From positions 496,001-560,000 of the forward strand of contig NZ_JACHMN010000001.1 in NCBI RefSeq assembly GCF_014204945.1: DNA of 64,000 nt, in the 5' to 3' direction. Origin of the DNA: Allocatelliglobosispora scoriae (lineage in GTDB: Bacteria; Actinomycetota; Actinomycetes; Mycobacteriales; Micromonosporaceae). Positions 1-64,000 of this stretch are shown piece after piece (the first letter of the stretch is position 1; each line of letters opens with the position of its first letter). Below the pieces are notes generated by a model. It was not told the origin of the DNA and ran no database searches. It worked only from the letters and a program-made list of their open reading frames with translations. Position numbers and translations under genes: made by a program.

Positions 1-995
1 ATCCAGTGCGGCGGCGAGGCGATGCCCGCCGACCTGCCGCAACGCGTCGCCGACGTGCTCGGGGTGCCCCTCTACAACATGTACGGTCCGACCGAGACCG
101 CCGTCGACGCCACCCAGTGGCTCGTCGGCACCGGCACGCAGCCGCGGATCCCGATCGGGCTGCCGGTGCCGAACATGCGCGCCTACGTCCTCGACACCGA
201 CCTGCGGCCGGTCGCCGACGGCGGCACCGGGGAGCTCTACCTCGCCGGGGCGCAGCTCGCCGACGGCTACCTGCGGCGGCCCGCGCTCACCGCGCAGCGG
301 TTCACCGCCGACCCGTTCGGGCCGCCCGGCAGCCGCATGTACCGCACCGGCGACCTCGCGACGTGGCTGCCCGGCGGGGTGCTCGACCTGGTCGGGCGCG
401 CCGACGACCAGGTGAAGATACGGGGCTTCCGGGTCGAGCTCGGCGAGGTCGAGACGGTCCTGCGCCGCCTGCCCGGTGTCACCGACACCGTGGTGGTGCT
501 GCGCGAGGACCGCCCCGGCGACCGGCGCCTCGTCGCCTACACCACCGGCACCGCCGACCCGGCCGACACCCGCCGGGCCGCCGCCGCGCACCTGCCCGAA
601 CACATGGTGCCCGCCGCCGTCGTGGCGATGGGCGCCCTGCCCACCCTGCCCAACGGCAAGACCGACCGGGCCGCGCTGCCCGCACCGGAGCTGCGCGCAG
701 CCGCCGGACGGCTGCCGACCGGGGACGACGAGCAGACCCTCGCCCGGCTCTTCGCCGAGGTCCTGGGCCTGCCCGACACCGAACCGTTCGGCGCCGAGAC
801 CAGCTTCTTCGACCTCGGCGGGCACTCGCTGCTCGCCGCCCGCCTGATCAGCCGGGTCCGCTCGGTCTTCAGCGTGGAACTGCCCATCCAGACCGTCTTC
901 GAGACACCGACCGTCGCCGGCCTCGCCCAGTGGCTCGGCCACGCCGAGAAGGCCCGCCCCACCTTGCGCCGCCGGACGGCGCAGAAGGAGACATC

Positions 996-999
<4 letters not shown>
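1..999 (+). CDS. NRPS, 3' part of an A-PCP module (partial)
   Basis: The reading frame is open from base 1, so the gene begins outside the window. The visible protein is the end of an adenylation domain (A5-like YGPTET, TGD, core NGKTDR) followed by a peptidyl carrier protein whose GGHSL motif gives the phosphopantetheine serine at visible residue 276. This module activates an amino acid as an adenylate and loads it onto the carrier. Only part of the pocket code is visible (Q, G, M, V, D at the positions equivalent to GrsA 299, 301, 322, 330, 331), so no substrate is assigned. The stop overlaps the next start as ATGA at 996-999, indicating translational coupling within one NRPS operon. Confidence 0.95.
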
Positions 1000-4142
<3,143 letters not shown>

Positions 4143-4144
4143 TC

Positions 4145-8511
<4,367 letters not shown>

Positions 8512-8515
<4 letters not shown>

Positions 8516-9279
8516 CCGGCACCTGCACCGAGATGGCCTGGGAGTCGGTCGACCTGACCGGCGCGACGGCGGACCTGCCCGTCGCGGTCGGCGGCTCGGT
8601 CGCACCGCACCGGCTGCTCGAGGCCTACCGGCACGGGGCGTTCCCCTACCCGAGCAGCGGTGACTACGCGGCCGAGGTCAACCGGGCGCTCTACGGCGAC
8701 CACGTCGAGGACGGGGTGATCACGGCGTTCCCCGGCACCGACCCCTACGCGGTGACGTGGTGGAACCCGCCGCAGCGCCCGGTGATCCCGGCCGGCGGCC
8801 TGCACCTGTCGCGCAACCTGCGCCGGGACCTGCGCAACCGGCACCCCTGGACCACCACCTGCGACCACGCGTTCACCGAGGTCGTCCAGGAGTGCCGGCG
8901 GCACCGCAGCAGCCGGTGGCTCACCGACGAGCTGTGCGACTCGCTGCTCGCCCTCTACGACGCGGGCTGGGCGCACAGCGTCGAGGTATGGCACGGCGAC
9001 GAGCTGATCGGCGGGCTCTTCGGCACCGGGATGGGCCGGGTCCACGGCGTCGACTCGGCCTTCACCCGCGTACCGGACGCCGGGAAGGTCGCGTTCGCCG
9101 ACCTCGCGGCCCGGCTGCCCGGTGAAGCGCTGATCGACGTGCAGGTGACCAGCGACTACACCACGGCGCTGGGCGCCCGGCCGATCGACCGCGCCGACTA
9201 CCTGGCCGCACTGCGCGATGTGGATCTGCCGCTCATCCCGGCGATGGGCGTCCGCTTCGCCTCAGCCCTGGCCGGGTGA
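8512..9279 (+). CDS. Leucyl/phenylalanyl-tRNA-protein transferase (Aat)-like aminoacyl transferase in the NRPS operon
   Basis: A 255-residue protein similar along its length to bacterial Aat, which moves Leu/Phe from tRNA to N-terminal Lys/Arg of proteins. Family blocks seen are YRHGAFPYP, WWNPPQRPVI, LHLSRNLRRDL, WLTDEL, AHSVEVW, IGGLFG and the catalytic block IDVQVTSDYTTALGA. The D-x-Q pair of the catalytic block is kept, but the Glu of the usual GESMF block is Asp (VDSAF) and the usual NDH is SDY. The GTG start overlaps the NRPS stop (GTGA, 8512-8515), so it is co-translated with the assembly line. Inference: it adds an amino acid from aminoacyl-tRNA to the peptide product rather than acting in N-degron labelling. 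A displaced housekeeping aat is the alternative. Confidence 0.85.
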
Positions 9280-9286
9280 CCGCACA

Positions 9287-9333
9287 CGTGACCGGGGTGC
9301 GCACGGTGATCGTTCGCCGTCGCCCCGGTCACG
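9287..9333. terminator. Convergent hairpin terminator
   Basis: An 11-bp perfect stem (CGTGACCGGGG at 9287-9297 with its complement at 9323-9333) with a shorter inner helix. It lies between the end of the Aat-like gene and the end of the opposing methyltransferase gene, and its right arm overlaps that gene's stop codon. Confidence 0.6.
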
Positions 9334-10078
9334 CGGCGGGCTTCTCCCAGACCGAGACGTGCCGGGCGCTGTCGGCCGTGAACGGCTCGCGGTTCCACCC
9401 GCCCCAGCGCTCCCGCAGCCGCAGCCCCGCGATCCGCGCCATCAGGTCCAGCTCCGCGGGCCACACATACCGGAACGGAACCGACCGGTAATCCCCGCGC
9501 CCGTCCACGACATCGATGTAGTTGGAGCTCATCTCCTGCGTCACGAGGTCGTAGCGGTCGAACGCCCACCCCGTCGCATCCGCGCGGAACGGCACCACGT
9601 CCTGCCCCACCGGCAGTTTCCGCAGCTCCGGCACCATCACCTCGACCACGAAGCAGCCGCCCGGCGCCAGGTGCGCGGCCGCGTTGCGGAAGCACTCGAC
9701 CTGCCCGTCCTGCGTGGTCACATTCATGATCGTATTGAAGACGAGGTAGGCGAGCGAGAACGACCCCTCCACCCGGGCCGTCGTGAAGTCGCCGATCGTC
9801 ACGCCGATCGCGTCGCCGCCGGGCTTGGCCCGCAGCCGGGCCACCATCGCCCGCGACATGTCGATCCCGTGCACCTCGACCCCACGGGCCGCGAGCGGCA
9901 GCGCGATCCGCCCGGTCCCGACCGCGAGTTCCAGCGCGCGACCTCCCCGGGCCAATTCGGCCAGTACGCCGACGGTCGCCCCGATCACCTCCGGCTGGTA
10001 CTCCGCCGACGTGCCGTCGTCGTACTTCGCCGCCACCCGCTCACCGAAGTAGCCGTCCTCATCAGTCACGGCCGTCAC
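9329..10078 (-). CDS. Class I SAM-dependent methyltransferase
   Basis: About 249 residues with a Rossmann methyltransferase core: motif I ALELAVGTGRIALPLA (residues ~48-63), acidic motif II HGIDMS, post-motif GDFTT and LAPGGCFVVEV. The methyl acceptor cannot be read from sequence. A GTG start at 10078 overlaps the upstream dioxygenase gene by 17 bases; a second GTG at 10069 is also possible. Sharing an operon with a PhyH dioxygenase and facing the NRPS operon, it could be a tailoring enzyme, but the opposite strand and intervening terminator mean it may be unrelated. Confidence 0.85.
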   Translation of the reverse strand: MTAVTDEDGYFGERVAAKYDDGTSAEYQPEVIGATVGVLAELARGGRALELAVGTGRIALPLAARGVEVHGIDMSRAMVARLRAKPGGDAIGVTIGDFTTARVEGSFSLAYLVFNTIMNVTTQDGQVECFRNAAAHLAPGGCFVVEVMVPELRKLPVGQDVVPFRADATGWAFDRYDLVTQEMSSNYIDVVDGRGDYRSVPFRYVWPAELDLMARIAGLRLRERWGGWNREPFTADSARHVSVWEKPAA

Positions 10079-10838
10079 CGTACCCCTCCAGACTCTCGAC
10101 GATGGCCCGCGCGACCGGCGACGGATCGGAGCCGTCCAGGGCGAACCCGTCGAGGACCTCCACCCCCGGCTGCGCCATCATCCGCGGGACCGTCCCCCGA
10201 TGCGGCCACGTCGCGGTGTGCACGACGAACGGGTGGCACAGGAAGACATCACCGGCGGCACCCGTCGCCTCGACCGCGCGGCGGCACAGCACCGACGGGC
10301 GCAGCCGCTTCACCGCGTCGTCACCCGGCATACCACGCTCGCCGCCGGGGGCGAGCAGCGGCGGGATGAAACGGTGCGAGCCCGTCACCAGCCGGGTGGG
10401 GGCGTCGTCGGGTCCGACATCGGAGAAGAGGAACAGCGCGAGCAGCCCCCGGCCCCGCGACCGCACGTTCGTCCAGTAAGCACCGCCGTCGACCTCGTAG
10501 CTGCCCTCGATGTGGTAGCCGACCTCACCGGGGTACTCCTCGGTCGGGAACCGCACCGGGATCGTCCCGCCGACCCCGCCGCGCTGCGTCCACCGGCCCG
10601 CGCCGATGAGGATGTCGTAGGCGTCGCTCAGCGCCGGTGCGGTCCCGGCGGTGACGAACGGCCCGCCCTCGGGGCAGTCGATCCGCAGCGCCGGACGCGT
10701 CCAGGTCGCCGGGTCGCGGCCGATGCCGTGGGCGGCGAGCTCCGACCAGATCACCTCGCGGCACGCGGCGGCCGTCCCGGCGTCGAAGGCACCCCGCACC
10801 ACGGTGTAGCCGTCGCGTACGAAGCCGTCGACATCCAT
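10062..10838 (-). CDS. Phytanoyl-CoA dioxygenase (PhyH)-type Fe(II)/2-oxoglutarate oxygenase
   Basis: About 258 residues starting MDVDGFVRDGYTVVRGAF, a typical PhyH-family opening; the frame is open further upstream but the ATG at 10838 fits the family start. The double-stranded beta-helix core shows GYHIEGSY, LFLFSDVGPDDAPTRL, TGSHR, the distal His in HPFVVHTA and the 2-oxoglutarate Arg in VPRMM. The proximal iron motif is H-x-E rather than the usual H-x-D of PhyH. Expected reaction: hydroxylation of a small molecule using oxygen and 2-oxoglutarate. The 3' end overlaps the methyltransferase gene, so the two are probably one operon. Substrate unknown. Confidence 0.85.
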   Translation of the reverse strand: MDVDGFVRDGYTVVRGAFDAGTAAACREVIWSELAAHGIGRDPATWTRPALRIDCPEGGPFVTAGTAPALSDAYDILIGAGRWTQRGGVGGTIPVRFPTEEYPGEVGYHIEGSYEVDGGAYWTNVRSRGRGLLALFLFSDVGPDDAPTRLVTGSHRFIPPLLAPGGERGMPGDDAVKRLRPSVLCRRAVEATGAAGDVFLCHPFVVHTATWPHRGTVPRMMAQPGVEVLDGFALDGSDPSPVARAIVESLEGYGDGRD

Positions 10839-10942
10839 CCGCCGATTGTGCGCGCGGCTCGCGCCCCGGTCATCCGATTTAGTCCGGCCACCGGCAGTGC
10901 ATACGATATGGCTGCCGATCAATCGAACAAAGGTGGCACCCC

Positions 10943-11554
10943 TTGGTCACACGTCTGCGGTCCGCCGTGGTTCTGGCGACGGCGGTCCTCAGCCTCGCCG
11001 GGTGCGCCTCGGAAGGAGACAGGCCGGTCGCGGGTGCCGATCCGGCGAAGGCCGGTCCGCAGGGCGAGGTCGGACCCCGCTCCGCCGCACCGGACAGCGG
11101 TGCCGTGCCGACGGGCACCCCGACCGCCTCCGCCCCGGAGGATCCCCTGGAGGCACTGCGGCAACGGCTCGTCACCGCGCTGCGCGCCGCGGACCCGGGC
11201 GCCGCAGCAGGCACCCTCACCGTCGAGCAGCGGCCCGCGGCGGAGAACCAGCTCGTGATCACCTGGACGGTCAACACCGACCCCTCCGACACGACGGCCC
11301 GGGCCCGGGTGCGGCTCGACGCGATCGCACTGCTCCAGGCCGTCAAAGGCGTCTCGATGGGGTACGGAACGGTGCTGCTCATCGCCACCGGCGCCGTGCT
11401 GGACAAGAACGGCATCGAGACCGAGGCCAAGGTCGTGCGGGCCAAATACTCCCGGCAGCTCATCGCCCGGACGGACTTCACGAAGGTCTCTCCCGAGCAG
11501 GTCCTGGCCCTCCCGGACGACAAGCCCGCCGACATCCACCCCGCCTATCGCTGA
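10943..11554 (+). CDS. Secreted lipoprotein, function unknown
   Basis: A 203-residue protein with a lipoprotein signal peptide (hydrophobic stretch, lipobox LSLAGC, cysteine at residue 21), then a Pro/Ala/Thr-rich linker to about residue 65. A compact domain follows with alternating strands and helices (QLVITWTVN, ARVRLDAIALLQAV, KVVRAKYSRQLI). The start is TTG at 10943 with AAAGGTGG upstream. It is divergent from the PhyH/methyltransferase pair across about 100 bases. No family is recognised; it should be anchored to the outer face of the membrane after lipidation. Confidence 0.8.
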   Translation: MVTRLRSAVVLATAVLSLAGCASEGDRPVAGADPAKAGPQGEVGPRSAAPDSGAVPTGTPTASAPEDPLEALRQRLVTALRAADPGAAAGTLTVEQRPAAENQLVITWTVNTDPSDTTARARVRLDAIALLQAVKGVSMGYGTVLLIATGAVLDKNGIETEAKVVRAKYSRQLIARTDFTKVSPEQVLALPDDKPADIHPAYR

Positions 11555-11579
11555 CCGGCGACGCCATAGGATCGGCGGC

Positions 11580-12326
11580 ATGGCACTGCGACCCGTCCAG
11601 GTGAACATCAAGGCCGTCGACACCGCCGAGGTCGGCCGGTTCTGGGCGGCAGCGCTCGGCTGGGCGGTCACCGGCGGCACACCCGGCGTGACCAGCTACG
11701 TCGCCCCCGTCGGCGACTTCGTCTGGCCGGACCCGGTCGTCCTCGGCATCGACGTCGTCTCCGTCCCCGCGCCCAAGACGGCGGCGAAGAACCGGGTGCA
11801 CCTCGACCTCGCCACCACGTCCGCGGCCCATCAGGCGGAGCTGGTGGCACGCCTGCGGGCGATCGGTGCGACACCCGCGGACGTAGGTCAGGGGAGCAAC
11901 GTGCCGTGGACCGTTCTCGCCGACCCGGAGGGCAACGAGTTCTGCGTGCTGGAGCCGCGCGAGGTGCACCGGGACACCGGGCCGATCGCCGTCGTGGTCG
12001 TCGACTGCGCGGATCCGCGGGCCATGGCCCGGTTCTGGGGTGCGGCGATCGACTGGACGCTGCACGAGGCGACCGACGAGCACGCGGTGCTGCGCAACGC
12101 CGACAACACCGGCCCGTACCTGGAATTCCTCCGCACGCCCGGCGGGAAGACCGCGCCGGACCGCATCCACCTCGACCTGCTGCCCTACCCCGGCGACGAC
12201 AGGGCGGTGGAGGCGGACCGGCTGCGGGCACTCGGCGCCACCGACCTCGACATCGGCCAGGGCGACGCCCCGTGGACCTGCCTGACCGACCCCGACGGCC
12301 ACGAATTCTGCGTCCTGGCCCCGTAA
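11580..12326 (+). CDS. Tandem VOC (glyoxalase/bleomycin-resistance-like) protein
   Basis: 248 residues made of two vicinal-oxygen-chelate halves (about 1-125 and 130-248). Each half has the opening pattern FWAAALGW / FWGAAIDW, a HLDL strand (NRVHLDLA / DRIHLDLL), and the closing pattern DPEGNEFCVLEP / DPDGHEFCVLAP. VOC proteins are metal-binding isomerases, dioxygenases or drug-binding proteins; the double form resembles actinobacterial glyoxalase-like proteins of unknown substrate. It lies 25 bases after the lipoprotein gene on the same strand. Confidence 0.88.
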   Translation: MALRPVQVNIKAVDTAEVGRFWAAALGWAVTGGTPGVTSYVAPVGDFVWPDPVVLGIDVVSVPAPKTAAKNRVHLDLATTSAAHQAELVARLRAIGATPADVGQGSNVPWTVLADPEGNEFCVLEPREVHRDTGPIAVVVVDCADPRAMARFWGAAIDWTLHEATDEHAVLRNADNTGPYLEFLRTPGGKTAPDRIHLDLLPYPGDDRAVEADRLRALGATDLDIGQGDAPWTCLTDPDGHEFCVLAP

Positions 12327-12351
12327 TCCCGCGCTGGTACGCTTCCGCGCT

Positions 12352-13314
12352 ATGTCCCTCCCCTCCGACATGAACCTCGCCTGGGCCGACCCCGCACTGC
12401 AGCGCGCGGCCGTTGCGCTCGCCGACGGCGCCCCCGGCCAGGCACGGGACCTCCTCGCCGCGACGACCGACCCCGACCGGCGCGAGCTCTACGTCTCGGT
12501 GCTGGGCGACGCCGGCCGGCACCAGTTGAAAGCCCTGCGCGAGCTGGCATCGGACGCCGGCGACGACCCGCACGCGTTGCTGCTGCTCGGTTCCGCCCTG
12601 GGCTTCGCCGCGTGGGCCGCCCGCGGCGCCGCGACGATGGACCACACGGCCGAGGACCAGGTTCAGGGCATGCTCGGGTTCGCCGCGCAGTCCCGGACGA
12701 TGCTGGGCCGAGCCGCCGCCCTGGCCCCCGACGACCCGGCGCCCCTGGTAGCGCTGATGAGCGTCGTCAAGGCGGCGGCGACCGACCGCCACGAACCACA
12801 CCGGCTGTTCAAACAGGTGGACGCGCTCGCCCCCGACTCGTTCATGGGCAACCAGCAACGGCTGAGCATGCTGTGCCGCAAGTGGTACGGCAGCACCGAG
12901 CAGATGCTCGGCTTCACACGTGAGCGCGTCGCCCTCCTTCCCGACGGGCACCCGCTGCTGTCGCTGGTGCCGCAGGCCCACATCGAGGTCTGGGTCGACG
13001 GGTGGATGGAGGGCAACTTCGCCGGCCGGATCTACCGACGGTTCACCTACGGCCCGCTGAAGCGCGCAGCCGTCCGCGACGAGGTGGACCGGGCGTCGGA
13101 CCGGATGCTGGCGGGCGCGGCAGCGTTCGCCGACCACCCGTGGGCGATGATGGCGCACCAGATGTTCGGCGCCTACTACGCCCACGCGGGGGCGAAGGCC
13201 AAGGCACGGGTACACCTCGAGCGCGGCGGCGACCGCGCATCGGAGTGGCCGTGGGGATACTTCGGCGACGCCTCCGTCGAGCTGCAGAACGCCCGCAGCG
13301 CCGCCGGCCTGTAA
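12352..13314 (+). CDS. Alpha-helical repeat protein, function unknown
   Basis: 320 residues, almost wholly helical, with TPR-like pairs such as AVALADGAPGQARDLLAA and ARVHLERGGDRASEWPWGYFG at the ends and a central block around MLCRKWYGSTEQMLGFTRERV. There is no signal peptide or membrane segment, so it is likely cytosolic. It follows the VOC gene by 25 bases and is probably co-transcribed. I do not recognise a characterised family; a scaffold or protein-binding role is only suggested by the repeats. Confidence 0.75.
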   Translation: MSLPSDMNLAWADPALQRAAVALADGAPGQARDLLAATTDPDRRELYVSVLGDAGRHQLKALRELASDAGDDPHALLLLGSALGFAAWAARGAATMDHTAEDQVQGMLGFAAQSRTMLGRAAALAPDDPAPLVALMSVVKAAATDRHEPHRLFKQVDALAPDSFMGNQQRLSMLCRKWYGSTEQMLGFTRERVALLPDGHPLLSLVPQAHIEVWVDGWMEGNFAGRIYRRFTYGPLKRAAVRDEVDRASDRMLAGAAAFADHPWAMMAHQMFGAYYAHAGAKAKARVHLERGGDRASEWPWGYFGDASVELQNARSAAGL

Positions 13315-13320
13315 CGCACC

Positions 13321-13363
13321 GACCGCTGCGTCGGCCCCACGGTGGTGCGCGGGCGCAGCGGTC
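13321..13363 (+). terminator. Hairpin after the helical-repeat gene
   Basis: GACCGCTGCG at 13321-13330 pairs perfectly with CGCAGCGGTC at 13354-13363, starting 7 bases after the stop of the upstream gene. It is not followed by a T tract, as is common for terminators in high-GC actinomycetes. Confidence 0.5.
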
Positions 13364-13775
13364 ACTCCGCTCAGCACCCTCGGGTAATTACTGAATTGCT
13401 GGTTAATGTAATCCAATAATTAGAAAAAGGGTCTGACGCGCGATAATCCGCGTACACCATAATGTCCGTTATGGATGATCCAAATAATTACAAGAGATCT
13501 ACCTGCCGAAATGGTCCTGACGGTTCCCGCCGTCGCGCTCCAGCGACCCGGCGCAGCTTTCACATAGCGGCTCTGACCTGCATAAACGGCCTGACAGCCA
13601 CGGAGGCCGCCTAAACGGCCCGACCGGATGTCCCGGGCACCGGCGGAAAGGTGATCCGGCGACGGTTCGGCGCCGTCGCCGGATCCTTACGCGAGCAAAG
13701 GCCGGTCGGCGCTACGCCTCTCCGGCGATGTCGTGGCGGACCTGGCCGCCCTCATCAACGCGAGCGGGACGGCGC
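13364..13775. other. Intergenic region with AT-rich island and a 13-bp hairpin
   Basis: No supported gene. Bases about 13381-13500 are strikingly AT-rich for this genome, with several TAATTA-like runs. Two TAAACGGCC copies occur near 13583 and 13612. A perfect 13-bp stem (13653-13665 with 13673-13685, 7-base loop) precedes the end of the opposing protease gene and probably terminates it. A short open stretch around 13690-13790 on the + strand looks code-like but has no start or family, so it is not called. Confidence 0.5.
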
Positions 13776-15023
13776 CTACCAGAGGGTCGCGCCGTATACC
13801 TGGCCGTAGAGGGCGAGGCTGAGCACGATCGGGTAGTACCACGAGACGTTGGCGTATCCGTAGACCTCGCCGCAGCGGCCCGAGTAACCGTTGGATCCGC
13901 TGGTGACGCCCTCGGCCGCGGTGCCGAACTGCGTGGTGTTCGGGCCGCCGGAGTCGCCGCCTTCGACGCACGCGTTGTGACGGGTGAGGTCATAGACGGT
14001 GCGCCCGCCGCTGTAGGTCACGGTCTCCCGCTTCGCGGTGATGGTGCCGCAGGTCAGCTTGGTCGTGATGCCCGACTTGCAGATCGAGGTGCCGACCGGG
14101 GCGTCGCTGGTGCCGACGACATAGGCGAAGTTCCCATTGGACGGGTTCAGGTCCATCCAGGGTCCCTGGATCCAGTAACCGGCACTCTCGTTGCGGACGA
14201 TCGCGTCGTCGGCGGAGGGGAAACGGCTGATGATCGCGGTGCCGAAGAAGACGCCGATACCGAACGGGCCGCCCTGGCCGCGTACCCCCGAGTTCTGCGC
14301 GACGCAGTGTCCGGCGGTGAGCAGGTAGCCCTGGCCGGTCGTGGGGTTGCGGAGATTGAACCCGGCCGAGCAGGTGCGGTTGATCACATCGCCGCCGTCG
14401 ATGGCGTTCGTGGCCGGGGTGGGCATGCGATCGGTGTACTCCACCCGGACCGCGTCCTCGTAGCCGGCGAAAAGGTCCAGCGCTGCGGCTCGCGTGGCAC
14501 CCTGCAGTGCCGTGACGACCACGCTGTTGGCGACCGGGTCGATGTACCAGCCCACCAGCCCGTCCACCGCGTGGCTGCGCGAGGCGGGGTTCGCGCGCCC
14601 GGCGAGGCCGTCGAGCTTGTCGGTGATCGCCCGCAGGGTGGACATGGGGTGGCGGACCATTCGCGCCTGGGCGCCCGAGGCGGTGATCCTGGCGGCGGCC
14701 TGCGCGCTGGTGACCGCGACGACGAGCGTGCCGGACCCGGGGTCGAACCACGAACCGGCGAACTCCGCGCCCATGGTGGCGCGCACTTCGGCGTCGAGTT
14801 TCACCGCGACGGACTCCTGCGCCAGACGCCGGTTCACCTGGTCGGCAGTGAGGCCGAGATCGCGCTGCAGCGCGGCCATCACGGTCGCCGAGGCGCCCTG
14901 CGGCCGTGCGCCGCCACGAGCATCCAACCCGGCATTCGCCGGTACGCCGCCCGTGACGCCCACGGTGATCGCGGCCCCGACGGCCAGTACGCGCGCCGCC
15001 AGCCGAGAATTTCTCCAGCCCAT
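13776..15023 (-). CDS. Secreted S1 family serine protease (streptogrisin/alpha-lytic type)
   Basis: A 415-residue preproprotein: signal peptide (1 to ~31, ending PANAG), a prodomain (~40-190) with LGLTADQVNRRLAQE and GWYIDPVANSVVV typical of alpha-lytic protease pro regions, then the chymotrypsin-fold protease. The catalytic triad is His in LTAGHC, Asp in ADDAIVRN and Ser in GGDSGGP, with disulfide cysteines around His and Ser. The pro region acts as an intramolecular chaperone in this family. The ATG at 15023 has GAGGAGCTGG upstream on the minus strand; more upstream starts in the frame lack one. Expected role: extracellular protein digestion. It diverges from the CE4 deacetylase gene. Confidence 0.93.
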   Translation of the reverse strand: MGWRNSRLAARVLAVGAAITVGVTGGVPANAGLDARGGARPQGASATVMAALQRDLGLTADQVNRRLAQESVAVKLDAEVRATMGAEFAGSWFDPGSGTLVVAVTSAQAAARITASGAQARMVRHPMSTLRAITDKLDGLAGRANPASRSHAVDGLVGWYIDPVANSVVVTALQGATRAAALDLFAGYEDAVRVEYTDRMPTPATNAIDGGDVINRTCSAGFNLRNPTTGQGYLLTAGHCVAQNSGVRGQGGPFGIGVFFGTAIISRFPSADDAIVRNESAGYWIQGPWMDLNPSNGNFAYVVGTSDAPVGTSICKSGITTKLTCGTITAKRETVTYSGGRTVYDLTRHNACVEGGDSGGPNTTQFGTAAEGVTSGSNGYSGRCGEVYGYANVSWYYPIVLSLALYGQVYGATLW

Positions 15024-15270
15024 GTCCAGCTCCTCAAATATTGACGAGCTTACATTTGAGAATGCCGAGGGTCCATATGACTGAAAGTTTCGGTAACCGA
15101 TCATGGGTATTGAAGTGCACATTCATGGTGAGTCGATCTGCACAGTGGGCCAAATTGGTACCGGAACTTGCAGAAACAAAAATCGTGATGCTTCAATAGG
15201 GCTGCCCACAAGCTCCAACCACCCAGCGGCACTGGTCGCCCAGCCGGCAGTCGCATGCAAGGGAGAAGCA
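15024..15270. promoter_or_regulatory. Divergent promoter region, protease / CE4 deacetylase
   Basis: A 247-base non-coding region richer in A+T than its surroundings, separating two divergently transcribed genes for secreted enzymes. It must hold both promoters. The deacetylase ribosome site GGGAGAAG lies at 15261-15268. No clear operator palindrome was found. Confidence 0.5.
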
Positions 15271-16362
15271 ATGGCTTCCGCACGTCGATTCACCAGGCAG
15301 ATCCTCGCCGTCACGACCGCCGTCTCCGCCACGGCGCTCGTCAGCACCGTCGTGGTCATGACCGCCGCGGCACCGTCCCAGGCGGCGGCCTGCAACGGCT
15401 ACGTCGGCCTCACCTTCGACGACGGCCCCACCGCCGGCAACACCCAGAACCTGCTCAACGCCCTGCGCTCCGCCGGGCTGCGGGCGACCTTCTTCAACAC
15501 CGGGCAGAACGCGCAGGCCAACCCGTCGCTGGTCCTGGCTCAGAAGAACGCCGGAATGTGGACCGCCAACCACAGCTGGGACCACCCGCACATGACCCAG
15601 CTCACCACGGCGCAGATGAGCACCCAGATCGGCAACACCCAGCAGACGATCCAGCAGATCACCGGCACCGCGCCCAAGCTGTTCCGCCCGCCCTACGGCG
15701 AGACGAACGCGACCCTCAAGTCGGTCGAGGCGCAGTACGGGCTCACCGAGATCATCTGGGACGTCGACTCCCAGGACTGGAACAACGCCAGCGTGGCGTC
15801 GATCGTCGCCGCCAACGCCCGGCTCACCAACGGCCAGATCATCCTGATGCACGACTGGCCCGCGAACACGGTCGCCGCGATCCCGCAGATCGCCGCGGGC
15901 CTGGCCAGCCGCAACCTCTGCGCCGGCATGATCTCGCCGACCACCGGCCGCGCGGTCGCACCCGACGGCACCACCCCGCCGTCCCCGTCGCCGTCGGCGT
16001 CCCGGTCGCCCGGCCAGTCCCCGAGCCAGTCGCCGAGCAGCGGCCCCACGAGCTGCCGCGTGGTCTCCAACGTCAGCGCCTGGAACAACGGCCTGACCAA
16101 CAATGTCACCATCACCAACACCGGCAGCGCCACGATCAACGGCTGGCGCCTGACCTTCACGCTCCCGGGTGGACAGAACATCACCTCCGGCTGGAGCGCC
16201 ACCTATACCCCGACCAGCGGGCAGGTCACCGCGACCAACGTCAACTACAACGGCACCCTCGCGCCCGGCGCCTCCACCACCATCGGCTACCAGGCCACGC
16301 ATACCGGCAACTCGGCTGCTCCGACCGGCTTCGCCCTCAACGGCGCCGCCTGCGGTTCCTGA
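15271..16362 (+). CDS. Secreted CE4 polysaccharide deacetylase with C-terminal CBM2
   Basis: 363 residues: signal peptide (1 to ~39), a NodB-type CE4 domain (~40-235), a Pro/Ser linker (~235-260) and a family 2 cellulose-binding module (~262-363). CE4 motifs are all visible: TFDDGP (Asp50/51), metal histidines in NHSWDHP (His101, His105), RPPYGE, DVDSQDW and LMHDW. These enzymes use a metal-bound water to remove acetyl groups from xylan, chitin oligomers or peptidoglycan; fusion to CBM2 suggests acetyl-xylan or chitin in plant or fungal walls. The ATG at 15271 was chosen for GGGAGAAG 2 bases upstream and because it opens a clean signal peptide. Confidence 0.93.
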   Translation: MASARRFTRQILAVTTAVSATALVSTVVVMTAAAPSQAAACNGYVGLTFDDGPTAGNTQNLLNALRSAGLRATFFNTGQNAQANPSLVLAQKNAGMWTANHSWDHPHMTQLTTAQMSTQIGNTQQTIQQITGTAPKLFRPPYGETNATLKSVEAQYGLTEIIWDVDSQDWNNASVASIVAANARLTNGQIILMHDWPANTVAAIPQIAAGLASRNLCAGMISPTTGRAVAPDGTTPPSPSPSASRSPGQSPSQSPSSGPTSCRVVSNVSAWNNGLTNNVTITNTGSATINGWRLTFTLPGGQNITSGWSATYTPTSGQVTATNVNYNGTLAPGASTTIGYQATHTGNSAAPTGFALNGAACGS

Positions 16363-16381
16363 CCGACCCGCTGACGCCGCC

Positions 16382-16422
16382 CCAAGATCGCCGCAACTCT
16401 TCAAGAGTTGCGGCGATCTTGG
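16382..16422. terminator. Perfect 18-bp hairpin, member of the ACTCTT-AAGAGT palindrome family
   Basis: An 18-bp perfect stem (16382-16399 with 16405-16422) and a 5-base loop, 20 bases after the CE4 stop. Arms begin CCAAGATCGCCGC and end at a CAACTC/GAGTTG core. The same core occurs at 44.7 and 62.5 kb. It most likely terminates the CE4 transcript. Confidence 0.75.
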
Positions 16423-16623
16423 TCGTTCCGGTGCTCGGAGCGGCGGGCCCCCGTCCTCGCCGTGATGCCCGGGCGCAGCGGTGTGGCATCGACATTCATC
16501 TGTCAAGCAGCCGACAGCGGGACGTAACACATCCGATGTGGAGCAACGGTATCGTGCGGAAAATACCGGCGATAGCGCAGCTCAGCGGCGTGTCGACCCA
16601 CCTCGCAGACACAGGGAGCATCG

Positions 16624-17097
16624 ATGACTGACGGTGCCAACAGCGCCAAGGGCGGCCGAGGCAGCACGATCATCGCGATCGTCGGCCTGATCACCACCGC
16701 CGCCGCCGCGATCATCAGCAACATCGTCACGACCCAGGCGGCGCAGGACGCGGCGTGGACCGTGCGGAACGCCCAGATCGTCGACCAGCGGCGCACCGCC
16801 TACGTCGACTTCCTCGGCGAGGTGACGTCCCTCTGCGCGCTGATGACGCACCGCGACCTGACGTTGAACGCCGCGAACGACGCCTACGGCCAGGTGCTCA
16901 CGCAGAAGGCCCGCGTCGACCTGATCGCGCCGACGGAGGTGCGGGAGCGGGTCGAGGAGTTCCGCGCCTACATGTTGATCGCGCTCACCACCGCGAGCAA
17001 AGCCGATCCGAATCTGCCCGAGGGCTGCGACGACAAGGGATTGGCGACGAACACGGAGAACCTCGTCAACGCCGCCAAACCGGGTCTGGAAGGCTGA
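16624..17097 (+). CDS. Single-pass membrane protein, function unknown
   Basis: 157 residues. One N-terminal transmembrane segment (about 14-40, STIIAIVGLITTAAAAIIS) is followed by a helical soluble part with AQIVDQRRTAYVDFLGEV, resembling the layout of small actinobacterial proteins with an N-terminal anchor and helical hairpin. Two cysteines (CALM, EGCDD) may pair. The ATG at 16624 has AGGGAGC upstream. No family name can be given with confidence. It ends just before the remnant allophanate hydrolase on the opposite strand. Confidence 0.75.
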   Translation: MTDGANSAKGGRGSTIIAIVGLITTAAAAIISNIVTTQAAQDAAWTVRNAQIVDQRRTAYVDFLGEVTSLCALMTHRDLTLNAANDAYGQVLTQKARVDLIAPTEVRERVEEFRAYMLIALTTASKADPNLPEGCDDKGLATNTENLVNAAKPGLEG

Positions 17098-17100
17098 CGG

Positions 17101-17485
17101 TCAGGCGGTGGCGGCGCGCCAGCCGCCGAAGCCGCTGATGTCGGTGGCACCGTCGAGCCGGGTCGACTCGGCGAGGAACCCGGTCACCTCGGCACCGTCG
17201 TCGAGCACGACCCGGCCGAGCGCCAGCGGCGCCGGGATGGTGCCGAGCAGCGCGCCGACGCCCTGCTGGGGCAGCTCGAACACCTCGACGGCGACCCCGT
17301 CGGCCGGGCCGTCGCCGGTGTAGACGAGCGCGGGCCGGTATCCGCCGCTGGTACGCCAGCCGCCCGCCGAGGCCGGTGAGCTGTGAGTTCAGCGGCCTCG
17401 GCGAAGGCCGGCGTGATGAGCTGCACGCCGAAGGGCAGCCCGTCGTCGCGGGTTCCGGCGAGTACCGCGATCGCGCACAGAAGGC
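17101..17485 (-). pseudogene. Allophanate hydrolase remnant (C-terminal part, frameshifted)
   Basis: On the minus strand three frames carry successive pieces of an AtzF-like allophanate hydrolase. The end of the amidase domain (LLCAIAVLAG, DGLPFGVQLITPAF) is about 17485-17405. LNSQLTGLGGRL follows in a second frame. The C-terminal domain (GGYRPALVYTG, VGALLGTIPAPLALGRV, GATDISGFGGWRA) lies in a third frame and ends at 17101. Allophanate hydrolase splits allophanate to ammonia and CO2 in urea use. At least two frameshifts and loss of all upstream sequence mean it cannot be functional. Homology stops near 17485, where the left end of the TnpB element is proposed. Confidence 0.75.
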
Positions 17486-17577
17486 CAAATGGACGTGGAG
17501 GTTGTGGATAATGCTGCGGCCGTACTTAATATCGGGGTCTGGGGTCCATCTTGGTGGCATAGGCCAAATGGCACAAT

Positions 17578-18789
17578 GTGAGGGTGAAGCTGGTCGTGCA
17601 GGTAAAACTGCTTCCGACGCCCGAACAGGTGTCGGCTCTGGAGTCGACTCTGCGTGCCTGCAACACTGCTGCCTCGGAAGTCGCCCGGGTCGCCCGCAAC
17701 AGAGGCGTCTACCGTAACTACGACCTGCGTAAGTACGTCTATCAGAACATCAAGGACAACCACCGGCTCGGTGCGCAGGCCGCGCAGCACGTCATTAAGA
17801 AGGTCTGCGACTCGTACAAGGCCCTGAAGGCCAACATTCGGGCGGGGAACCTCGGCAGGCCAGGGTCGAAGCGGCGGCGCAGGGCCGAGACCGACCCGAT
17901 CAGCTTCCGGTGGGAAGCCGCACAGCCCTACGACGCACGGATGCTTTCCTGGCAACGCAACGCGCGCACCGTGTCCATCTGGACAGTCGCCGGGCGCCTC
18001 AAGGGCGTCGCGTACGCCGGGTCGCCGGACGGGCTCAAGGCCGTCGCGGAACTCCCGGTCGGTGAGTCCGACCTGGTCCACCGCGACGGCATGTGGTTCC
18101 TCCACACGACTGTCGAGGCCGCCGAGCCCGAGCTAGTCGACCCGAAAGGGTTCCTCGGCATCGACATGGGCATCGCGAACATCGCCTACGACTCCGACGG
18201 TGACCGGTACGCCGGGACCACCCTCAACAGCTACCGCCGTCGGCAACTGCGGCTACGTCAACGGTTGCAGCGTAAGGACACCAACTCCGCGCGCAGGCTG
18301 CTCGCCCGGCGTCGGCGCAAGGAAGCGCGGCACGCCGCGAACGTCAACCATTGCATCGCGAAGACCATCGTGACCAAGGCTGAACGCACCGGTCGAGGTA
18401 TCGCCGTCGAAGACCTGACGGGGATCCGCGAACGGGTCCGGCTCCGCAAGCCCCAACGGGTCACGCTGTCCTCATGGTCGTTCCACCAGCTCGGCGAGTT
18501 CCTGACCTACAAAGCCCGCCGCGCCGGTGTACCACTGGTCGAAGTCGACCCCCGGTACACCTCCCAGACCTGCCACCGGTGCGGCCACCGCGATAAGCGA
18601 AACCGAGTCGACCAGGAAACCTTTAACTGTCGGTCGTGCGGGGTCGTTGCCCACGCCGATCACAATGCGGCCCTCAACATCGCCTCGCGTGGTGTCGAGG
18701 CCGGGGCGCAGTCAACCGCCCGCACGCGGCCTGACCTCGCAGCCAGCGAGGGAGGTGACCTGCAAACCCGCCCATTCACAGGCGGGTAG
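17578..18789 (+). CDS. tnpB: TnpB RNA-guided nuclease (transposon protein)
   Basis: A 403-residue TnpB. An N-terminal Orf_B_N/WED-REC region opens MRVKLVVQVKLLPTPEQ. The RuvC nuclease has all three acidic residues: Asp196 in LGIDMG, Glu278 in AVEDL and Asp361 in HADHNAALN. Between them is a four-cysteine zinc finger (Cys332, 335, 351, 354: CHRCG...CRSCG). TnpB proteins are RNA-guided DNA nucleases, ancestors of Cas12, using a guide made from the element's right end. The length and full active site suggest it is intact. GTG at 17578 is used because an ATG two bases earlier meets an immediate stop. Confidence 0.93.
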   Translation: MRVKLVVQVKLLPTPEQVSALESTLRACNTAASEVARVARNRGVYRNYDLRKYVYQNIKDNHRLGAQAAQHVIKKVCDSYKALKANIRAGNLGRPGSKRRRRAETDPISFRWEAAQPYDARMLSWQRNARTVSIWTVAGRLKGVAYAGSPDGLKAVAELPVGESDLVHRDGMWFLHTTVEAAEPELVDPKGFLGIDMGIANIAYDSDGDRYAGTTLNSYRRRQLRLRQRLQRKDTNSARRLLARRRRKEARHAANVNHCIAKTIVTKAERTGRGIAVEDLTGIRERVRLRKPQRVTLSSWSFHQLGEFLTYKARRAGVPLVEVDPRYTSQTCHRCGHRDKRNRVDQETFNCRSCGVVAHADHNAALNIASRGVEAGAQSTARTRPDLAASEGGDLQTRPFTGG

Positions 18790-18794
18790 TTGAC
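18766..18794 (+). ncRNA. Right-end hairpin, candidate 3' part of the TnpB guide RNA (reRNA/omega RNA)
   Basis: ACCCGCC at 18766-18772 pairs with GGCGGGT at 18781-18787 around an 8-base loop, overlapping the tnpB stop, and is followed by AGTTGAC. In characterised IS200/IS605 elements the guide RNA comes from this overlap of the tnpB 3' end and the right end, and the guide segment lies immediately downstream. The exact 5' start of the RNA cannot be read from sequence. Confidence 0.45.
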
Positions 18795-19053
18795 TCCATG
18801 GTCCACTTTGTAACGTTGCATTCTCGGGCAGGGAAGGCGCGATCGTTATTACCCAGCGGCAAGCTGAACGGATGCCTCCATCGCGTCGTCAGAGTTAGAA
18901 GCGTGTCGCGCTCGGACAGCTTGGCGACCCAGCCGCCGCCCGATCCGCTCGCCTCGACCTCCGTCCCAGCCGAACCGCTGTGCCCGCGGTGTGCTGTCCA
19001 ACCGCGTCCAACGCCGCCCGTCCGGGACGGCCGCACGTGTGACCATCCAGGCC
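18795..19053. other. Intergenic flank of the TnpB element
   Basis: No gene is supported. A minus-strand stretch at about 18890-19000 reads like protein (EVEASGSGGGWVAKLSERD) but has no recognised family and no conserved start; it could be another gene remnant. The flank shows no allophanate hydrolase sequence, so the element does not simply split that gene. Confidence 0.4.
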
Positions 19054-19914
19054 ATGAAGCATCCGCATGTTCCGGGCCGGTGGCGCCGTGCCGCTGCCGT
19101 CTCCCTGGCGTTGGTCCTGACGAGTTCGGTCGGCGTGGTGGCCACCCCCGGTGTCGCGTCGGCCGCCTCCTTCGCCTCCTTCAGCCTCGGCGTTCTCGAG
19201 CCGGACGAGATCCGCCACGTGTGGTGGAACAACGCCACCTCCGACGCCTACGCGCCCGGCCTCGAAGTGACCGAAGCCGACGACCCGAACGACGTCTGCC
19301 ACGTCACCATCGCCCGGACCTGGTATGTCCGCCACGCCTCCGGCGAGCGCGAGTTCCACCTGGAGATCCACGGCGGGCACGGAGAACGGTGCCAGGTCAC
19401 GGTGTGGCTGGCCCGCCTGACCAAGTTCACCGAGGTCGCCTCCGGTTCGCTCACCCCCGGCCAGTGGCGCAACTTCACCCTGAACGACGCGCGCACCGGC
19501 GCGAACGTCTACGTGGTGGCTCCCGTCCCGGACCAGCTCGCCAGCGGCGACTGCGCGATCGAGGTGGTCAACGTCCGCTACCGGACCCAGCCGTCCGGCG
19601 AGAACGAATTCGCGTGGCGGGCCCTCAACGTGGGTGCCGCCACCTGCTCGGCGCAGCTGCGGCTGGTGAGACTGCCGGTCACCTTCAGCCATCTGGCCAA
19701 CCCCATGCCGCCGGGGAGCAGCCTCGGGGTCCTGCGGGGCATCCCGGACGGCATCAGGGTCGTCGTCCCGGGTGGTATGCCCGCGGTGAACTCGGCGGCC
19801 GCCTGCCAGTACACGGTGCAGCCTATCGGCTACTGGCCCCGCAGGTCCGACACCAGTTCCCTGAACTCCGGATCGGTGACGTGCGAGCTGACGACCACGT
19901 TCGCCGACGTGTGA
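19054..19914 (+). CDS. Secreted protein with internal repeats, function unknown
   Basis: 286 residues with a signal peptide (about 1-37, basic start MKHPHVPGRWRRAA, hydrophobic core, ending GVASAAS). The mature part contains two related units of about 85 residues. One has CHVTIARTWYVR, REFHLEIHG and CQVTVWLARL; the other has CAIEVVNVRYRTQ, NEFAWRALNVG and CSAQLRLVRL. A third incomplete unit (CQYTVQPIGYW, CELTTTF) ends the protein. Each unit holds a cysteine pair, suggesting disulfide-bonded beta domains. The ATG at 19054 opens the signal peptide. No family is recognised; an extracellular binding role is conceivable. Confidence 0.75.
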   Translation: MKHPHVPGRWRRAAAVSLALVLTSSVGVVATPGVASAASFASFSLGVLEPDEIRHVWWNNATSDAYAPGLEVTEADDPNDVCHVTIARTWYVRHASGEREFHLEIHGGHGERCQVTVWLARLTKFTEVASGSLTPGQWRNFTLNDARTGANVYVVAPVPDQLASGDCAIEVVNVRYRTQPSGENEFAWRALNVGAATCSAQLRLVRLPVTFSHLANPMPPGSSLGVLRGIPDGIRVVVPGGMPAVNSAAACQYTVQPIGYWPRRSDTSSLNSGSVTCELTTTFADV

Positions 19915-19993
19915 CACCGGCGCCGGCGAGTGCCGTGCCGAAGCCGATCGCCGCCGGGTGAAACCGCAGCGGCGATCGGCGCGTGGGGCAGGC

Positions 19994-21091
19994 ATGAGAA
20001 TCGGACGGGCCGCCTGCGCGGTTCTACTCATCGCACCTCTGGCCCTCACCGCCTGTGCCCAGGCGACGGCGGAGCCGGACCAGGCAGGACCCGGCTACCC
20101 GCCGGTATGCCTAACCGGACTGCCCGCCGAGCCGGACGGGCCGGTCCTGGCCGGGCAGGGCGTCGGTGCCGGGGTGCTGGTCTACCGGTCGGCGGGCGAA
20201 CCGGGCCGCGACGCGTGGCTGCTGACCGAGAACGGCCGGTTCGTCAAGCTCCCGCCGGTACCCGTGCCGCCACCGCCGGCCACACCGGACCCGCAGTCGT
20301 CGCTGCTGCCGGGCGCGACTGCGGAACCGCAGAAACCCCTGGACCCGATGTTCGGCGTACACCTGTCTCCCGACGGCCGGTGGCTCAGCCGGCCGTCCGT
20401 AGCGTTCGGCAGCACCCTGCGGGACCTCACCGGCGAGACGGTCGTCCGGCTGCCCGGCGTCTTCGACCCGGGCCAGTGGTCGTCGAATTCGCGGTGGCTG
20501 ACGACCCGGCCGCTGTCCCCCGGCGGCTCCTCCGCCTACGAACGCCACGAGGTCGCCACCGGCGAGAAGATCGAGGTACGCCTGCCCGACCGCAACGGCG
20601 AGGCATGGCAGGTCATCGGCGTCCGCGACGACGGCACGCTGGTGATGACCCGCATGTGGGACGGCGAGAACCGCGACCCCGACCCCCGGCACGAGAGCTA
20701 CTCGATCGTCGACCCGGTCACCGGCGCCGAGGTGCACCGGACCACCATCGACTTCGGCGACGACTCGACAGGGCCCTTCGGCCTCGTCGTCGACTCCACG
20801 ATGTTCTCGGGGTCGAACACGGGCACCGGTGCGGTGACCGCCTGGGACCTGCGCACCGGACGACAGCTGTGGCGGCACTCCTACCAGGCCGAATCGCCGC
20901 TGGACTACCAGTTCTGGGGGATGGGCGGCGTCTCCGGCTCCTCGGTCACGGTGATCCGCAACCACTCGATGGGCTCGCCGTCGTTCGCCGACGAGATCGA
21001 GGTGCACCGGCTGCGCCGGACGGACGGGGCGGCGTCGCTCGCCTGCCTCCTCCCGCCGAACGCCGAGCTCGTCCTCCCCGGCGGCCGCTGA
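19994..21091 (+). CDS. Secreted lipoprotein with beta-propeller-like domain, function unknown
   Basis: 365 residues. Lipoprotein signal with lipobox LALTAC (cysteine near residue 21). A Pro-rich segment (PPVPVPPPPATPDPQ) precedes repeats such as VHLSPDGRWLSRP, WSSNSRWLTTRPL, VIGVRDDGTLVM and GAVTAWDLRTGRQLWRHSY, which resemble WD40/PQQ-type propeller blades. It should be an externally anchored lipoprotein. The start at 19994 (MRIGRAACAV) is preferred over an upstream in-frame ATG because it directly opens the signal and has GGGGCAGG upstream. Substrate or partner unknown. Confidence 0.8.
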   Translation: MRIGRAACAVLLIAPLALTACAQATAEPDQAGPGYPPVCLTGLPAEPDGPVLAGQGVGAGVLVYRSAGEPGRDAWLLTENGRFVKLPPVPVPPPPATPDPQSSLLPGATAEPQKPLDPMFGVHLSPDGRWLSRPSVAFGSTLRDLTGETVVRLPGVFDPGQWSSNSRWLTTRPLSPGGSSAYERHEVATGEKIEVRLPDRNGEAWQVIGVRDDGTLVMTRMWDGENRDPDPRHESYSIVDPVTGAEVHRTTIDFGDDSTGPFGLVVDSTMFSGSNTGTGAVTAWDLRTGRQLWRHSYQAESPLDYQFWGMGGVSGSSVTVIRNHSMGSPSFADEIEVHRLRRTDGAASLACLLPPNAELVLPGGR

Positions 21092-21099
21092 CCGGGCGG

Positions 21100-21134
21100 A
21101 CCGGCTCCCGTTCCCGGCGGGAACGGGAGCCGGT
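21100..21134. terminator. Bidirectional terminator hairpin
   Basis: A 16-bp perfect stem (ACCGGCTCCCGTTCCC at 21100-21115 with 21119-21134) and a 3-base loop, between the convergent lipoprotein and SGNH esterase genes. Confidence 0.8.
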
Positions 21135-21137
21135 CGG

Positions 21138-22262
21138 TTACCCGAGGGTGCAGCGCACCGCGGGGACCGCGTTCGTGGCGTTGTTCCAGCTCGCGAGGAA
21201 CCCGAACGATGTGGACGCCCCTGGCGCGAGACCACCGTTGTAAGTCGCGTTGCGAGCCGTGACGACCGTCCCGCTCTGCGCCACCGTTGCGTTCCACGCC
21301 TGGCTGACCTGCTGGCCGTTGGCGTAGGTGAAGGTCGCGGTCCACGCCGCCGACGCCGACGCCGAGGTGTTCTTCACCGTCACCTCGCCCTGGAAGCTGC
21401 CGCCCCACTGCGAAACCACCGTGTACGCCGCCGAACAGGCGCCACCGGCCGACGGAGAGGCCGACGGGCTGGCCGACGGCGACGGGCTGGCCGACGGCGA
21501 CGCGCTCGGCGAGCGGGTCGCGCTGGCCGACGGTGACGGTGTCACGCCGTCGAGCACCCGCGTCAGCACGGGGTACCAGCGGTTCGCCATCTTCTGGAAG
21601 CCGCTGTTGTTGGGATGCACCCCGTCGGTGTTGTCCGCGACCGCGTCGTAGCCGGTCCACAGGTCGGCGAGGGTGATCGGCGACTGGGTCGTGGTGAGGC
21701 CCGCCGCCCAGCCCGGCAGCGCGTTGTTGAGCTCCACGATGTCGGCCGGGCAGGTCGAGCAGCTCGCGGCGCTCATCGGGATGATCTGCGCGACGATGAT
21801 CTTCACGGTGGAGTTGGCGGCCCGCATCTGCCCGACGAGCTTGGTGAACGCGGCGAGCTTCGTCGCGGTCGCGATGTAGTGGCCCCACATGTCGTTCGTG
21901 CCGAGGTGCATGAGGACGATGTCCGGCCGCGCCGCGGCCAGCCACGGCGGGAGCTGGTTGTTGTCGGCGATGCCGGTGGCGGAGTAGCCGCCGTGGCCCT
22001 CGTGGTCGAAGTCGTAGGTGTACCCGGGGTTGCAGCCGCCGCCGTCGGAGACGCCGCCGACGAAATCGATGCCGGTGTACCCGGCGAGCTGCAGCTGGTG
22101 CCAGAGCGTGGCCCGCCAGCAGCCGGTCCCGGCGGTGATGGAGTCGCCCAGCGGCATGATCCGCACCGGTGCCGCGGCGGACTGCGCAGGCTGGACGGCG
22201 AGAAAGGTCGCCGCCGCGATCAGGGCGGCGAGGACGGCGTACAAAACTGATCTGCGAAGCAT
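21138..22262 (-). CDS. Secreted SGNH esterase with C-terminal CBM2
   Basis: 374 residues: signal peptide (1 to ~30), SGNH/GDSL hydrolase (~32-240), an Ala/Pro/Ser-rich linker of repeated SPSAS units, and a CBM2 (~275-374). Hydrolase blocks are PLGDSIT (nucleophile Ser41), GGYSATG, LGTND and DGVHPNNSG (Asp-His pair). Similar actinobacterial proteins are taken as acetyl-xylan or pectin-type acetyl esterases; CBM2 targets crystalline polysaccharide. The ATG at 22262 follows CGGAGG on the minus strand. It lies downstream of the GH5 gene on the same strand but behind a strong hairpin, so it may be transcribed separately or by read-through. Confidence 0.92.
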   Translation of the reverse strand: MLRRSVLYAVLAALIAAATFLAVQPAQSAAAPVRIMPLGDSITAGTGCWRATLWHQLQLAGYTGIDFVGGVSDGGGCNPGYTYDFDHEGHGGYSATGIADNNQLPPWLAAARPDIVLMHLGTNDMWGHYIATATKLAAFTKLVGQMRAANSTVKIIVAQIIPMSAASCSTCPADIVELNNALPGWAAGLTTTQSPITLADLWTGYDAVADNTDGVHPNNSGFQKMANRWYPVLTRVLDGVTPSPSASATRSPSASPSASPSPSASPSASPSAGGACSAAYTVVSQWGGSFQGEVTVKNTSASASAAWTATFTYANGQQVSQAWNATVAQSGTVVTARNATYNGGLAPGASTSFGFLASWNNATNAVPAVRCTLG

Positions 22263-22279
22263 GTCGACCTCCGGATGAG

Positions 22280-22314
22280 CCGGCGGCCGGGCGCGGTGCG
22301 CGCCCGGCCGCCGG
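22280..22314 (-). terminator. Hairpin between GH5 and SGNH genes
   Basis: A 16-bp perfect GC stem (22280-22295 with 22299-22314, loop GTG) lies immediately downstream of the GH5 stop and about 20 bases before the SGNH start. It can terminate or attenuate transcription between the two genes. Confidence 0.75.
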
Positions 22315-22320
22315 GTGGGT

Positions 22321-23706
22321 TCAGCTCGCGGTGCAGGAAGCGGTGGGTACGCCGTTGGCGGCGTTGTTCCACTTCCCGAGGAACCCGAAGGTCGTGGCGG
22401 CCCCGGCGGCGAGCGCACCGTTGTAGCCGGCGTTGCGGGCGGTGACGGTCGCCCCGCTGCTCGTCACCGTCGCGCTCCAGGACTGCGTGACGGTCTGGCC
22501 GTTGGCATAGGTCCAGGTCACCGTCCACCCCGTGATCGCCGAGGCGCCGGCGGTCACCTTCACCTCACCCTGGAAGCCGTCGGGCCACTGCCCCGTCACC
22601 GCGTACGCCGCGGTGCAGGTGCGCCCGCCGGTGCTCGGCGACGGGCTCGGAGAGGGGCTCGTCGACCGGCTCGGGGAGACGCTCGGCGACGGGGTGGTGC
22701 TGCGCGACGCCGACGCCGACGGCGAGGTCGTGCCGTCGTAGATGGTGGCCTGCCGCGAGTTGGCGGTGATGCCGTTGGCGCCGCCGAACAGGCGCTTGCC
22801 CCAGGTGGTGAGCTGGGCGGGGTCGAAGTTGACCGTCATGTCCAGGTAGGGGTCGTTGTTGCCGGCCCAGGACCAGCCGAGGTAGCCCAGGCCGCGGGCC
22901 TTCGCCTCGGCGAGGATGGTCTGGTCGTCGACGTTGTTCGACGACTGCTGCCAGCCGAACTCGCCGATCACCAGCGGCCAGCCGTTGGTGCGGAACCGGT
23001 CGAGGTAGGCGGTGATGCTGGCGGCGGTGTTGAACACGTCGTACATGTGGATCGACAGCACCGTGTTCTTCTTGGTGTCGGCGTTGAGGACGGTCTGGGC
23101 GTTGTCGCGCATGACGTACTGCCAGTCCTGGCCCCAGTTGGGCGCGTCGACCATGAGCAGGTGCTCGAAGCCGTTGGTGCGCAGCTTCTGGATCGCGGCG
23201 GTGGTCGCGGCGGTCCACTGCGCGGCGTTGGTGTTGCCGATCGGCTCGTTGCCGATGTTGATGACGACGTAGTTCTCCTGGCCGACCAGGTTGGCCTTCT
23301 GGCTGATCCAGTAGTTGGCCGCCTCGTCGAGCGTGGCGGCCGCGCCGTCCTCGCCGTAGCCGGTGGTGTCGTGCACCTCCAGTACGCAGATCAGCTTGTT
23401 CTGCTTGCACAGGGCGATGATGGCGGGGACGTCGTTGGACGGCCCCCACCGCTTGCCGCTGCCGAGGACCACCCGGACGGTGTTGGCGCCCAGCGCCTTG
23501 ATGTTCGCGAACGAGCTGGTCTGGCCGGTGAACCACACGTGCTCGTGGTTGACGCCGCGCATGACGAACGTCTGGCCGTTGGCCTCGACGATGTTGGTGC
23601 CGCTGATGTGCAGCCCGGTCGCGGCGCTGGCGGGGCTGACGAACACCAGGAAGGATGCGGCGACGACGAGCAGGGCGGCGCCGAGGGCGGTGAGTAGTCT
23701 TTTCAC
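22321..23706 (-). CDS. Secreted GH5 endo-beta-mannanase (GH5_8-like) with CBM2
   Basis: 461 residues: signal peptide (1 to ~28), GH5 TIM barrel (~30-335), a Ser/Pro/Thr linker, CBM2 (~365-461). The catalytic acid/base is Glu154 in IGNEPIGN and the nucleophile Glu249 in VIGEFGW. The sequence opening (GLHISGTNIVEANGQ, VMRGVNHEHVW) and NTVRVVL with VLEVHDTTG resemble bacterial subfamily 8 mannanases rather than GH5 cellulases. It should cleave beta-1,4-mannan outside the cell while CBM2 holds it to cellulose. The ATG at 23706 opens the signal peptide. Cellulase activity is the main alternative. Confidence 0.92.
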   Translation of the reverse strand: MKRLLTALGAALLVVAASFLVFVSPASAATGLHISGTNIVEANGQTFVMRGVNHEHVWFTGQTSSFANIKALGANTVRVVLGSGKRWGPSNDVPAIIALCKQNKLICVLEVHDTTGYGEDGAAATLDEAANYWISQKANLVGQENYVVINIGNEPIGNTNAAQWTAATTAAIQKLRTNGFEHLLMVDAPNWGQDWQYVMRDNAQTVLNADTKKNTVLSIHMYDVFNTAASITAYLDRFRTNGWPLVIGEFGWQQSSNNVDDQTILAEAKARGLGYLGWSWAGNNDPYLDMTVNFDPAQLTTWGKRLFGGANGITANSRQATIYDGTTSPSASASRSTTPSPSVSPSRSTSPSPSPSPSTGGRTCTAAYAVTGQWPDGFQGEVKVTAGASAITGWTVTWTYANGQTVTQSWSATVTSSGATVTARNAGYNGALAAGAATTFGFLGKWNNAANGVPTASCTAS

Positions 23707-23945
23707 GACCTACCTCTGATTTGTGGGAGGCCCCTGGGCTGGGGCGAGATGTGGTGTTACCTCACGGATGACGTCCGCTCCCGACTCATCCACGCTGGTC
23801 TCAGCGTAAATAAGTTTGTCTAACGACGCAACTAAGTCTCGGGCGGAGCGGATCCCGCGGCGCGTCGCCTTGACCTTGACCTTGGGGTAAGCCGCAGGCT
23901 GGTCCCTGCCGGCCGACGCGGCCGGGACGAGAAGGAGGCCGACAC
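23707..23945. promoter_or_regulatory. Divergent promoter region, GH5 / MerR-PP2C
   Basis: A 239-base region between two divergent genes. An AT-rich stretch at about 23804-23836 contains related half sites (TAAGTTTG and CAACTAAG) in opposite orientation, like operators of sugar-responsive repressors upstream of the mannanase; the match is imperfect. A GAAGGAGG ribosome site for the downstream gene lies at about 23931-23938. Confidence 0.35.
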
Positions 23946-25016
23946 GTGGGGCTGCTGACCATCGGGGTGTTCGCCCACGCCTGCCGGCTGACGCCCAAGG
24001 CGCTGCGCCTCTACGACGAGCTGGGGCTGCTGTCCCCCGCCGCCGTCGACGCCGAGACCGGCTACCGGCTCTACGACCCCGACCAGCTCGACCACGCCCG
24101 GCTCATCGCCCGGCTGCGCAGCATCGGCATGCCGCTGGCCGAGATCCGCACCGTGTGCGGCCTGCCGCCCGCCGACGCCGCCGAGGCGGTCACCGCGTAC
24201 TGGCAGCAGGTCACCGCCGACACCGCTGCCCGCGCGCAGCTCGCCGCCTTCCTCGTCGAGCACCTGTCCCGAAGGAGCACCGCCATGCCCGACACCACCG
24301 CCGCCCTCGGCATCCGCTACGCCGCCGCCACCGACATCGGTGCGCCGCCGCGCGACACCAATGAGGACATCGCCTACGCCGGCGACCGGCTGCTCGCCGT
24401 CGCCGACGGCACCCGCGGACCCGGCGGAGCCGCCGCCAGCGCGGCCGCCCTCGACGCCCTCATCCCGTTGCAGCTCGCCACGGCACCCGCCGCGGAACTG
24501 CTGACGATGCTGACCGAGGCGATCACCGCCGCCGACACCGCCGTCCGCCGGCTGTCGACCGACGACCAGCAGCCGGCCACGACCCTCACCGCCATCCTGC
24601 GGTCCGGCTCGCAGCTCGCCCTCGTGCACGTCGGCGACACCCGGGCCTACCTGCTGCGCGGCGGCGAGCTGTTCCAGCTCACCCAGGACCACAGCTGGGT
24701 GCAGACGCAGATCGACCAGGGCAGGCTCAGCAGCGCCGAGGCGGCCGCGCACCCGCAGCGCGCCATGCTGGTCCGGGCGCTCGGCGGCGGCCAACCGGTG
24801 GAGGCGGACCTTGCCCTGCGGACCGCGCTGCCCGGCGACCGCTACCTGCTCTGCTCCGACGGGCTGTGGGCCGTGGTGCCGCGGGCGGCGCTGCACGAGA
24901 CCCTGACCACAGTGCCGGACCCCGAGCAGGCCGTCCGGGAGCTGATCGCGCTCGCCCACGCCGCGGGTGCGCCCGACAACATCGCCTGCGTCATCGCCGA
25001 CATCGACGCCGGGTGA
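23946..25016 (+). CDS. MerR-type DNA-binding domain fused to a PP2C protein phosphatase
   Basis: 356 residues. Residues 1 to ~105 form a MerR winged helix with dimer helix (LTIGVFAHACRLTPKALRLYDELGLL, GYRLYDPDQ, ARLIARLRSIGMPL). Residues ~118-355 form a PP2C-type Ser/Thr phosphatase with RDTNEDIAYAG, VADGTRGPGG, HVGDTRAYLLRGG, LLCSDGLWAVV and APDNIACVI, keeping the metal-binding aspartates. MerR proteins normally sense ligands through a C-terminal domain; here that place is taken by a phosphatase, so DNA binding may be linked to phosphorylation state. The GTG start is 8 bases after GAAGGAGG. Substrate kinase or protein unknown; no kinase gene is seen nearby. Confidence 0.9.
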   Translation: MGLLTIGVFAHACRLTPKALRLYDELGLLSPAAVDAETGYRLYDPDQLDHARLIARLRSIGMPLAEIRTVCGLPPADAAEAVTAYWQQVTADTAARAQLAAFLVEHLSRRSTAMPDTTAALGIRYAAATDIGAPPRDTNEDIAYAGDRLLAVADGTRGPGGAAASAAALDALIPLQLATAPAAELLTMLTEAITAADTAVRRLSTDDQQPATTLTAILRSGSQLALVHVGDTRAYLLRGGELFQLTQDHSWVQTQIDQGRLSSAEAAAHPQRAMLVRALGGGQPVEADLALRTALPGDRYLLCSDGLWAVVPRAALHETLTTVPDPEQAVRELIALAHAAGAPDNIACVIADIDAG

Positions 25017-25949
25017 TCAGATCGCGGCCGGAGCCGGGCTGCGCAGGAACGCGTCGACCTCGACCAGGCGCCGGTCGTAACGCCGGGGCACCTGGGCGCT
25101 GAGCTGCTCGAAATGCAGGAGAACGCGCTGGGCCTTCTCCTGCGCCAGCGCCGGGTCGAAGGGCCGCAGCGCGTAGGCGGCGACGAAGTCCGCGTAGGCC
25201 TGGCCCTCGCTCTCCCCGTCGGGGAAGACACCGGCCGCGACGAGCGAGTTCCAGATCGCCACGGCCTCGTCGGCGGCCGGGCGCCCGTCCTGGCCGGTGT
25301 CGGTCTGCGCCAGCGCGAGCGCCGCCTGCGCCCATCCCATCGCGGCGACGGTGAACGGCGGCGCTTCGGCCGTCTCGGCCTGCTGACCGACCGTGACGGC
25401 CCACGTCGCGAGCTTGGCCGCCTCGTCGGCCCGGCCCAGGCGCCGCAGGATCATGCTCAGGTTCGCCGCGAGCATCGCCCGGTCGAGGCCGGGCAGGTGG
25501 TAGGCCTGCGCCAGGTCGAACGCCTTGCGGACCGCGACGGCCGCCACGTCGTCGTCGCCGATCGCCGCGAGCGCCTGGCCCAGCGTCAGGTGCGGCCAGA
25601 TCGCCTGCCGCGGGTGCTTGCCCGACAGCTCGTCGGTGATGTCGGCGGCCTCCTCGGCGCAGGTCAGCGCCTCCGCGAGGCGCCCGTTGAGCTGGTGGTC
25701 CACGGCGGACAGGCGCAGCATCTCGGCCAGGCGCAGCCGCTGCTCGTCGGTGTCGGCCTTGCGGCGCAGCCGGTCGAACTCGTCGCCGAGCAGGACCAGG
25801 CGCGTCTCCCGGCCGAGCTCCTCGATCTGGCCGCCGACGCGCGCGGCCTGCCGCCGCGCGACCCAGCGGCGGATGCGGGACCGGTTGACCAGCAGCCCGA
25901 CGCCGATCAGGGCGGCTGCGAGGAGGAGGACCGCGAAAACTGGGGGCAC
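25017..25949 (-). CDS. Membrane-anchored TPR-like protein, function unknown
   Basis: 310 residues. One N-terminal transmembrane segment (about 3-22, VFAVLLLAAALIGVGLLV), a basic stretch, then helical tetratricopeptide-like pairs (AEALTCAEEAADITDEL, LTLGQALAAIGDDDVAAVAV, LRRLGRADEAAKLATWAV). GTG start at 25949. Convergent with the MerR-PP2C gene, stops directly abutting. The repeats suggest protein binding on the cytoplasmic side of the membrane. No specific family is recognised. Confidence 0.8.
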   Translation of the reverse strand: MPPVFAVLLLAAALIGVGLLVNRSRIRRWVARRQAARVGGQIEELGRETRLVLLGDEFDRLRRKADTDEQRLRLAEMLRLSAVDHQLNGRLAEALTCAEEAADITDELSGKHPRQAIWPHLTLGQALAAIGDDDVAAVAVRKAFDLAQAYHLPGLDRAMLAANLSMILRRLGRADEAAKLATWAVTVGQQAETAEAPPFTVAAMGWAQAALALAQTDTGQDGRPAADEAVAIWNSLVAAGVFPDGESEGQAYADFVAAYALRPFDPALAQEKAQRVLLHFEQLSAQVPRRYDRRLVEVDAFLRSPAPAAI

Positions 25950-25967
25950 GGCCAGATCTTAGGTCCC

Positions 25968-26840
25968 TCAGTCGCCCCGCAGGGAGTCGGAAAGGCGCAG
26001 CGCCGCATCGGTGGAGTCGGTCCCGGCCGTCAGGAGCGGCAGGCGTACCGCAGCGGTGGGGATGGCACCGCGTTCGTGCAGGACCGCCTTGACCACCGTC
26101 GGGTTGGGCTCGGCGAACAGCGCCCGCGACAGCGGTGCCAGGCGGTGCCCGAGCGCTCGCGCCCGGACCGCGTCACCGGTGTGCCACGCCTCGATGAGCT
26201 CCGCGAACTCCCCCGTGGCGACGTGCGCGGAGGCGAGGATCGCGCCGTGGGCGCCGAGCGCGAGCAGCGGCGACACGAACACGTCGTCGCCGCCGAGCAC
26301 CGCGAACCCGGGCGGCACGTCGCACATGAGCCCGATCGTCTCCTCGTCGATCCCGCCGGCGGCGAACTTCACCCCGGCCACGCCGGGCAGGGCGGCGAGC
26401 CTCCGCAGCGCGTCGGCCGTGAGCGGCTGCCCGGTCCGGTAGGGGACGTGGTAGACCACGATCGGGACCGGGCTCGCGGCGGCGAGCTGCCGGAAGTGGG
26501 CCAGCACCCCGGCCTCGCCCGGCCGCAGGAACGGCGGCACCACGCACAGCGCCGCCACCGCCCCCGGCAGGTCCCGCAGCGACTCCAGCGCGGGCACCGT
26601 CGCGGCTCCGACGATGAGCGGCGCGCCGCGCTCCCGGCAGACCCGGGCGACGGCGGCGGCCACGTCGCGCTGCTCGGCGGGGCTGAGCGAGGACGGTTCG
26701 GCGGTGGTGCCGAGCGCGACCAGCCCGGCCGCGCCGCCGTCGAGCATCCGGTGGGCGAGGTCCGACAGCGCGCCGAGCGCCACGGCGCCCGCCTCGTCGA
26801 ACGGGGTGATCAGGGGCACGAAGAGCCCGGTCAGCGTCAT
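25968..26840 (-). CDS. DapA/N-acetylneuraminate lyase superfamily aldolase
   Basis: About 290 residues with the class I aldolase barrel of dihydrodipicolinate synthase relatives: GLFVPLITPF start, LGTTAEPSSL (usual GTTGE), Tyr in VVYHVPYRTG and the Schiff-base Lys in AGVKFAAGG. Family members condense or cleave pyruvate with aldehydes. Being outside a lysine operon and paired with a divergent LysR regulator suggests a catabolic aldolase rather than DapA itself. The ATG at 26840 (MTLTGLF) matches the family start; an upstream in-frame start would add 10 residues. Confidence 0.88.
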   Translation of the reverse strand: MTLTGLFVPLITPFDEAGAVALGALSDLAHRMLDGGAAGLVALGTTAEPSSLSPAEQRDVAAAVARVCRERGAPLIVGAATVPALESLRDLPGAVAALCVVPPFLRPGEAGVLAHFRQLAAASPVPIVVYHVPYRTGQPLTADALRRLAALPGVAGVKFAAGGIDEETIGLMCDVPPGFAVLGGDDVFVSPLLALGAHGAILASAHVATGEFAELIEAWHTGDAVRARALGHRLAPLSRALFAEPNPTVVKAVLHERGAIPTAAVRLPLLTAGTDSTDAALRLSDSLRGD

Positions 26841-26911
26841 GCGCACAGCCAACCCCACCCCCAAGGTCAAGGTCCAGTTCCGATTGGTACGCCAACCCGT
26901 AAGCTGAACTG
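26841..26911. promoter_or_regulatory. Divergent promoter/operator, aldolase / LysR
   Basis: A 71-base gap with two imperfect half sites, GATTGG and CCAACC, four bases apart around 26882-26897, consistent with a LysR-type box. Divergent LysR regulators usually control their neighbour and themselves from such a site. Confidence 0.4.
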
Positions 26912-27811
26912 ATGCTCGACGTGCGGCGGCTGCGCCTGCTGTGCGACCTGGCCCAGCTCGGCACCATCGCCGCCGTGGCCAAGTCGCACACCTACACGCC
27001 GTCCGCCGTCTCCCAGCAGTTGGCGGCCCTGGAACGCGAGGCCGGTGTGCGGCTGCTGGAACGCACCGGCCGCCGCGTCGTGCTCACCCCCGCCGGGCAC
27101 CTGCTCGTCCGCCACGGCGAGCAGGTCCTCGCGGCCCTGGAGGGCGCCCGCGCCGCGATGGCGACCGCCGGCGGCGAGCTCAGCGGTCCGCTGCGCATCG
27201 GCGCGTTCCCCTCCGCCGTGCGGACCCTGCTGCCCGGGGCGCTGGTCACGCTGGGCCGCGACCATCCGGGGCTGGAGCTGATGGTGACCGAGCTCGACCC
27301 GGTCGCCGTGCCGGAAGCGCTGCGCGAACGGCGGCTCGACGTCGCCCTGGTCCACGATTACGACATCATGCCGGTCGAGCCCGATCAGGCGCTCGACGCG
27401 GTGCCGCTGCTCGAAGAGACGGTCTTCCTCGCCGTACCCGCCGAAGGGTTTGCGGAAGCCGGCGGCGACCCGGTGGGCGCGACCCGGGACCGGGCCTGGA
27501 TCGCGGGGAGCCCCGGGACCGCCTGCCACGCCGTGACGCTGCAGGTGTGCCGCACCGCCGGGTTCACACCGCGGGTGCGCCACCACGCGGACGACTTCGC
27601 TGCGGTCCTGGCGCTGGTCGCGGCAGGACTGGGCGTCTCGCTCGTGCCGCAGCTCGCCACGGCGCAGCCGCCCGCCGGGGTGGTCCTGGTGCCGCTGGCG
27701 ACCCGGCGGCGGACCAGGGTCACCTATCGGCGGGGTGCGGCGGCGCATCCGGCGGTCGCCGCGTGCGTGACGGCGCTGCGGTCGGCGACGGCGGACCACC
27801 TGGGCGAATAG
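26912..27811 (+). CDS. LysR-family transcriptional regulator
   Basis: 299 residues. The N-terminal winged helix (RRLRLLCDLAQLGTIAAVAKSHTYTPSAVSQQLAALE, residues ~5-45) and linker helix are typical, followed by a two-lobed ligand-binding domain (about 90-290; LRIGAFPSAVRTLLP, GLGVSLVPQLA). It probably regulates the divergent aldolase gene, with a metabolite of that pathway as coinducer (inference from arrangement). ATG start at 26912. Confidence 0.92.
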   Translation: MLDVRRLRLLCDLAQLGTIAAVAKSHTYTPSAVSQQLAALEREAGVRLLERTGRRVVLTPAGHLLVRHGEQVLAALEGARAAMATAGGELSGPLRIGAFPSAVRTLLPGALVTLGRDHPGLELMVTELDPVAVPEALRERRLDVALVHDYDIMPVEPDQALDAVPLLEETVFLAVPAEGFAEAGGDPVGATRDRAWIAGSPGTACHAVTLQVCRTAGFTPRVRHHADDFAAVLALVAAGLGVSLVPQLATAQPPAGVVLVPLATRRRTRVTYRRGAAAHPAVAACVTALRSATADHLGE

Positions 27812-27846
27812 GCCTGCGCCCGGGCAGGTCCGCAGGAGGATGAGGC

Positions 27847-28278
27847 ATGCGGAGAAGGTGGGTGGCGCCGACGCGCGTCGGGCTGGCGGCCGTGTTGGTG
27901 GTCGCGGTGCGGCTGCTGGACAGACCCGCCCTGTGGTGGCCCGCGCTGCTGATCGCCCTCGTCCTCGCGGTGCCGCCCATCGTCCGCGCCGCCGTCCCGG
28001 CCGCGCCGAAGGCACCGGCACACCCGCCGATTCCGGTCGGCGACCAGCCCGGCGACCAGCGCGTGGTCGTCGCCGCGCACGGCCGGTTCGAGGTGCTCGC
28101 CGTCCTCGGCGAGTCGCTGGGGATCAGCCGCGACGACGCGTGGCAGCTCGTCAAGACGGTGCCGTCGGTCGTGGCCCGCGGGGTTTCCCGGGAGCACGCC
28201 GAGCTGCTCGCCGACCGCCTCAACGCCGTCGGCGCGAAAGCGACCGTGGAGCCCGACATCCCGCGGGGTGGTGGCTGA
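27847..28278 (+). CDS. Membrane protein with a ribosomal L7/L12 C-terminal-like domain
   Basis: 143 residues. Two hydrophobic segments (about 9-24 and 28-50) are followed by a Pro-rich linker. A C-terminal domain (~70-137) follows the L7/L12 C-terminal pattern: VVVAAHGRFEVLAVLGESL, ISRDDAWQLVKTVPSVVARGVSREHAE and LNAVGAKATVEP. In L7/L12 this domain recruits translation GTPases; the fold also occurs in ClpS. Function in a membrane context is unknown. The ATG at 27847 has AGGAGGATGAGG directly upstream. It lies 36 bases after the LysR gene and could be co-transcribed. Confidence 0.8.
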   Translation: MRRRWVAPTRVGLAAVLVVAVRLLDRPALWWPALLIALVLAVPPIVRAAVPAAPKAPAHPPIPVGDQPGDQRVVVAAHGRFEVLAVLGESLGISRDDAWQLVKTVPSVVARGVSREHAELLADRLNAVGAKATVEPDIPRGGG

Positions 28279-28287
28279 CGGGCGGTG

Positions 28288-28321
28288 GTGGCGGGGCACC
28301 CCCGTCCGGACACCCCGCCAC
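28288..28321. terminator. Convergent hairpin terminator
   Basis: A 9-bp stem (GTGGCGGGG at 28288-28296 with 28313-28321) lies in the short gap between two convergent genes and can serve both. Confidence 0.55.
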
Positions 28322-28325
28322 AGGG

Positions 28326-29603
28326 TCACCGCCCCGCCGCCGACCGGCGGCGCCGGAGCCACAGGCCGAGGGCCGTGAGCGCCGCGGCGATGAGGACCCC
28401 GGCGCCCAGCGATCGGTAGAACCAGGGCTGCGCGTCCCACGGACTGGCCCGGTAGTCGGCGAACGTGCCGTTCTCGATCAGGTCGCGGGGGACGGTGAGC
28501 TGCCGGGTGCCGTCGGGAGTGGTCAGCAGGGTCTGCTGCGTGCCGTCGGGCAGCGCCAGGACCAGCGAGGGGTTGAACGGGTCGACGTCGAGCGGGTTGC
28601 CGTCGACGACGACGGGCACCGGACCGCGCCACCCGGCGATCCCCTGCGCTCGGCCGGACCGCCCGGTGGCCTTCTCGTCGGCGACGGCCCCGGTGACCGG
28701 GTCGGCGAACTGCAGGTGCCACCCGTCGTAGGTCTCCTGCCTGGTGATGCACGGTCCCGAGGCGCATTTCTCGTCGGCGACCAGGGCGACGGACCTCCCG
28801 TCCGGGGTCCACGCCGCCGTGCCGGCGAGCCGCTGGTGCGCGGCGAGCGGGATCGTCCCGATCGTCGCGGTGGTGGCCGTGTCGAGGACGACCACCCGGG
28901 GGGCCAGGGAGTCCTGCGCGACGGAGATCGCGATCCGCGTGCCGTCCGGGGAGAACGCGACGACCGTGTTGGTCCGGGAGTCGCCGTTGAGCAGGACGGC
29001 CTCCTTCCGGGTCTCGATGTCGTAGAGCGTGAACTGGTCGGTGAGGAAGGGGTCGGCGTCCGGGTCCCGGGACCGGAAGAGGGCGAGCAGGAGCTTGCGG
29101 CCGTCGGGCGACCACGCCATCGGGATGCCGCCGCTCCTGATCTCGTGGGGGGTCCCGTCGGTCAGGTCGACCACCCGGCCCGGACCGGCCAGGAGGCGGC
29201 CGTCGGGCGACACGATCCCGATCGAATGGCCCGGCGGCGTGTCCAGCAGCCGGTAGGAACCGTCCCTGCCGACGACGGCGCTGGTCTCCCCGGAACCGTC
29301 GCGCACGCTGAAGACCGCTGCGGCCGGCCCGTTGGGGCGCTCGTGGTGGCGCGCCTGCCACGGGTAGGCCGTCCCCAGCGACCCCGGCCGGTCCGTGTCG
29401 CCCGCCTGGTGCGGCCTGCTGCCGCTGTCGAGCAGGCTCGGGACGACCGCCAGGACCGCCACCGCCAGGAGCACGGCCGCCGCCTGCCCGGCCCGGCCCA
29501 GGGTGCGGCGGCGGCGCCCGCGGGTCCAGGTGTCGTCGGCGACCCGGGGCACCGGTGCCGCGTCGCCGGTGCGGCGCAGGGCCGTCCTCAGGGTGTCGCT
29601 CAT
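28326..29603 (-). CDS. Membrane protein with beta-propeller repeats, sigma-factor partner
   Basis: 425 residues. A short cytoplasmic N-terminus is followed by a membrane segment (AAAVLLAVAVLAVVPSLL), an extracytoplasmic propeller with WD40/TolB-like repeats (GIVSPDGRLLAGPG, AWSPDGRKLLLAL, FSPDGTRIAI, AWTPDGRSVALV), and a last membrane segment near residue 405. The start overlaps the ECF sigma factor stop by ATGA (29600-29603), the usual arrangement for SigE-type sigma factors with a membrane partner. Inference: anti-sigma or sensory partner, though no classical zinc anti-sigma motif is visible. Confidence 0.85.
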   Translation of the reverse strand: MSDTLRTALRRTGDAAPVPRVADDTWTRGRRRRTLGRAGQAAAVLLAVAVLAVVPSLLDSGSRPHQAGDTDRPGSLGTAYPWQARHHERPNGPAAAVFSVRDGSGETSAVVGRDGSYRLLDTPPGHSIGIVSPDGRLLAGPGRVVDLTDGTPHEIRSGGIPMAWSPDGRKLLLALFRSRDPDADPFLTDQFTLYDIETRKEAVLLNGDSRTNTVVAFSPDGTRIAISVAQDSLAPRVVVLDTATTATIGTIPLAAHQRLAGTAAWTPDGRSVALVADEKCASGPCITRQETYDGWHLQFADPVTGAVADEKATGRSGRAQGIAGWRGPVPVVVDGNPLDVDPFNPSLVLALPDGTQQTLLTTPDGTRQLTVPRDLIENGTFADYRASPWDAQPWFYRSLGAGVLIAAALTALGLWLRRRRSAAGR

Positions 29604-30112
29604 CGCGTCGCCTCCGTCAATCGCCGTTCGGACAGGTCGGGGGCGATCGTCCGCAACCGCGCCAGCGCGTCCTTGGCCTGGCTCTTCACCGTGCCGAGCG
29701 ACACACCCAGCGCGGATGCCGTCTCGGCCTCGGTCAGGTCCTCGAAGTAGCGCAGCACCAGCACCGCGCGCTGGCGCGGGGCGAGCCGGGCGAGGGCGTC
29801 GTGGACCGCGAGCCCGGTCGCGACATCGCCGGTGAAGTCGGGGACCACCCGCTCCGGCAGGGCCTGCGCCACCGGTGCCTCGCGGCGCATCCGCCGCCAC
29901 CACGAGACGTGCTGGGTGTAGAGGACCCGGCGCACGTAGGGGTCCGGGTCTCCGGCCGCGGTGATCTTCTCCCAGCGGGCGGCGACCCGGATCAGCGTGA
30001 GCTGCACCAGGTCCTCGGCGAGGTACGCGTCGCCGGTCAGCAGGAACGCCACCCGGCCCAGCGCCGCCGTGCGGGCCCTGACGTACTCGTGGAACGACTC
30101 GGCATCGGACAT
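29600..30112 (-). CDS. SigE-family ECF RNA polymerase sigma factor
   Basis: 170 residues with sigma region 2 (FHEYVRARTAALGRVAFLL, AEDLVQLTLIRVAARW) and region 4 (LARLAPRQRAVLVLRYFEDLTEAETASALGVSLGTVKSQ). It directs RNA polymerase to a specific promoter set. The ATG at 30112 is chosen because GGAGG lies 8 bases upstream; a GTG two codons earlier overlaps that site. It is translationally coupled to the propeller membrane protein. A second, related sigma factor is at 34.5 kb. Confidence 0.93.
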   Translation of the reverse strand: MSDAESFHEYVRARTAALGRVAFLLTGDAYLAEDLVQLTLIRVAARWEKITAAGDPDPYVRRVLYTQHVSWWRRMRREAPVAQALPERVVPDFTGDVATGLAVHDALARLAPRQRAVLVLRYFEDLTEAETASALGVSLGTVKSQAKDALARLRTIAPDLSERRLTEATR

Positions 30113-30167
30113 GACCACCTCCGCCCCCTTACACGCACCGCCGAGCCGGGAAGGAGGGGTCGAGCTG

Positions 30168-30773
30168 TCAGCGGGTTTCCGACGGTCGCAGACCGGCCCG
30201 GCGCAGGATCTCGATGATGACCGGTGCCTTGCCCGCGCTGTAGGCCGCCATCGACAGCGGGTTCTCGGCCGCGCTGCGCAGCTTCGCCGCCTCGTAGCGC
30301 TCCCGCTCCTCGGGGTGCTCGCGCAGTCGGTCGCGGAAGACGAGGTGCCGCAGGTGCTCGTCGCAGTCCGGGCCGAAGACGTGCAGGTTCACCGTGTGGC
30401 CGGCGTTCCACAGGCAGCGGTGCTCGTACCAGTCGGGTTCGCGGGTGCGCAGCGCGTAGCCGGCGGCGGCGAGCGCGGGCACATAGGAGTCCTCGTCGGC
30501 CGGGTCGGCGACGATGAGGTCGATGTCGAGCCGGTCCTTCGCCGCCAGCCCCGGCACCGCCGTGGACCCGACGTGCTCGATCGCGAGCGCCCGGTCCCCG
30601 ACGGCGTCCCGGATGCGGGCCTGCTCGGCGGCGTAGCGGGCGGGCCACGCCGGGTCGTAGGGGCCGATGACGATCGGCGAGGCCACCTCGGCCGGGCGGT
30701 CGCCGACGGCGCGGGCCGCCATCCGGTCCGGGCTCAGCGGGGCGGCCGGCCCCGGCAAGGGAGGAGTACGCAC
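30168..30773 (-). CDS. GrpB-family nucleotidyltransferase-fold protein
   Basis: 201 residues. The core from about residue 34 has IVIGPYDPAWPARYAAEQ, IEHVGSTAVPGLAAKDRLDIDLIV, WYEHRCLW, NLHVFGPD and FRDRLREHPEERERYEAAK, the standard GrpB/UPF0157 pattern. The fold is that of nucleotidyltransferases; the biological role is poorly defined. GTG start at 30773; an ATG at residue 18 is a possible later start. Confidence 0.9.
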   Translation of the reverse strand: MRTPPLPGPAAPLSPDRMAARAVGDRPAEVASPIVIGPYDPAWPARYAAEQARIRDAVGDRALAIEHVGSTAVPGLAAKDRLDIDLIVADPADEDSYVPALAAAGYALRTREPDWYEHRCLWNAGHTVNLHVFGPDCDEHLRHLVFRDRLREHPEERERYEAAKLRSAAENPLSMAAYSAGKAPVIIEILRRAGLRPSETR

Positions 30774-30800
30774 GGCGGCGACTCTACGCCCGCGACGGCA

Positions 30801-30839
30801 CGCGCCGGGGCCCTGGCGGGCGGCCAGGACCCCGGCGCG
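30801..30839 (-). terminator. Hairpin terminator of the DUF1996 gene
   Basis: CGCGCCGGGG at 30801-30810 pairs with 30830-30839; after one mismatch CCTGGC at 30812-30817 pairs with 30823-30828. The 17-position stem sits 10 bases beyond the stop of the minus-strand gene. Confidence 0.65.
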
Positions 30840-30848
30840 GTCAGCCGG

Positions 30849-32243
30849 TCAGAACGTACCGGCGGTGTTGCACTTGGCCTTCTGGACGATGCAGTCCTTC
30901 ACCCGGTGGCCCATGGCCGCGTTGTCCCAGGCGAGGAACGAGTCGCCGTGGATCGACGAGGCCATGCCCGAGGAGAGCGTGTAGCCGGCCGCGCTTCCGT
31001 GGGTGGGGTAGTCGATGACGAAGGAGACGTTCGGGATGGCGACCGGGTAGTCGCCGGCGCACTTGCCGTTGACGGTGTTGTAGGAGACGTGCGACTTGTG
31101 GTCGGGGCTGTCCAGGTGGATGCCGTCCCAGCAGTCCTGGAACACCAGCTGGTAGGTGAGGTTGGCGGTCTGGGCGCAGACCGGCCAGTTGCCGTCGGCG
31201 CTGCGGCCGATCTCGCCGCCGATACCGGCGCACCAGAACTGGCCGGGCGCACCGGCCGGTGTCGGGACCTGCCGCTTGGCGTCGCCGGCGATCATCCGGA
31301 AGCCCTGCGGGAACGGGACCGTCTTGGTCGGGTCGGGCAGGCGCGAGCTGTAGTAGACGGTGACGCCGCGCGGCTCGATCGCCACGCCGTTCTGGTAGAG
31401 CGTGGGGATCCAGTACGCCGACGGGTCGCCCACCGGTCCGCAGCTCGCCGCGGTGTTGGCGCGCAGCGACGCGGTGGTGGTGTTGGCGTTGGTGCTGCGG
31501 TTGCCGAAGAAGCTGTGCATGTGCGACGCACCCGGCAGCCCCGGGAAGACGATCGGGTCGTCCTTGAAGGAGTGGCTGTAGACGCACGAGGCGTTGAACT
31601 CCGAGACCCGCACGGCGTTGGGGGGCGCCGGGTTCATCACCATCGCGTTGAACTCGGCGAGCTGGGCGGCCCACGCGGTCTGGTCCATCTTGATCCAGCC
31701 GGCGCCGTTGGACGGGCTGGGGCTGGGCTGGGCGCCGCCGGTGCCGAAGACCTGGAACTCCCACACCGACGCGCCGTACTGCGTGGCGCGGCGGGTGGTG
31801 TTGAGCCGCACGTAGCGGCCGGAGCCGGTGACGTTGAGCGTCTGGACGCCGCCGGTGCCGTTGACGGTGGTGTTGATCGTCGTCCAGGGTGCGGTGCCGT
31901 TGGCGGACGTCTGGATGGTGAAGTCGGGCGCGTAGGCGGTCTCCCACGTGATGACCACGCGGTTGATGGCGGCCGTGGCGCCGAGGTCGACCTGCAGCCA
32001 CTGCGGGTCGCTGAACGCGCTGGCCCACCGCGTGCCAAGGTTGCCGTCGACCGCGGCGGACGCGGGGGTGCCGCCGTTCTCGGTCGATGACGCCGTCGCC
32101 GGGCGCCCCTGCGACAGCGGGGTCTCGGCGGCGGAGGCGCTCAGCGCCTGGCTGGTGAGCAGCGCGCCGATCAGCGCGGTGACGGCGACACCTACGACCA
32201 GGGTACGTGGTCGATTTCTGCCCGTGAGGGCACTAGTGGACAT
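30849..32243 (-). CDS. Secreted F5/8C (CBM32-like) plus DUF1996 protein
   Basis: 464 residues: signal peptide (1 to ~38), an F5/8 type C carbohydrate-binding domain (~40-175; GRPATASSTENGG, PQWLQVDLGATAAINRVVITWE, GRYVRLNTT), a short Pro/Ser linker, and a DUF1996 domain (~185-464; FNASCVYSHSFKDDPIVFPGLP, HMHSFFGN, GVTVYYSSRL, CWDGIHLDSPDHKSH). DUF1996 occurs in secreted fungal and actinobacterial proteins with conserved histidines and cysteines but no proven activity that I know. The ATG at 32243 opens the signal. A LacI-type palindrome lies about 95 bases upstream, as before the 38-kb gene. Confidence 0.9.
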   Translation of the reverse strand: MSTSALTGRNRPRTLVVGVAVTALIGALLTSQALSASAAETPLSQGRPATASSTENGGTPASAAVDGNLGTRWASAFSDPQWLQVDLGATAAINRVVITWETAYAPDFTIQTSANGTAPWTTINTTVNGTGGVQTLNVTGSGRYVRLNTTRRATQYGASVWEFQVFGTGGAQPSPSPSNGAGWIKMDQTAWAAQLAEFNAMVMNPAPPNAVRVSEFNASCVYSHSFKDDPIVFPGLPGASHMHSFFGNRSTNANTTTASLRANTAASCGPVGDPSAYWIPTLYQNGVAIEPRGVTVYYSSRLPDPTKTVPFPQGFRMIAGDAKRQVPTPAGAPGQFWCAGIGGEIGRSADGNWPVCAQTANLTYQLVFQDCWDGIHLDSPDHKSHVSYNTVNGKCAGDYPVAIPNVSFVIDYPTHGSAAGYTLSSGMASSIHGDSFLAWDNAAMGHRVKDCIVQKAKCNTAGTF

Positions 32244-32516
32244 GACGGATCCTCCGGTTCTGCGGGGACGGGTCGCGGCCGGGGTTCCACCGGCCATGGG
32301 GTCCTCCTCGTGGGACGCGAGGTGGAGATCCTGGCGGAGAGCGCTCTCTATCCCTGCATAGTGAGCGCATCGCCGATCGGTGTCAATAGGTCAAACTCGA
32401 TGCAAGCGCGCTCGCCAAGGATCGCATTCTCCGCGAATCAGACCATCGGCGGCGGCGGCGCCGAGCCGCGAATCCGCTGCCGGAGCCCCGCCAGGGAGCG
32501 CTCTCCGGACGAGGCC
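32244..32516. promoter_or_regulatory. Promoter region with LacI-type operators
   Basis: A 273-base non-coding region upstream of the DUF1996 gene and downstream of the response-regulator gene. It contains the 12-bp perfect palindrome GAGAGCGCTCTC at 32337-32348 and a second related site GGGAGCGCTCTCC at 32494-32506. The same palindrome sits before the secreted beta-helix gene at 40.9 kb. It resembles CebR/LacI-family boxes (TGGGAGCGCTCCCA), so carbohydrate-responsive repression is likely. Confidence 0.65.
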
Positions 32517-33170
32517 CTACACCCCCGCGTCGTGCACGCAGCGGGCGACCTGGACCCGGTTGGTGACCTCGAGCTTCGCGAAGACGCTGCCCACATGGGT
32601 CTTCACCGTCGCGACACCCAGGTAGAGCGACTGCGCGATCTCGGTGTTCGTCAGCCCCTCGCTGACCGCGATCGCGACCTCGCGCTCCCGGTCGGTGAGC
32701 CGGGCCAGCAGCGCCCGGGCCCGCTCCCGCCGCCCGTCGTCGGCCGACGCGGTGACCGCGGCGATCAGCCGGGTCGTGACGCTCGCCGACAGCATCGGCT
32801 CGCCCTGTGCCACGCGGTGCACGGCACGGACCAGGTCGCCGGGCGCGGTGTCCTTCAGCAGGAACCCGGCCGCGCCGTGCCGCAGCGCCGTCAGCACCAT
32901 CTCGTCGGCGTCGAACGTGGTCAGGATGATGATCCTGGCGGTGCTGCCCTGCTCGCGCAGCCGCCGGGTGGCGGCGAGCCCGTCCATCCTCGGCATCCGG
33001 ATGTCCATCAGCACCACGTCGGGCAGCTCCCGCGCGACCACGGTCAGCGCCTGCTGCCCGTCGGCCGCCTCACCGGCGACCACGAGCTCGGGCGCCCCCG
33101 CGAGGATCATCCGCAGACCGGCCCGGACCAGCGGGTCGTCGTCGACGATGACGACCCGGACCGCGGTCAC
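32517..33170 (-). CDS. NarL/LuxR-type response regulator
   Basis: 217 residues. Receiver domain (VVIVDDDPLVRAGLRMIL, phospho-Asp in VVLMDIRMP, LTTFDAD, FLLKD) and C-terminal LuxR helix-turn-helix (LTDREREVAIAVSEGLTNTEIAQSLYLGVATVKTHV). The GTG at 33170 overlaps the kinase stop as GTGA, so the pair is translationally coupled. Phosphorylated by the adjacent kinase, it should bind promoters not identifiable here; the nearby secretome genes are candidates only by proximity. Confidence 0.94.
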   Translation of the reverse strand: MTAVRVVIVDDDPLVRAGLRMILAGAPELVVAGEAADGQQALTVVARELPDVVLMDIRMPRMDGLAATRRLREQGSTARIIILTTFDADEMVLTALRHGAAGFLLKDTAPGDLVRAVHRVAQGEPMLSASVTTRLIAAVTASADDGRRERARALLARLTDREREVAIAVSEGLTNTEIAQSLYLGVATVKTHVGSVFAKLEVTNRVQVARCVHDAGV

Positions 33171-34360
33171 GCCGGCCACGGCAGGCTCGCCCGGACGACG
33201 AAGTCGCCGCTCTCCTCGCCGAAGTCCAGTGTGCCGCCGGCCAGCGCCGCGCGCTCGCCCAGCCCCGCCAGACCCACCCCGGCCGAGGGCAGCGGCACAG
33301 CGGCGGGCGCGCCCACGGGGTTGCGTACCTCGATGCCCAGACGGTCGCCGCGGGCGCCGGTGAGGCGTACCCCCACGGGTTCTCCGGGTGCGTGCTTGCG
33401 CGCGTTGGTCAGCGCCTCCTGCACCACCCGGAACGAGGTCCGCGACAGCGCCTCCGGCACCGCGCCCGGCAGCCCCGACGCGTCGAACCGGATCACCGAA
33501 CCGGCCTCCCGCGCGTCGGCGATCAGCGCCGGCAGCTCCGCGAGCGTCGGCTGGGACCGCTGCGCGACGAGCCCCGGGTCGCCGTCGCGGAGCACCCCGA
33601 GCACCTGCCGCAGCTCGGTCAGCGCGAGCTGCGCGTTCGCCTGGATCGTCTGCGCGGTCGCGGCCGTCTCGGCCCGGCTCAGGTCCTCCCGGAAGACCAG
33701 GGCCCCGGCGTGCAGGGCCACCAGGGAGATCCGGTGCGCGAGGTCGTCGTGCATCTCCCGAGCGATCCGGGTACGCTCCGCGGCCCGCACCGCCTGCGCG
33801 GACAGGATCTGCTCCCGCTCGGCGGCGATCGCCCGCTGCCGCAGCGAGGCGAGCAGCTCCCGGCGCTCGCCGATGTAGAAACCGCTCGCCACGGCGATGG
33901 CGGTGATCAGTCCGATCACGACGGCGTTGGCGGCGACCTGACCCGCGCTGTGCCCGGCGGGCGAGAACAGCGGCCGGTAGAACCCGGCGGAGACGATGCC
34001 GCCCGCGACCGCGGTCCCGCCGACCGCCGCCGCCCACCAGCGGCGCCGCCAGGTCGCCATCGACACGACGGCGACGACCATGGCGCCGAGGCCGGCGACC
34101 GAGAACGCGGCGGCCGCGGTCGTCAGGCACGCCACGGCGAGCGGTGCCCGGCGCCGCAGCGAAAGCAGGGTGATCGCGGCGGCACCGACGGCCAGGTCGA
34201 GCGCGAGCGCCGCCACGATCCGGTCACGCTGCGCGGCGTCCGGCGAGCCGGCGCCGAGCGCGGCGGCGTAGCCGATCCAGGCGACCGCGCCGACCGCCAC
34301 CGCGACAAGGTAGCGCCAGGTCCGGGACCAGGGCCGCAGCGGCGCAAGCGGTGTCGTCAT
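33167..34360 (-). CDS. Membrane histidine kinase (HisKA_3 type)
   Basis: 397 residues. Several membrane segments in the first ~190 residues (YLVAVAVGAVAWIGYAAAL, IVAALALDLAVGAAAITLL, VVIGLITAIAVASGFYI), then a DHp helix with the phospho-His in AREMHDDLAHRISLVALHA, and an ATPase domain (VVQEALTNARKHAP, GLAGLGERAALAGG). No large external sensor domain, so it probably senses a membrane or intramembrane signal. The ATG at 34360 is preferred; the open frame upstream would run into the divergent sigma factor promoter. Confidence 0.93.
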   Translation of the reverse strand: MTTPLAPLRPWSRTWRYLVAVAVGAVAWIGYAAALGAGSPDAAQRDRIVAALALDLAVGAAAITLLSLRRRAPLAVACLTTAAAAFSVAGLGAMVVAVVSMATWRRRWWAAAVGGTAVAGGIVSAGFYRPLFSPAGHSAGQVAANAVVIGLITAIAVASGFYIGERRELLASLRQRAIAAEREQILSAQAVRAAERTRIAREMHDDLAHRISLVALHAGALVFREDLSRAETAATAQTIQANAQLALTELRQVLGVLRDGDPGLVAQRSQPTLAELPALIADAREAGSVIRFDASGLPGAVPEALSRTSFRVVQEALTNARKHAPGEPVGVRLTGARGDRLGIEVRNPVGAPAAVPLPSAGVGLAGLGERAALAGGTLDFGEESGDFVVRASLPWPA

Positions 34361-34494
34361 CAGCTCAGCGTAGGCGCCTTCGCCGGGCACCGGCCCCACC
34401 CGGCGGCTCTGCGGCCTCCGCCCTAGGGTGGAGGCCGCAGATATCCGGCGGTCCGCACATGCAACCTCCGCCCGGCCCCTGGAGTAGATGGCGC

Positions 34495-34989
34495 ATGACA
34501 TGGACCGCCGACTACTCCGACTACTTCACCGCGCGAGCACCCCGATTACGGCGACTCGGCTACGCCCTGTGCGGTGACTGGCACCTCGCCGAGGACCTCG
34601 TCCAGCACACCTTCCTCCAGCTCTACCGGCACTGCAAACGCGTCGACACCACCACGATCGACGCGTACACCCGCCGGACGCTGGTCAACGCGTTCCTGTC
34701 CCACAAACGCGACCGGCGGCACGAGACCGTGCTCGCCGACCCGCCCGACCTGCTGACCGCCGACGGGACGGACCTCGCCCGCCGACTCGACCTGCGCCGG
34801 GCGCTCGCGGACCTGCCGCCGCGGCAGCGCGCCCTGGTGGTGCTGCGGCACCTGGAGGACGTGTCCACCGCCGACGCGGCCGAGATCCTCGGCATCGCCG
34901 AAGGCACCGTCAAGAGCCAGACCGCCCACGGGCTGGCCAAGCTGCGCACGGCCCTGAGCCCTGCGGCACTATCGGAGGAGCCGGTATGA
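34495..34989 (+). CDS. SigE-family ECF RNA polymerase sigma factor
   Basis: 164 residues: region 2 (YFTARAPRLRRLGYALCGDWHLAEDLVQHTFLQLYRH) and region 4 (LADLPPRQRALVVLRHLEDVSTADAAEILGIAEGTVKSQ). The ATG at 34495 lies 10 bases after GGAG; an in-frame ATG at 34459 is less likely. It diverges from the two-component operon and is coupled by ATGA to the following gene, which carries a frameshift. With the partner damaged, its control may be altered. Confidence 0.93.
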   Translation: MTWTADYSDYFTARAPRLRRLGYALCGDWHLAEDLVQHTFLQLYRHCKRVDTTTIDAYTRRTLVNAFLSHKRDRRHETVLADPPDLLTADGTDLARRLDLRRALADLPPRQRALVVLRHLEDVSTADAAEILGIAEGTVKSQTAHGLAKLRTALSPAALSEEPV

Positions 34990-35784
34990 CCAGCCACGAC
35001 CTGAACGCCTACGTGACGGCCGACGAGCCGCCGATGACCCTCACCGCCGACCGGCTGCTCGCCCTCGGCGCCCGCCGGCGCCGCCGCCGTCGCGGCGGCC
35101 GCGGCCTTCGCCTACCTGCCGGGACCGGTCCCGGTGCCGCAGGCCCTCACCGCCCAGGCGTCCTGCCTCAACGACGTCCCCGTCGACCGGAACCTCCCCG
35201 GTGACGTCACCACCGACCCGCTTGCCGGGAAACCCGACGCCATGGCGTCCTGGCGGGCGACCGCGACACCGGGCGCCTTCCCGCCGCCGACGGAGGACCA
35301 GCTCGCCCAGGTCGCCTGCACGGCCGTCCGGACGGTCCTGGCCCAGGCACCCGGCATGCGCTTCTACCCGCACGACTTCGTCGGCGGCCCGGCGTTCCAG
35401 GCGTCCCTGGACGAGGCCGAGGGGAACTGGGCCGTCGGGTCGCGCGGCCGGACACCCGGCGGTCTCATCTCGGTGGAGGTCACCCGCCAGCCGAAGGCTT
35501 TCGACCCCGCCGACGACCAGCCGTGGGGGGTCGGCGAGGAGCACAGCCTCCAGGACCTCGGCGGCGGGCGCCATCTGGCGACCTGGACCGAGCAGCTGCC
35601 GTTCCCCCAGACCACGGCGCTGATCAGCACGGTCGTGCTGTGGACCGGGCGCACCCGCGTCATGGTCTCCGCGAGCAACGTGGACACCGTCCGTCCCGCG
35701 ATCACGGTGTCGGCGGCGGTGCCGCTCACCGTCGAGCAGCTCACGGCGATCGTCCAGGACCCCGGGTTCGCCGTCTTCGGCTGA
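34986..35784 (+). pseudogene. Sigma-factor partner membrane protein, frameshifted
   Basis: The first frame (from ATG at 34986, overlapping the sigma stop) encodes a cytoplasmic start (MTSHDLNAYVTADEPPMTL...LLALGARRRR). After an arginine/GC-repeat stretch at about 35075-35100 the continuation is in another frame: a short hydrophobic run AVAAAAAFAYLPG and then an extracytoplasmic domain (AQASCLNDVPVDRNLPGD to TAIVQDPGFAVFG) ending at 35784. The membrane segment is shorter than usual, suggesting a small deletion in the GC repeats. It would be the membrane partner of the upstream sigma factor. A sequencing error in the GC-rich run would restore it. Confidence 0.7.
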
Positions 35785-35788
35785 CCGG

Positions 35789-35834
35789 CGGTCGGAGCGG
35801 GCCTCCACCCGGAGGTGGAGGCCCGCTCCGACCG
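35789..35834 (+). terminator. 21-bp perfect hairpin terminator
   Basis: A perfect 21-bp stem (35789-35809 with 35814-35834) with a 4-base loop, directly after the stop of the frameshifted gene and 44 bases before the next start. It is followed by GAGGTTTTCG, the same decamer that follows the hairpin at 36.6 kb. Confidence 0.85.
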
Positions 35835-35877
35835 TACGGGGAGGTTTTCGGGGTCCGCAGCCCGCAGTGTGATCGGC

Positions 35878-36570
35878 ATGAGCACGCACAGAAAGACAGC
35901 GGTAGTCGTCGGGTCGCTCTTCATCCTGGCGGCGGTGACCTCGATCATCGGCCTGATCCTCTACGGACCGCTCCTCAACGACGCGGACTACGTCACCGGC
36001 GGCGACGCGCACCAGGCCGAGATCGCCTCCGGCGCGCTCCTGGAGGTCGTCGCCGCGTTCTCCCTGGTCGGCATCGCGGTCCTGATGTTCCCGATCGTCC
36101 GGCGCCGCAACGAGGCCGTCGCCCTCGGCTACGCGTCGTTCCGCCTGATGGAGGCCACGATCATCGTGATCGGCGCCATGAGCCTGCTCGCGGTCGTGAC
36201 CCTGAACAAGGACTTCACCGGCGCCGACGCCGCGTCCTACCTGACCGGCAGCAAGCTGCTGATCGCGGTGCACGACTGGACGTTCCTCTTCGGACCCAAC
36301 CTCGCCCTCGGGCCGAGCACCCTGATGATGGGCGTGTTCCTCCACCGCACCCGGCTCGTCCCGCGGACCATCGCAATTCTGGGGATGGTCGGCGGGACGC
36401 TGATCTTCGTCTCGGCGGTGCCGGTGCTGTTCGGCGCCTACGACCAGCTCTCCGTCTGGGGCGCCGTCGGGGCGCTGCCGGTCTTCGCCTACGAGATGAG
36501 CCTCGCGGTGTGGCTGATCGCCAAAGGCTTCCACCCGGCGGCGATGGCCGCGCTCCCGGTCCGCCCCTGA
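35878..36570 (+). CDS. DUF4386-like integral membrane protein
   Basis: 230 residues with about six to seven transmembrane helices (AVVVGSLFILAAVTSIIGLILYG, LLEVVAAFSLVGIAVLMFPIV, ATIIVIGAMSLLAVVTL, FGPNLALGPSTLMMGVFL, LGMVGGTLIFVSAVPVLFG, LPVFAYEMSLAVWLI). The pattern and final FAYEMSLAVWLIAKGF fit the DUF4386 family, whose function is unknown. The ATG at 35878 is used because earlier in-frame starts would lie across the terminator. It stands alone between two hairpins, so it is probably monocistronic. Confidence 0.85.
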   Translation: MSTHRKTAVVVGSLFILAAVTSIIGLILYGPLLNDADYVTGGDAHQAEIASGALLEVVAAFSLVGIAVLMFPIVRRRNEAVALGYASFRLMEATIIVIGAMSLLAVVTLNKDFTGADAASYLTGSKLLIAVHDWTFLFGPNLALGPSTLMMGVFLHRTRLVPRTIAILGMVGGTLIFVSAVPVLFGAYDQLSVWGAVGALPVFAYEMSLAVWLIAKGFHPAAMAALPVRP

Positions 36571-36576
36571 CCCCGT

Positions 36577-36610
36577 CCGGGTACGCGGTGCGCCGGTGCC
36601 GCGTACCCGG
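36577..36610 (+). terminator. Hairpin terminator after the DUF4386 gene
   Basis: CCGGGTACGCGG at 36577-36588 pairs perfectly with 36599-36610, followed by a short T run in GAGGTTTTCG at 36613-36622. Confidence 0.75.
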
Positions 36611-36686
36611 ATGAGGTTTTCGCCTTGCCCGACCGAACCGGTTGTCCGCATACTCGGCGGATGATCTGCCTGACCGCGACCGTCTC

Positions 36687-37070
36687 ATGACCGTCAGTAC
36701 TGACTCGTTCGAGCAGGACAAGCGCGAGATGATGGCTTCGGGGACCCCGAGCGACGGCGACAACCTCGACGGCATGATGATCGACTTCGACCACTACCTG
36801 GTCTTCAAGTGCCGGGCGCTCGGCAAGGGCACGGTCGCCGCCACCGGTGATCCCGCCCGGCTGCTCCTGGTCACCTGCGCCGCCGCGAGCGGGGCGAGCC
36901 CGGAGGAGATCGCCGCCGAGATCAGCGGCGCGTGGCGCAGCTACCTGCGCTACGGCTTCCGGGAGGCGCACCGGATCCGGGACACCCCGACCACCGTCGA
37001 GCTCGACTTCGCCACCCAGAGCGGCGAGGGCGGCATCTTCGTCACGGGAACCGTCGTCGTGCGGCTCTGA
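36687..37070 (+). CDS. Small protein, function unknown
   Basis: 127 residues, no signal or membrane segment. An amphipathic start (VSTDSFEQDKREMM) is followed by a mixed alpha/beta part (FDHYLVFKCRALGKG, ARLLLVTCAAASG, PEEIAAEISGAWRSYLRYGF, TVELDFATQSGEGGIFVTGTVVVRL). No family is recognised. ATG at 36687; a TTG 15 codons earlier is possible. Its stop is one base from the stop of the convergent HEAT-like gene. Confidence 0.65.
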   Translation: MTVSTDSFEQDKREMMASGTPSDGDNLDGMMIDFDHYLVFKCRALGKGTVAATGDPARLLLVTCAAASGASPEEIAAEISGAWRSYLRYGFREAHRIRDTPTTVELDFATQSGEGGIFVTGTVVVRL

Positions 37071-37071
37071 C

Positions 37072-37653
37072 CTACCTCCAGTGGGCCGCGTACTTGCGGC
37101 GGTATTTCTGGTCCGGCTCCGCCTCGATGAGCGCGCGGGCGGCCGCCTCGATCTGCGGATCGGCGACGGAATCGTGCAGCTTGCGCAGGCTCTCGACGAT
37201 GTCGTTGCGGATCAGCGTGCCGTTCTTCTCCTCGAAGCTGCCCCGGTAGCGCCGGTCCAGGGCCGCCACGACGGTCCGGCGCTGGCCGTCACCGGCGAGG
37301 CCGATCCGCCACAGCGCCATCAGGCTGTGCCGGGCCGTGACGAACCGCTTGTCCCGGGTCACCTCGATCAACGCATCGAGGTCGGCGACGACCCGGCCGG
37401 CGGTGTCGTGCGCGGCGAGATTGCAGAGCAGCTGGGCGGCGATGGCCCGGCTGTGGTTGTCGGGGTCCCGGAGTCGGCCGACCACCTCGTCCCAGACGTC
37501 GTACGCCCACGGCACGGCGGTGTCCCGGCTCGCCGTCATCGCGGACTCGTAGGCGGCGTTCTGACGTGCCCGGTCGGCCGACCACAGGTCGGCGAACCAG
37601 GCTGGCACGGCGTTCTCCACGGGTGGTGCCCTTCCGGTCGAGGTGGTCACCAC
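37072..37653 (-). CDS. HEAT-like helical repeat protein, function unknown
   Basis: 193 residues, all helical, with HEAT/ARM-like repeats (VWDEVVGRLRDPDNHSRAIAAQLLCNLAAHD, ALIEVTRDKRFVTARHSLMALWRIGLA, GTLIRNDIVESLRKLHD). Such repeats bind proteins or nucleic acids; a phycobilisome-lyase or DNA glycosylase-like HEAT role cannot be told apart here. GTG start at 37653. Divergent from the next small gene. Confidence 0.75.
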   Translation of the reverse strand: MVTTSTGRAPPVENAVPAWFADLWSADRARQNAAYESAMTASRDTAVPWAYDVWDEVVGRLRDPDNHSRAIAAQLLCNLAAHDTAGRVVADLDALIEVTRDKRFVTARHSLMALWRIGLAGDGQRRTVVAALDRRYRGSFEEKNGTLIRNDIVESLRKLHDSVADPQIEAAARALIEAEPDQKYRRKYAAHWR

Positions 37654-37697
37654 GATAAGGCCTGGTGGCCGACGCGCCCGGCTGCCATGATCGCCCG

Positions 37698-38042
37698 GTG
37701 GACGAGTTCGGGGGGCGGTGCCGGCTGGACTGGTGGGCCAACCCGCTGACGTGCCTCGCGTCGGTCGAGGTGAGCGTCGGCGCCCGGTGGACCGGGAACG
37801 GCTGCGACGCCACAGGCACGCTGGTGGACGGCGCCGACCTGGAGGGCTTCGAGCTCCTCTGCGCGCTCGACCCCGTGTTCCGGCTCCGCATCGGCGGCGA
37901 CGACGTCGTGGACGTGCTGGTGGAGCTGCTCGACGAGCACGGCCGGTTCACGTTGACCGAGTACGACGGGCCAGCGTCCCGCGCGGTCTCGATCGAGCTC
38001 AGCACGACGGCGGCCGAGAGCGCCGCAGGCCGCAGCCGCTGA
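37698..38042 (+). CDS. Small protein, function unknown
   Basis: 114 residues. Contains CRLDWWANPLTCLASVEVSVG, FELLCALDPVFRLRIGGDDVV and DVLVELLDEHGRFTLTEYD, suggesting a small beta-rich domain. GTG start at 37698 directly after the divergent region. No signal or membrane segment and no recognised family. Confidence 0.65.
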   Translation: MDEFGGRCRLDWWANPLTCLASVEVSVGARWTGNGCDATGTLVDGADLEGFELLCALDPVFRLRIGGDDVVDVLVELLDEHGRFTLTEYDGPASRAVSIELSTTAAESAAGRSR

Positions 38043-38066
38043 CCTCGAGGAGCCCTGACGGAGGCC

Positions 38067-38094
38067 GCCGGCCCCGGGAGTGCCCGGGGCCGGC
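38067..38094. terminator. Convergent hairpin terminator
   Basis: A 12-bp perfect stem (GCCGGCCCCGGG at 38067-38078 with 38083-38094) and a 4-base loop between a + strand small gene and the end of the minus-strand beta-helix gene. Confidence 0.7.
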
Positions 38095-38160
38095 GTGGTG
38101 GTTCCGGGGCGGCGGCGCCGTCCCCCGGGCTGCGAGGACCGGGACGGACGCCGCCGCCGG

Positions 38161-40833
38161 TCACGGGTAGTTGGTGAGGTAGACGGTGTTGACGGCGGGA
38201 CCGGCCGGTCCGCCGGTGTTGTTGATGACGTGGTTGATCGTCCCCTGGCCGCCCAGCGACACGATCACCATGTTGTGGAACTTCACCCCGGGTGTGTTGG
38301 GCACCTCGAACGCCCGCTCCCCCACGATCGACAGGTCGGCGGTGAAGACGCAGTAGGAGCCCAGCCCCCACGCCTCGTGCGTGGTGACGGAGTCGGCGAC
38401 CTTGTAGGCGGCGTACCCCCGGGTGGTGCCGTTCATCCAGGCGGCCTGGTTGGGCGCCTCGTAGGGCAGCTCGTTCTGGAAGAAGTAGGTCCGCCCGCCG
38501 TTGCCGTTCCAGACGACCTCGTACTTCTGGAAGTGCTCGACGAACAGGCCGTACATCGTGACATCGGTGCCGTTGACGATCATGCCCTGGTCGGCGGTGT
38601 TGCTGGTCCAGCCCGCTCCGGCGCCGTGGTCGGCGCGCCACAGCCACAGGTGGTCGCCGATGACGTTGTTGCTGTTGACGACGAGGCTGGTGGTGGCCTT
38701 GCCCGCTCCGGCACCGCCGACGCGGACGTAGACATCGTGCAGCGCGGACGGGTTGCCCGCGTGGTTGGCCGCGGAACCGGCCGGGCCGAACTCGATCAGG
38801 ACCGGCGAGTTGACCGGGCCCGCGTCGACGAGTACCCCGCCGACCTGCACACCGTCCACGTCGGCGACCTTGATCGCGGCGACCCCGTTGTCGGGGACCA
38901 GCGTCGCCAGACCCAGCCCGAGGATGATCGTGTTGGGGTTGTTGACCTGCAGCGCCTGGCTGAGGTGGTGGATGCCGGGGGTGATGAGCAGGTGCTTGCC
39001 CTGGGCGAGGGCGGCGTTCATCGTGGCGGCGGTGGTGCCGGGGCGGACGACGAAGAAGTCCGCGAGCGAGATCGACGACCCGACCGGGGTCTTGTTGTAC
39101 CAGCTGGTGCCGACGGCGTTGGTCCGCACACCGGGCTTGAAGACCCGGTAGGTGCCGGTGGAGTCGATGTAGAGGAACGGCTTCTCCCGCACGACCGGCG
39201 ACGCTGCGACGACGGTGTGCGAGGGGTTGGGGAAGTTCGCGGCGGGTGCGCCGGTGACCCCGGTGAAGACCATGTTCCACACCGACCCGGTCCAGGAGCC
39301 GAACTCGCTGTTGCGGGAGAACCACTGCTGCTGCGAGCCCGACGACACCAGGCCGTCGATCCTGCTGTCGGCGATGAGGCCGCCGCTGGCCCAGCCGTCG
39401 CCGCCGTTCCACAGCTGGATCTGGTTCGCGGCGCCCTTGAGGTGCATCCGCCGGTAGGCCGCGGCCTGGGCGACGGCCCAGCGCTCCACGGTCACGCCCG
39501 CGGGCAGGGTCACGGACAAGTTCTCGGCGGTACGCCAGAAGTTGTGCGTGGCGTTGCCGCCGAACCAGGTCGCCTCGACGCGGACGTGGCCGTTGAGGTT
39601 CACGTCGTCGGGGCTCAGTCCCAGGCCCGCGACCTGCGTGTAGAAGCCGAGGTTCACGTCGGCGGTGTAGGTGCCGGGCTTGAACAGCACCGCGTAGCGG
39701 CTGGACCCGAACTCGGCGGTCTCCTGCTCGGCGAAGATCGTGTTGAGCTTGTTCTGGAAGGTGGCGGTCGGCGTCGACGGGTCGTAGACGAAGACGTTGG
39801 GCCCGAAGTTCGGGTTCTTCGGGTCGGTCGCCTCCACCGGCGGGGTCGAGGTCGACGGGGACGGGCTGGGCTGCGTACCCCCGGTGAAGATCTTGAATTC
39901 CCAGATCGAGTAGCCGTAGCCGTTGGCGCGGACCGTGCCCAGCATCCGGACGTAGCGGCCGGAGCCTGAGACGGTGAGCGTCTGCGTGCCGCCGGGGCCG
40001 GTGGTCGTGGTGTAGATGTCGGTCCACCCGCCGGTGCCGGTCGCGGAGGTCTGGATCTGGAACGACGTGGCGTAGGCGCCCTCCCACTGCAGCACGACCT
40101 GGCAGATGGCGGTGGTGGCACCGAGGTCGACCTGGACCCACTGCGGGTCGCTGCGCAGGCTCGCCCAGCGGGTGCCGGCGTTGTTGTCGAACGCGCCCGA
40201 GGCGGGGGTGCCCGCGCCCTCGATGCTCGACGCGGTGGCGGTCTTGCCGGCCGCGACGTTCGTGGTGCCGCAGGCGCCCGTCGGGGTGCTGGGGCTGGGG
40301 CTGGCGCTCGGCGGGGTGCCGCCGATCGTGCCGAAGACCTTGAACTCGAACAGCGAGTAGCCGTATCCGCTGCTGCGGACCGTGCCGAGCATCCGCACGT
40401 AGCGCCCGGAGCCGGTGACGGTGAGGGTCTGCGTGCCGCCGGGGCCGGCCGTGGTGGTGTAGATGTCGGTCCACCCGCCGGTGCCGGTGGCGGAGGTCTG
40501 CAGCTGGAACGAGGTGGCGTGCGCGCCCTCCCACTGCAGGACGACCTGGCTGATCGCCGCGGTGGCGCCGAGGTCGACCTGGATCCACTGCGGATCGGCC
40601 CAGAGGCTGCCCCAACGGGTGCCGGGGTCGCCGTCGAAGGCCGCCGAGGCGGGGAGGTCCGCGCCCTGCACGGACGAGGCGGTGGCGGGCTTGCCCTGCG
40701 AGAGCAGGGTGTCCGCGGCCTGCGCCGGGGCGACGAAGACCAGGTAGCTGCCGATGAGCGCGGCGAGCGCGGTCATCACGGGGAGGGTCCAGCGCCAGGA
40801 TCTGGCGCGGGCGGAGAGCCGCTCTGGGGTCAT
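38161..40833 (-). CDS. Large secreted beta-helix protein with two F5/8C carbohydrate-binding domains
   Basis: 890 residues: signal peptide (1 to ~39), two F5/8C (CBM32-like) domains (~40-178 and ~195-325; both have GKTATASS-like starts, PQWIQVDLGATAAI, VVLQWEGA, GRYVRMLGTVR), Pro/Ser linkers, and a catalytic-looking right-handed beta-helix (~345-890; NPNFGPNVFVYDPS, YAVLFKPGTY, FYTQVAGLGLSPDDV, HHLSQALQVNNPNTIILGLGLATL, EAWGLGSYCVF). Related actinobacterial proteins are often labelled adenylyl cyclase, which the sequence does not support; a polysaccharide hydrolase or lyase is more likely. The ATG at 40833 opens the signal. A 14-bp LacI-type palindrome sits 44 bases upstream. Confidence 0.88.
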   Translation of the reverse strand: MTPERLSARARSWRWTLPVMTALAALIGSYLVFVAPAQAADTLLSQGKPATASSVQGADLPASAAFDGDPGTRWGSLWADPQWIQVDLGATAAISQVVLQWEGAHATSFQLQTSATGTGGWTDIYTTTAGPGGTQTLTVTGSGRYVRMLGTVRSSGYGYSLFEFKVFGTIGGTPPSASPSPSTPTGACGTTNVAAGKTATASSIEGAGTPASGAFDNNAGTRWASLRSDPQWVQVDLGATTAICQVVLQWEGAYATSFQIQTSATGTGGWTDIYTTTTGPGGTQTLTVSGSGRYVRMLGTVRANGYGYSIWEFKIFTGGTQPSPSPSTSTPPVEATDPKNPNFGPNVFVYDPSTPTATFQNKLNTIFAEQETAEFGSSRYAVLFKPGTYTADVNLGFYTQVAGLGLSPDDVNLNGHVRVEATWFGGNATHNFWRTAENLSVTLPAGVTVERWAVAQAAAYRRMHLKGAANQIQLWNGGDGWASGGLIADSRIDGLVSSGSQQQWFSRNSEFGSWTGSVWNMVFTGVTGAPAANFPNPSHTVVAASPVVREKPFLYIDSTGTYRVFKPGVRTNAVGTSWYNKTPVGSSISLADFFVVRPGTTAATMNAALAQGKHLLITPGIHHLSQALQVNNPNTIILGLGLATLVPDNGVAAIKVADVDGVQVGGVLVDAGPVNSPVLIEFGPAGSAANHAGNPSALHDVYVRVGGAGAGKATTSLVVNSNNVIGDHLWLWRADHGAGAGWTSNTADQGMIVNGTDVTMYGLFVEHFQKYEVVWNGNGGRTYFFQNELPYEAPNQAAWMNGTTRGYAAYKVADSVTTHEAWGLGSYCVFTADLSIVGERAFEVPNTPGVKFHNMVIVSLGGQGTINHVINNTGGPAGPAVNTVYLTNYP
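39885..40700 (-). repeat. Duplicated F5/8C domain coding segments
   Basis: Two successive segments (about 39885-40250 and 40320-40700) encode F5/8C domains that are almost identical over long blocks, including the same DNA around GGCTGGACCGACATC-type stretches on the minus strand. A more distant third copy is in the DUF1996 gene at about 31740-32100. This reflects domain duplication within the gene. Confidence 0.6.
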
Positions 40834-41026
40834 GGGTTCTGCCTGTCGAAAAGGGAGGGACGGTACCGGGACACTTGGAGAGCGCTCTCCGAGATGTCGT
40901 GAGTATTGCCCCGCTGTTGCGCGCGCGTCAATACGAGGTTGTCGATTGGTCAGCAATTGCCGGTTTGATGCTGCCGCAACGGATCTGCGGAGTTGCCGTC
41001 AGGAAAACGCTCTCCGGAGCTCGGGA
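40834..41026. promoter_or_regulatory. Promoter region of the beta-helix gene with LacI-type operator
   Basis: A 193-base non-coding region. It contains the perfect 14-bp palindrome GGAGAGCGCTCTCC at 40877-40890, placed where a repressor would block the minus-strand promoter. A half site ACGCTCTCC is seen near 41006. The same box precedes the DUF1996 gene at 32.3 kb. Confidence 0.7.
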
Positions 41027-41596
41027 TCAGGAGACCTTCTGCTCGGCCGTACCGGTGGGCTGCGCAAACCACTTGCTCCGCCATGGCTCGTCCTCGAGTA
41101 CGGCGTCGCCCAGAACGTCGTCGGGAGCGGCGACCCCGAGCTGATCCCGAGCGGCCGCGAGGAACTCTGTGATGGCGTTCTTGATCCGTGCCTGCGGGGT
41201 GGTACCCGGATAGTCCTTGGCCCGCTCGTCCGGTTGCCCTTCCGCTACGGCCCGAACGGCATAGGCGTGGTGGACCACCAGCCGTGCCGCCTCCTGCAGG
41301 CGGCCGCTGCCCAACAACCGGACCTGCTCGAAGAGGGCGCGCAGTTCGGAGTGCGCCTGGTCGACGCGGAGGGCGTGTCCGGTGGGATCGGGCGCCCGAT
41401 CCAGGTGACGCGCGAGATGGACGAGCTGCCTGGCCGCACCGACGAACTGCTTGCAGAGCTCGAACAGCGGGACATCCCACCTGGTCTGCAGGGCATGCCG
41501 CTGCTTGGACCTCTCGATCAACAGCGTCGGGACGAATCCGATCGCCGCTCCGACGGCGAGCAGCAACGCGCTTGCGATCAGGGATTCGACAGCCAT
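41027..41596 (-). CDS. Single-pass membrane protein with helical domain, function unknown
   Basis: 189 residues. One N-terminal membrane segment (about 4-26, SLIASALLLAVGAAIGFVPTLLI), a basic stop-transfer patch, then a long helical region (LFELCKQFVGAARQLVHLARHLD, VDQAHSELRALFEQVRLLGSGRLQEAARLVV). This layout is common in actinobacterial proteins of unknown function. ATG at 41596. Conserved partner genes are not obvious. Confidence 0.75.
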   Translation of the reverse strand: MAVESLIASALLLAVGAAIGFVPTLLIERSKQRHALQTRWDVPLFELCKQFVGAARQLVHLARHLDRAPDPTGHALRVDQAHSELRALFEQVRLLGSGRLQEAARLVVHHAYAVRAVAEGQPDERAKDYPGTTPQARIKNAITEFLAAARDQLGVAAPDDVLGDAVLEDEPWRSKWFAQPTGTAEQKVS

Positions 41597-41640
41597 GACT
41601 GCGATGGTAGCTAAGTGGACGGTGGCGGCTCCGATCCGCC

Positions 41641-42231
41641 TCAGCTGCGGACCGCGGAACTACCCAGCCCCGTGGGGTTGCTGCCGTGCCGGACCAGGTG
41701 GTCCGGGAGCGGAGCGGCCCGGTACATCCGCACGTCGTCGTAGCGCTCGTCGCCGACGGCGACCCCGCCCGGCAGCACGCCCCAGATCCGGAACCCGCAC
41801 GCCTCGTAGAGCGCGACCGCACCGTGGTTGTTGCCCCGCACCGCGAGCGTCACCACCTCGGCCCCGGCGCCGAGCGCCGCGCCGGTGAGCAGGTCGACGA
41901 GGATCCGCCCGAGCCCCAGCCCGCGCGCGTCCGGGTGCACCATGATCCGCTGCAGGTCGGTGACGACCGCCTTGGTCCCCGGCGGGTTCGCCACCCACGT
42001 CCCGAGCCCTTCGACCCGCCCGGCGGCCCGGACGACGAGCAGCCCGGCGGTACCCGCGGCGACCCGGTCCACGACCCCGAGCAGCCAGGCGTCCACGTCG
42101 GACCGGTCGGGGACGTCGAGCCAGCCGACGGCGCCGCCGAGGCCGACCACCGCGGCGACGACCCGATGGCACTCGGCCAGCAGGGCCTCATCGGCGTGGC
42201 CGGGCCATTCGGTCGTCACCGCGTCGTTCAC
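41641..42231 (-). CDS. GNAT-family N-acetyltransferase
   Basis: 196 residues. GNAT core: GLLVVRAAGRVEGLGTWVA, motif A LQRIMVHPDARGLGLGRILVDLL (acetyl-CoA binding), LAVRGNNHGAVALYEACGFRIWG and YDDVRMYR. It transfers an acetyl group from acetyl-CoA to an unknown amine. GTG at 42231; a second GTG at 42219 is also possible. It lies 15 bases after the acyltransferase gene on the same strand. Confidence 0.9.
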   Translation of the reverse strand: MNDAVTTEWPGHADEALLAECHRVVAAVVGLGGAVGWLDVPDRSDVDAWLLGVVDRVAAGTAGLLVVRAAGRVEGLGTWVANPPGTKAVVTDLQRIMVHPDARGLGLGRILVDLLTGAALGAGAEVVTLAVRGNNHGAVALYEACGFRIWGVLPGGVAVGDERYDDVRMYRAAPLPDHLVRHGSNPTGLGSSAVRS

Positions 42232-42245
42232 GGGCCCAGTCTTCC

Positions 42246-44456
42246 CTATGAGGGCTGCCGTCCCACGGCACGGTCGATCGCCGCCGCCAGCGCCGGTGCC
42301 AGGTAGGGCGCGAGGGTGCGCCCGTAGGTCTGGGTCATGTGGTGCACGTCGGAGAAGGCGATCACGCCGCCGATGACGCCGTAGCAGGTCTGCGGGTCGC
42401 AGAAGAAGTCGGTCAGGTCCACGACGACCACGTGCGGGTTGCGGGCGTCGGTCGCGGCGGTGGACAGGGGGTCGGGCCACACCCAGTCCGTACGGGGGCC
42501 GGAGCACCGCGACACGTCGGTCTCGTGGGCGGCGACGCAGTCGGGGATGGGCCCGAAGTCGTTGGCCGGGTGCGGGGTGTCCCGGATGACCAGGACATCG
42601 GTGCCGGTGGCGATCCACCGGTCGATCATGTCGCGGTGCCCGTCGCGGACCGCGTCGAAGCCCTCGACGCGGTCCTTGAAGCCGGCCGGGATCCGCGACG
42701 GGTAGGCGCTGGTGACGACGAGGTCGTATCCGTGCTCGGTCGCGGCCACGACCCGCTGCGCCCAGGCCAGGCACGCGGTGGCGTCGGAGTTCGGCTCCCA
42801 CCGCATCCGGGTCGTGGAGACGTTGCACCCCGACGCCAGGTAGGTCGTGATCTTGAAGTCGAGCCGGTCGGTGAGCGCCAGCAGCGCCGGCAGCCAGTGC
42901 CCGGCGTGGGAGTTGCCGACGAGCGCGATCGACACCTTCGCGTCGGGTCTGCCGTAGGTGCAGGTCGTGGTCTTCGGGAACGGCGGGTAATCGAAGCAGT
43001 CGTCGGCGTAGGCGACGTTGAGGTCGTTCTGGGCCTGCGCCGCGTAGGGGACCGGGCGGACGGCCGGGTCCGCGGGGCACTGCTGCGCCCCGAGCGCGAG
43101 CGCCGCGGCGCCGAAACACGGGTTGGGTACGCTGACCGCCTCCTCGACGACGGCGAGCGCCTCGCTGCGGCGGCTGTCGACATCGCGGATGACGGCGAAC
43201 CCGGCCGCGACGACGACGACCATGCCGATCGCGGCGATCCGGAACGGCCCCCGCCGCAGCCAGCCGGTGCCGGGGCGGCGGAACGGGTCCTCGACGAGCC
43301 GCTTGGTGGCGACGGCGAGCACGATCGTGGCGGCGAGGATGCCGACGCGGTCCAGCGCGCCCAGCGGCCGGCCGGTGGCGTGGGGCAGCAGGATCAGCAG
43401 CGGCCAGTGCCACAGGTAGACCGAGTAGGAGATGTCGCCCAGGAACGCCAGCGGCTGCCGCCCGAGCAGCCTCTCGACGGGCCCGCCGGGGTGCAGGGCG
43501 CCCGCGGCGAGCACCGCGACGCACCCGGCGACGGGCAGCGCCGCCGCCCAGCCGGGGAACGGGGTGGCCGCGGAGTAGCCCCAGGCGGACCAGCCGATCG
43601 CGGCGAGCCCGGCGCCTGCGGCCAGCGACCACACGGCGGGCAGCCGCGGGCGCCACTCGTCGGACAGCAGCACCGCGGCGAGCAGGCCGCCCGCGCCGAG
43701 TTCCCAGATCCGCACCGGGGTCGAGAAGTACGCCGACACCGGGCTGGTGGCCGTCACCCATACCGACGCGGCGAACGAGGCGGCGACGACCACCGTGACC
43801 ACGGTCGCGATCAGCCTCGTGACGTGCCGTTTCATCACCCGTGCGGCGAGCGCCACGGCGAGGATCAGGATCGGCCAGGCGAGGTAGAACTGCTCCTCGA
43901 CCGAGAGCGACCAGAAGTGCTGCACGGCGGTCGGCGGGTCGGTGGCGTTGAGGTAGTCGACGGCGTCGGCCGACAGCCGCCAGTTCTGCACGTACAGGGC
44001 CGAGGTGATGACCTGCCCGGCGGCCCGCGCCCAGTGGGTGACCGGCGCGAACGCCACGGTGGCGGCGAGGGTGGCGCCGAGGACGAGCAGCGACGCCGGC
44101 AGCAGCCGCCGGGCCCGCCGCCCCCAGAAGGCGACCAGGTCGCGGGCGGTGCGTGGCGGTTCGCGCAGCAGGTGGCTGGTGATGAGGAAGCCGGAGATGA
44201 CGAAGAAGGCGTCGACACCGATGAACCCGCCGGGCAGCAGGCCGGGCCACAGGTGGTAGACGACGACGGCGAGGACCGCGATGGCGCGCAGCCCCTGGAT
44301 GTCCAGGCGCACCGACGGCTGCGGGGCGGGCGGCGGCTCCGGCTGCGGTTCGGGCTCGACCTCGGCGACCGGTTCGAGTTCGGGCTCGGCTGCCTCGGGG
44401 GGCCGGATCGTCGGCTCCAGATGCAAGTCGGTGGCCACGCCGCTCCCCTGGTCCAT
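42246..44456 (-). CDS. Acyltransferase-3 / SGNH membrane O-acetyltransferase (OafA-like)
   Basis: About 736 residues. After a Pro/Glu-rich cytoplasmic start comes an acyltransferase-3 domain with about ten membrane helices (LDIQGLRAIAVLAVVVYHLWP, FFVISGFLITSHLL, HFWSLSVEEQFYLAWP, LGDISYSVYLWHWPLLIL). An extracytoplasmic SGNH domain (~440-736) follows, with VGNSHAGHWLPALL, VVTSAYPSR, IRDTPHP and SDVHHMT. Such proteins move acetyl groups across the membrane onto surface polysaccharide or peptidoglycan. ATG at 44456 is used; a GTG at 44438 has the better ribosome site (GGGGAG). Confidence 0.9.
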   Translation of the reverse strand: MDQGSGVATDLHLEPTIRPPEAAEPELEPVAEVEPEPQPEPPPAPQPSVRLDIQGLRAIAVLAVVVYHLWPGLLPGGFIGVDAFFVISGFLITSHLLREPPRTARDLVAFWGRRARRLLPASLLVLGATLAATVAFAPVTHWARAAGQVITSALYVQNWRLSADAVDYLNATDPPTAVQHFWSLSVEEQFYLAWPILILAVALAARVMKRHVTRLIATVVTVVVAASFAASVWVTATSPVSAYFSTPVRIWELGAGGLLAAVLLSDEWRPRLPAVWSLAAGAGLAAIGWSAWGYSAATPFPGWAAALPVAGCVAVLAAGALHPGGPVERLLGRQPLAFLGDISYSVYLWHWPLLILLPHATGRPLGALDRVGILAATIVLAVATKRLVEDPFRRPGTGWLRRGPFRIAAIGMVVVVAAGFAVIRDVDSRRSEALAVVEEAVSVPNPCFGAAALALGAQQCPADPAVRPVPYAAQAQNDLNVAYADDCFDYPPFPKTTTCTYGRPDAKVSIALVGNSHAGHWLPALLALTDRLDFKITTYLASGCNVSTTRMRWEPNSDATACLAWAQRVVAATEHGYDLVVTSAYPSRIPAGFKDRVEGFDAVRDGHRDMIDRWIATGTDVLVIRDTPHPANDFGPIPDCVAAHETDVSRCSGPRTDWVWPDPLSTAATDARNPHVVVVDLTDFFCDPQTCYGVIGGVIAFSDVHHMTQTYGRTLAPYLAPALAAAIDRAVGRQPS

Positions 44457-44670
44457 CGCCGGTCGCGCCAGTCGCCGGTCGCGCACAAAGCCCGGGCTGC
44501 GACCCGGGCTCGGTACGATTTGTCTTATATAGCCCCAAATTCCGGGGCTGCATTCGTCGAGTGGCGCGAGTGTATCGAGTCCAGATGAACCAGCGACAGG
44601 GTGTCGGCTACCCCGGTGCGGTCAGGACGGCGACGGCATCGGCGCAGCCCCACACGAGGGAGGGGCCGGC

Positions 44671-44751
44671 CCCAAGGTCGCCGCAACTCTTGAAGAGTTG
44701 GTCCTAACGGGGTATTAGGGCCAACTCTTCGAGAGTTGCGGCGACCTTGGG
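44671..44751. repeat. 81-base nested inverted repeat, 37-bp near-perfect stem
   Basis: Outer arms of 20 perfect bp (44671-44690 with 44732-44751) continue through a T-G pair into an inner helix of 10 bp, a T-G pair and 5 more bp (44692-44707 with 44715-44730), leaving a 7-base loop. The outer arms match the 16.4-kb hairpin in sequence style (CCGCAACTCT), while the inner AGAGTTGGTCC matches the 62.5-kb hairpin. It lies between the acyltransferase and cupin genes in a 311-base gap (44457-44767) that holds no gene and probably also the acyltransferase promoter. Confidence 0.85.
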
Positions 44752-44767
44752 CGGTGCCGGGCGGTGC

Positions 44768-45106
44768 TCAGCGGGTCACGGGCAGGTCGGGCATCTCGAC
44801 GACGATGGCGGTGAGGTCACCGTCGGCACGGGTGGTGTGGTGCTCCCCCGCCGCCCAGACCACCGCCTGACCGGCCCGGACCGGCTGCCACTCACCGTCG
44901 TCTCCGCACACCGTGCCGCGCCCGGAGACCACGAGAAAGAGCTGGTCGACGGTGGCGGGATGCCGCCCGATCTCGCCACCGGCGCCCACGTGCAGCGCCG
45001 TCACGGACACGTCGTCGTCGCGGACCAGCCCGACCGCCCAGAGGTGCCTGCTGTCAAAACTGTTGATCTCTCGTCCCTCTGCGGGCCCGAAGTCGACGAT
45101 GCGCAT
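44768..45106 (-). CDS. Cupin-domain protein
   Basis: 112 residues forming one small beta-barrel: LHVGAGGEIGRHPATVDQLFLVVSGRGTVCGDDGEWQPVRAGQAVVWAAGEHHTTRADGD split over the two cupin motifs (G-x5-H...E/Q region, then P/G-x-H). Ligand His residues are present in GEIGRHP and EHHT; the usual motif-1 Glu position is Gln/Leu. Small cupins may be enzymes or sugar/metal-binding proteins; the role here is unknown. ATG at 45106, 11 bases after the NUDIX stop on the same strand. Confidence 0.85.
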   Translation of the reverse strand: MRIVDFGPAEGREINSFDSRHLWAVGLVRDDDVSVTALHVGAGGEIGRHPATVDQLFLVVSGRGTVCGDDGEWQPVRAGQAVVWAAGEHHTTRADGDLTAIVVEMPDLPVTR

Positions 45107-45117
45107 GGTCGCCCATG

Positions 45118-45561
45118 CTAGGACATCGATATCTGCCGTAGTTCGGCGTACCGGTCGGAGGTGAGGAACATCGGAATCAGCAGCGCCGCCGACACCGACA
45201 GATCCCGGTCCGCCGCGAGCTCCGCCGGAACGAACACCATCGCCAGACCCTCACCCAGCACCACATCGTCCTGCTTCGCATCGGTACGCCCCGCGAACAC
45301 GTGCATCGTGACCCGCCGCTCCACCCCGTCCTCGAAGGGACGCATCCCCGACCAGAACGGCAACAGCTCGCCGACAGACAGGCCGGTCTCCTCCAGCAGC
45401 TCCCGGTGCGCCGCCTCGACCGGGGTCTCCCCCGCCTCGATCTGCCCGCCCGGGAACCCCCACTGGTTGGCGGCGATCGGGGCGTGCTCATCGCGGAGCT
45501 GCATCAGCAGCGCCCCGTCGGCGTCGACGAGCAGAACGATGGCAACGGAGTACTCCAACAT
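45118..45561 (-). CDS. NUDIX hydrolase
   Basis: 147 residues. NUDIX box GGQIEAGETPVEAAHRELLEETG: key residues are the Gly pair, Glu of REL and the EE of LLEETG. It follows VAIVLLVDADGALLMQLRDEH and NQWGFPGG. NUDIX enzymes hydrolyse nucleoside diphosphates linked to another group using Mg2+. The ATG at 45561 (MLEYSVAIVLL) is the family-like start. Probably co-transcribed with the cupin gene. Confidence 0.92.
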   Translation of the reverse strand: MLEYSVAIVLLVDADGALLMQLRDEHAPIAANQWGFPGGQIEAGETPVEAAHRELLEETGLSVGELLPFWSGMRPFEDGVERRVTMHVFAGRTDAKQDDVVLGEGLAMVFVPAELAADRDLSVSAALLIPMFLTSDRYAELRQISMS

Positions 45562-45661
45562 CCCGACACCGTATCCCACAGGGTGGGTCACGCCCTTGAC
45601 CTGCTGCTTCACGGTTCGTAGGCTGTGCGGCTCCGGCAGGGGGCGGTCGAATGGAGGTCCG

Positions 45662-45961
45662 ATGGAGCAGCAGACGGTGCCGCCGAAGGCGCGGGAACTG
45701 ATCGCCGACGGCGATCTCGACCTGGCGCTGAGCGTCCTGCGCCGCCACAGCTTCACCCTCGCCGACGCAGTGGAAACCCTGCGCGACGAAGCGGGGCTGC
45801 GCTACGGCGACGCCCTCCAGCAGATCTGGGCGCACCCCGACTGGCACGAGGAGTCCGTGCGAGCCCGGGCCGTCCTCGACTCGTTCTGGTCGGCGTTCGA
45901 ACAGGTCGCCGTCATCAGCGACGACGGCACCACCTGGGTCGTCGACCCCGACGCGCAGTAG
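45662..45961 (+). CDS. Small helical protein, function unknown
   Basis: 99 residues: KARELIADGDLDLALSVLRRHSFTLADAVETLRDEAGLRYGDALQQIW, read in pieces, gives two or three short helices reminiscent of small UBA-like or ribosome-associated folds, followed by a strand-rich end (VAVISDDGTTWVVDPDAQ). ATG at 45662. Divergent from the NUDIX gene by 100 bases; followed by a HAD hydrolase gene. No family is assigned. Confidence 0.65.
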   Translation: MEQQTVPPKARELIADGDLDLALSVLRRHSFTLADAVETLRDEAGLRYGDALQQIWAHPDWHEESVRARAVLDSFWSAFEQVAVISDDGTTWVVDPDAQ

Positions 45962-46019
45962 TACCTAGGCAGAAGCACCTATAGCGCCCCGACCAGGGCA
46001 GCTGCCTACACTGCCGGGC

Positions 46020-46658
46020 ATGACGATACGCGCGGTCCTGTTCGACATCGGCGGAGTCCTGGAGATCAACACCCCGACCGGGATCGCCGAACGGTGGGAA
46101 CCACGACTCTGCCTCGCCCCCGGACAGCTCGACGAACTCGCCAACGACATCTGGGAAGCCGGAGCCGTCGGCGACATCACCCTCGACGACGTCCACACCC
46201 GCCTGCGCGACCTCCTCAAGGTCGACCCCCACATCGTCGACGAGCTCATGGACGACATCTGGACCGAGTACGTCGGCACCCCCAACACCGAACTCATCGA
46301 CTATCTGCGAGCACTGCGCCCCGCGTACCGGCCGGGAATCATCAGCAACAGCTTCGTCGGCGCGCGCGAGCGCGAGGAGCAGGCCCACGGCTTCGCGGCC
46401 CTCGCCGACGTCATCGTCTACTCCCACGAAGCCGGGATCAGCAAACCCGACCCCCGGATCTACCTGCTCGCCTGCGAACAGCTCGGCGTCCGCCCCGACG
46501 AAGCCGTCTTCGTCGACGACACCGAGGAGATGGTCGCCGGAGCCCGCGCCGTCGGCATGCACGCCATCCGGATCACCGACAACGCACAGGTGCTCGCCGA
46601 CCTCACGACGCTTCTGGCCGCAGGGTCCGCCACAGGAAGTCGAACTTCAACGCCGTGA
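46020..46658 (+). CDS. HAD-superfamily hydrolase
   Basis: 212 residues. HAD motifs: I FDIGGVLE (the usual second Asp is replaced by Gly, FDIGG-V, as in the epoxide-hydrolase N-like group), II SNSF, III Lys in AGISKPDPRIY, IV FVDDTEEMV. A helical cap occupies about 20-95. The substrate is unknown. Overlaps the convergent prolyl oligopeptidase gene by 56 bases at their 3' ends. Confidence 0.9.
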   Translation: MTIRAVLFDIGGVLEINTPTGIAERWEPRLCLAPGQLDELANDIWEAGAVGDITLDDVHTRLRDLLKVDPHIVDELMDDIWTEYVGTPNTELIDYLRALRPAYRPGIISNSFVGAREREEQAHGFAALADVIVYSHEAGISKPDPRIYLLACEQLGVRPDEAVFVDDTEEMVAGARAVGMHAIRITDNAQVLADLTTLLAAGSATGSRTSTP

Positions 46659-48636
46659 GGAACGCCCGCTGGCTGCTGTCGGCGGCCGTCCCGTGCCCGC
46701 CCTCCACGTTCTCGTAATACGACACGTCGTAGCCGTGCGCCAGCAGCCGCGCCGCCATCTTCCGCGCATGCCCCGGATGCACCCGGTCGTCGCGGGTCGA
46801 CGTGATCAACAGCACCGGCGGGTACGCCTGACCGGCGCGCACGTTCTGGTACGGCGAATACCCCCGCAGGAACTCCCAGTCGTCGGGATTATCGGGATCG
46901 CCGTACTCCGCCATCCACGACGCACCCGCCAGCAGCTTGTGGAAACGCCGCATGTCCAGCAGCGGCACCCCGATCACGATCGCCCCGAACAGCTCCGGGT
47001 ACCGCGTCAGCATCACCCCCGTCAGCAACCCGCCGTTGCTGCGCCCGTCCACACCCAGCTGCGCCGCCGTCGTCACACCCCGGGTGACGAGGTCCTGCGC
47101 GATAGCCGCGAAATCCTCGAACGCCCGCGGCCGCCGCTCCCGCTGCGCGGCATGGTGCCACGCCGGACCGTACTCACCGCCGCCGCGGATGTTCGCCACC
47201 ACATAGGTGCCGCCCCGCGCCAGCCACGCCCGCCCCGTCACCCCCTCATAACCGGGCAGCTTCGCGTTCGCGAAACCCCCGTACCCCGTCAGCAGCGCCG
47301 GCCCCGGCCGGGCGGCCGGATCGCCGATCACGAAATACGGCACCCGGGTCCCATCGGCCGAGACCGCGAAGTGCTGCTCCACCGTCATCCCGGCCGGGTC
47401 GAAGAACCCCGGCGCCTGCTTGAGGACCTCGGGACCGCTCCCGCCCAGACGCCCCTGCCGCAGCGTCGCCGGCTCCAGGAACCCGTCGGTGACCAGCAGG
47501 TAGTCGTCATCGTCGTCCGGATGCGTGTCCAGGATGTAGGAGCTGCTCAGGTCCGTCGCGTCGATCAGCGGCGACCGCTCCCAGCCGCCGTCGCCCGGCG
47601 TCAGCACCTCCAGCCGCGTCGCGACATCCACCAGCAGGTTCAGCACCAGGTGGTGCTGCGTCCACGACCACGTCGACAGCGCCGTCCGCTCATCGGGCTC
47701 GAACAGCACCGTCAGGTCCCGCCCGCCGGCGACGAACTCGTCGTACCGGGCCGCCAGCAGGGCACCCGCCGAGAACACCACACCGCCGACCTGCCACGGC
47801 GTCCGCAACCGGACCAGCAGCCACTCCCGGTGCACCTGCGCCACCGCGTCGTCGGGCACCTCGATCCGCACCAGGCCGCCGTCATCGGTGAGCTGCCAGA
47901 TCCGCCGGTGGAAGAAGTCCGTCGACCGTCGCACGAAACTCCGCTCGAACCCCGGCGTCAGGTGCCGCGACGCGTCCACCAGCACGTCACCCGGCTCACC
48001 CTCGAACACCACCACCGACTCCTCCAGCGGTGTCCCCCGCCGCCACAACCGGATCACCCTCGGGTACCCCGACACCGTCATCGAACCCGGCCCCGTATCG
48101 GTCCCGACGAACACATGGTCCGCGTCGACCCAGTGCACCGAGCTCTTCGCCTCCGGCAACACGAACCCGTCCGCCACGAACTCCCTGCCGACCAGGTCGA
48201 ACTCGCGGACCACCGTCGCGTCCGCACCACCGCGCGACAAGCTGACCAACGCCCGCTCGTACGCCGGGCGCAGCACCGCCGCACCGTGCCACACCCAGTT
48301 CTCACCCTCCGCAGCGGCCAGGGCGTCCACATCCAGCAGCACCTCCCACACCGGGGCCGCGGTCGCGTACTCCTGAGGCGTCGTCCGCCGCCACACCCCG
48401 CGCGGATGCTCCCCGTCGCGCCAGAAGTTGTAGAGGAACCCGGCCCGCCGCCGCGGATACGGAATCCGGTGGTCGTCGTCGAGGACCTGCCGGATCTCCT
48501 CCCGCAACGCCGCGAACCCCGCACCACCCGTCGCGGCGACCATCCGCTCGTTGTTCTCCGCCACCCAGCCCGACGCCTCCACGGAGTCGAGCTCCTCCAG
48601 CCACAGGTACTCGTCGGCGTCCAGCTGTTGATCCAT
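46603..48636 (-). CDS. Prolyl oligopeptidase family (S9A) serine peptidase
   Basis: 677 residues, no signal peptide, so probably cytosolic. N-terminal helix (YLWLEELDSVEASGWVAENN), a seven-bladed propeller (about 70-390) and a C-terminal alpha/beta hydrolase with GYGGF, the nucleophile Ser533 in DGRSNGGLLTG, Asp in TSTRDDRVHPG and His in EGGHG. The motif before Ser is GRSNGG rather than the common GGSNGG. Family enzymes cut short peptides after proline; the propeller excludes proteins. ATG at 48636. Confidence 0.93.
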   Translation of the reverse strand: MDQQLDADEYLWLEELDSVEASGWVAENNERMVAATGGAGFAALREEIRQVLDDDHRIPYPRRRAGFLYNFWRDGEHPRGVWRRTTPQEYATAAPVWEVLLDVDALAAAEGENWVWHGAAVLRPAYERALVSLSRGGADATVVREFDLVGREFVADGFVLPEAKSSVHWVDADHVFVGTDTGPGSMTVSGYPRVIRLWRRGTPLEESVVVFEGEPGDVLVDASRHLTPGFERSFVRRSTDFFHRRIWQLTDDGGLVRIEVPDDAVAQVHREWLLVRLRTPWQVGGVVFSAGALLAARYDEFVAGGRDLTVLFEPDERTALSTWSWTQHHLVLNLLVDVATRLEVLTPGDGGWERSPLIDATDLSSSYILDTHPDDDDDYLLVTDGFLEPATLRQGRLGGSGPEVLKQAPGFFDPAGMTVEQHFAVSADGTRVPYFVIGDPAARPGPALLTGYGGFANAKLPGYEGVTGRAWLARGGTYVVANIRGGGEYGPAWHHAAQRERRPRAFEDFAAIAQDLVTRGVTTAAQLGVDGRSNGGLLTGVMLTRYPELFGAIVIGVPLLDMRRFHKLLAGASWMAEYGDPDNPDDWEFLRGYSPYQNVRAGQAYPPVLLITSTRDDRVHPGHARKMAARLLAHGYDVSYYENVEGGHGTAADSSQRAFLTALKFDFLWRTLRPEAS

Positions 48637-48732
48637 CCGCCAACTATGCCCGACCCGGGGCCGCCCGCACTACGACCGGACTGCGAACCGCACTCGGGAA
48701 ACTCCACCGCGGTGCGATCCCGTCGCCGGCAC

Positions 48733-49475
48733 TCAGGGGCGCGCCGGATATCCCAGTTCGGAGAGCAGCAGGCCGTGCAGGTTGGCGTTGGAGTAGAGGC
48801 CGCCGCCTTGATCGCCCGCAGCTCCCCCGGTTCGGTCGGTGAACCGGCCGCCCGCCTCCTGGACCAGGAGGATCCACGGTGCGTGGTCCCAGATGTGGTA
48901 GCGCTCGACCAGGAAGGCGTCGATCTCGCCGCGGACGAGCTCGACGGCAGGCGGGCGCCCTGCGGGAGGCGCGCCCTGGACGCCTCGTCCATGGCGTCGA
49001 GCCGTGCGGCGGCCAGTGTCGAGGTGGTGCTGACCTCGAGGCGGCTGGGTTCGGCACCCACGCGCGGCCAGGACGACTCGAAGGAACCACCGCCTCGGGT
49101 CGCCCACCAGCAGCGGCGCAGCGCAGGGGCGGTGACGACGGCGACCTCGGTGCGACCGGCGACCTCCAGCGCTATCTGGACGCGCCAGTTCGGGTCGCGC
49201 CGGCTGAACGACGACGTGCCGTCGATCGGGTCGATGATCCAGACCCGGTCGGATTCGCCGCGTCGGCCGAACTCCTCGCCCAGGAGCGCATCCTGCGGCC
49301 GCGCTGCGGACAGCGTCTGGCGTACCAACTGCTCGACGGCTCGGTCGGCTTCCGTGACCGGGGTGCCGTCGGCCTTCGACGTCGCCGAAACACCGGCCTC
49401 GAAGTAGGCGAGCGCGAGGTCCGCGGCCAGATTCGACGTGGCGAACGCGAGCTGAAGGTCGTCGGTGCTGTCCAC
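48733..49475 (-). pseudogene. Inositol monophosphatase/histidinol-phosphatase-like gene, frameshifted
   Basis: The first frame runs from about GTG 49475: LALAYFEAGVSATSKADGTPVTEADRAVEQLV, LLGEEFG and the metal motif WIIDPIDGTSSF. It shifts near 48945-48960 into another frame that supplies AVELVRGEIDAFLVERYHIWDHAPWILLVQEAGGRFTD, given here only as its key parts (the WD-x-A-P motif and EAGG), to the stop at 48733. Both IMPase metal motifs are thus present but split between frames. Intact relatives dephosphorylate inositol phosphate, PAP or histidinol phosphate. A recent mutation or a sequencing error are both possible. Confidence 0.75.
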
Positions 49476-49549
49476 GATCGACGACGCTAGCAGCCCGGCC
49501 CGATCCCCCGTTTGAGACGGGCGAGAGGGGCCTGCTTGTATCGATGCAG

Positions 49550-49581
49550 TGTCCGGCCGCCCGCGTGCGGGCGGCCGGACA
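49550..49581 (-). terminator. Hairpin terminator of the marR gene
   Basis: A 15-bp perfect stem (TGTCCGGCCGCCCGC at 49550-49564 with 49567-49581, loop of 2 bases) about 105 bases beyond the MarR stop and near the start of the IMPase-like remnant. The 210-base gap 49476-49685 holds no gene. Confidence 0.6.
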
Positions 49582-49685
49582 TCCACTGTGGTTGAGCCGA
49601 CCGACGGCGTCACATCGCCTAGAGCATCCTAGGATACTGGAGTGGTGGCCAAGACCCGCCGGAGGCATCTCCGCGCTCCCGGCGT

Positions 49686-50171
49686 TCAGCGCGTCGGCGG
49701 CTCCGGTGCAGGGGCGTTGAGCTGGTCTTCCATGGCGCCGCGGAGCTCACCCAGCAGGCTTTCGAACTGCTTGAGCAGCTCGGGTGGGTACTGCGACATC
49801 ACCCGGCCCACGCGGGTGCCGAGCGGGCCGAAGAACTCGTCGGCGAGCCGGTGGATGTGGGTGCTGCTGCGCAGGGTGACGAGACGGCGGTCGGTGTGCT
49901 CGCGCGTACGCAGGACGTGGCCGGCCTGTTCGAGGCGGTTCACGAGCGCGGTGGTGGCGCCGGAGGTGAGGGAGATCCGTTCGCCGAGCCGGGCGGGGGT
50001 CAGGGCGGCGCCGCGCTCCTCGGCGTTGAGGATCTCGATGAGGGCTTCGGCGTCGGTGGAGTGCAGGCCGAGCCAGGCGGCGAATCTGCGGCTGAACTCG
50101 CGGTAGTTCGCGCCGTACGAGCGCAGGCTCTCCGCCAGCCGTTCGTGCTGTGGCTGCATCGGCTCGCTCAT
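49686..50171 (-). CDS. MarR-family transcriptional regulator
   Basis: 161 residues with the winged-helix dimer of MarR: AALTPARLGERISLTSGATTALVNRLEQAGHVLRTREHTDRRLVTL shows recognition helix and wing with the conserved DRR. It should repress the divergent MFS/monooxygenase operon until a toxic ligand binds; two palindromes between the genes support this. ATG at 50171 with GAAGGGAGCGG upstream on the minus strand. Confidence 0.93.
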   Translation of the reverse strand: MSEPMQPQHERLAESLRSYGANYREFSRRFAAWLGLHSTDAEALIEILNAEERGAALTPARLGERISLTSGATTALVNRLEQAGHVLRTREHTDRRLVTLRSSTHIHRLADEFFGPLGTRVGRVMSQYPPELLKQFESLLGELRGAMEDQLNAPAPEPPTR

Positions 50172-50277
50172 GCCACCGCTCCCTTCCTGCTGCTGAATGG
50201 TTTGACAGCTCGCGATCATCAAAGTACCTTCATGGTGAAGCTACTTCAACGTGAAGTCTATTTCTGCGGAGGTACCC
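50172..50277. promoter_or_regulatory. Divergent promoter with two tandem MarR-type operators
   Basis: Two inverted repeats with the same half site lie side by side: CTTCA-TGG-TGAAG at 50228-50240 and ACTTCA-ACG-TGAAGT at 50243-50257. Their centres are 16 bases apart, so two dimers would bind on roughly the same face region. A GTG at 50251 lies inside the second operator, which argues for the later MFS start at 50278. Confidence 0.75.
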
Positions 50278-51891
50278 GTGGGCAAGGAAACTTCCACCCG
50301 CCGCTGGCTCGGCTTGATCGCCATCGCACTCGGTGTGGCATTGATCGTGGTGGACACCACCATCGTGAACGTGATCATCCCGTCGATTATCCAGGGCCTG
50401 GAGATGACCTCGGTCCAGGGCCAGTGGGTCCAGGTGTCCTACGCCATCGTCTTCGCGGCGCTGCTGCTGGTCGTCGGGCGGATCGCCGACGTCGTCGGCG
50501 CCCGCCGGGTCTTCGTCGCGGGCGTCGTGGTGTTCGGCGTGACCAGCATCCTGGCCGGGCTCGCCCCCGGCGGCGGCCTGCTGATCGTGGCACGTTTCCT
50601 GCAGGGCGCCGGGGCGGCGATGATCCTGCCGACGTCCCTGGCGCTGCTCAACGCCACCTTCACCGGCAAGGCCCGCGGCCAGGCGTTCGCGGTCTGGGGC
50701 TCGACCATCGGCGCCGCCGCCGCACTGGGCCCGCTGCTGGGCGGGTGGCTCGCCGAGCACGCGTCCTGGCGGTGGGCTTTCGGCATCAACGTGCCGCTGG
50801 CCGTCCTGATCGTCGTGGGCGTGCTGGCGTTCCTCGCGCCGTCGCCGCGTACCTCCGGGCGCATCGACGTGATCGGCTCGGTGCTGTCCGCGCTGGGCCT
50901 GGGCCTGCTGGCCTTCGGCTTGATCGAGGGCCGCACATACGGCTGGGTCACCACCGTCCACCCCATGGCCGTCGGCGGCCTGCACTGGGACGGCGGCCCG
51001 TCGCCGGTGCTGGTCGCGCTGGTGCTGGCGGTCGCGGCCCTGGGCGGATTCGGGTGGCGGCAGGCGGCGCTGCTGCGCGGCACCGGCTCGGACAAGGTGC
51101 TGATGAACCTGAGCCTGTTCTCGCTGGCGTCGTTCCGCAACGGCAACCTCGCCACCCTGATCATCGGGCTCGGCGAGTTCGGCATCGTCGCGGTGCTGCC
51201 GCTGTGGCTGCAGTTCACGCTCGGCTACAGCGCCGTGCAATCCGGTCTCGCCCTGGTCCCGATCGCTCTGGGCAGCTTCATCGCCAGCGGAGCCAGCTTC
51301 GGCATGGCCGGAAAGGCCTCGCCCCTCGCGCTGGTGCGCCTGGGACTGGTGCTGGAGGCCGTGGGACTGGCCGGACTCGGGCTGATCGCCTCGACCGACA
51401 GCTCCTGGTGGTCGCTGGCGCTGATCCTGTGCGTCTACGGCGTCGGGGTCGGTTTCGCCACGGCACAGGTCACCAACGTGGTGCTCGCCGACATCCCGGA
51501 GCGCGACAACGGGCAGGCCTCCGGCATCCAGAGCGCCTTCCGCCAGCTCGGTTCCGCGCTGGGCATCGCGGTCCTGACCACGGTGTTCTTCAGCACGCTC
51601 ACCTCCCGGCTCGCCGAGGGCCTCCGGGACGACGGAGTAGCCGCGGGCCAGGCCGACCAGTACGCGCACGCCGTCACCGACAGCGCCGGCGCCGCCATCG
51701 CGAGCCTTGCGCAGCAGCCGCAGACCCTTGCGATCGCGGAAGCGGGCCGCAGCGCCATGACCGACGCGGTCTCGCTCGGCGCCTACCTCGCCTCCGGCTT
51801 CATCCTGCTGGGCCTGCTCGGCACCGCGTTGATCCCCACACCCCGGCCGCAGAGCGCGGACGCGGTCCCGCTCCAACCGGCCCATGTCTGA
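50278..51891 (+). CDS. MFS drug/H+ antiporter, DHA2 (14-TM) family
   Basis: About 537 residues with 14 predicted helices. Motifs: LIVVDTTIVNVIIPSI (DHA2 motif D1), GRIADVVGARRVF (motif A), RFLQGAGAAMILPTSL (motif B), GPLLGGWLAEHASWRWAF (motif C). Exports toxic compounds in exchange for protons. The GTG at 50278 is selected because GGAGG lies 5 bases upstream; an earlier GTG at 50251 lacks a ribosome site and falls in the operator. It overlaps or abuts the next gene, so efflux and oxidation are co-expressed. Confidence 0.93.
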   Translation: MGKETSTRRWLGLIAIALGVALIVVDTTIVNVIIPSIIQGLEMTSVQGQWVQVSYAIVFAALLLVVGRIADVVGARRVFVAGVVVFGVTSILAGLAPGGGLLIVARFLQGAGAAMILPTSLALLNATFTGKARGQAFAVWGSTIGAAAALGPLLGGWLAEHASWRWAFGINVPLAVLIVVGVLAFLAPSPRTSGRIDVIGSVLSALGLGLLAFGLIEGRTYGWVTTVHPMAVGGLHWDGGPSPVLVALVLAVAALGGFGWRQAALLRGTGSDKVLMNLSLFSLASFRNGNLATLIIGLGEFGIVAVLPLWLQFTLGYSAVQSGLALVPIALGSFIASGASFGMAGKASPLALVRLGLVLEAVGLAGLGLIASTDSSWWSLALILCVYGVGVGFATAQVTNVVLADIPERDNGQASGIQSAFRQLGSALGIAVLTTVFFSTLTSRLAEGLRDDGVAAGQADQYAHAVTDSAGAAIASLAQQPQTLAIAEAGRSAMTDAVSLGAYLASGFILLGLLGTALIPTPRPQSADAVPLQPAHV

Positions 51892-51928
51892 CAGCGGCAC
51901 CGACATCACACCCACCGAGGACGCGATC

Positions 51929-53125
51929 ATGTCTCGACCCAGCATTCTGATCTCCGGCGCCAGCATCGCCGGACCCGGCCTCGCCTTCTGGTTGCACCGC
52001 TACGGCTGGCAGACGACGATCGTCGAACGCGGCGAGTCCCTGCGCAGTGAGGGTCAGAACGTCGACGTCCGCGGCGCCGGTCGCGAGGTGGCCCGCCGGA
52101 TGGGCATCGAGGACGACATCCGTGACGCCGGCACCGGTGAGAGGGGAACACAGTTCCTCGATGCCGACGGTGCTGTCGTGGCCAGCTTCCCGGCCGGCGC
52201 CGCAGGCGCCGACGGCCCCACCGACGAACTGGAGATCCTGCGCGGCGAGCTCGCCCGCATCCTCGTCGAGCACACCAGCACCGACACCGAGTATCTGTTC
52301 GGGACCCACATCACCGCCGTCGAGGACCTCGGCGACGGTGTGGACGTGACCTTCGCCGGCGGCGAGCAGCGCCGCTTCGACCTGGTCGTGCTCGCTGAGG
52401 GGATGCGGTCGCGCACCCGCGCCCTGATCTTCGGCGATCAGGTCCGCATCCGTCCGCTCGGCCTCTACACGGCGTGGTTCACCGTGCCGCGCATCGACAC
52501 CGACACGGCGTGGGCACGCTGGTTCAACACCACCGGCGGCCGGGCCATCCTCATCCGACCGGACAACCTCGGCACCACCCGCGCCGCGATGTCATTCCTC
52601 TCACCACCGCGCGGATACGAGGACATGGACCGCGACCAGCAACGACGCGTCCTACGCACGGTGTTCCACGGAGTCGGATGGCAAGCTCCCCGGCTACTCG
52701 ACGAGCTTGCCGACACCGACTTCTACTTCGAGGCGATCGGCCAGGTCACAGCGCCGCGCTGGTCCACCGGGCGGATCGCGCTGCTGGGCGATGCGGCCTA
52801 CGCCCCGTCACCGATCACGGGCATGGGCACCAGCCTCGCCCTCGTGGGCGCCTACGTCCTGGCCGGGCAGCTGGCAGCGGGCGGCTCCCATCACGACGCG
52901 TTCGCCTCCTATGAACGGATCATGCGTCCCTACGTCGATCAAGCGCAGAAGCTCCCGCCCGGCGTGCCGCGCATCGCCAACCCCAAGAGCCGGATCGGCC
53001 TCAAGATCTTCCACACCGGACTGCGCTTCGCCGCCGGCCCGATCGGCAGCCGCATCGGCGGGCTCGCCGGCACACTGTTCTCCCCACCCGCTGACAAGAT
53101 CGACCTGCCTCAGTACTCCTCGTGA
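51929..53125 (+). CDS. FAD-dependent monooxygenase (TetX/PHBH-like)
   Basis: 398 residues: FAD-binding ILISGASIAGPGLAFWL (GxGxxG-like, residues 5-21), DG-type segment in VLAEGMRSRTR, and ALLGDAAYAPSPITGMGTSLAL near residue 290. Class A flavin monooxygenases hydroxylate aromatic compounds or inactivate drugs such as tetracyclines. Placed after an MFS exporter under MarR control, a xenobiotic-modifying role is inferred. The ATG at 51929 (GAGGA 7 bases upstream) begins where relatives start; an in-frame ATG at 51884 overlaps the MFS stop. Confidence 0.9.
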   Translation: MSRPSILISGASIAGPGLAFWLHRYGWQTTIVERGESLRSEGQNVDVRGAGREVARRMGIEDDIRDAGTGERGTQFLDADGAVVASFPAGAAGADGPTDELEILRGELARILVEHTSTDTEYLFGTHITAVEDLGDGVDVTFAGGEQRRFDLVVLAEGMRSRTRALIFGDQVRIRPLGLYTAWFTVPRIDTDTAWARWFNTTGGRAILIRPDNLGTTRAAMSFLSPPRGYEDMDRDQQRRVLRTVFHGVGWQAPRLLDELADTDFYFEAIGQVTAPRWSTGRIALLGDAAYAPSPITGMGTSLALVGAYVLAGQLAAGGSHHDAFASYERIMRPYVDQAQKLPPGVPRIANPKSRIGLKIFHTGLRFAAGPIGSRIGGLAGTLFSPPADKIDLPQYSS

Positions 53126-53151
53126 AACCGGCGACCGCATCGCCACGTCCC

Positions 53152-53619
53152 ATGAGGATGACGACCAGACTCCACCTTGTCTCGATATTGACGTGGACAT
53201 CCCTGGCGGCCGTGCTGCCGGCGTGCTCGGCCACCACCCCGTCCGCTCCGGCGCGATCAGCGGCGAGCAGCACCGAGGGCGATGCCGCCGTCTGGACTCT
53301 CGAGCCGGGCCAGAGCCCTCAGCGATCGTCCACGAAGTTCCGTGCCCTCGTCACGCGCCTGGGCTGCAACGGCGGGGTCACCGGGCAGGTCTCGGCACCT
53401 CGGATCCGCACCAGCGAGTCCGAGGTGGTCGTGACCTTCACCGTCGCCCCGAAACAGCTCGGTGCTGCGACGTGCCCGGGCAACGATCAGGTTCCCTACG
53501 AGGTGGTCCTCGGCGAGCCGCTGGGGGGCAGGTCGCTCGTCGACGGCGAGTGCCTGCCCGGCGAGCAGGCGGCGACCACTTCCTTCTGTTACCCGGACGC
53601 CATCCGCTTCACGCCGTAG
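53152..53619 (+). CDS. Putative lipoprotein, function unknown
   Basis: 155 residues. Signal with lipobox-like LPACS (cysteine near 25), Ser/Ala-rich linker, then a small domain with four cysteines (RLGCNGGVTG, AATCPGN, GECLPGE, SFCYPDAI) probably forming two disulfides. GTG at 53122 overlaps the monooxygenase stop and ATGs at 53152 and 53158 follow; 53152 gives the cleaner signal. It may be the last gene of the MarR-controlled operon. Confidence 0.7.
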   Translation: MRMTTRLHLVSILTWTSLAAVLPACSATTPSAPARSAASSTEGDAAVWTLEPGQSPQRSSTKFRALVTRLGCNGGVTGQVSAPRIRTSESEVVVTFTVAPKQLGAATCPGNDQVPYEVVLGEPLGGRSLVDGECLPGEQAATTSFCYPDAIRFTP

Positions 53620-53739
53620 CGCCCGACGGCGCGAGCAGCGGGACAACCCAGCCACAACAGCGCCGCAACCGCTGCCGTGTGCCCTGGGGACCGACCGGCT
53701 CCGCCGGTTGAACATTCCAGGTACGCGAAACGGAGTGGC

Positions 53740-54345
53740 ATGTCCATGAAGCTCAAGCACCTCACCCGCCGGATCGGTCTGCTCGGCGCGGTCGCCGGAG
53801 TGGCGGTCGCGGCGAGTCTCGCCACCGCCGTGCCCGCTTTCGCCGCCTCCTCGCTGCGCGTCGCCACCGTCGAGTGCGACGAGGAGACCGACGAGATCGG
53901 CGACGACAGCCCGTACTTCCTGGTCTTCGCCGCGAGCCCGACCAACCCGAACGCGACCGCCTTCGGCAAGTGGGGCCCCGGCGGCTGGGACAACGAGGTC
54001 GCCACCGGCGACATCTACCACCCCAACGCGACGATCGTCAGCGGCGTGAGCAGCGGCTGGCTCATCATCTCGCTGATGCTGGAGGAGGACGACGGCAACG
54101 ACCTCACCGCGAGCGAGATCACCAGCATCGGCAACAACATGTACAACCAGTACCAGATCTCCTTCTACAAGGCGCAGGCCACGAAGATCTCCGAGCTGCG
54201 CAGCACGATCGTCGGGACGACCGGGATGTACCTGGGCAACGACGACATGGTCGCCTCGTCCGGCAACACCGTGGCAGCCGGTGGCACCCCCGTCCACTAC
54301 GTCGGCGACGGCGGCAACTACTGGGTCACCTACAGCCTGGTGTGA
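53740..54345 (+). CDS. Secreted protein, function unknown
   Basis: 201 residues. Sec signal peptide (MSMKLKHLTRRIGLLGAV, hydrophobic core, ending VPAFAAS, about residue 36). The mature part is acidic and Asn/Gly-rich (VECDEETDEIGDDSPYFLVF, KWGPGGWDNEV, EEDDGNDLTASEI, VHYVGDGGNYWVTYSLV), suggesting a calcium-binding beta domain. ATG at 53740 with CGGAG upstream. No family is recognised. It is isolated between the monooxygenase operon and a strong terminator, with the CATRA-like operon beyond. Confidence 0.75.
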   Translation: MSMKLKHLTRRIGLLGAVAGVAVAASLATAVPAFAASSLRVATVECDEETDEIGDDSPYFLVFAASPTNPNATAFGKWGPGGWDNEVATGDIYHPNATIVSGVSSGWLIISLMLEEDDGNDLTASEITSIGNNMYNQYQISFYKAQATKISELRSTIVGTTGMYLGNDDMVASSGNTVAAGGTPVHYVGDGGNYWVTYSLV

Positions 54346-54351
54346 TCCGCC

Positions 54352-54399
54352 ACGGAAGTCGGGATCAGCCGCGTGACGCCGGTTGATCCCGACTTCCGT
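54352..54399. terminator. Bidirectional 20-bp hairpin terminator
   Basis: ACGGAAGTCGGGATCA at 54352-54367 pairs perfectly with 54384-54399 and the stem can extend four more pairs inward. It is followed by CTCCGTTTT on the + strand. It separates the secreted protein gene from the end of the opposing four-gene operon. Confidence 0.85.
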
Positions 54400-54432
54400 C
54401 TCCGTTTTCCCGGCGTGCGATTCAGGGGCCTG

Positions 54433-55269
54433 TCAGCAGGCTGTCGTCAGGCCGGTCAGCCAGAGCGCCGCCACGGCACCGAGGACGGCGTACGGCAGCA
54501 GGACGGCTGCGACCGCGGGCAGCGACGGCCGACGCTCCGGGTTCGGATCGCACAGGTCGTCGAGGGCGGCGGCCAGCATCGTCCGCTGCCGCACCGCACC
54601 CGAGGCCAGCAACGCCCTCAGCTCGGCGACGATCGACTGTCGCGGGTCGGCGGCGAGGTGCGCGCGGAGGTTGTGCCGCTGCCGTTCGTTATACCGGTGC
54701 CGGACCAAGCGGCTCGCCACCGCCACGACGGCGGCCACCACGAACACGGTCACGGCCGTCGTGGAGATGCGGATGCACGAGGGCTGCGCCAGGACTTCCA
54801 GCGCGAGGACGGTTCCCGCCGTGACGAGCACCGCCACCAGCGCGACGGTCCACGGCTCCACCCGCGGGCGGGCAGTCCGGCGCAGGGTCTCCGCCGCGGC
54901 GGCGGCCGACGCCGGCGTCAGGCCCGCCAGCAGGCCGGTACGCACGCCCGCGCGGCCCCAGCCGTCCCGAAGCCGCTCATCGGCGGCGAGGGCTTCGACG
55001 ACCTCCCAGGTGAACTCGGTGGCGACGATGAGCGCGTACTCCTGGGCGTTGTCGAGCTCGCCCGGTCCCCAGAGCCGCACCGCCGACACGACCCCGGCAG
55101 CCGCCTCGGTCGCGACGAACACCCAGGTGGGGGCGGCGAGCAGCCACAGCACCACCGTGAAGACGATCATGGTGACGGCGAACTGCGCGAGACTCCGGCG
55201 GAAGACGGAGGACTGTTCGAGATCGCGGGCCGTCACGAGGATCTCCTCGACGTCCGGCTGTGCCACCAT
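54433..55269 (-). CDS. Multi-pass membrane protein, last gene of the CATRA-like operon
   Basis: 278 residues with about five membrane segments: two near 27-58 (FAVTMIVFTVVLWLLAAPTWVFVA), then WTVALVAVLVTAGTVLALEVL, AVTVFVVAAVVAVASRLV and a C-terminal LPAVAAVLLPYAVLGAVAALWL. Between them are helical cytoplasmic parts (TEFTWEVVEALAADERLRDGWGRAG; RHRYNERQRHNLRAHLAADPRQSIVAELRALL). The ATG at 55269 lies inside the upstream gene (37-base overlap), so it is tightly coupled. No family is known to me; co-occurrence with the CHAT protease suggests a membrane effector or anchor. Confidence 0.8.
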   Translation of the reverse strand: MVAQPDVEEILVTARDLEQSSVFRRSLAQFAVTMIVFTVVLWLLAAPTWVFVATEAAAGVVSAVRLWGPGELDNAQEYALIVATEFTWEVVEALAADERLRDGWGRAGVRTGLLAGLTPASAAAAAETLRRTARPRVEPWTVALVAVLVTAGTVLALEVLAQPSCIRISTTAVTVFVVAAVVAVASRLVRHRYNERQRHNLRAHLAADPRQSIVAELRALLASGAVRQRTMLAAALDDLCDPNPERRPSLPAVAAVLLPYAVLGAVAALWLTGLTTAC

Positions 55270-56618
55270 ACGAAATCGACGGTGATCGCGGCGAGCACGA
55301 CCATGAGGGTCACCGCTACCGGTGCCGGTCTCCCCCACGACGCGTACGCGGCCACGGTCGTCACGAGCCACCCCGACGCCGCGCACACACCGCACTCGGC
55401 GGCCACCCGCCACACCGACCGGGTGTGCCGCGGTGATGCCGTGGCCAGCGGCAGCAGCAGCGCCATCGCCGTCACCATGGTGATCGCCGGCAGGCGCAGG
55501 GACGGCCGGAAGGGCCAGTCGTAGTGAAGGGTCTGGGCAGCCGACAGCGCCAGCAGGAACGCGCCGATGATCGCCGCCTGGGCGACGATCGCGTGGCTGT
55601 TGCGGGCCACGGCGGCGCTCGCCGTGTGCTCCCGCTGCCGGGCCGCCATGCGGGCGAGCGCTTCGACGCGATCGCGGGCCGCGGACACGAGGGCGGTCCG
55701 GTCGGCGATGAACACCAGATCCGCCTCCCACGTCACCAGGTCCGCGTGGAACGGTCCGCGGCTCGCCGCCGCCGGCGCGTCGACGAAGATCAGCAGGGCG
55801 AGGTTGGCGAGCACCGCAGCCACCCCGGTCCGCGAGTCGGCGAGCATCGCCTGGGTGAGCGCGAGCGCGTCGGCGCGGCGGTGTGCTTCGGCGACGACGC
55901 GGTCGGCATCGGGTTCGTCGAGGTCGCCGAGCAGGATGTCGGCGTGGGCGCCGGTCCAGCCGCCGTCCGGCCCGGCGGCCCGGATCTGCCGCATGCGGTA
56001 GGAGACCTTCGCCGCCTCCCAGAGGTAGCGCGGCACCCTCGGCAGGTCCGTCCTGCCGTCGGGCCACAGCCATCCGTCGGCTTCGGCCTCGTGGTCCCGC
56101 GGCGCGACCACGACGAGGTAGCGCAGTGCGTCGTGAGGGGAGCCGGTCGCCCAGACCCGGATGCCGTCGCCGAGATCGGCGGCGGCGGGGCGCAGCGGGC
56201 CGACCTCGGCGGGCAGCAGGCCGGCGATGGCGACGGCGTCGGGGGGCCCGCCGCCATACAGGGCGTAGAGGACGCGGGCCTCCAGCATGCACGCCTGCGG
56301 GGCCGGGTCGGTGCCGAGATCTCGCCAGCGGCGGTCGAGCACGGACCAGGAGGCATCCGCGACGGCCGGGTCCGGCGCCAGGCAGACCGAGTGCGCGGTG
56401 AGGTCGCCGTCGCGGTACTGGAGCGCTTCGAGGATTCCGCCGCCCGGAGCCGCGTGAAGTCCGACGAACCCGTCCGGCGGGGCCGCGGCCGTCGGAGCCT
56501 GGACCTCGACCATGCCCAGACCGGTGACGGCATCGCCGACGGCACGGCGGTAGGCATCCTGGCCGGCGGCGCTGAAGCAGTGGACGTGCAGCGCCGCCGA
56601 GGTCAGCGGGCCTGCCAT
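55233..56618 (-). CDS. CATRA-like caspase/TPR-associated protein with C-terminal membrane region
   Basis: 461 residues. A soluble part (1 to ~335) opens LTSAALHVHCFSAAGQDAYRRAV and contains GLHAAPGGGILEALQYRDGDLTAHSV and FHADLVTWEADLVFIADRT, each read as separate blocks. Four membrane segments follow (about 345-445: AIVAQAAIIGAFLLALSAAQ, LPAITMVTAMALLLPLATA, CGVCAASGWLVTTVAAYASW, VAVTLMVVLAAITVDFVWW). I match it, from memory and gene order, to the family called CATRA conflict system CASPASE/TPR repeat-associated protein. ATG at 56618 overlaps the preceding stop by 16 bases. Predicted role: membrane-facing part of a protease-triggered immune system. Confidence 0.8.
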   Translation of the reverse strand: MAGPLTSAALHVHCFSAAGQDAYRRAVGDAVTGLGMVEVQAPTAAAPPDGFVGLHAAPGGGILEALQYRDGDLTAHSVCLAPDPAVADASWSVLDRRWRDLGTDPAPQACMLEARVLYALYGGGPPDAVAIAGLLPAEVGPLRPAAADLGDGIRVWATGSPHDALRYLVVVAPRDHEAEADGWLWPDGRTDLPRVPRYLWEAAKVSYRMRQIRAAGPDGGWTGAHADILLGDLDEPDADRVVAEAHRRADALALTQAMLADSRTGVAAVLANLALLIFVDAPAAASRGPFHADLVTWEADLVFIADRTALVSAARDRVEALARMAARQREHTASAAVARNSHAIVAQAAIIGAFLLALSAAQTLHYDWPFRPSLRLPAITMVTAMALLLPLATASPRHTRSVWRVAAECGVCAASGWLVTTVAAYASWGRPAPVAVTLMVVLAAITVDFVWWHSRTSRRSS

Positions 56619-56938
56619 TCCCGCCTCCACTCGATCAGCCGCTCGCCGAGGACCTGGGAGACGGTACGCAGGCGGGGTGAGCAGGGCTCCTTCGGTGCGC
56701 GCGGCGGCTGGGCGGGCGGCCGCGCAGCGCTCGCGTGCTGCCGCTGGGTCTCGCCCACCTCCTCCAGTTCCAGAACAGCCGCCTGGGTACGCGTGACGTC
56801 CCGCTGCTCGACCGCCGCCGCGAGCTCCATCAGCTGCCGCTCGACGAACGCCCATGCCCGCTCGGTCAGCTCCCATGCCGTGAGTTCGCCGAGCACCTCG
56901 AGTGCCTCGTCGATGACCGCGGATACCGGAAGTGTCAT
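56603..56938 (-). CDS. Small helical CATRA-system-associated protein
   Basis: 111 residues, predicted all-helical: SAVIDEALEVLGELTAWELTERAW then VERQLMELAAAVEQRDVTRTQAAVLELEEV (coiled region), a Pro-rich linker (AARPPAQPPRAPKEP) and a basic C-terminal helix (RLRTVSQVLGERLIEWRREW). The start overlaps the CHAT gene stop by ATGA (56935-56938) and the end overlaps the next gene. Small proteins in this position of CATRA operons are named only by association; adaptor or protease substrate are both reasonable guesses. Confidence 0.8.
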   Translation of the reverse strand: MTLPVSAVIDEALEVLGELTAWELTERAWAFVERQLMELAAAVEQRDVTRTQAAVLELEEVGETQRQHASAARPPAQPPRAPKEPCSPRLRTVSQVLGERLIEWRREWQAR

Positions 56939-59709
56939 GCTCGCCGACCTTTCTCGATGGAACGGCTCCCTCGCGGGTTGACGCTGACCAGGATGAATGC
57001 CGCCCAGGTCGTCCTCGCGCTGATCGCACCGTCCGGCGGCGCGAAGTGTGTTCTCGTCTCCCGCAGGGCCACCTCGGCGGGCCTGCCCGCGGCGATCAGC
57101 CCGTAGAAATGCACCATGAACACCCGGGCGAGCCGGTCCGGGACCGCCCACAGGCTGAGCAGCGCGGCGTCGGTCCCCGTCGCCAGGACGGCCCGGTAGA
57201 ACCCGATCAGCCCTTCACCCGGCCGGAGCCTGCTCCGTGCCGTGGAACACGCCGACAACGACACGAGCTGGGACCGCAGGCGCAGCCCGGCGAACTCGAA
57301 CGCGAACAGCGACGAATCACCGTCCACCGCCGACGGCGCCAGCACGAGCCGGGAGAACTGCGGCTGGTCGTCGTCGACGAACGCGTGCGAGGCGATGTGG
57401 ACGTAGCGGGCCCGGACGGCGTCGGCACGGACCGCCTCCGGGGTCGCCGCCGCCACGATCTGCAGTGATCGCGGCGCGAAGATCTCGGCGATCTCGGCCA
57501 CCTCGAGGGGCGGATGCTTCAAACCGTCGTTGCTGGACGCGAAGCCCACGAAGTCCAGCTCGTGCGTGCCGCGAACCGGCCCGCCGCCGAAGCGGACCAT
57601 GGTGGTCGGCGACGGGACGTAGCTCGTCGTGCACCTCTCGAAGAGCCGCACCCCGTCGATGGTGAGGAGCTCGAACGGGAGGTAGGCCAGGACACCTCCG
57701 GGGGAGAGCGCCACATGCTCCGCTCCCCGCAGCCCGTCGGCCAGCGGTTTCAGGAGCACCGTGCTCAGGTCGGCGAGCTGCCCGCCGGGGCCGGTCGCGT
57801 CCACCGGCTCTTCCAGGTCCTGGACGGCCGTCGTGACCAGCTCCTCGAGCTCCGCCGCGTCGATCGGCAGGCGGATCATCGTGGTCCCGCTGGGCCGGAT
57901 CACCCACGCGTAGGTGCCGCTCGGTGTCGGCTCGTGCAGCACGAACGCGGTGCCGGGATCCAGGGCCGCGCGGACCTGCTCCACCGTGCAGGCGCTGGGA
58001 GCGATGACGTCGCCGAAGCGGAACGAGGACCCCGCGAGCCGGATCCGGTACTGCTCGGCCCGGTGCGCCAGGTCGGTGTATCGCCACCTCAGCTCGGCCT
58101 GCTGGACCGGGTCCTCCGCCTTGGCGAGTTCCTGCCACGCGACACCGAGCCGGCGCAGCGCGTCCTGGTGATCGGCGATCAGCCGGCGGATCTCGGGATC
58201 CTCGGCGGCGGCGATGTCGTCGCCGGTCAGCATCCGGGCGAGGCCGCGCGCACGCACGCCGTCGGCGACGGTGAACGCCTCCTCCCGGTCACCGGGACCG
58301 TTGCGCTGGTAGAGCGCGTCGATCAACCAGTGGTACGCCGCCGCGCCCGTCCCGAAGAGGAACTCCAGGCCCGGCTCGCCGTCGAGGAGTCGGCGGGATT
58401 GCTCCGCGACGGTTCGCGCCGTGCGCAGGCACTCGACGGCACGGTCCAGCCGGCTCCGTTTCAGCTCGCCCTCCTCCGACCGGCTCCGTTCCAGCGCGAT
58501 GGCGCCGAGCAGGCTGTGGAGGTCCTGGCTGTCCGGCAGCAGCGGCGCGATGCTCTCCGATGCTCGCAGCGCCGCCAGGAGCGCCTCCTCCGCCTCGTCG
58601 AGCCGGCCGAGGGTGAAGTACGCCAGGCCTGCCGCCGCGTACGGAACGACCGTGGTCCGGTCCGAGGTGCCTGCGGCCCGTACGGCGATGCCCTCGACGG
58701 CCAGCGCCAGTGCCCGGTCGGGATCGCCGCGTCGCAGCGCCACATACGAGCGGTTCGCCAGGTAAAGGCCGCGGACCGGCGCGGCGGCGGAGTGGCGGCC
58801 GGAGATCTCGATCGCCCTGCCCAGCAGCCCGTCGGCCTCGGCGAGGTCGTCCTCAAGCATCCGGAGCATCAGCGTGCCGGCGAGATTGGACAGCGCCGTG
58901 GCGGTCATCACGCCGTCGGGCTGCTTCCTCTCGAAGAGCGCCAGGGCTCGCCGCTGGTAGTCCAGCGCCCGGGTGAAGTCCTGCTCGTTGGCGTAGAGCT
59001 GCCCGATGTTCGTCAGGCACATGGCGCGCTCGTCGGAGCCGGACGGCAGCACCCGTGCCTCTTCCAGCGCGGTGAACTCGTCCAGGGCCTGGAAGAACAG
59101 CGGCAGCGCCTGGGCGTACTCGAAGTAGTGGGTGTGGTGGAAGGCGGCGTTCTGCAGCAGACCGGCCCGGATCAGCCGCGAGACGCCGGGCATGGCGATC
59201 GCGGCCGCGAAGCTCCGATCCGACCCCGGCCGGTCGCCGGCGAGCTGCTGGACCATGCCGATATGGCACAGCGACGTGGCCAGCGAATCCGCCGGCTCGC
59301 CGTGCCGCTGCGCGATACGCAGGGAGTCCTCGTGGCAGGCGAGCGCCTCGTTGATCATCCCGAGCTTCTCGTAGACCACGCCGAGGTTGCTCCGGGTCAC
59401 GCCGTAGTCGCGGGAGTCGGGTTCCTGGAGGTGCCGGTAGCCGGCGCACGCCCGTTCCAGGTTCTCCCGCGCGGGAGCCAGCCGGCCCAGCAGGAACTCC
59501 ACCTTGCCCAGTTCGCCGTGCAGGTCGGTGCGCGCCAGCTCCCACTTCCTGTGCTCGTGGCCGGAGGCGAGGAGACCGGGTCCGGGCATGAGGATTCGCA
59601 GGGCCTGGGTGAACAGCACTGCGGCCTGCTGGTACTCCTGCCCGGCCACCAGGGCGAGCGCCTGCCGGGTGAGTTCGAGCGCCTTGTCGTACCGCCGGGA
59701 CGCGCTCAT
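56935..59709 (-). CDS. TPR-CHAT domain protein (caspase-like protease)
   Basis: 924 residues. An N-terminal array of tetratricopeptide repeats (about 1-430; YDKALELTRQALALVAGQEY, SNLGVVYEKLGMINEALACH, LTNIGQLYANEQDFTRAL, PYAAAGLAYFTLGRLDEAEE) is followed by a helical linker and a CHAT domain (about 640-905). The caspase-like dyad is His775 in HIASHAF and Cys821 in VSLSACSTA. CHAT proteases act in bacterial immune and cell-death systems, including the type III-E CRISPR-associated Craspase and gasdermin-cleaving proteases. As first gene of a four-gene overlapping operon it is the likely sensor-protease. ATG at 59709; the ribosome site is weak. Confidence 0.92.
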   Translation of the reverse strand: MSASRRYDKALELTRQALALVAGQEYQQAAVLFTQALRILMPGPGLLASGHEHRKWELARTDLHGELGKVEFLLGRLAPARENLERACAGYRHLQEPDSRDYGVTRSNLGVVYEKLGMINEALACHEDSLRIAQRHGEPADSLATSLCHIGMVQQLAGDRPGSDRSFAAAIAMPGVSRLIRAGLLQNAAFHHTHYFEYAQALPLFFQALDEFTALEEARVLPSGSDERAMCLTNIGQLYANEQDFTRALDYQRRALALFERKQPDGVMTATALSNLAGTLMLRMLEDDLAEADGLLGRAIEISGRHSAAAPVRGLYLANRSYVALRRGDPDRALALAVEGIAVRAAGTSDRTTVVPYAAAGLAYFTLGRLDEAEEALLAALRASESIAPLLPDSQDLHSLLGAIALERSRSEEGELKRSRLDRAVECLRTARTVAEQSRRLLDGEPGLEFLFGTGAAAYHWLIDALYQRNGPGDREEAFTVADGVRARGLARMLTGDDIAAAEDPEIRRLIADHQDALRRLGVAWQELAKAEDPVQQAELRWRYTDLAHRAEQYRIRLAGSSFRFGDVIAPSACTVEQVRAALDPGTAFVLHEPTPSGTYAWVIRPSGTTMIRLPIDAAELEELVTTAVQDLEEPVDATGPGGQLADLSTVLLKPLADGLRGAEHVALSPGGVLAYLPFELLTIDGVRLFERCTTSYVPSPTTMVRFGGGPVRGTHELDFVGFASSNDGLKHPPLEVAEIAEIFAPRSLQIVAAATPEAVRADAVRARYVHIASHAFVDDDQPQFSRLVLAPSAVDGDSSLFAFEFAGLRLRSQLVSLSACSTARSRLRPGEGLIGFYRAVLATGTDAALLSLWAVPDRLARVFMVHFYGLIAAGRPAEVALRETRTHFAPPDGAISARTTWAAFILVSVNPRGSRSIEKGRRA

Positions 59710-59867
59710 ACCGGGTCCGTGCCGGTGGCGCCGAGGACCCTGGTCCAGCTCCGCCCCGGGGAGCCGAGCGTCACGAGAAATGTCATCTACCCTCCCCTGT
59801 TCAATGACGGACAGGGGAGGCGAGGGCTGCCGTCACCGCCTGATCAGGCGGTTTGCGCGGCGTGAGG
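59710..59867. promoter_or_regulatory. Promoter region of the CATRA-like operon with two palindromes
   Basis: A 158-base gap between the S9B peptidase stop and the CHAT start, both on the minus strand. It holds a 10-bp inverted repeat (CCTCCCCTGT at 59791-59800 with 59811-59820) and a 16-bp perfect palindrome CCGCCTGATCAGGCGG at 59836-59851. The latter probably terminates the peptidase gene; the former lies about 80 bases before the CHAT start and may be an operator. Confidence 0.5.
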
Positions 59868-61949
59868 TCAGGGCAGGTGCAGGGCGCGGCGGAGGAAGTC
59901 GAGCTGGTGCAGGAGCAGGTTCTCGGCGGTGGCCTCGTCGGCGACACCGTGGGTGGCCCGGCTCAGGGGCAGCACCTCGTGGGGACGCCCGGCCGCGAGC
60001 AGCGCGTGGGAGAAGCGCAGCGTGTTGGCGGGGAACACGTTGTCGTCGGTCAACCCGTGCACCAGCAGCAGCGGCCGGGTCAGCTTCGGCGCCTCCAGCA
60101 GCAGCGAGCAGGAGTCGTAGCGGTCGGGGTGCAGATCGGGGTGGCCGAGGAACCGCTCCCGCCAGTGCGTGTCGTAGAGGCGCTGGTCGGTCACGCCCGC
60201 CCCGGCGATCGCCGCGTGGAACACGTCCGGCCGCCGCAGCACGGCGAGGGCGGCGAGCGTGCCGCTGAAGGACCAGCCGCGCATCGCGACGCGGTCCAGG
60301 TCGAGGTCGGGGAATCGGCGAGCGGCGTCGTGCAGCGCCGTGACCTGGTCGTCGAGGACGCCGGTGAACATGTCGCCGTAGACCTCGCGCTCCCACCGCG
60401 GGCCGCGGCCCGGCGTACCACTCCCGTCGACGACGAGCACCGCGAAGCCCTGCTCGGCGAACCATTGCGAGACCAGCGACCAGGCCGCCTGCTCTGCCGT
60501 GACCCGCTGCGCGGCCGACCCGGCGTAGGGGTCGAGCAGCACCGGCAGCTTCCCCTCCCGGTGCCATGACGGCAGGAAGAGGTGGCTGCGCAGCTCCCGC
60601 TCCCCGGCCGCGAACGCGACGACCCGCGGCTCGAGCACCGGCCGCTGCGCCCGCGACCCGATCACCCGGTCCGGCGCCGCGCCGCGCCGCACGGTCACGA
60701 CCGCGCCGAACCACGAGGGGGTACGCGCACACTCGACCACGGTTCCCGCCCGCCGCGCGCCGGTGTAGACGCCCGGCGCCGAGCTGACCTGCCGGGCTCC
60801 GGTCTCCGCAGCCCAGACCCACAGGTGCCGTTCGGTCGGTTCGGCCGACGCCACGAAGAACACCTCGTCGCCCTCGACGTCGATCACGGAGTCGAGCTGC
60901 AGCCCGGCGGGCGTGACCGGCTCCCCGGCGACGGTCAGGTGCCGGGTCTCCCCCACGTCGGCGTGGCCCACCAGCAGCCCGGATCCGGTCCGCACCGGCA
61001 GCCCCGGGACGAGCTGCACCCAGCAGTCGTCGCGCTGCTCGGCGAGGACGGCGGTCGACCCGTCGTCGGGGTCGACGGCGAGCACGCGGACGGTCCCCTG
61101 GTCCCGGCTCTGCACCCCGGCGTACGGCCCGTGGTCGTCCCATCCGGCGGAGGGCACGTACTCGAAGGCCGTCCGGTCCCACCGCACCTCGGTCCGCTCC
61201 CCGTCGAGCCCGGCGACCCAGAGCGTGACGTCGGCGTTGGCGCTGCCCACGGCCGGGTAGCGGACGGCTCGCGGCGGCTGGGCGGGCTCGGCCGGGTCCG
61301 AGATGTACCAGACCATCACCGCGGCGTTGTCGACCCGGGCGATGAGCAGGCGCTGTCCGTCGGGTGCCCACCAGAACCCATCGTCGCGCCCCATCGACTC
61401 GGCGGCGACGTGCTCGGCCAGCCCGAACGTGACCTCCGGTCCGTCCGGTGCCGCCACCACCCGGTCTCCGGTGCCGTCGGCCTCGATCACGCGGACCGCC
61501 CCGTCACTGACGTAGGCGACCCGCCGCCCGGTCGGGTCCAGGCGCGGGTCCATGACGGAGCCGACCGCGTCGAGCCTGGTCACGACGCCGGTGGCGATCT
61601 CCACCGTCCAGAGTGCACCGGAGAGGGCGAACGCGGCGAGCCGCTGATCGGCGTCGGTGCTGTAGGCGACGATGCCGCTGCCGGCGACCCGGGCCCGCTC
61701 CCGCCGGGTGCGTTCGGCGGCGGAGAGCTGCTCGGCGGCACCGCCGAGGAGCTGGACCGGGTCGGCGAGCTGCCGTTCGGCACCGGTGGCGACGTCGAGC
61801 GCCCAGAGGCTCGCGGCCGCGTCGTCCCCGGCGGCGCTGCGCAGGAAGAGGACGGTGCCGCCGCCGGGCCCGATGCTGAAGTGGCCGGGTGCGCCGAGGG
61901 TGAACCGGCGGGTCCGGGCGAGTTGCCGCGGCAGCGTGATCATCGACAT
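59868..61949 (-). CDS. Dipeptidyl-peptidase IV-like (S9B) serine peptidase
   Basis: 693 residues, no signal peptide. N-terminal DPP-IV beta-propeller (about 20-430) with the substrate-binding Glu region FGLAEHVAAESMGRDDGFWWAPDG, read in parts AEHVAAE and GFWWAPDG. The C-terminal hydrolase has DPYAGSAAQ, nucleophile Ser560 in GWSFSG (usual GWSYGG), Asp in HGLTDDNVF and His in ATHGV. Family members remove dipeptides ending in Pro/Ala from peptide N-termini. ATG at 61949, with an in-frame ATG two codons later. Located upstream of the CHAT operon but separated by hairpins. Confidence 0.92.
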   Translation of the reverse strand: MSMITLPRQLARTRRFTLGAPGHFSIGPGGGTVLFLRSAAGDDAAASLWALDVATGAERQLADPVQLLGGAAEQLSAAERTRRERARVAGSGIVAYSTDADQRLAAFALSGALWTVEIATGVVTRLDAVGSVMDPRLDPTGRRVAYVSDGAVRVIEADGTGDRVVAAPDGPEVTFGLAEHVAAESMGRDDGFWWAPDGQRLLIARVDNAAVMVWYISDPAEPAQPPRAVRYPAVGSANADVTLWVAGLDGERTEVRWDRTAFEYVPSAGWDDHGPYAGVQSRDQGTVRVLAVDPDDGSTAVLAEQRDDCWVQLVPGLPVRTGSGLLVGHADVGETRHLTVAGEPVTPAGLQLDSVIDVEGDEVFFVASAEPTERHLWVWAAETGARQVSSAPGVYTGARRAGTVVECARTPSWFGAVVTVRRGAAPDRVIGSRAQRPVLEPRVVAFAAGERELRSHLFLPSWHREGKLPVLLDPYAGSAAQRVTAEQAAWSLVSQWFAEQGFAVLVVDGSGTPGRGPRWEREVYGDMFTGVLDDQVTALHDAARRFPDLDLDRVAMRGWSFSGTLAALAVLRRPDVFHAAIAGAGVTDQRLYDTHWRERFLGHPDLHPDRYDSCSLLLEAPKLTRPLLLVHGLTDDNVFPANTLRFSHALLAAGRPHEVLPLSRATHGVADEATAENLLLHQLDFLRRALHLP

Positions 61950-61984
61950 CCGCCCAGCCTGCCAGAGTCGCTACAGTCGCGGGT

Positions 61985-62476
61985 ATGCCGGTACGCCACT
62001 CGCACTGCTCCTACTGCGGCCACCCGTTCGCGGTCGACCAGCCCTGGCCGCGTCGGTGCCAGGGCTGTTCGGAGATCAGCTACCTCAATCCGCTGCCGGT
62101 CGTGCTCGCCGTCCAGCCCGTCGACGACGGCCTGCTGGTGATCCGCCGGTCGATCCCGCCCCAGGTGGGATGGCTGGCGCTGCCGGGCGGGTTCCTCGAC
62201 TTGGGCGAGTCATGGCAGGAGGCGACGGCACGGGAGCTGCGCGAGGAGACCGGTCTCGTCACCTCCGCCGCCGACGTGACCCACTTCGACACCCTGAGCG
62301 CGCCGAGCGGAACGCTGCTCGTCTTCGGCCTGCTGCCGACGCTGACGCTCGCGGACCTGCCGGAGTCGGTCGCCAACGACGAGTGCGACGGCTGGGAGCT
62401 GATCACGGGCCCGGTGGAGCTCGCCTTCGACCTGCACACGGCGGTGGCGGCCCGCTACTTCGCCACACGGAGCTGA
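61985..62476 (+). CDS. NUDIX hydrolase with zinc ribbon
   Basis: 163 residues. A four-cysteine zinc ribbon (CSYCGHPF ... RRCQGCS, residues 8-29) precedes a NUDIX domain with LALPGGFLDLGESWQEATARELREETG, where the key residues are PGG, GE and the REL-REETG helix. The layout resembles NudC/ADP-ribose pyrophosphatase-type proteins. Substrate unknown. ATG at 61985; divergent from the S9B gene. Confidence 0.92.
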   Translation: MPVRHSHCSYCGHPFAVDQPWPRRCQGCSEISYLNPLPVVLAVQPVDDGLLVIRRSIPPQVGWLALPGGFLDLGESWQEATARELREETGLVTSAADVTHFDTLSAPSGTLLVFGLLPTLTLADLPESVANDECDGWELITGPVELAFDLHTAVAARYFATRS

Positions 62477-62497
62477 CCCGGAGAGCTGAGGCGCACA

Positions 62498-62536
62498 CCC
62501 CGTGGGACCGACTCTTCAAGAGTTGGTCCCACGGGG
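62498..62536 (+). terminator. 19-bp hairpin, ACTCTT-AAGAGT palindrome family
   Basis: A 19-pair stem (62498-62516 with 62518-62536) containing one G-T pair, centred on ACTCTT-C-AAGAGT with GTGGGACC outer arms. It lies 22 bases after the NUDIX stop and 30 bases before the next start. The core is shared with the elements at 16.4 and 44.7 kb. Confidence 0.8.
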
Positions 62537-62566
62537 GTGGTCACCCGGCCTCCTACACTGCTCGGC

Positions 62567-63310
62567 GTGACCGTCTACGACAGCATCGGCGCGACCTACT
62601 CCAGCACCCGGCGACCTGACCCGCGGATCGCGGCCCGGATCCATAGCGCACTCGGCGACGCGCGGACGGTCGTCAACGTCGGTGCGGGCGCGGGCTCCTA
62701 CGAGCCCGCCGGCACGGTCCTCGCGGTCGAGCCGAGCGCGGTGATGATCGCCCAGCGGCCGGCCGGGGCGGCACCGGCGGTGCAGGCGGTGGCGGAGTCG
62801 CTCCCGGTCGCCGACGACGCCGCGGACGCGGTGATGGCGCTGCTCACCGTGCACCACTGGACCGATCTCGCGGCGGGCCTGGCGGAGCTGCGGCGGATCG
62901 CGCGGCGGCGGGTCGTCGTCCTCACCTGGGATCAGCGGGTCACCCGTGAGTTCTGGCTGCTGCGGGAGTACGTCCCGGAGGCGACGGCGATCGACGAGAC
63001 GCGGGCGGTGCCGGTGGAGGTGCTCGCGGAGCTGCTCGGCGGGGCGCGGATCGAGACCGTCCCGGTGCCGCACGACTGTGTCGACGGGTTCGGCGCGGCA
63101 TACTGGCGGCGCCCCTCGGCGTACCTGGAGAGGGTTGTCCGGGACGGGATCTCGATGCTGGCGCAGACCGGCGAGGAAGCGCTGGCGCCGGGCCTGGCGC
63201 GCCTGCACGCGGACCTCGCGTCCGGGCGCTGGCACGAGCAGCACGCGGACCTGCTGGAACTCGACGAGCTCGACGCCGGTTACCGGCTGGTCATCGCCGA
63301 CGTGTCATGA
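62567..63310 (+). CDS. Class I SAM-dependent methyltransferase
   Basis: 247 residues. VYDSIGATYSSTRRPDPRIA start, motif I VVNVGAGAGSYEPAG, motif II VLAVEPSAVMIAQR, then ESLPVADDAADAVMALLTVHHWTDL, read as separate blocks typical of UbiE/methyltransferase-11 proteins. Acceptor unknown. The GTG at 62567 (VTVYDSIG) is the family-like start. Overlaps the convergent DinB-type gene by 6 bases. Confidence 0.9.
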   Translation: MTVYDSIGATYSSTRRPDPRIAARIHSALGDARTVVNVGAGAGSYEPAGTVLAVEPSAVMIAQRPAGAAPAVQAVAESLPVADDAADAVMALLTVHHWTDLAAGLAELRRIARRRVVVLTWDQRVTREFWLLREYVPEATAIDETRAVPVEVLAELLGGARIETVPVPHDCVDGFGAAYWRRPSAYLERVVRDGISMLAQTGEEALAPGLARLHADLASGRWHEQHADLLELDELDAGYRLVIADVS

Positions 63311-63883
63311 GTCCAGCGCTGCCTTGAGCGTCCACGACGACAGGCGGGGCCGGTCGCCGAGCTCGGCGCGGCCGGTGCACCACAGCAGCACGTCGGCGGG
63401 GTCGCCGGGCGGGGCGTCGGGGAAGAGCCGGGCCAGCACCGACGCGCAGAGGTCCGCCGGGGGCCGCCAGTCGACGCCGAGACCGCGGGTGATGTCGTGG
63501 GTGTGCATCAGGATCTCGTCGACCCCGAGCGCGGCGAAGCCGCCGGGATCGGTCGGGCCCCAGTGCCAGGCGCGGCTCGCCGGGTCGGCGGTGGTGATCG
63601 CGCTGCTCAGCAGGGCCCCGCAGGCGTCGATGACCCGCAGCACCTCGGCGGGCGGGGTCTCGGCCGGGACGGTCAGGTCGAGCGGCAGGTAGGCGTCGGC
63701 GGGGCGGCCGGCCACCTGACCGGCGTAGGCGAGCAGGTCGTGGGCGATGTGGACGGCCGTCGCCCAGCAGGTCCAGGTGAGTTCCCCGGCGGGCTGGAAC
63801 CAGTCGCGGGTGACGTGCGGGGTGAGCGCCCGCCGCAGCTCGGCGAGCGCCTCGTCGACGTGGTCTGCCCCCATGGTGCGCAT
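63305..63883 (-). CDS. Mycothiol-dependent maleylpyruvate isomerase-type (DinB-like) protein
   Basis: 192 residues. A four-helix DinB/MDMPI N-terminal domain with metal-type histidines in AVHIAHDLL and EILMHTHDITRGLG, plus TWTCWATAVHIA and the end part CTGRAELGDRPRLSSWT. Such actinobacterial proteins use or resemble enzymes using mycothiol as cofactor. The open frame extends to the window edge, but the ATG at 63883 fits the family start. Confidence 0.85.
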   Translation of the reverse strand: MRTMGADHVDEALAELRRALTPHVTRDWFQPAGELTWTCWATAVHIAHDLLAYAGQVAGRPADAYLPLDLTVPAETPPAEVLRVIDACGALLSSAITTADPASRAWHWGPTDPGGFAALGVDEILMHTHDITRGLGVDWRPPADLCASVLARLFPDAPPGDPADVLLWCTGRAELGDRPRLSSWTLKAALDS

Positions 63884-63917
63884 CCGCCCAGCATGCCAGG
63901 TCGCGCAGCGCGGCGTG

Positions 63918-64000
63918 TCCAACCGTGTCCAATACCCGCCCCCGGTCGCGAAGACCTGGCACCTCAACCCGATGAATCCGGGCAACGGCCACGGCATCAT
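63918..64000 (+). CDS. Possible start of a gene running off the window
   Basis: From a GTG at 63918 the frame reads VSNRVQYPPPVAKTWHLN then PMNPGNGHGI to the end of the window without a stop. The composition looks protein-like, but the segment is too short for any family call. It could equally be non-coding. Confidence 0.25.

Follow-up and report, generated by a model that had tools for sequence, protein, structure and literature searches.

A divergent aminoacyl-tRNA transferase coupled to a three-module reductase NRPS in Allocatelliglobosispora scoriae: a possible tRNA-dependent step in a peptide aldehyde pathway

In Allocatelliglobosispora scoriae, a divergent Aat-like gene is translationally coupled to a nonribosomal peptide synthetase (NRPS) line that ends in a reductase (R); it was analyzed within a 64,000-nucleotide stretch (contig NZ_JACHMN010000001.1, positions 496,001 to 560,000), hereafter the window. 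We give about even weight to the reading that its product is a recruited Aat inside a nonribosomal peptide aldehyde pathway, where it would add an amino acid from tRNA to the basic aminoacyl-S-PCP of the starter module, so that a four-residue aldehyde ending in serinal would result. The general idea of a repurposed Aat is supported here and is already published in kind for livipeptin (PMC10548850, in its available text). What is new is the layout of the line to which the Aat is coupled: it has three modules, contains condensation (C) domains (A-PCP / C-A-PCP / C-A-PCP-R) and begins with a C-less, basic-type starter.

The gene encodes 255 amino acids from a GTG start at 8512, and the bases GTGA (8512-8515) are common to this start and the TGA stop of NRPS3; the four-base overlap and the Aat-like nature of the protein, both put forward in a preliminary description of this DNA, were thus verified. 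The protein matched Pfam PF03588 at E 1.6e-42 (145.3 bits, cut-off 22.7) and scored 131.6 against the NCBIfam aat equivalog TIGR00667, under the cut-off of 143.55, which makes it a member of the family but no clear housekeeping ortholog. Its nearest solved structures by sequence are those of E. coli Aat (about 35% identity). The AlphaFold2 model (36-row alignment, mean pLDDT 93.2) matched E. coli Aat 2z3k over 216 residues (Z 25.8, rmsd 2.1), which argues for the proposed reading; across 2z3k, 2dps and 2cxa (Z 25.2-25.8) the fold, D186 and Q188 are shared, while W49, G155, E156, M158, F153 and H193 are changed (E. coli numbering, via alignment).

FemX takes its amino acid from aminoacyl-tRNA, and the model also matched its fold in part (Z 11.1-11.6, about 10% identity). 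A further partial match was to the aminoacyl-tRNA-dependent peptide synthases Sbb17/Sba18 (PDB 9wqw-9wqy; Z 12.4-12.9, 14-16% identity), whose donor is aminoacyl-tRNA according to the PDB entry titles. Unlike the window protein, these belong to families other than Aat, and by title what their solved complexes contain is a small molecule (streptothrisamine) or peptidyl-RNA, and no NRPS carrier protein. The preliminary description had mentioned tRNA-dependent amide formation in other natural product pathways by other enzyme folds; the idea of the route stands, but a route with the Aat fold itself is already in print (livipeptin, PMC10548850, available text).

Plus-strand genes run in the order mutS-mutE-asnA-glt, transporter, MbtH-like, NRPS1, NRPS2, NRPS3, Aat, with the start of NRPS1 ~1.07 kb upstream of the window (Table 1). 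NRPS1 opens with an A domain and is therefore a starter module without a C domain; the terminal thioester reductase of NRPS3 scored 297 bits against TIGR01746 (cut-off 213.35). Aat is the final gene of this row, and possible tailoring genes follow on the minus strand.

Table 1. Features of the NRPS row and its surroundings. Plain positions refer to the window; locus L045 is G000:C1:488001-507000, and window position equals L045 position minus 8000.
Feature	Position	Strand	Basis or remark
MutS-like glutamate mutase part	L045:1311-1874	+	upstream of window
MutE-like glutamate mutase part	L045:1568-3169	+	upstream of window
Asparagine synthetase A, AsnRS-related kind	L045:3180-4163	+	upstream of window
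Protein with glutamate synthase / FMN dehydrogenase matches	L045: about 4163-5431	+	upstream of window
Membrane transporter	L045:5428 to about 6717	+	named MFS by eye
MbtH-like protein	L045:6733-6927	+	recognised by eye
NRPS1, condensation-less A-PCP starter, C-terminal part in window	1..999	+	A code DVEDQGMVD; whole gene L045:6930-8999
NRPS2, C-A-PCP	996..4142	+	Pfam; A code DALQMAGGL
NRPS3, C-A-PCP-reductase	4145..8515	+	Pfam; TIGR01746; A code DVWHFSLVD
Aat-like gene (Leu/Phe-tRNA-protein transferase family)	8512..9279	+	PF03588, NCBIfam, structure model, tree
Methyltransferase, convergent with aat, putative cluster member	9329..10078	-	daptide N-methyltransferase model is best curated relative, far below cut-off
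PhyH-like dioxygenase candidate, overlaps methyltransferase, putative cluster member	10062..10922	-	PF05721 27.0 bits, cut-off 22

A codes were read by HMM scan from 77 A domains. In the livipeptin-type loci the A domain before the reductase carries DTED(I/V/L)GA(I/V)T, read whole in 30 of 31 and as two agreeing pieces in the 31st (L073). The starter code of the window has Glu239 and Asp278 in common with these codes, the rest differing in part, and both residues together occurred in just one of the 19 A domains, duplicates removed, that have a C domain upstream; a C-less starter with this pair argues for the proposed reading. Several other A domains for which no C domain was found upstream carry different codes (a crude sorting by tblastn), arguing against a simple rule. 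The Dactylosporangium/Catellatospora-type lines have a C-less starter code DAESFGDIS (4/4), which resembles Lys codes; this starter lies 18-29 kb away from aat, and further C-less A domains occur in its vicinity. DVWHFSLVD of NRPS3 is the serine signature. A literature search for six exact A codes found none of them.

Under the proposed reading, the starter A domain of NRPS1 would load a basic, Arg-like amino acid on its own PCP, and Aat would move one amino acid from aminoacyl-tRNA to the free amine of this PCP1-bound residue, as canonical Aat acts on N-terminal Arg or Lys of proteins. The dipeptide would pass to module 2, whose residue perhaps comes from the mutS-mutE-asnA-glt cassette (e.g., 3-methylasparagine), and on to module 3 (Ser), where reductive release would yield an aldehyde, roughly aa(tRNA)-basic-X-serinal. 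NRPS reductases can release alcohols too. The livipeptin Aat, proposed to act on arginine, would be the analogue of the Aat step (PMC10548850, available text). The likely acceptor would be the basic amino acid on the starter PCP, not a finished aldehyde.

Aat could instead act later, passing the tRNA amino acid to a released tripeptide aldehyde or to the chain N-terminus on a later PCP, which we consider unlikely but deserving of real weight. Coupling of aat to NRPS3, the reductase-bearing last module, and not to NRPS1 fits such late action, as does the habit of canonical Aat of working on free N-termini of finished chains. However, the livipeptin-type coupling is to a single C-less module, where the position of aat is uninformative on timing, and a free peptide aldehyde is reactive.

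Livipeptin of Streptomyces lividans 66 (genes Sli0883-Sli0885, MIBiG BGC0001168) is the closest described system. Its three proteins are an L/F transferase, an A-PCP-R that lacks a C domain and whose A domain is predicted to take Arg, and an N-acyltransferase; the transferase is proposed as a stand-in for a condensation domain (PMC10548850, available text). In cell-free mixes all three proteins were needed for the protease inhibitor and RNase suppressed the activity, which argues for a tRNA-dependent Aat step in the window too; the chemical structure of livipeptin is not solved in the available text of that report. Among 1246 actinobacterial genomes the same text finds 137 L/F homologs, of which 33 fall in a natural-product clade, some being NRPS-fused, and the words Micromonospora, Dactylosporangium and "multimodular" are absent from its main text as available. 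Livipeptin clusters have been noted in two Micromonospora genomes (PMC5765111, available text). In a literature search judged by titles and abstract openings, we recognised no description of an Aat with a C-containing NRPS line.

The window resembles livipeptin in four respects: i) a divergent L/F transferase lies directly behind, and is coupled to, a terminal-reductase NRPS; ii) the Asp/Gln residues are kept; iii) the acceptor module would be a C-less A-PCP with a Glu/Asp-type code; iv) a peptide aldehyde is expected. On the other hand, livipeptin has a single A-PCP-R protein and no C domain, whereas the window has three modules, two C domains and the mutase/AsnA/Glt cassette, and the N-acyltransferase, O-methyltransferase and acyl-CoA dehydrogenase of livipeptin have no counterpart in the same place. 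A livipeptin-type tRUE would combine an NRPS-linked-clade Aat, its position directly behind a reductase NRPS, a C-minus partner NRPS and an N-acyltransferase next to aat; the window has the first two, but NRPS1 alone is C-less and no N-acyltransferase was found beside aat among the genes scanned by Pfam.

A role in self-protection, in which Aat would tag or inactivate something (e.g., cap the product or its cellular target) and take no part in chain-building, is very unlikely. Its place as last gene of the plus-strand NRPS row, with possible tailoring genes next on the minus strand, would suit such a role, but two in-frame Aat-NRPS fusions among the 34 reductase-linked loci speak against it, and so does the need for the livipeptin Aat for inhibitory activity to form (PMC10548850, Table 1, available part).

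For the Aat tree (71 proteins, 221 columns), the patterns used to find rows were built on NRPS-linked members, a choice that biases the set towards that clade; gene neighbours played no part. The window Aat fell in a clade of 36 (support 98/98) together with four Dactylosporangium/Catellatospora-type and 31 livipeptin-type proteins, so that the phylogeny called for in the preliminary description placed it among NRPS-linked Aat. All 36 clade genes lie near NRPS genes; in 31 cases the Aat immediately follows a single-module A-PCP-reductase. Seven canonical Micromonosporaceae Aat fell among other housekeeping-type rows (100/99); forcing the window Aat together with them was rejected (p-AU 0.0005), while joining it to the 31 livipeptin-type rows was not (p-AU 0.51). 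Clade membership and the rejected housekeeping placement argue for the proposed reading. The window branch is long (0.81), and 45% of 200 bootstrap trees gave one origin for all NRPS-adjacent rows. A Micromonospora-group Aat downstream of a multi-module NRPS (L031:9649-10443; 36% identity to the window Aat) falls outside the clade of 36, has a very long branch and may be a separate recruitment.

Within Micromonosporaceae, PF03588 was found in 23 of 354 genomes. The 24 matches fall into a canonical set (12, at 225-238 bits) and a divergent one (12, at 129-143 bits, window included). Flanks were compared for every other divergent locus (11) and for seven of the canonical 12, and NRPS domains occurred in 11/11 versus 0/7. 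In the 9.15-Mb genome of A. scoriae the window Aat was the sole match of a PF03588 profile search, and thus no second, housekeeping aat was found. That the gene is the genome's housekeeping N-degron enzyme, standing behind the NRPS by chance, is hardly tenable: being the sole PF03588 protein and keeping D186 and Q188 would suit that role, but the tree rejects grouping with canonical Micromonosporaceae Aat, E156D and the loss of W49 mark the NRPS clade, and with 331 of 354 family genomes lacking a match, a housekeeping Aat is not the rule in Micromonosporaceae.

Beyond the family, PF03588 was present in 111 of 396 genomes of a phylum sample, and 51 of 394 genomes of a class sample matched the window Aat at E 1e-30 or better. 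From a wider contig scan, 80 of 575 relatives among the matches listed were kept. It gave at least 29 clade loci with flanks (L046-L074; 4/29 repeat genomes already counted), and among these matches listed NRPS domains lay near aat in 29/29, with A and R domains directly upstream in 27/29; L075 was cut by a contig end. Seven Frankia-like or actinobacterial MAG loci (L076, L078, L082, L083, L106, L117 and L124), some with short flanks, showed no NRPS domains. Among five class-sample loci, L213 proved to be an A-PCP-R/Aat pair and L214-L217 had no NRPS domain. One of these, L214:6722-7510 (G1063), encodes a livipeptin-like Aat that by eye looks to belong to the clade. A DNA methylase, a peroxidase and a transporter are encoded next to it, its 19-kb stretch holds no NRPS domain, and its genome gave no reductase-covering match. 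A plasmid search for livipeptin relatives matched 38 records, and the 30 matches listed were all Gram-negative Aat (28-35% identity).

The pairing of Aat with a reductase NRPS, which the preliminary description proposed to look for elsewhere, therefore recurs in 31 further non-duplicate loci and in L213 and is not unique to this genome; together with the rejected canonical grouping it supports the earlier view of a repurposed Aat beside an NRPS. Among 34 reductase-linked loci (2 duplicate records included), two are in-frame fusions and 32 have a candidate Aat start at -7 to +13 of the NRPS stop, in 25/32 at -4. This tight coupling or fusion throughout, with the four-base overlap in the window, argues for the proposed reading. 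A search of the 4.5 kb upstream of each reductase showed a C domain in 1/34, the window only.

The roles of D186, Q188, E156, W49 and the aminoacyl pocket are taken here, by assumption, from the canonical enzyme. Every Aat group keeps D186. Q188 is retained by the window protein and 31/31 livipeptin-type rows, and 4/4 Dactylosporangium/Catellatospora-type rows have Glu instead. The change of Glu to Asp in the GESMF block, reported in the preliminary description, corresponds to position 156 and turned out to be characteristic of the NRPS-linked clade, with Asp in the window, 31/31 livipeptin-type and 3/4 Dactylosporangium/Catellatospora-type rows, versus Glu in L031, 6/6 Frankia-like, 7/7 canonical and 43/43 non-actinobacterial rows. 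No NRPS-adjacent row keeps W49 (Tyr in the window), but the residue is Trp in 5/6 Frankia-like, 7/7 canonical and 43/43 other rows. The NDH to SDY change near D-x-Q, also described earlier, is real, its His to Tyr part (H193Y) being uncommon in the clade: livipeptin-type rows have His in 27/31 and Tyr in 2/31, and Dactylosporangium-type rows have His in 0/4. F153H was seen in the window alone and stands beside G155V and M158A; with the pocket so different from that of E. coli, Leu or Phe as donor is uncertain.

The Aat subgroup with Gln188 changed to Glu (L034:9541-10386, L035:9542-10336, L036:9665-10459 and L037:9665-10459) and the C-A-PCP NRPS gene beside it are encoded on different strands, with no reductase found nearby; its chemistry is possibly changed.

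Several points weigh against the proposed reading: i) the starter and livipeptin codes agree in part only, and Arg is itself a prediction for the latter; ii) C domains are present for both NRPS junctions, so that Aat is not strictly needed; iii) the aminoacyl pocket is non-canonical; iv) no N-acyltransferase was found among the neighbouring genes scanned by Pfam (9218 to 13314); v) no close ortholog of the window cluster was found, so that the three-module architecture rests on one genome; vi) the clade-like Aat of L214 has no NRPS domain in its 19-kb stretch and no reductase-covering match in its genome.

With confidence a little short of even, we propose jointly that i) an Aat can open a multi-module NRPS by placing a tRNA amino acid on the basic aminoacyl-S-PCP of a C-less starter, after which ordinary C domains extend the chain; ii) the combination of a C-less, Glu239-type starter plus Aat holds in at least three architectures, namely the livipeptin A-PCP-R, the three-module aldehyde line of the window and the Dactylosporangium/Catellatospora lines (Aat with Glu for the catalytic Gln); and iii) the changed pockets take tRNAs other than Leu/Phe. 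The published account of livipeptin is of a small system lacking C domains, and the window locus suggests that the same tRNA-dependent step can also be joined to an ordinary multi-module line. If so, predictions from NRPS module counts alone would come out one residue short, and Aat might be usable as a portable part for N-terminal elongation. Genomes could be mined for a C-less starter module of the Glu239 type together with an Aat that has Asp at E. coli position 156.

The mutS-mutE-asnA-glt cassette (L045:1311-5431) recurs in Micromonosporaceae (L126-L145; L157-L162): asnA matches of at least 427 bits were found in 27 of 354 genomes (31 matches), and within short flanks glt stood beside asnA in 20/20 loci and mutE in 18/20. 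A second copy in the window's genome (C3:854243) adjoins another NRPS, and three of six other copies examined (L158, L161 and L162) had no NRPS domain. The module 2 code resembles DALQMGGGF (L157) and DALHMGGIF (L160) of A domains near other copies, so that module 2 may load the cassette product, perhaps 3-methylasparagine; the NRPS-linked copy L159 has no module-2-like code. A literature search found no relevant account of a mutase/AsnA/Glt cassette.

As for dedicated tRNA supply, ARAGORN found no tRNA gene in the window or in 16 loci (L025-L040). A class II synthetase-like protein (L026:13180-14163) was considered as a cluster-borne tRNA-charging enzyme; it scores as asparagine synthetase A (442 bits, cut-off 368) and its cassette is found in genomes without this Aat, and therefore it was not read as such. 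A 450-aa stand-alone condensation-domain-like protein (L026:6120-7472, minus strand), upstream of a large LuxR-type regulator and the cassette, might be a cluster member. The genome holds a second stand-alone A-PCP-reductase, livipeptin-like in layout (G000:C1:246958-249912; L219, L222), without its own Aat, rejected as a partner for the window Aat on its non-basic A motif (FDAATLELW). Finally, a TnpB/IS605 OrfB-like protein with a Pfam Cas12f1-like TNB domain (window 17578-18789, plus strand) lies between the cluster and the next genes.
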